Shown piece by piece: positions 1-14,383 of a DNA stretch of 14,383 nt. Numbering within the stretch: position 1 is the stretch's first letter; each line of letters begins with the position of its first letter. The notes beneath the pieces were generated by a model that saw only the letters and a program-made list of their open reading frames with translations, did not search any database and was not told where the DNA came from. The position numbers and the translations under genes were made by a program. This stretch comes from an uncultured Erysipelotrichaceae bacterium (GTDB lineage Bacteria > Bacillota_I > Bacilli_A > Erysipelotrichales > Erysipelotrichaceae): contig CANPNQ010000008.1 in the NCBI GenBank assembly GCA_947575425.1, forward strand, positions 1 to 14,383. Direction: 5' to 3'.

Positions 1-206
1 AACTGATTTTTCCATTCCTCTATCCGTTTTACGCTGATCGGTGACTCTCGGCAATTAAAAACTGACAATACATTGATCCAATATTGATCAGGATTGGACG
101 CCATATATAACAAATGGCTTTCCCATTTTGTCCTATCAGAAAAAGCACAATCATAAATGATTGATCTCATCTGATTTTCAAATTGATTCACAAGTTTATT
201 TTCCAT
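1..206 (-). CDS. Hypothetical protein, N-terminal 68 codons (runs off the window)
   Basis: This open frame begins with ATG at 206-204 and stays open to base 1, so only the first 68 residues are visible. The start is well supported: GGGAGG lies five bases upstream and overlaps the last codons of the M23 gene, whose stop is two bases before this ATG, so the two are probably translationally coupled. The visible protein starts MENKLVNQFENQ and is rich in aromatic and charged residues (YDCAFSDRTKWE, NPDQYWINVL). It has no signal peptide or membrane segment. I do not recognise the family. Its place at the tail of the mating-channel genes suggests an accessory transfer or element-maintenance role, but that is inference from position only. 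Confidence 0.75.
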   Translation of the reverse strand, partial: MENKLVNQFENQMRSIIYDCAFSDRTKWESHLLYMASNPDQYWINVLSVFNCRESPISVKRIEEWKNQ

Positions 207-208
207 AA

Positions 209-2131
209 TTACCTCCCGTAAATATGATTTCGGAACTCATCGTCACAAAACATCGTAACATCTATCATTTTCTGCCAAGTGCCAATATCACCCGCATTCG
301 TTGAATATGGCATATGGTATCCATCCTCGGTGTCAATCCAACCCTGTATATGCAAATGGGATCCAATAGCCATCCCGGTTTCTCCGACATCACCAATATA
401 ATCGCCCGCTGTGACAGAATCGCCTTCATGAACACGAACAGATTCATTATTTAGATGGAAATATGCGACATACAAATAACTTTCAATATCGTTACGCTTA
501 TCCTTTATTGGTATCTGCAAAATAATCTGATTTCCAGCAAAATTCTTACCGCATGTTGTCTCGCTGTGTTTCCCTTCATCCATGCAGATATCACCGCTTT
601 CTGTAATACCGTTTTGCACATAAATCACCTTTGCATCAGAAACCGCATATACTTTTACCCCTTTCGATGCAGGAATATCAGTTCCTCCGTGGAAGGCACC
701 GTCTAACATTTTTCGATATCCCACCTTATATACAACGCTTCCTGCCTCAACATCTTCTATCGCTATCGGACGTGATAAAAACGATGCATTTACATTCGGC
801 AAATAAACAAAATGAGCTGCGTACTTCATTCCGTTCTCTTTTAAAGAGAGACGTGCCTTATCTTTCAACTTTGCTATATTTTCATCAGAGCCATATTCTG
901 CCCGTTTATCGGGAGGCAACAACTGATACTCCGGAAATAAATCAAGATAATCTTCATAGGTCAAGGTTGAAGTTATGTCCGTACCAAACATAGTTTCTCT
1001 TTTCACGGTAATAGGTTCACCCCATGCATATTTGGCTGGATTATATTGATTAAAAATCATATCCAGCATATCATCATAATTAAGAATCCAAGTTTCTTCA
1101 TCCTTAGCATTATCAAGTAATGCAAAAAGAGCCTCGTATTCTTCTTTGTTCTCGGTAGTCCATCCCAACGCACTCGTAATAGATAAAACTTCATCCGGAA
1201 CTACGTTGGTATCGTATCTGTACTCATAATATACTTCATTTTCTACGAACGAAATCACCCGCCCGCTATATTCAAAACTGCAAATAATCATAATCAGGCA
1301 GATTGCAATGATGAATACAAGAATCACAGGGAGCATAGAGAGTAATCCGACAATTAAAGACGGAATCGATATGACAAACGAGATAATGCCTTGGAACAGA
1401 TGAATCATTGCTGGTATAAAATTTTTAATTAACCTCAGCCCTGTCCTTATTGTGCGCTTGGTATATCGTATGCCCTTTGTAGTGGAGGCGATGATATGAT
1501 CGCTGATATCATCACGAGAATTCAATTTGCTTTCAAATTTCCTTGCTTGATTAGATATTGTTTTTTTCGTACTGCTTCGAGGTGAAAAGCCCTGCTTCAT
1601 TTTAGGCTTTACTTGTTTATAATAAGCCTGCTTTTCTTCTTTCGTCTGATTCTTCCAAGAGGAGCGAGCATTTTTATAAAAACCACTGTCTTTATAAGAT
1701 TCTTTTCCATCACTTTCAGTTATATCCTCATCACCATGAGAGGATATTGGATCCACACTTTCGTTTTGGTTTTTTTGCTTTTCTCGTTTTTTCTTTGCTT
1801 CTTCCTTCTTTCTTTTTTCTTCTGCCTCTACATAAGATTTATAATACGTATGCCTTGCATGATGCTTTCTTATGACATTGATTCCGCTCCTGCCCAAACG
1901 ATAAGCATTGCGGACTCCATAGACAGAATCCGCTGTGCTTTCTTTTACAATTCCCGCTGATACGTCATCAAGCTCATCATAAAAATCCTCGGTAAAATTG
2001 GTAAACATTTGTGCTTCTGACTTAATCAGCGTCTTGGATCCCTGCATGATGCCCTTGCTTGTTTTAAAAGCAGTGTGCACTGTTTTATCCAATTGCACAT
2101 TTTTGAGCTTTACATGATCACTCATAACCAT
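209..2131 (-). CDS. Membrane-anchored M23 (LytM-type) peptidoglycan hydrolase of the conjugation apparatus
   Basis: This 640-residue protein is likely the cell-wall hydrolase that opens peptidoglycan for the mating channel (VirB1-like role). Residues 1-240 are hydrophilic, strongly basic and probably cytoplasmic, with a Lys/Glu-rich stretch at about 103-123. A hydrophobic region at about 238-285 forms one or two membrane helices. The C-terminal part carries an M23 zinc-peptidase domain with every key residue visible: HGGTD (H481, D485), the FH at 558-559, and HLH at 592-594. Two cysteines (C516, C527) sit in an insertion inside the M23 fold and could form a disulfide outside the cell. The segment at 320-460 matches nothing I know. 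The start codon shares its A with the VirB4 stop (TAATG), implying translational coupling; a second in-frame ATG lies two codons later. The hydrolase identity is firm; the transfer role is inferred from context. Confidence 0.9.
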   Translation of the reverse strand: MVMSDHVKLKNVQLDKTVHTAFKTSKGIMQGSKTLIKSEAQMFTNFTEDFYDELDDVSAGIVKESTADSVYGVRNAYRLGRSGINVIRKHHARHTYYKSYVEAEEKRKKEEAKKKREKQKNQNESVDPISSHGDEDITESDGKESYKDSGFYKNARSSWKNQTKEEKQAYYKQVKPKMKQGFSPRSSTKKTISNQARKFESKLNSRDDISDHIIASTTKGIRYTKRTIRTGLRLIKNFIPAMIHLFQGIISFVISIPSLIVGLLSMLPVILVFIIAICLIMIICSFEYSGRVISFVENEVYYEYRYDTNVVPDEVLSITSALGWTTENKEEYEALFALLDNAKDEETWILNYDDMLDMIFNQYNPAKYAWGEPITVKRETMFGTDITSTLTYEDYLDLFPEYQLLPPDKRAEYGSDENIAKLKDKARLSLKENGMKYAAHFVYLPNVNASFLSRPIAIEDVEAGSVVYKVGYRKMLDGAFHGGTDIPASKGVKVYAVSDAKVIYVQNGITESGDICMDEGKHSETTCGKNFAGNQIILQIPIKDKRNDIESYLYVAYFHLNNESVRVHEGDSVTAGDYIGDVGETGMAIGSHLHIQGWIDTEDGYHMPYSTNAGDIGTWQKMIDVTMFCDDEFRNHIYGR

Positions 2132-4569
2132 TACCCATGATCTATTTGATTTCTTTCATCCGGCTTTGTGGTCATAGCTCGATATAATTCTGTGTCTTTT
2201 GGGAAGTTATCAGTAAATGGAATCACCGCTTTGCCATTATATAGCAATCCGCTTCCTTCTTCTCCGTTGGCAATAAATGCCATCTGATCCTCGCTTATAT
2301 TAAACAATTCCTGTAGACATTCCCGATCACTCGCCGATTGATTCATCATGAGTACAAATTCACTGTTAGAAACCATGGTTCGTGTCGCCATATTGGACAG
2401 CAATTCTTCCGGGTTCTGCGTGATCCCAGTCAAAATAGCATTGTACTTTCTTGCTCTTTTCCACAGAATAGAGAAAAAATCCAAACAATAAGAGGAACTG
2501 AACAACGTCGTTATCTCATCAATATAGACACAAGATATCTTACCTTGATAAAAGTTAGATACCATACGCTGCCATAATGATTCCAAAACCACAAGCATAG
2601 CCAATGGCTTCATTGATGAAGGTAGATCTCTTGTTACATAGACAGTATATCTGTTTTTAATATCGACATTAGATTCCTTTGCGAAAAAGTTATTCGTTCC
2701 CTCTACGTAAATTTCCATTGCTTTAGCAACAGCTTGAGCTTCCGTATCTTGGATTTTTTTCATTTCATGATAGAAGTCCGTAAATGTTGGTACTTTCAAT
2801 GATTGGCTACTGCCATCTTTTTTGCTCTGTGTTACTTGCTCGCTATATCTGCCATAAACATATCTTGCACATCGATCTACCAAAGAAATAACACCCGGTG
2901 TCATCTGCCGATCTCCTACAATACAAGCAGTCATCGCTTGACAGAATTCCACTTTACTTGCTAGGAAATCCTTATCTTCAATTTCTCCATCTAAAGGATT
3001 CAAAAAGTTTCCGCTTGTATTATTTAGTTCAACAATCGTACCATCAATTCCTTTTAACTTGGCAAGATGGACGTATTCCATTTCCGGATCAATGACAATA
3101 ACATCCACATTGGGATTCATAAGCAAAAACATCAGCATTTCCTCTTTGCATTTAAAGGACTTGCCGCTTCCCGGTTTACCAAAAATCCATCCGGTAGGAT
3201 TCAGCAATAAAACACGATCACACCGCAGTAAATTCCCCGAAATACCGTTAATTCCATAATAGATGGAATTCTTTGTACGGTGATTCAGTTCCATAGAAGT
3301 AAATGGAATGAAACTGGCTGCCGCTGATGTAGTCAAGGTTCTTTCTATCGGTAAGCGAGAATAGCATAAGGGGAGCGCCGATTGAAAGCCTGCTTCCTGA
3401 AGAAAATAAATAGCGCCGAGATTTAAATTATGCTTTTTCGCTACATTGATTGCCCGCCTTTCCAGTTCCTCCAATTCTTCCTTACTCGCACAATTCAACA
3501 GCATAACAAATTGGCAACTGAATAGCCTCTGGTTTCTTGTTTTAATGTCCTCCAACAATGTCCTTGCTTCCTGATAACTGTATTTTGTTTCTTCAGGGAT
3601 CATTTCCGGACTGTAACCATTTTTGTATGCCTTTTGCTCCTCCTTGGTCTTATCTTTCTCAATGGTCGCCTTTTGACGCATAACCAGCTGTAATGCCTCT
3701 GCTTGATCGATGATTTTTAAATGGATATTGATGGTAAAGTTATATTGCAGTTTAGAAAGATCACTTAAAAAGGCATCGCATAACTCTGTGGAATAATTTT
3801 TTAAAAACAATACTTTACAAAAGCGATCTTCAATCTTAAAGGAAGCGTTATTCTCAAAATGTATTCCATCAGGAGCAATTGCATCCTTTGTGGATAACCC
3901 GTCTAAGTGCTCATAATCAAAATGCAATTTTTTCTTTGGTTGCATGATGTTATATAACAATTCAAGTCGTTCAGAACCGCGCATCATTCTCTGCTCTGGA
4001 AAAAGGCAGCCTAATGTCTTTAGTTTGCGCATCAATTCTTTTTGTATGGTAGATAATTCCCGATAGGCATCATCTAAAGTTTCTTCTTTGATCGCAAAAC
4101 TGATATATTTATCGCTGATGATATTGTTACTGCCTGTTTTCATTCCGTTAATCAACATATTGTTGATTTCTCCGCGGTACTTATCGCAATCATCTTCACG
4201 ATATTTTATTAACACATCATCACGATATTGCTCCTCATCAAGTGAATGGTTATGGATCGTAATGTCCATCCCTTCTTCCGGTGTCAGAGAATTCAAAAGC
4301 TGCATCCAATAAGAGAATATATCCTCTCTTTTTTCATCATTCGCAATTTGATAATTGATATCTTCTACCTTAATGGTAGCGCTGTATCGCTGATTTGGCA
4401 ATAAGGCAACACCGTTGGAAAACATCTTAACGTAAGGTATCAGATTCTGTGTGCTTCTTTTTACGTCCTTTTTCTTTTTTCGTTCCATCCTCTTGGATTT
4501 GTGCTTGCTCTTTGGCAATGCGCCGCCTGTTTCTTGCGGCAATAATTTTCTCTTTGATAGATTGATCAT
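2131..4569 (-). CDS. virB4: VirB4/TraE-family conjugation ATPase
   Basis: This is the VirB4-type ATPase (812 residues) that energises assembly of the type IV secretion channel at the cytoplasmic membrane. The Walker A motif GKPGSGKS is at about residues 464-471. The Walker B motif CVYIDEI has its acidic pair at about 684-685, and TGITQNPEE follows near 713-721. The N-terminal RSTQNLIPY segment is typical of Firmicutes TraE/VirB4 proteins. The start was chosen as ATG 4569 because AAAGGAG lies nine bases upstream. A TTG at 4593 would extend the frame by eight codons but lies upstream of that site. This start makes the first 47 codons overlap the end of prgI by 143 bases in another frame. An internal ATG at 4488 is possible, but its only purine-rich site directly abuts it. 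Length and motifs look intact. Confidence 0.96.
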   Translation of the reverse strand: MINLSKRKLLPQETGGALPKSKHKSKRMERKKKKDVKRSTQNLIPYVKMFSNGVALLPNQRYSATIKVEDINYQIANDEKREDIFSYWMQLLNSLTPEEGMDITIHNHSLDEEQYRDDVLIKYREDDCDKYRGEINNMLINGMKTGSNNIISDKYISFAIKEETLDDAYRELSTIQKELMRKLKTLGCLFPEQRMMRGSERLELLYNIMQPKKKLHFDYEHLDGLSTKDAIAPDGIHFENNASFKIEDRFCKVLFLKNYSTELCDAFLSDLSKLQYNFTINIHLKIIDQAEALQLVMRQKATIEKDKTKEEQKAYKNGYSPEMIPEETKYSYQEARTLLEDIKTRNQRLFSCQFVMLLNCASKEELEELERRAINVAKKHNLNLGAIYFLQEAGFQSALPLCYSRLPIERTLTTSAAASFIPFTSMELNHRTKNSIYYGINGISGNLLRCDRVLLLNPTGWIFGKPGSGKSFKCKEEMLMFLLMNPNVDVIVIDPEMEYVHLAKLKGIDGTIVELNNTSGNFLNPLDGEIEDKDFLASKVEFCQAMTACIVGDRQMTPGVISLVDRCARYVYGRYSEQVTQSKKDGSSQSLKVPTFTDFYHEMKKIQDTEAQAVAKAMEIYVEGTNNFFAKESNVDIKNRYTVYVTRDLPSSMKPLAMLVVLESLWQRMVSNFYQGKISCVYIDEITTLFSSSYCLDFFSILWKRARKYNAILTGITQNPEELLSNMATRTMVSNSEFVLMMNQSASDRECLQELFNISEDQMAFIANGEEGSGLLYNGKAVIPFTDNFPKDTELYRAMTTKPDERNQIDHG

Positions 4570-4900
4570 TGTTTTTAACTCCTTTCTTCTCAATCAGCAA
4601 AATCTGCTGATTCTGATATGATATTTTTTGATTTCTTATATAATACAAAATCACATATTTTAAATAGGTCTGCATCGGAATTCCATCCCGCTCACAAAAA
4701 CCAACTACGACTCCCGGCATGATAAAAATGATGATGATAATACCTACTCCATCAGATCCTATCAACGGATATAAAAAGAAACTGATGATAAGACCTAAAG
4801 CTGCACCGACCAATAAATATAGCCATTGTCTTCTTGTCAGTCCCAGCGCCCAACGTCCTTTATATTCCTTGATGTCTTTTGGCACTCTTACATATATCAC
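4427..4900 (-). CDS. prgI: PrgI-family (VirB3-like) conjugation membrane protein
   Basis: This 157-residue protein matches the PrgI family of Gram-positive conjugation systems, a small inner-membrane component encoded next to VirB4 and comparable to VirB3. The start YVRVPKDIKEYKGRW and the following GLTRRQW are family hallmarks. Two membrane helices follow at about 25-46 and 50-70, then a CERDGIP turn and a long basic, Lys/Arg-rich tail (about 100-157). The start was set at GTG 4900, because AAAGGAGG lies eight bases upstream; an upstream GTG at 4909 would fall inside that site. The tail overlaps the virB4 N-terminus by 143 bases in another frame. The gene follows the VirB6-like gene after a 14-base gap that holds the ribosome-binding site. 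Confidence 0.88.
   Translation of the reverse strand: MIYVRVPKDIKEYKGRWALGLTRRQWLYLLVGAALGLIISFFLYPLIGSDGVGIIIIIFIMPGVVVGFCERDGIPMQTYLKYVILYYIRNQKISYQNQQILLIEKKGVKNNDQSIKEKIIAARNRRRIAKEQAQIQEDGTKKEKGRKKKHTESDTLR
4579..4585 (-). promoter_or_regulatory. Ribosome-binding site deciding the virB4 start
   Basis: Read on the minus strand this is AAAGGAG, nine bases before the ATG at 4569. It lies inside the prgI coding region and is the main reason for placing the virB4 start 143 bases upstream of the prgI stop instead of after it. Confidence 0.7.
4592..4612. repeat. 8-bp inverted repeat upstream of the virB4 ribosome-binding site
   Basis: AATCAGCA at 4592-4599 and TGCTGATT at 4605-4612 are perfect reverse complements around a 5-base loop. 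In the transcript the hairpin would end six bases before the AAAGGAG site of virB4. It lies within prgI codons, so it may be chance or may tune virB4 initiation through passage of the prgI-translating ribosome. No run of U follows, so it is not a terminator. Confidence 0.4.
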
Positions 4901-4914
4901 ATTTTCCACCTCCT

Positions 4915-5751
4915 TTAATGTGCTCCCATAATTGCCTTACTCCATGATCCTGTCTGAAATAATGCAATCACCAATAAAATGGTATAGCCTATAAATTCCC
5001 ACATGGATGTGCTTACTTCATTCACAGATATCACCACCGCTTCTGTTGTAATCATTTGACCGTAAAATAAAAATACAACCATAATGAAAACGACCTGCAA
5101 GGATAAAGCGCAGATCCGCTTAATAAACCCATAGCCGATTGACGATATTTCATGACTGCTTGATACAACAGTTGCTAATGGCAATGCTGCAATCGCACTC
5201 ATCACGTATATTTCAACATAACGTAATTTTAAAACAATCCCGCAAAGTGATTGGCATAATGGCTGAATCACATTAATAATTGAACATGTAAACCATAAAG
5301 AAATCAATGTTCCTATGTCCTGTCCCTCCAAAGCATCTGTAACACTACCGCTGACCGCCGGTACTGTGTTGATAGTAAAATTGGCATTTCTGACAATTTC
5401 AGCCGAAAGAGAGTAGACACCGTCCAAAATTTCCGGTATATTTTCCAACACCATCATTCCTATCATCAGTTTGAATATAAAGATAACAAAAAAGCGCAAA
5501 GATTCAATTCCCTGCGCTTCTGTTTTCCTTAGTATTTGAATCAACTCGGTAAATAGAAAAATACTCAAGATCATATATGCAATCGGCAAAACAGCCCGTT
5601 CATTGATTGATAAAACAGTACTCCAAATATTTTGATTAAACTGCGATGGCGATTTGGATGCTAAAGAAATAAGATCCCCGATACTTTCTGTGAGTAAGCG
5701 GAATACTTCATTCACTTGATTCACAATGCCATTTATCAGCCAATCCCACAT
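4915..5751 (-). CDS. VirB6/TrbL-like polytopic conjugation channel protein
   Basis: This 278-residue protein has about six hydrophobic segments, near residues 54-74, 86-106, 148-174, 180-197, 214-234 and 251-268. The N-terminal part (MWDWLINGIVNQVNEVF and on) looks amphipathic. Length, topology and position directly before prgI and virB4 match the VirB6/TrbL-type channel proteins of Firmicutes conjugative elements, which line the inner-membrane part of the transfer pore. AAAGGAG nine bases before ATG 5751 supports the start. Four cysteines occur in or near membrane segments. There is no catalytic motif. Assignment rests on topology and synteny more than on diagnostic residues, so the family name is likely, not certain. 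Confidence 0.8.
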   Translation of the reverse strand: MWDWLINGIVNQVNEVFRLLTESIGDLISLASKSPSQFNQNIWSTVLSINERAVLPIAYMILSIFLFTELIQILRKTEAQGIESLRFFVIFIFKLMIGMMVLENIPEILDGVYSLSAEIVRNANFTINTVPAVSGSVTDALEGQDIGTLISLWFTCSIINVIQPLCQSLCGIVLKLRYVEIYVMSAIAALPLATVVSSSHEISSIGYGFIKRICALSLQVVFIMVVFLFYGQMITTEAVVISVNEVSTSMWEFIGYTILLVIALFQTGSWSKAIMGAH

Positions 5752-5788
5752 AGTGTATCACTCCTTTCGTATGGATCATCTGTTTCAA

Positions 5789-5992
5789 TTACCATGATAC
5801 TGACTTTAATGCAATTCCTGCGGCGATAATGATGATCCCACCTACTATTTGCCATAATGCAGATGCAATTCCGGGACCTTGATGGTCTTTAAAAGCTACA
5901 CCAAGCATAACCATACCGATCAGTCCATAAATGGTTCCACCCAGAATGACACCTTTTGATAATAAATCCAACAGCGTAGTTAGAATTTCCAT
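5789..5992 (-). CDS. Small two-helix membrane protein, VirB2/TrbC- or Maff2-like
   Basis: This 67-residue protein has two hydrophobic helices, at about 12-34 and 42-62, joined by a short polar loop (FKDHQGPG). That layout, and its place just before a VirB6-like gene, is that of the VirB2/TrbC-type small pilin-like proteins and the Maff2 family of Firmicutes conjugative elements. The start was set at ATG 5992, because AGGAG lies nine bases upstream. The frame stays open upstream to an ATG at 6094, which would add 34 charged codons, but that start has no good ribosome-binding site and would put a soluble leader before the first helix. There is no obvious signal-peptidase site. The family name is inferred from size, topology and synteny. 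Confidence 0.75.
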   Translation of the reverse strand: MEILTTLLDLLSKGVILGGTIYGLIGMVMLGVAFKDHQGPGIASALWQIVGGIIIIAAGIALKSVSW

Positions 5993-6117
5993 AATATTTT
6001 TCTCCTTTTCGGGTTCTGCCCTTAGATGCTTTTTGATTGGAAGCATAACCAAAAAAGCAACATCCTTAAGACATTGCTCTGTTCTCAATAACATTCAATT
6101 TTATTTCTCGATTTATG

Positions 6118-6420
6118 TTAAAAATTTCTCGCTACATAACGTACTGTAACAATATGAACTTGTCGCTTCTTCTTATAATCACGGTAGATAATCACATAAT
6201 TCTTGACAAATAATTGCCGATATTTACCTGTTCCATAAATACCTACTTGTCTGATTGATCCTCGCTCCGGCATCTGATCTAGACTCAATATTGCCTTTTC
6301 CAGATTCTTTACCATCGATGATGCAATATCAGGAACATGCAGATTTTCCGCAATATAAGAATAAATTTCGTTTAGATCCTGCAACGCTCGAGGATATAAA
6401 CTGACCGTATATTTATCCAA
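6118..6420 (-). CDS. RelE/ParE-superfamily toxin of a type II toxin-antitoxin pair
   Basis: This 100-residue basic protein has the RelE/ParE layout: an N-terminal strand (KYTVSLYPRALQDL), paired helices (NEIYSYIAENL and a second near residues 33-50), then C-terminal strands. The conserved YRQLFVKNYVIIYRDY and VHIVTVRYVARNF segments are typical of this superfamily. Such toxins act on ribosome-bound mRNA (RelE type) or on DNA gyrase (ParE type); the sequence does not decide which. The start is TTG at 6420, preceded by GGAGG with a seven-base gap. It overlaps the antitoxin stop by eight bases, so antitoxin and toxin are translationally coupled. The pair interrupts the run of conjugation genes and has its own promoter, consistent with an acquired stability cassette. 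Confidence 0.9.
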   Translation of the reverse strand: MDKYTVSLYPRALQDLNEIYSYIAENLHVPDIASSMVKNLEKAILSLDQMPERGSIRQVGIYGTGKYRQLFVKNYVIIYRDYKKKRQVHIVTVRYVARNF

Positions 6421-6676
6421 AATACTTCCTCCGTAATAAGGATAATGCTTCTTCCGCCGGAATCAACGTGCCATCTTCACGAAATTCACTTTCTGCCTCA
6501 CTGATCGCTTTGTCTGTTTGCGTCGTTTCCAACATTTCTTCATACGTTTCAATACTCATAACCACCAGATCGCCATAGCCGTTTTTGGTAATAAATATCG
6601 GCTCCCTTTTCTCATGGCACAAATCAGATATTTCAGTTGTGTTACGCAAATCTGTAATAGGTTTAATTTGTGGCAT
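6413..6676 (-). CDS. Phd/YefM-family antitoxin
   Basis: This 87-residue protein is the antitoxin partner of the downstream RelE/ParE-type toxin. The N-terminal half (PQIKPITDLRNTTEISDLC, then EPIFITKNGYGDLVVMS) is the Phd/YefM DNA-binding fold, and SIETYEEML follows. The acidic C-terminal half would wrap the toxin. The start was set at ATG 6676, with GGAGG eight bases upstream; a TTG at 6691 would add five residues but precedes that site. Proteins of this family bind palindromes in their own promoter and repress it with toxin as co-repressor. A perfect 13-bp inverted repeat covering the -10 element just upstream fits this exactly. Confidence 0.92.
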   Translation of the reverse strand: MPQIKPITDLRNTTEISDLCHEKREPIFITKNGYGDLVVMSIETYEEMLETTQTDKAISEAESEFREDGTLIPAEEALSLLRRKYFG

Positions 6677-6691
6677 TTCATACACCTCCAA

Positions 6692-6720
6692 TGTACATAA
6701 TTATAGCATAATTATGTACA
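6692..6720. promoter_or_regulatory. Perfect palindromic operator overlapping the -10 of the toxin-antitoxin promoter
   Basis: The arms at 6692-6704 and 6708-6720 are perfect 13-base reverse complements (core GTACATAATTAT / ATAATTATGTAC) separated by AGC. The repeat contains the TATAAT element of the antitoxin promoter, so a bound Phd/YefM-type antitoxin would block RNA polymerase. This is the expected autoregulatory site. Binding itself is inferred. Confidence 0.82.
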
Positions 6721-6729
6721 ATCAGTAAA
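6700..6729 (-). promoter_or_regulatory. Extended -10 promoter of the toxin-antitoxin cassette
   Basis: On the minus strand TATAAT (6700-6705) is preceded by TGC, giving a perfect extended -10 element. TTTACT (6724-6729) lies 18 bases upstream as a four-of-six -35 match. Transcription would start a few bases before the antitoxin ribosome-binding site, leaving a very short leader. The promoter could also supply transcripts to the channel genes downstream, since no terminator is visible after the toxin gene. Confidence 0.75.
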
Positions 6730-6758
6730 CCATTCAAACAAACAAAATGCAATTGTAA

Positions 6759-7178
6759 TTAAGACACCTCCCTTAAATATAGTTCCATTTCTTCCTGAGA
6801 AACATCAATAATATCCATATCTTCCAGATAATCAGCATAATTTGCCGGATCCATTTCCCATCCGGCATCCAACTGATGCGCTTCCCTTTGCTCCTTGATA
6901 TAGTGATAGGGATTCAAATACTTGCTTTGATCCGCATCCGCAGTCATATTATAATGTGAATGATGAGTAAGGTTGTATTTGCAATCACGATATATATAAT
7001 GCCCTCTGACATCGATCAAGCATTCATTTGGCTTTAATCGTTTGATTTCATCCGGTGGCAGCAGCTGCCTTTGAATCAATTGATTGCTTCTGCTCCAAGA
7101 ACCGTTTGCCCCCTTCGTTTCTTGAATCGACATATAGTCTATCGTTGTGTTACCAATATTTTTCGATAAGTATTCCAA
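6759..7178 (-). CDS. C-terminal part of the VirD4/TraG coupling protein, separated by an in-frame stop
   Basis: These 139 codons continue the VirD4 frame exactly where the stop at 7188-7190 ends it. Read through, the sequence is LGGK-stop-FTTLEYLSKNIGN, where intact VirD4/TraG proteins read without a break. Later blocks QLLPPDEIKRLKPNECLIDVRG and IYRDCKYN are typical of the TraG C-terminus, which finishes the RecA fold. The only start codon near the break is a TTG at 7178; the nearest GG-rich site, GGTGG, is about 16 bases away, so independent translation looks weak. No further stop has appeared over the fragment, so the break is recent, is a sequencing error, or is tolerated (readthrough or a two-piece protein). 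It is the last gene before the toxin-antitoxin promoter. Confidence 0.7.
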   Translation of the reverse strand: MEYLSKNIGNTTIDYMSIQETKGANGSWSRSNQLIQRQLLPPDEIKRLKPNECLIDVRGHYIYRDCKYNLTHHSHYNMTADADQSKYLNPYHYIKEQREAHQLDAGWEMDPANYADYLEDMDIIDVSQEEMELYLREVS

Positions 7179-7187
7179 TGTAGTAAA

Positions 7188-7190
7188 TTA
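7188..7190 (-). other. In-frame TAA interrupting virD4
   Basis: The codons around it read GGT GGA AAG TAA TTT ACT ACA TTG GAA TAC, so upstream and downstream segments are in the same frame. A single-base change from GAA, CAA or AAA would create this stop. TAA also ends other genes here (for example virB4 and the M23 gene), so it is not reassigned in this genome. Confidence 0.9.
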
Positions 7191-8711
7191 CTTTCCACCC
7201 AAGAAGATTGTTGTATCACAGTTGCCGTATATTGTTTCCCAAACATCATTTTGATACATAAATTTCAGTTGTGACAATGCCTGCAACAGAATAAAGACAA
7301 ATATGTTTCGGGAACGCACAGTGGATATCTTTTTTTCAAAATCCAGTATTTTCCCTGTGTTGGCAAATTCATCCAAAATGAACTGCACTGGGATAGGTAG
7401 TGCTCCAAGAGGTCGGATATCTGCCTGCTTATACAACAAATCAAACAACTGTTGATAAATGATTGCCGCAAGGAAGGAAAAGGTAGAATCACTGTCTGAA
7501 ATACAGATAAACAGGGCTGTCTTGATATATTTTTCTGGATCGCTATCCGGTACACTTTCCTTTCCCTTTCTGATTTTAGGATTACCAATGGTCTCCAAAT
7601 GCAATTCATCCTTTGAAAGCAGATCATTTAGCTGCGGAAGGTTAAATACAGATAATCGGCTGCTTAGCGTGATTAAAATGGACTTCGCTGTTTTTCCTGC
7701 TGCCTTTTTAAACAAAGAATACTGTCGACATGCAAGATATTGATAGGAATTCTTACATGACAAAACAAGTTTAGGATCACCGCTTTGTAATTTTGCATTG
7801 ACTTCTTCTTGCAATTCCTGAAAGACAAAATCCATAACAGACATCTTACTGTCATCATCCTCCGCCGCCTCCATCATATCCAACAGATCCATGATTCTGG
7901 GTATGTTTTGGTTTTGAGGATAATCTGTTCCCATAATCAGGAAGGACAATGCCATAAGTAAAGTCAATCCTGCTTTGTCCCAAAATTCATCACCACCTGT
8001 TTTATTGGGATCTTTTGTATTCTCCATCAGATTGTTTAAAAACTTCATGATATCCGTTGCCGATTTACAATAATGGTATGGATTATATCTCATAGAATTA
8101 TCCATGTTATTTAGATCCAAGATTTTTAAGTCATATCCTTTATCAATAAAGGTTTGCCCATACTCTTTAACCAAGGTTCCTTTTGGATCCGTCACCACCA
8201 CATTGGAAAGAAACTGTAACAAATTCGGCTTGACTAAAAACCTTGTTTTACCGGAACCACTCCCTCCGCACGCCAAAACATTATTATTCAAGAATGTTTT
8301 TCTTGTGTTAATAGATAACTGAACATTTTCGGATAATATAATATTCTGGAAGGGATCAGGATCCTTCAATACTTGTGCTTCCTGTAGCGTACCATACCGG
8401 GCTGAACCATGTTCTTCCCCTACCTTATAATTTCTGCGCTTTGTCATAAAGTAATAATACAATGCTTCCGCAAACAATACGACAAGCGTACTTACAAGAA
8501 GCGATGGTAGACGGAAATCAACCGTTAACCCTTGCTGTGAAAAAGAAAATGATGGGAAAAAGCGGTCTATGGCCTCATTGATAGCCATAAATATATTGGG
8601 ATTTTCACTGTTCAATGTAAGTAGTGTCAGTCGATTCCCGCAAATAAAGGCTGCGATTCCAAGAAACAGTGCTATTCTTTTATTCGGTTTGCGTATTTTC
8701 TGGGAAATCAT
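7188..8711 (-). CDS. virD4: VirD4/TraG-family type IV coupling protein, truncated by an in-frame stop
   Basis: This is the type IV coupling ATPase that recruits the relaxase-DNA complex and protein substrates to the channel. Visible are two N-terminal membrane helices (about 12-32 and 68-88), the HGSARYGT segment (101-107), Walker A GGSGSGKT (149-156), TDPKG (174-178), and Walker B with DEFANTG (447-453). The 507-residue product stops just after LGGK, before the final block of the ATPase fold, which continues in the same frame at 6759-7187. An unbroken protein would be about 650 residues, near the usual size of the family. The start has AGGAGG seven bases upstream and overlaps the ArdC stop (ATGA). 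Either this is a recent nonsense mutation that would impair transfer, or the stop is read through or is an assembly error. Confidence 0.92.
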   Translation of the reverse strand: MISQKIRKPNKRIALFLGIAAFICGNRLTLLTLNSENPNIFMAINEAIDRFFPSFSFSQQGLTVDFRLPSLLVSTLVVLFAEALYYYFMTKRRNYKVGEEHGSARYGTLQEAQVLKDPDPFQNIILSENVQLSINTRKTFLNNNVLACGGSGSGKTRFLVKPNLLQFLSNVVVTDPKGTLVKEYGQTFIDKGYDLKILDLNNMDNSMRYNPYHYCKSATDIMKFLNNLMENTKDPNKTGGDEFWDKAGLTLLMALSFLIMGTDYPQNQNIPRIMDLLDMMEAAEDDDSKMSVMDFVFQELQEEVNAKLQSGDPKLVLSCKNSYQYLACRQYSLFKKAAGKTAKSILITLSSRLSVFNLPQLNDLLSKDELHLETIGNPKIRKGKESVPDSDPEKYIKTALFICISDSDSTFSFLAAIIYQQLFDLLYKQADIRPLGALPIPVQFILDEFANTGKILDFEKKISTVRSRNIFVFILLQALSQLKFMYQNDVWETIYGNCDTTIFLGGK

Positions 8712-9736
8712 ACCATTACCTCCTGTGCTTCTTTTTCGCGTGTTCTGTTATCTTGCTCAGCATTGAATTCAGCCTTTTGCTTTGCGGCTGCAATTCTTTC
8801 ATCGAGTGAAAATTGCTTCTGTTCTGCCGACACATCCTTTATCTGCTCCGGACAAAGTTCACTCATATAATCCTGAATCAATTCTGCATCCTTGATCGCT
8901 TTGAATAATTCATCCGGATCATTTTTCAATGTATCAATCCAAAAGCCCACATAAGACTTGTGTGACTCCATATGTGATTCATCATACTCTACATCCAGCA
9001 TCCCCATCATAAAAGCACTGGCAATCTCTGCCCGCATTTCCTCTTTTGCATATTCCGGAGAGCCAAAACTATTTTTCATGCCTCGATTCAACCTGCTTTC
9101 ATGTCCGGTTGCATGTGCGAGTTCATGCAAGAATGTCGCACAATATGCTTTTTCACTATCAAAACTTTGTAGCGGAGGCATAATAACTTGATCAGCCAAA
9201 GGCGCATAATAAGCCTCTACTCCTTCCTTTTGCAAGACGCCCATCCCGTTTGCTATTTTTTCAATTCTTGCAAGTGTTTTCGTCCTATCTATTAACTCCT
9301 TGGGAGGCAATTCCGGTATATGATCGATCTGCTCGGCATTAAATACTGTATAACTTTTGGATATAAAGCGTATATAATCTCTCGCATCAGCATCTTCCCT
9401 CAGCAATTGGTTCGCTTCCTGCATCGTTAATTTCTTTTTGGTTTTCGCATTATATGCACTCCAAAACTCAATTGGAACGCCATGTTCTCCGGATTTTACC
9501 TGCCATCCCTTTTCCTGAGCTTGACGATATGTCATCCATCTGGGATCGTGATAATTGCATTTGAATGCATAGTAATTTAGCACCATAAGATTAAAGCTTC
9601 CTGTATACCGCTTCTCGGTACTTGGATTGTAAAATTCATTGACATGCCACGGCTGTTCCCAAGGAATAATATCTTCAGAGAGACTATCAATAAAAGCCTG
9701 TACAATTTTTTCTCTGGCTTTCGATGCGTATTTCAT
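8708..9736 (-). CDS. ArdC-like antirestriction protein (ssDNA-binding domain plus zincin metallopeptidase)
   Basis: This 342-residue protein has the two-part ArdC layout. The N-terminal ssDNA-binding domain (about 1-130) has the family segments PWEQPW, TGSFNLMVLN, DPRWMTYRQA and KSGEHGVPIEFW. The C-terminal zincin domain carries HELAH (204-208) and the third ligand region KEEMRAEIASAF (E237). ArdC proteins protect incoming single-stranded DNA from restriction, and the ArdC of plasmid pSa is known to be carried into the recipient. The tail ends with SLDERIAAAKQKA (310-322) plus a charged stretch, a motif shared with other proteins of this operon. AAAGGAGG lies seven bases before the ATG, which overlaps the previous stop as ATGA; the VirD4 start overlaps its own stop the same way. 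Confidence 0.9.
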   Translation of the reverse strand: MKYASKAREKIVQAFIDSLSEDIIPWEQPWHVNEFYNPSTEKRYTGSFNLMVLNYYAFKCNYHDPRWMTYRQAQEKGWQVKSGEHGVPIEFWSAYNAKTKKKLTMQEANQLLREDADARDYIRFISKSYTVFNAEQIDHIPELPPKELIDRTKTLARIEKIANGMGVLQKEGVEAYYAPLADQVIMPPLQSFDSEKAYCATFLHELAHATGHESRLNRGMKNSFGSPEYAKEEMRAEIASAFMMGMLDVEYDESHMESHKSYVGFWIDTLKNDPDELFKAIKDAELIQDYMSELCPEQIKDVSAEQKQFSLDERIAAAKQKAEFNAEQDNRTREKEAQEVMV

Positions 9737-9981
9737 ATCTGTACCTCCTTTCCGGTTATATCAAACATCTGAACTGCCTCAGCTTTGCCACTCATCATAT
9801 CCGCAACAAGCTTCGGCATATCACACGGCAGCATATTTTCTGGATAAAATATATTCTCTTGTAAAGTTGGATCTATTTCTGCCATCATTTCTTCTATTTC
9901 AAAAAAAGCAGCCATTTGATCAGAATTGTGTAAAACATCATCCTGAAAAGCCGCTCTTAATTTTTTCTCGTTTTCTCTCAT
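9733..9981 (-). CDS. Small acidic hypothetical protein
   Basis: This 82-residue soluble protein is acidic, with a helical central part (DQMAAFFEIEEMMAEI) and a TGKEVQI end. I do not recognise it. It has no membrane segment and no C-terminal SLDDRL-type motif. It starts nine bases after the PcfB-like gene stop, with a loose AGGT/AGGG-rich site upstream, and its stop overlaps the ArdC start (ATGA). Small acidic proteins next to antirestriction genes can be DNA mimics or partners of the neighbouring protein, but nothing in the sequence shows either. Confidence 0.75.
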   Translation of the reverse strand: MRENEKKLRAAFQDDVLHNSDQMAAFFEIEEMMAEIDPTLQENIFYPENMLPCDMPKLVADMMSGKAEAVQMFDITGKEVQI

Positions 9982-9990
9982 CCCTATTAC

Positions 9991-10608
9991 CTACCTTGAC
10001 CCATAATCAGGCATTTCAGCACTTCTATCCCGATGAACGCTCTGATCTGCCTCATAATTTCTGCGACGCTCTTGTGCGCGATAAGTACGCTCATCCAAAT
10101 TCACATTCGCATGTTTGAGAATTTCTTTTACAATACTCTCCACTTTCGGAATATCACGACAGGCAAATGTGATTTTAAAATCTTCACTGACTTCCCTTCT
10201 TTGATCATTGATCACTTTTGTCCACATATGCAAAGTCATTTGTTCGCTTTCGGAAAGATTATCTTTCTGTAACAGATCCTGAATGTTATCCGGTTTCCTT
10301 TCATATGCGTACTTTAAGCCATATTGCTTGGCCAGTTGATTAAAAAGCGACATTTCGTTTTCCTCAAAGTTTGCGCCAAAAGAATCAAATTGATTGATAC
10401 CTTGCTCTACTTGCGCGCTATAAAAATCCTCAATGTTATCATAGGCGATCCCTTCTACAAACTCGCTCATTTGCTTAGAAGCTTCCTTTAAAGTCGCATT
10501 TCTAAACTCTTTTTTTGACATTACCTTAACAAATGTCTCTAAAGCACTCATGACACCTCTAGTCATATTGCCACTGATTCTCACAGCTTCGTTTTCAGTT
10601 GATTTCAT
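9991..10608 (-). CDS. PcfB-like (DUF3801) conjugation protein
   Basis: This 205-residue protein resembles PcfB/DUF3801. The recognisable parts are a helical N-terminal half, the LAKQYGLKYAYERKPD block in the middle, and FKITFACRDIPKVESIVKEI near 140-162. In pCF10, PcfB works with the VirD4-type coupling protein PcfC, and here the gene lies two genes upstream of virD4. The start was set at ATG 10608, with AAGGAGG six bases upstream; an earlier start at 10656 would add 16 basic residues and bypass that site. It overlaps the preceding membrane-protein gene by 14 bases. The tail NLDERTYRAQERRRNYE (from residue 170) is a degenerate version of the C-terminal motif seen in its neighbours. The family call is moderate, since it rests on pattern and context. 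Confidence 0.72.
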   Translation of the reverse strand: MKSTENEAVRISGNMTRGVMSALETFVKVMSKKEFRNATLKEASKQMSEFVEGIAYDNIEDFYSAQVEQGINQFDSFGANFEENEMSLFNQLAKQYGLKYAYERKPDNIQDLLQKDNLSESEQMTLHMWTKVINDQRREVSEDFKITFACRDIPKVESIVKEILKHANVNLDERTYRAQERRRNYEADQSVHRDRSAEMPDYGSR

Positions 10609-10861
10609 GTTGTTCCTCCTTTTGGTTCTCATCTGAATTTTGAATTTTATATTCAATTACATACAGCAAAATTAGTAATACAATACAGATAATAATATAC
10701 AGCTGATTCTTTAATATTAGCTGTATTACGATCTTAACAGCCAGTATATTCATAGCAGTAGTATGAGAAATCGCAACGCATAAAATATATAGCAGCAGTA
10801 TTCCAGCTGCCATATATAGTTTTGATTGATGAAAAGCCTTATTGAGAAAGTTCCTTATCAT
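10595..10861 (-). CDS. Small two-helix membrane protein of unknown function
   Basis: This 88-residue protein has two strongly hydrophobic segments, at about 15-32 and 38-70 (the second may be two helices), and a short charged C-terminus. I do not recognise the family. The start was placed at ATG 10861, after the purine-rich AGAAAGAG; an ATG at 10879 would add six residues. It overlaps the end of the preceding gene by 23 bases and the start of the PcfB-like gene by 14, so it is locked into the operon by translational coupling. A role in the membrane part of the transfer machinery is plausible from context only. Confidence 0.65.
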   Translation of the reverse strand: MIRNFLNKAFHQSKLYMAAGILLLYILCVAISHTTAMNILAVKIVIQLILKNQLYIIICIVLLILLYVIEYKIQNSDENQKEEQHEIN

Positions 10862-11657
10862 TGCGCTCTTTCTCTGCATGCTCTTTTGCGTTGCCTTCTT
10901 TATGCTTATTCTTCTCCGCCGTTTTTAATCGATCGTCTAAAGATTTCTCTTTTTTCTTGAATTGAAAAGCTTCTACCAAGTCTTTTCCTTTTACTTTAAG
11001 CACATCATCAACCTTGAAACCTGCTTCGTTACGTTTCTCATTGTCATACAGGATTAGGTATTCCTTTTCCGCTTTTAAGCCGACTACATAATGCTCTCTG
11101 CCATCGTCCTTTTTCCAATATTGATCTTCTCTTATCATATAGTCTGGAACAAGCAGATAAGGGTTTTTCAATGGTTCATCCTCTTGCATAAGCGGGGTTT
11201 TAGAAAGTTTAGCAGATGGAAGTCTGACTTTAGCCAATATAATCGGGTTGCCATAATCATCAGTTGAGTTTTTGCTGGGAAACTTGGCGATGATTTGATT
11301 CCCGGTAATTCGGACAAATTTCAGTTTGCTTTTTTGATCATCCTCCGTCTTTTCGACTTTCGGTTCCTCAGTTGTCGGAAGGTGAGCCTTTACTTCTTCC
11401 AATGAGATCGCTCGTTTTAAATAGGAATCAATATCATACGGAGCCATGGTTGACAAATCGACAGGATATACCTCTTTGAGATTAGAATTGATACATACCA
11501 CCATACTGCGATTTACGTCATCGCTTTGAAGCTGCGTTTCCCAATCCGAGTCCTTTACCTTCCATTGATATCCCCGATCTCGTAAAAATTCCAACATTTC
11601 TGTATTTTCGTTTTTTCCCCTGCCCAATGCATAGATCAATTTGGTCACACATTTCAC
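10839..11657 (-). CDS. Accessory protein of unknown function with C-terminal SLDDRL motif
   Basis: This 272-residue soluble protein is not one I recognise. Residues 19-68 (EMLEFLRDRGYQW through NLKEVYPVDL) resemble the N-terminal module of the 548-residue protein just upstream. A charged linker near 95-113 leads to a beta-rich middle part (about 113-230), with phrases such as LKFVRITGNQIIAKFPS and NPIILAKVRLPSAKL. The C-terminus has KSLDDRLKTAEKNK from residue 238, followed by a Lys/Glu-rich tail. The GTG start at 11657 directly abuts the upstream TAG stop; a second in-frame GTG three codons later is better spaced from AGGTAGGTG and may be the true start. The shared N-terminal module and tail suggest it acts with its upstream neighbour. 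Confidence 0.8.
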   Translation of the reverse strand: MKCVTKLIYALGRGKNENTEMLEFLRDRGYQWKVKDSDWETQLQSDDVNRSMVVCINSNLKEVYPVDLSTMAPYDIDSYLKRAISLEEVKAHLPTTEEPKVEKTEDDQKSKLKFVRITGNQIIAKFPSKNSTDDYGNPIILAKVRLPSAKLSKTPLMQEDEPLKNPYLLVPDYMIREDQYWKKDDGREHYVVGLKAEKEYLILYDNEKRNEAGFKVDDVLKVKGKDLVEAFQFKKKEKSLDDRLKTAEKNKHKEGNAKEHAEKERNDKELSQ

Positions 11658-13304
11658 CTACCTTTTCAAGGATTGAGAATCCTTCTCTTTTAAAGGAATT
11701 TCTCTTTGCGAGGATTGATTTACTTTTTCTTGTGCCGATCTTAAGCGATCATCCAATGATTTGTGTTTGGTTTCTTTATGCGCAGGGAGAAAAGGTATTT
11801 TATCATTCTCAACAGAAATCCCATTTTTTTCTAATAATGCATGGAACAATGGTTTTCCTTCTGCCACACTTTGGCTATAGAGCGTTTTTATTTCCTGAGA
11901 GGTCATTTTGCAATCAAATGAAACATCATTTGCTTTATAATCAAAATCGACATTATTTTGCAAATTGTTTTTAACATAAAACTGTATTGCATCCTCAACC
12001 TGTTGGCTGGCCTCTATCAAGTCACCATTTCTAATAATTACATTATAAGTGATATCAAAATAATCACTGTCTTGCTGCGCTTGTTCCCATAGTTTCTTTA
12101 AGCCTTGTTCCAATTCCTCATGGGTTGCTTCTCTTAACTGACCTTGAGAAACTAATTTTTCTATTGAATCATTCGCTGAGATGCTAAAATCACTAAATAC
12201 GAATTTTGGCTCAGGACCATACTCCAGTCTATCTATACTTAAATTATAGAAATCTTTAACTTTACCATCAGGGTATGCTTTAATGAAATCACCTTGTTTT
12301 AATCTGGCTATTTCTGCTTCTTCCCCATTCTTAAACACAAAGGTATCTTCTTCATCCACGACATCATATACATCGTGAAAGATACCATATATAGAGATTG
12401 GATCGCTTCCCTTTATTTGGTAAAGGGAAGGATTATTAGGATCTTTAATCTCCTTTTTTATTGGATCATATCCTTGTTCTTTCAGAAGCTCTTGAAACAG
12501 GGGAATTCCGACTCGCTCGCCTCTATCTTTGATCGCCAAAATTTCTTCCTTATGCGTATCAAACCCATTAACAACCATTTCATTATTTAGCCTAATATAC
12601 ACCATAAGATTTCCTTCTTTATCGGCATCATTTAAATAACTTTCTATCTTCTGGTTAAACTCTGCTTCAATTTGATGTATATCGCTACCTTCCAAATCAA
12701 TCATGACAGGCTGTATTTTTTCCCATTCTTTCTCTTCTTCCTTGATTTTCGCCTCCACTGCCTGTTTTAATTCATTTTCATCAACAGTGATCAGATATCC
12801 ATTCTCTAACATATCTTTTACTTCTTCTTTATCAGCAACTCTTAAATTAAAATAATATCGAATATCCGTTGCGGCTTGATACCCCATCTCATCATGGAAA
12901 GGATATCCCTGACAGCTTCCATCAGGGCGCAATTCAATATAATCATCCTTCCCTAATCGCATGACAACATCTGTATTATACGGATTCTGCAAAGGATATA
13001 GTTCTTCGTCGTTTGACAGATCATAATCTCCACAGATGGCTATGTTGCCCTCTGTGATACGATAGCAAGTAGCCTCATTCATATATCGATTAACGCTCTT
13101 TACCAATTTGTCGGAATTCTCAAGCACTTTTGCTGCCGGTAAACATTCAACGCTACGATCCTCATAATTCAGCGCTAGCACTTGATCTTGTGCCAAATCT
13201 GGTAAAACATTTTCATTAAGTTTGAAACCTTGAAAATTCAATACCTCAATCATCTGCTTCATTTGCTCATCATTCTGTACCATCACGTACTTCATTTTTT
13301 CCAT
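11658..13304 (-). CDS. 548-residue accessory protein with an internal duplication and C-terminal SLDDRL motif
   Basis: This soluble, acidic protein belongs to no family I can name. After an N-terminal module (about 12-60) similar to that of its downstream neighbour, two related halves follow, at about 80-280 and 294-497. Matching landmarks are LGKDDYIELRPDG / LKQGDFIKAYPDG, YFNLRVADKEEVKDMLENG / FSDFSISANDSIEKLVSQG, and GIPLFQELLKEQGYD / GKPLFHALLEKNGIS. The tail carries KSLDDRLRSAQEKV (from 515) and a charged end. A perfect 10-bp inverted repeat sits at the junction of the two halves. AAAGGAGG lies eight bases before ATG 13304, in a 54-base gap after the upstream gene, making this one of the best translation starts in the window. 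The function is unknown; the size, acidity and tail fit an element-specific accessory or exported protein. Confidence 0.85.
   Translation of the reverse strand: MEKMKYVMVQNDEQMKQMIEVLNFQGFKLNENVLPDLAQDQVLALNYEDRSVECLPAAKVLENSDKLVKSVNRYMNEATCYRITEGNIAICGDYDLSNDEELYPLQNPYNTDVVMRLGKDDYIELRPDGSCQGYPFHDEMGYQAATDIRYYFNLRVADKEEVKDMLENGYLITVDENELKQAVEAKIKEEEKEWEKIQPVMIDLEGSDIHQIEAEFNQKIESYLNDADKEGNLMVYIRLNNEMVVNGFDTHKEEILAIKDRGERVGIPLFQELLKEQGYDPIKKEIKDPNNPSLYQIKGSDPISIYGIFHDVYDVVDEEDTFVFKNGEEAEIARLKQGDFIKAYPDGKVKDFYNLSIDRLEYGPEPKFVFSDFSISANDSIEKLVSQGQLREATHEELEQGLKKLWEQAQQDSDYFDITYNVIIRNGDLIEASQQVEDAIQFYVKNNLQNNVDFDYKANDVSFDCKMTSQEIKTLYSQSVAEGKPLFHALLEKNGISVENDKIPFLPAHKETKHKSLDDRLRSAQEKVNQSSQREIPLKEKDSQSLKR
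12406..12430. repeat. 10-bp perfect inverted repeat inside the 548-residue protein gene
   Basis: CTTCCCTTTA (12406-12415) and TAAAGGGAAG (12421-12430) are perfect reverse complements around a 5-base loop. They lie in codons of the linker between the two duplicated halves of the protein (about residues 292-300). No U run follows on either strand, so it is not a standard terminator. Confidence 0.5.
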
Positions 13305-13358
13305 ATTGTTTTCCTCCTTTTGCTTTAATCCACTTATTTAGAAAGCCACTGCTCTTCC

Positions 13359-14383
13359 CTATCTTACTACGGTCTCTGCGGCTTTCTCTTTCTGTACTTC
13401 TTCCTTTTGGGAAGTCTGCATCGTTTTGTCCTTCGCATGTTTCAAACGCTCATCCAATGTTTTTCCCTTTTGAAGCTCGTTTACAACTTCTTTACCGGAT
13501 ATTATCTTTCTTGCTTTATCAAGACGTACCTCCAAATTACGGGAAGTATTGATGGAGACAGAAATATGTTGATCATCAACCGTTTTTACAGAATTACTTG
13601 GTACGGCAATCGTAGCACCCATGCCAATAGAATTTTCTTGCGGTAAAGCAATGATTGTGATGGAAAGTGGTTTTCCACTTTTATCCTTTTTATTTTCGGA
13701 TTGAAACACATGACATACAGCGGACTTATCCATCGTAACGCTTTCAAACTTATTTGTTTCCTCACGTTTATGCAAGGCCTGATCTGCAGCTTTACTGATT
13801 GTCTCATTCTCGCTCTCCTGTAGCATATACATGGTTGCATTGGAACAATTTGGATTGGCAAGAACTGCAAGCAATACTTTCTCATCCGTCGTTTTAGATG
13901 CAATCGAATGTAACTTTGATGATCCGCTTTCCAAACTATTAGCCGCTGCCATATACTTGTCAATTGAATCATCCTTCTTGGGTGACTCCTTATTTTCTTT
14001 CTCTTGAGGATCTTGCTTTTCTTGACTCTTTAACTGATTCAGTGCTGCTTGTGCTGCCTGTCGAATAGATTTATCCTCGTTTTCATTACTTATCAAAAGC
14101 ATCAGAACAGCCGGATGGATATCCTGTTTGTGTTCTTGGATCATAGTTACTCTCTCCGAGGCGGGCAATGGATCATCATTTTCAAGCAATTCCCATTCAT
14201 ACATGTTAAGGTTAAGGCTGTTTACATCCTTTTCCTTCTTTTGTGCCTCGCTAATCAGATCCTGATATTCTGCTGCCGCTTCCATAACATCCTTGTAGCT
14301 TTCGCTTTCCTTAAAGGAAACATCTCCTGTCTGATCGTCAATTTTAAAGTTATTGACAATCAAAAAATTATCCTCTCCAAGTT
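13359..14383 (-). CDS. Accessory protein with HEAT/LRV-like helical repeats and C-terminal TLDERL motif (5' end probably outside the window)
   Basis: The frame is open from the window edge to TAG at 13361-13359. A TTG at 14363 with GGAGAGG eight bases upstream could start a 334-residue protein, but six further sense codons precede it, so the true start may lie beyond the window. Numbered from that TTG, two helical segments (about 70-112 and 148-200) look like HEAT or variant leucine-rich repeats; the clearest is LLAVLANPNCSNATMYML followed by SENETISKAADQAL. A Lys/Glu-rich linker (112-135) separates them. A possible beta-rich domain at 208-280 follows, then TLDERLKHAKDKT from 302 and a charged tail. 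The repeat folds usually bind proteins. I do not recognise the whole protein; its role in the element is unknown. Confidence 0.8.
   Translation of the reverse strand, partial: LGEDNFLIVNNFKIDDQTGDVSFKESESYKDVMEAAAEYQDLISEAQKKEKDVNSLNLNMYEWELLENDDPLPASERVTMIQEHKQDIHPAVLMLLISNENEDKSIRQAAQAALNQLKSQEKQDPQEKENKESPKKDDSIDKYMAAANSLESGSSKLHSIASKTTDEKVLLAVLANPNCSNATMYMLQESENETISKAADQALHKREETNKFESVTMDKSAVCHVFQSENKKDKSGKPLSITIIALPQENSIGMGATIAVPSNSVKTVDDQHISVSINTSRNLEVRLDKARKIISGKEVVNELQKGKTLDERLKHAKDKTMQTSQKEEVQKEKAAETVVR

Follow-up and report, generated by a model that had tools for sequence, protein, structure and literature searches.

The window, by which we mean the whole stretch of 14,383 nucleotides analysed here, comes from an uncultured Erysipelotrichaceae bacterium (contig CANPNQ010000008.1) and carries genes of a conjugative element. 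A VirD4-like gene is accompanied by VirB4, VirB6 and PrgI genes nearby, which places the element among those of the CD1115-type VirD4; the virD4 frame contains one in-frame TAA (7188-7190). The window gave matches to NF045973 (381.5 bits, cut-off 250), NF045971 (802), PF19478 (31.7) and PF12666 (65.6). The following products of the transfer machinery were scanned for the tail motif described below, which is absent from all of them:

209-2131, minus strand: M23 peptidase, the transfer machine's cell-wall lysin
2131-4593, minus strand: VirB4-like ATPase, CD1110 family
4427-4909, minus strand: PrgI-family protein
4915-5751, minus strand: VirB6/TrbL-like channel protein
6759-8711, minus strand: CD1115-family coupling protein (VirD4-like) and candidate receptor

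All tail-bearing genes of the window likewise lie on the minus strand, and the four tails and the weaker PcfB-like tail reported in an earlier note on this DNA were recovered at these coordinates:

8708-9736, minus strand: ArdC-type antirestriction protein, ArdcN plus zincin-like MPTase-PolyVal (domain matches)
8711-8809, minus strand: ArdC tail, SLDERIAAAKQK plus 21 residues (DNA pattern match, leave-family-out score, AlphaFold2)
9991-10656, minus strand: PcfB-like protein (DUF3801, under the cut-off)
9994-10101, minus strand: PcfB-like tail, the weaker form, NLDERTYRAQER plus 24 residues (leave-family-out score)
10839-11657, minus strand: p272, with a C-terminal domain common with p334 and the tail as a separate predicted helix
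10842-10943, minus strand: p272 tail, SLDDRLKTAEKN plus 22 residues (DNA pattern match, leave-family-out score)
11658-13304, minus strand: p548, no family match over the cut-off
11661-11759, minus strand: p548 tail, SLDDRLRSAQEK plus 21 residues (DNA pattern match, leave-family-out score)
13359-14363, minus strand: p334, soluble protein without assigned function; the frame leaves the contig end, and the N-terminus may be missing
13362-13460, minus strand: p334 tail, TLDERLKHAKDK plus 21 residues (DNA pattern match, leave-family-out score)
13503-13538, minus strand: second motif copy of p334, NLEVRLDKARKI, upstream of the tail (coordinates from the distance to the stop)

The ArdC-type protein matches PF08401 (89.7 bits) and PF18818 (123 bits), each above the cut-off, and thus belongs to the ArdC/polyvalent proteins. 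The PcfB-like protein, with 18.1 bits against a Pfam cut-off of 24.1, stays below family assignment; it is 32% identical to a protein of locus L117, which itself reaches 20.1 bits. p334 is a homologue (25%) of a 590-residue protein of L117, searches with p272 and p548 gave two homologues each, and a fold search with p272 gave no PDB match at E <= 0.001.

The tail motif of the window

The C-terminal motif (S/T)LD(D/E)R(L/I)xxA is common to p334, p548, p272 and ArdC, and the PcfB-like protein has a weaker form. A degenerate DNA pattern, WSNYTNGAYGANMGNNTNNNNNNNGCN, has four matches in the 1,490,995-base assembly, all of them at the C-termini of these four proteins, and the reversed pattern used as a control has none in the same assembly, so the motif is not due to chance and the recurrence described in the earlier note is real. 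In a leave-family-out model, for which each protein family was removed in turn (p272 and p334 jointly) and the motif list was picked by the analyst, the five window tails, including the weaker PcfB-like one, score 13.2 to 22.9. In the called genes of the window and of L117 (10,238 positions), no more than one position outside the listed tails scores as high, and where there is one it is the second p334 copy, which lies 59 residues from the end and matches NLEVRLDK of the L117 PcfB-like protein. Tails of 20 control stretches, which were selected by position without a gene-by-gene check and of which one (L217) overlaps an ArdA locus, contain no motif match.

The four strong copies begin 33-34 residues from the C-terminus. 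From the motif onward, K, R, D and E make up 42-53% of the residues, and the net charge is -2 to +2; the tail is charge-rich, as had been claimed, but near neutral and not of the positively charged kind. In the pattern S/T-L-x-x-R-L-x-x-A, the L, L/I and A residues fall on one face of a helix that would be N-capped and amphipathic, and AlphaFold2 models helices of low confidence for the tails of ArdC and p272, each after a disordered linker.

The tails had been assigned to four different bodies. Because p272 and p334 have a domain ahead of the tail in common (E 1.8e-4, with 23% identity across 159 residues), the number falls to three unrelated bodies, to which the PcfB-like protein is added. 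Comparison of ArdC, p548 and the PcfB-like protein gave no relatedness among the three bodies. Our analysis thus supports the view of the tail as a protein-level C-terminal tag common to several proteins of one conjugative element.

Tails of related and other elements

The tail keeps its position, is rare elsewhere and is shared in several elements. Of the loci compared, two same-genus elements have the closest VirD4 (59%); their bodies are only 25-30% identical, yet LxxRLxxA is retained on the tails of the ArdC, p272 and p334 homologues and is found additionally on a DUF3991/Toprim protein and on orf284; each of the two has five tails with LxxRLxxA and no internal match. The possibility that the motif is equally common internally or in other genes, which would have refuted the earlier interpretation, is contradicted for the window group and two other loci. 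The leave-family-out model fails for L117 PcfB and orf284 (43 and 42 other positions score equally high), and a 190-residue L117 protein resembling the p548 N-terminus has no tail.

Among 120 listed ArdC homologues, out of 971 matches, 41 carry a broad form of the motif in the last 60 residues, and this form has one internal match in 40,204 positions. We also noted 14 ArdC loci on viral contigs. Two proteins on separate short contigs, P0004 (63% to the window ArdC) and P0124 (52% to p548), have another common 30-residue tail (17 of 30 residues identical), which suggests an example of tails changing together.

Search for the motif near other VirD4-type loci, as the earlier note had proposed, gave the exact motif no more often than chance would. 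With the SLDER-tail model at T>=10, 71 other loci gave five tails against 3.2 expected, which is not beyond chance, and LxxR[LIV]xxA gave one tail and 14 internal matches in these loci; a universal motif was rejected on these grounds. A loose capped helix, [ST][LIV]...[LIM]..A, shows no significant enrichment in other ICE loci, where 18 were counted and 11.7 expected (p = 0.067). The earlier note also proposed to look for the motif in the relaxase, where it is missing: G000:C114, the sole relaxase detected in the assembly, has scores of 3.2 and -2.8 in two tail models, 28 other relaxase ORFs are without the motif, and none of the 29 reaches 9 in either model. The single relaxase with the motif, that of L195, has relatives without it, and the match is probably a chance one inside a coiled coil; no relaxase link was found.

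Some other elements have shared tails of their own. A vanB element has PSIRxxLxxAK; elsewhere AAIEEALEAAE stands on ArdC, ArdA and other proteins, MLGKGR on ArdC and ArdA, and NEPDITEDM on ArdA and an ATPase. Antirestriction proteins carry an element's own shared tail in L081, L051, L241 with L119, and L235-L237. Many other elements examined have no shared tail, and the stand-alone ArdAs of L245 and L246, whose elements we take to be Tn916-like, have none. Acidic tails (L044, L050, L120) are of low complexity, and shuffled sequences reproduce about half of their resemblance (pairs scoring at least 30, observed against shuffled: 31 against 15 in L050 and 14 against 4.3 in L120). In L194, a tail SLKLxxLKxxxKKEY...IPKKEK(E/Q)IER was seen by eye on three proteins, two of which are alike. 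The tagged sets of the window and other elements are rich in ArdC, ArdA, Toprim protein and polyvalent domains, types thought to act in the recipient.

Over all 73 ICE loci, within-element tail sharing is modest: at p<1e-4, 17 of 8,055 tail pairs are alike, against 2 internal pairs, and 3 of 2,756 in controls. In a four-family test, whose families were picked after the positive loci were known and which was therefore not blind, 20 of 24 within-element pairs show no sharing at p<0.01; tails of one family are often alike between elements as well (50 of 219). Of 80 ArdC loci, 33 entered the statistics, mostly selected as Firmicutes by title. Gene calling took the longest ORFs, a rule that creates some spurious genes, chiefly in GC-rich loci. 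The window motif looks like one lineage's form of a broader habit and not like a universal motif.

Possible role of the tail

Conjugative type IV secretion systems (T4SSs) deliver plasmid proteins to recipients, some of them via C-terminal signals, according to the accessible parts of PMC8406263 and PMC11288057. Our results suggest that the tails are a candidate address for proteins that accompany the DNA into the recipient cell. The tail would be a short amphipathic docking helix that brings accessory proteins to the VirD4 complex of their own element and so to delivery along with the DNA; we judge the chances of this mechanism to be about even. A flexible linker would present the N-capped helix about 33 residues from the end, and the tag would mark soluble accessory proteins whose genes are upstream of virD4 (ArdC, PcfB-like, p272, p334 and p548). 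Its reader would be the coupling-protein complex of the same element, made of VirD4 and perhaps PcfB; tagged proteins may then pass into the type IV channel together with the DNA or next to it, and work in the recipient from an early stage, in antirestriction, priming or other counter-defence. Different elements would read different tails, so that the tails of one element would stay alike and change together. The receptor, the translocation and the recipient role of the tagged proteins are what we infer here from sequence patterns, and the earlier interpretation, a mark for delivery or a common docking site, is partly supported.

The same helix might dock accessory proteins to each other, to PcfB or to the relaxosome in the donor, with no export, which we hold to be rather unlikely. 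PcfB-family proteins, donor-side in appearance, bear tails both in the window and in pMG2200, the relaxase found has none, and a docking helix agrees with the low-confidence helix predictions; yet the tagged sets include ArdA and ArdC, whose known job is in the recipient, and nothing indicates a joint donor action of these families. Transfer of ArdC is stated in the accessible text of PMC5512222.

Common descent is a weaker contender, with a C-terminal module copied between neighbour genes and kept without a shared partner, or a generic helical linker. Since p272 and p334 share their pre-tail domain, part of the tail likeness is plain homology, and the two copies in p334 and the commonness of charged-residue helices fit the same idea. 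Against it, every copy encodes L-D-(D/E)-R-(L/I) with different codons (the four codon runs quoted earlier are all correct), the motif positions are kept between elements with such diverged bodies, ArdC, p548 and the PcfB-like protein are mutually unrelated, and matches are lacking elsewhere in the assembly and in the control tails; we regard it as improbable. A host protease, chaperone or replication protein may instead read the tail as a host-directed or stability tag. C-terminal tags of this kind are known, and the acidic tails of L120, L044 and L050 could mimic the tail of host SSB. In genome G012, however, the L124 element with PSIR-type tails adjoins acidic-tailed genes (L120 and the end of L124), and two tail types side by side mean that the tail goes with the element, not the host, leaving the host-directed reading very improbable.

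The delivered protein set of Firmicutes conjugative elements is largely uncharted, and a tail common to the proteins of one element would make this set readable from sequence and give functions to many uncharacterised genes. To extend delivery by docking helix beyond the window is tentative, and we consider it possible though less than probable that many Firmicutes VirD4-type elements have an element-specific C-terminal address code on antirestriction proteins, primases and polyvalent proteins, with tails that would match the element's coupling-protein complex and switch jointly upon a change of receptor. If such a code is true, reading the tails would list the proteins that an element injects. 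The tails also supply short peptides for receptor testing.

Comparison with known systems

Substrate signals of VirB/VirD4-type and conjugative T4SSs resemble the window tails in being C-terminal, flexible, charge-rich and placed on different folds, and the window tails too stand at the C-termini of several unrelated proteins. In the accessible part of PMC11288057, C-termini of E. coli substrates can route Cre via the F system. The window tail differs in being a defined, spaced helical motif on several proteins of one element, in its absence from the relaxase found, and in its near-neutral charge, which lacks the net positive charge of the Agrobacterium type (classes as in the same part of PMC11288057).

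CD1115-type tails of the pMG2200 vanB element, Vescimonas and Monoglobus read PSIRxxLxxAK ... (D/E)(M/L)E(L/V) and are carried by PcfB, ArdA/YodL polyvalent and other proteins; our literature search gave no prior description of them. They have the same spacing as the window tails, S-Phi-x-x-x-L-x-x-A-K at 29-34 residues from the end, whereas the window tails have neither the P nor the final MEL-like end. In an independent model built on these three sets of tails, only p548 (14.4) and p272 (11.9) among the window tails reach 11 or more (ArdC 6.6, p334 <4), and none of 3,826 internal window positions does. In other ICE loci the model finds 15 tails where 2.2 would be expected; in the control it finds 1 where 0.5 would be.

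Polyvalent proteins (Iyer et al., 2017, PMC5512222) combine ArdcN with MPTase-PolyVal as does the window ArdC, and their LPD, YodL, ArdA and Toprim domains also occur on tagged proteins elsewhere. The accessible text of PMC5512222, in which the terms "secretion signal", "delivery signal" and "C-terminal tail" are absent, proposes that polyvalent proteins are delivered with the DNA. To this picture the tail would add a candidate routing signal.

Tails of the window and its nearest relatives

The window is the whole of contig C8 (14,383 bases) of a 1.49-Mb assembly with a completeness of 66.5%, and its features of interest, with all the genes on the minus strand, are as follows.

Tagged-gene region, minus strand: p334 (open at the contig end), p548, p272, a 94-aa protein, an 82-aa protein, the PcfB-like protein and ArdC
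Transfer-gene region, minus strand: VirD4 (CD1115 family), a Phd/ParE pair, VirB6-like, PrgI-like and VirB4-like proteins, and an M23 peptidase
7188-7190, minus strand: single TAA in the virD4 frame, which resumes after it; either real inactivation or an assembly error
6118-6691, minus strand: a toxin-antitoxin pair, ParE-type and Phd/YefM, with virD4 on one side and the virB-like genes on the other (two small genes at 7891-8470 of another element locus, L081, resemble this pair by appearance only)

The coordinates, residues and codons reported earlier for the shared tail, (S/T)LD(D/E)R(L/I)xxA near the C-termini of p334, p548, p272 and ArdC and weaker in the PcfB-like protein, all agree with the sequence; the charge of the tails is corrected to almost neutral. 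The motif is indeed non-random, as a degenerate DNA pattern has four matches in the 1.49-Mb assembly, all at these C-termini, and its reversed control none. The earlier note's four different bodies hold for ArdC and p548 and not for p272 and p334, which have a common domain before the tail, leaving ArdC, p548, p272/p334 and the PcfB-like protein as independent bodies.

Among the loci compared, the VirD4 closest to the window's (59% identity) belongs to an element in two same-genus genomes (loci L116 and L117), the bodies of which are far from the window's (p272 30%, p334 25%, ArdC 26%, PcfB-like protein 32% identity). The homologues of ArdC, p272 and p334 there nevertheless end in LxxRLxxA, as do a DUF3991/Toprim protein and orf284, another tagged protein, giving five tails and no internal match in each locus; a 190-aa protein resembling the p548 N-terminus over 74 residues has no tail. 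The upstream second copy of the motif in p334 is similar to the copy in the L117 PcfB-like protein.

A profile built from nine tails, whose training rows match by construction, found five tails in the window, four in contig C32 of G001, four in contig C40 of G005 and one further poor match in G001 (E 1.14, stop inside), with no match in G002, G003, G004 and G006. By leave-family-out models the five window tails score 13.2-22.9, a level that, listed tails aside, 0 or 1 of 10,238 positions reach; the test fails for the L117 PcfB-like protein and orf284. C-terminal bias was also upheld: [ST][LIV]..[RKQ][LIM]..A[KRQE] occurs six times at 15-45 residues from the end and at 0 of 13,046 internal positions in the window, L116 and L117. 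The same pattern gave two tails and no internal match in three named plasmid loci, three tails versus 0.26 expected in 70 other loci of VirD4-type conjugative elements (ICE loci), and none in 20 position-picked control stretches.

Proposed role of the tail

AlphaFold2 predicts helices after disordered linkers for the tails of ArdC (311-341, pLDDT about 44-67) and p272 (240-270, pTM only 0.46), and S/T-L-D-D/E with L, L/I and A at i, i+4 and i+7 would be the pattern expected of a capped amphipathic helix. We favour, with about even confidence, the tail as a candidate docking tag for the element's own coupling-protein complex; this complex would read the tail, and the tag may thereby bring early-acting proteins, such as those for antirestriction and priming, to the channel. 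This reading fits the tagged set and the absence of the tag from the machine components that the window encodes. Plasmid proteins are known to be passed by conjugative systems, some via C-terminal signals (PMC8406263, PMC11288057). Counting against a docking tag is the relaxase, on which the tag had been sought: the sole PF03432 match in the assembly (G000:C114:1951-2352; L149, L248), on a separate 4.9-kb contig, is untagged. The main rival, that the tail serves a donor-side assembly hub, appears rather unlikely to us.

A relaxase of another locus (L195, 8441-9955, minus strand) carries SIKDKIQAAREEV 35 residues from its end, which fits the tag pattern; related relaxases are without it.

Tails of other elements

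As a general tag of mobile elements the motif was not sustained, since its exact form does not generalise to the other loci searched; the tail theme, unlike the exact motif, extends in part beyond the lineage. Among 120 ArdC homologues listed (of 971), a broad form occurs within 60 residues of the C-terminus in 41 (in 39 of the 81 that are <=365 aa), with one internal match in 40,204 positions. In the other ICE loci, [STP]L[DE][ED].[ILVM]..A matched five tails where 0.5 were expected, all of them from L039 and L081; controls had none.

The vanB element of pMG2200, presumably Tn1549-like, has PSIRxxLxx(A/D)xK tails on PcfB, a 1,306-aa ArdA/ArdcN/LPD25/YodL protein and a 314-aa protein; similar PSIR-type tails are found in Vescimonas (ArdA/LPD18, DUF3849/ArdcN and MutS_I proteins) and on two Monoglobus proteins. 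A model of these tails scores window p548 at 14.4 and p272 at 11.9, and found 15 tails versus 2.2 expected in other ICE loci (controls 1 versus 0.5); the 15 are not independent, as several look PcfB-family-like by size and place. In one genome (G012:C1 741000-784400; L124, L120), PSIR-type-tail genes adjoin acidic-tail genes.

Different tails are shared within other elements. In L081, AAIEEALEAAE or TLDEAxxxALExAE is carried by ArdC and ArdA as well as by one pentapeptide, one nucleotidase-like and one 490-aa protein, and is absent from the Toprim protein; in L051, QQMLGKGR is on ArdC and ArdA, with LLGKGR and LMGKSR on two further proteins. In G044 contig C120, ArdA has NEPDITEDM in common with an AAA protein encoded nearly 30 kb away, but ArdC is without it. 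Metagenome homologues of the window's ArdC (P0004) and p548 (P0124), on separate short contigs, share another 30-residue tail (17/30 identical). Further cases are listed below.

L194 (G147) 2157-3023, 13767-14435, 17813-18616: three proteins, two paralogue-like, ending in SLKLxxLKxxxKKEY-type tails, with a VirD4 of 48% identity to the window's nearby
L057 620-2164: PVYWEDVRxxEAVxxA near the C-termini of ArdC and the next protein

Shared tails are in modest excess when all 73 ICE loci are taken together: at p<1e-4 there are 17 among 8,055 tail pairs and 2 internal, with 3 of 2,756 and 0 in controls. For ArdC, ArdA, Toprim and PcfB, a set that was not blind, 3/24 within-element pairs share tails at p<0.001 versus 2/576 between elements (Fisher p 5e-4). 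At p<0.01 there is no sharing in 20 of the 24 within-element pairs, and tails of one family are often similar from element to element (29/219 at p<0.001). No report of shared element-specific tails was found in the open-access literature searched. Since C-terminal signals of type IV secretion systems are already known, the tails here are at most a variant of such signals.
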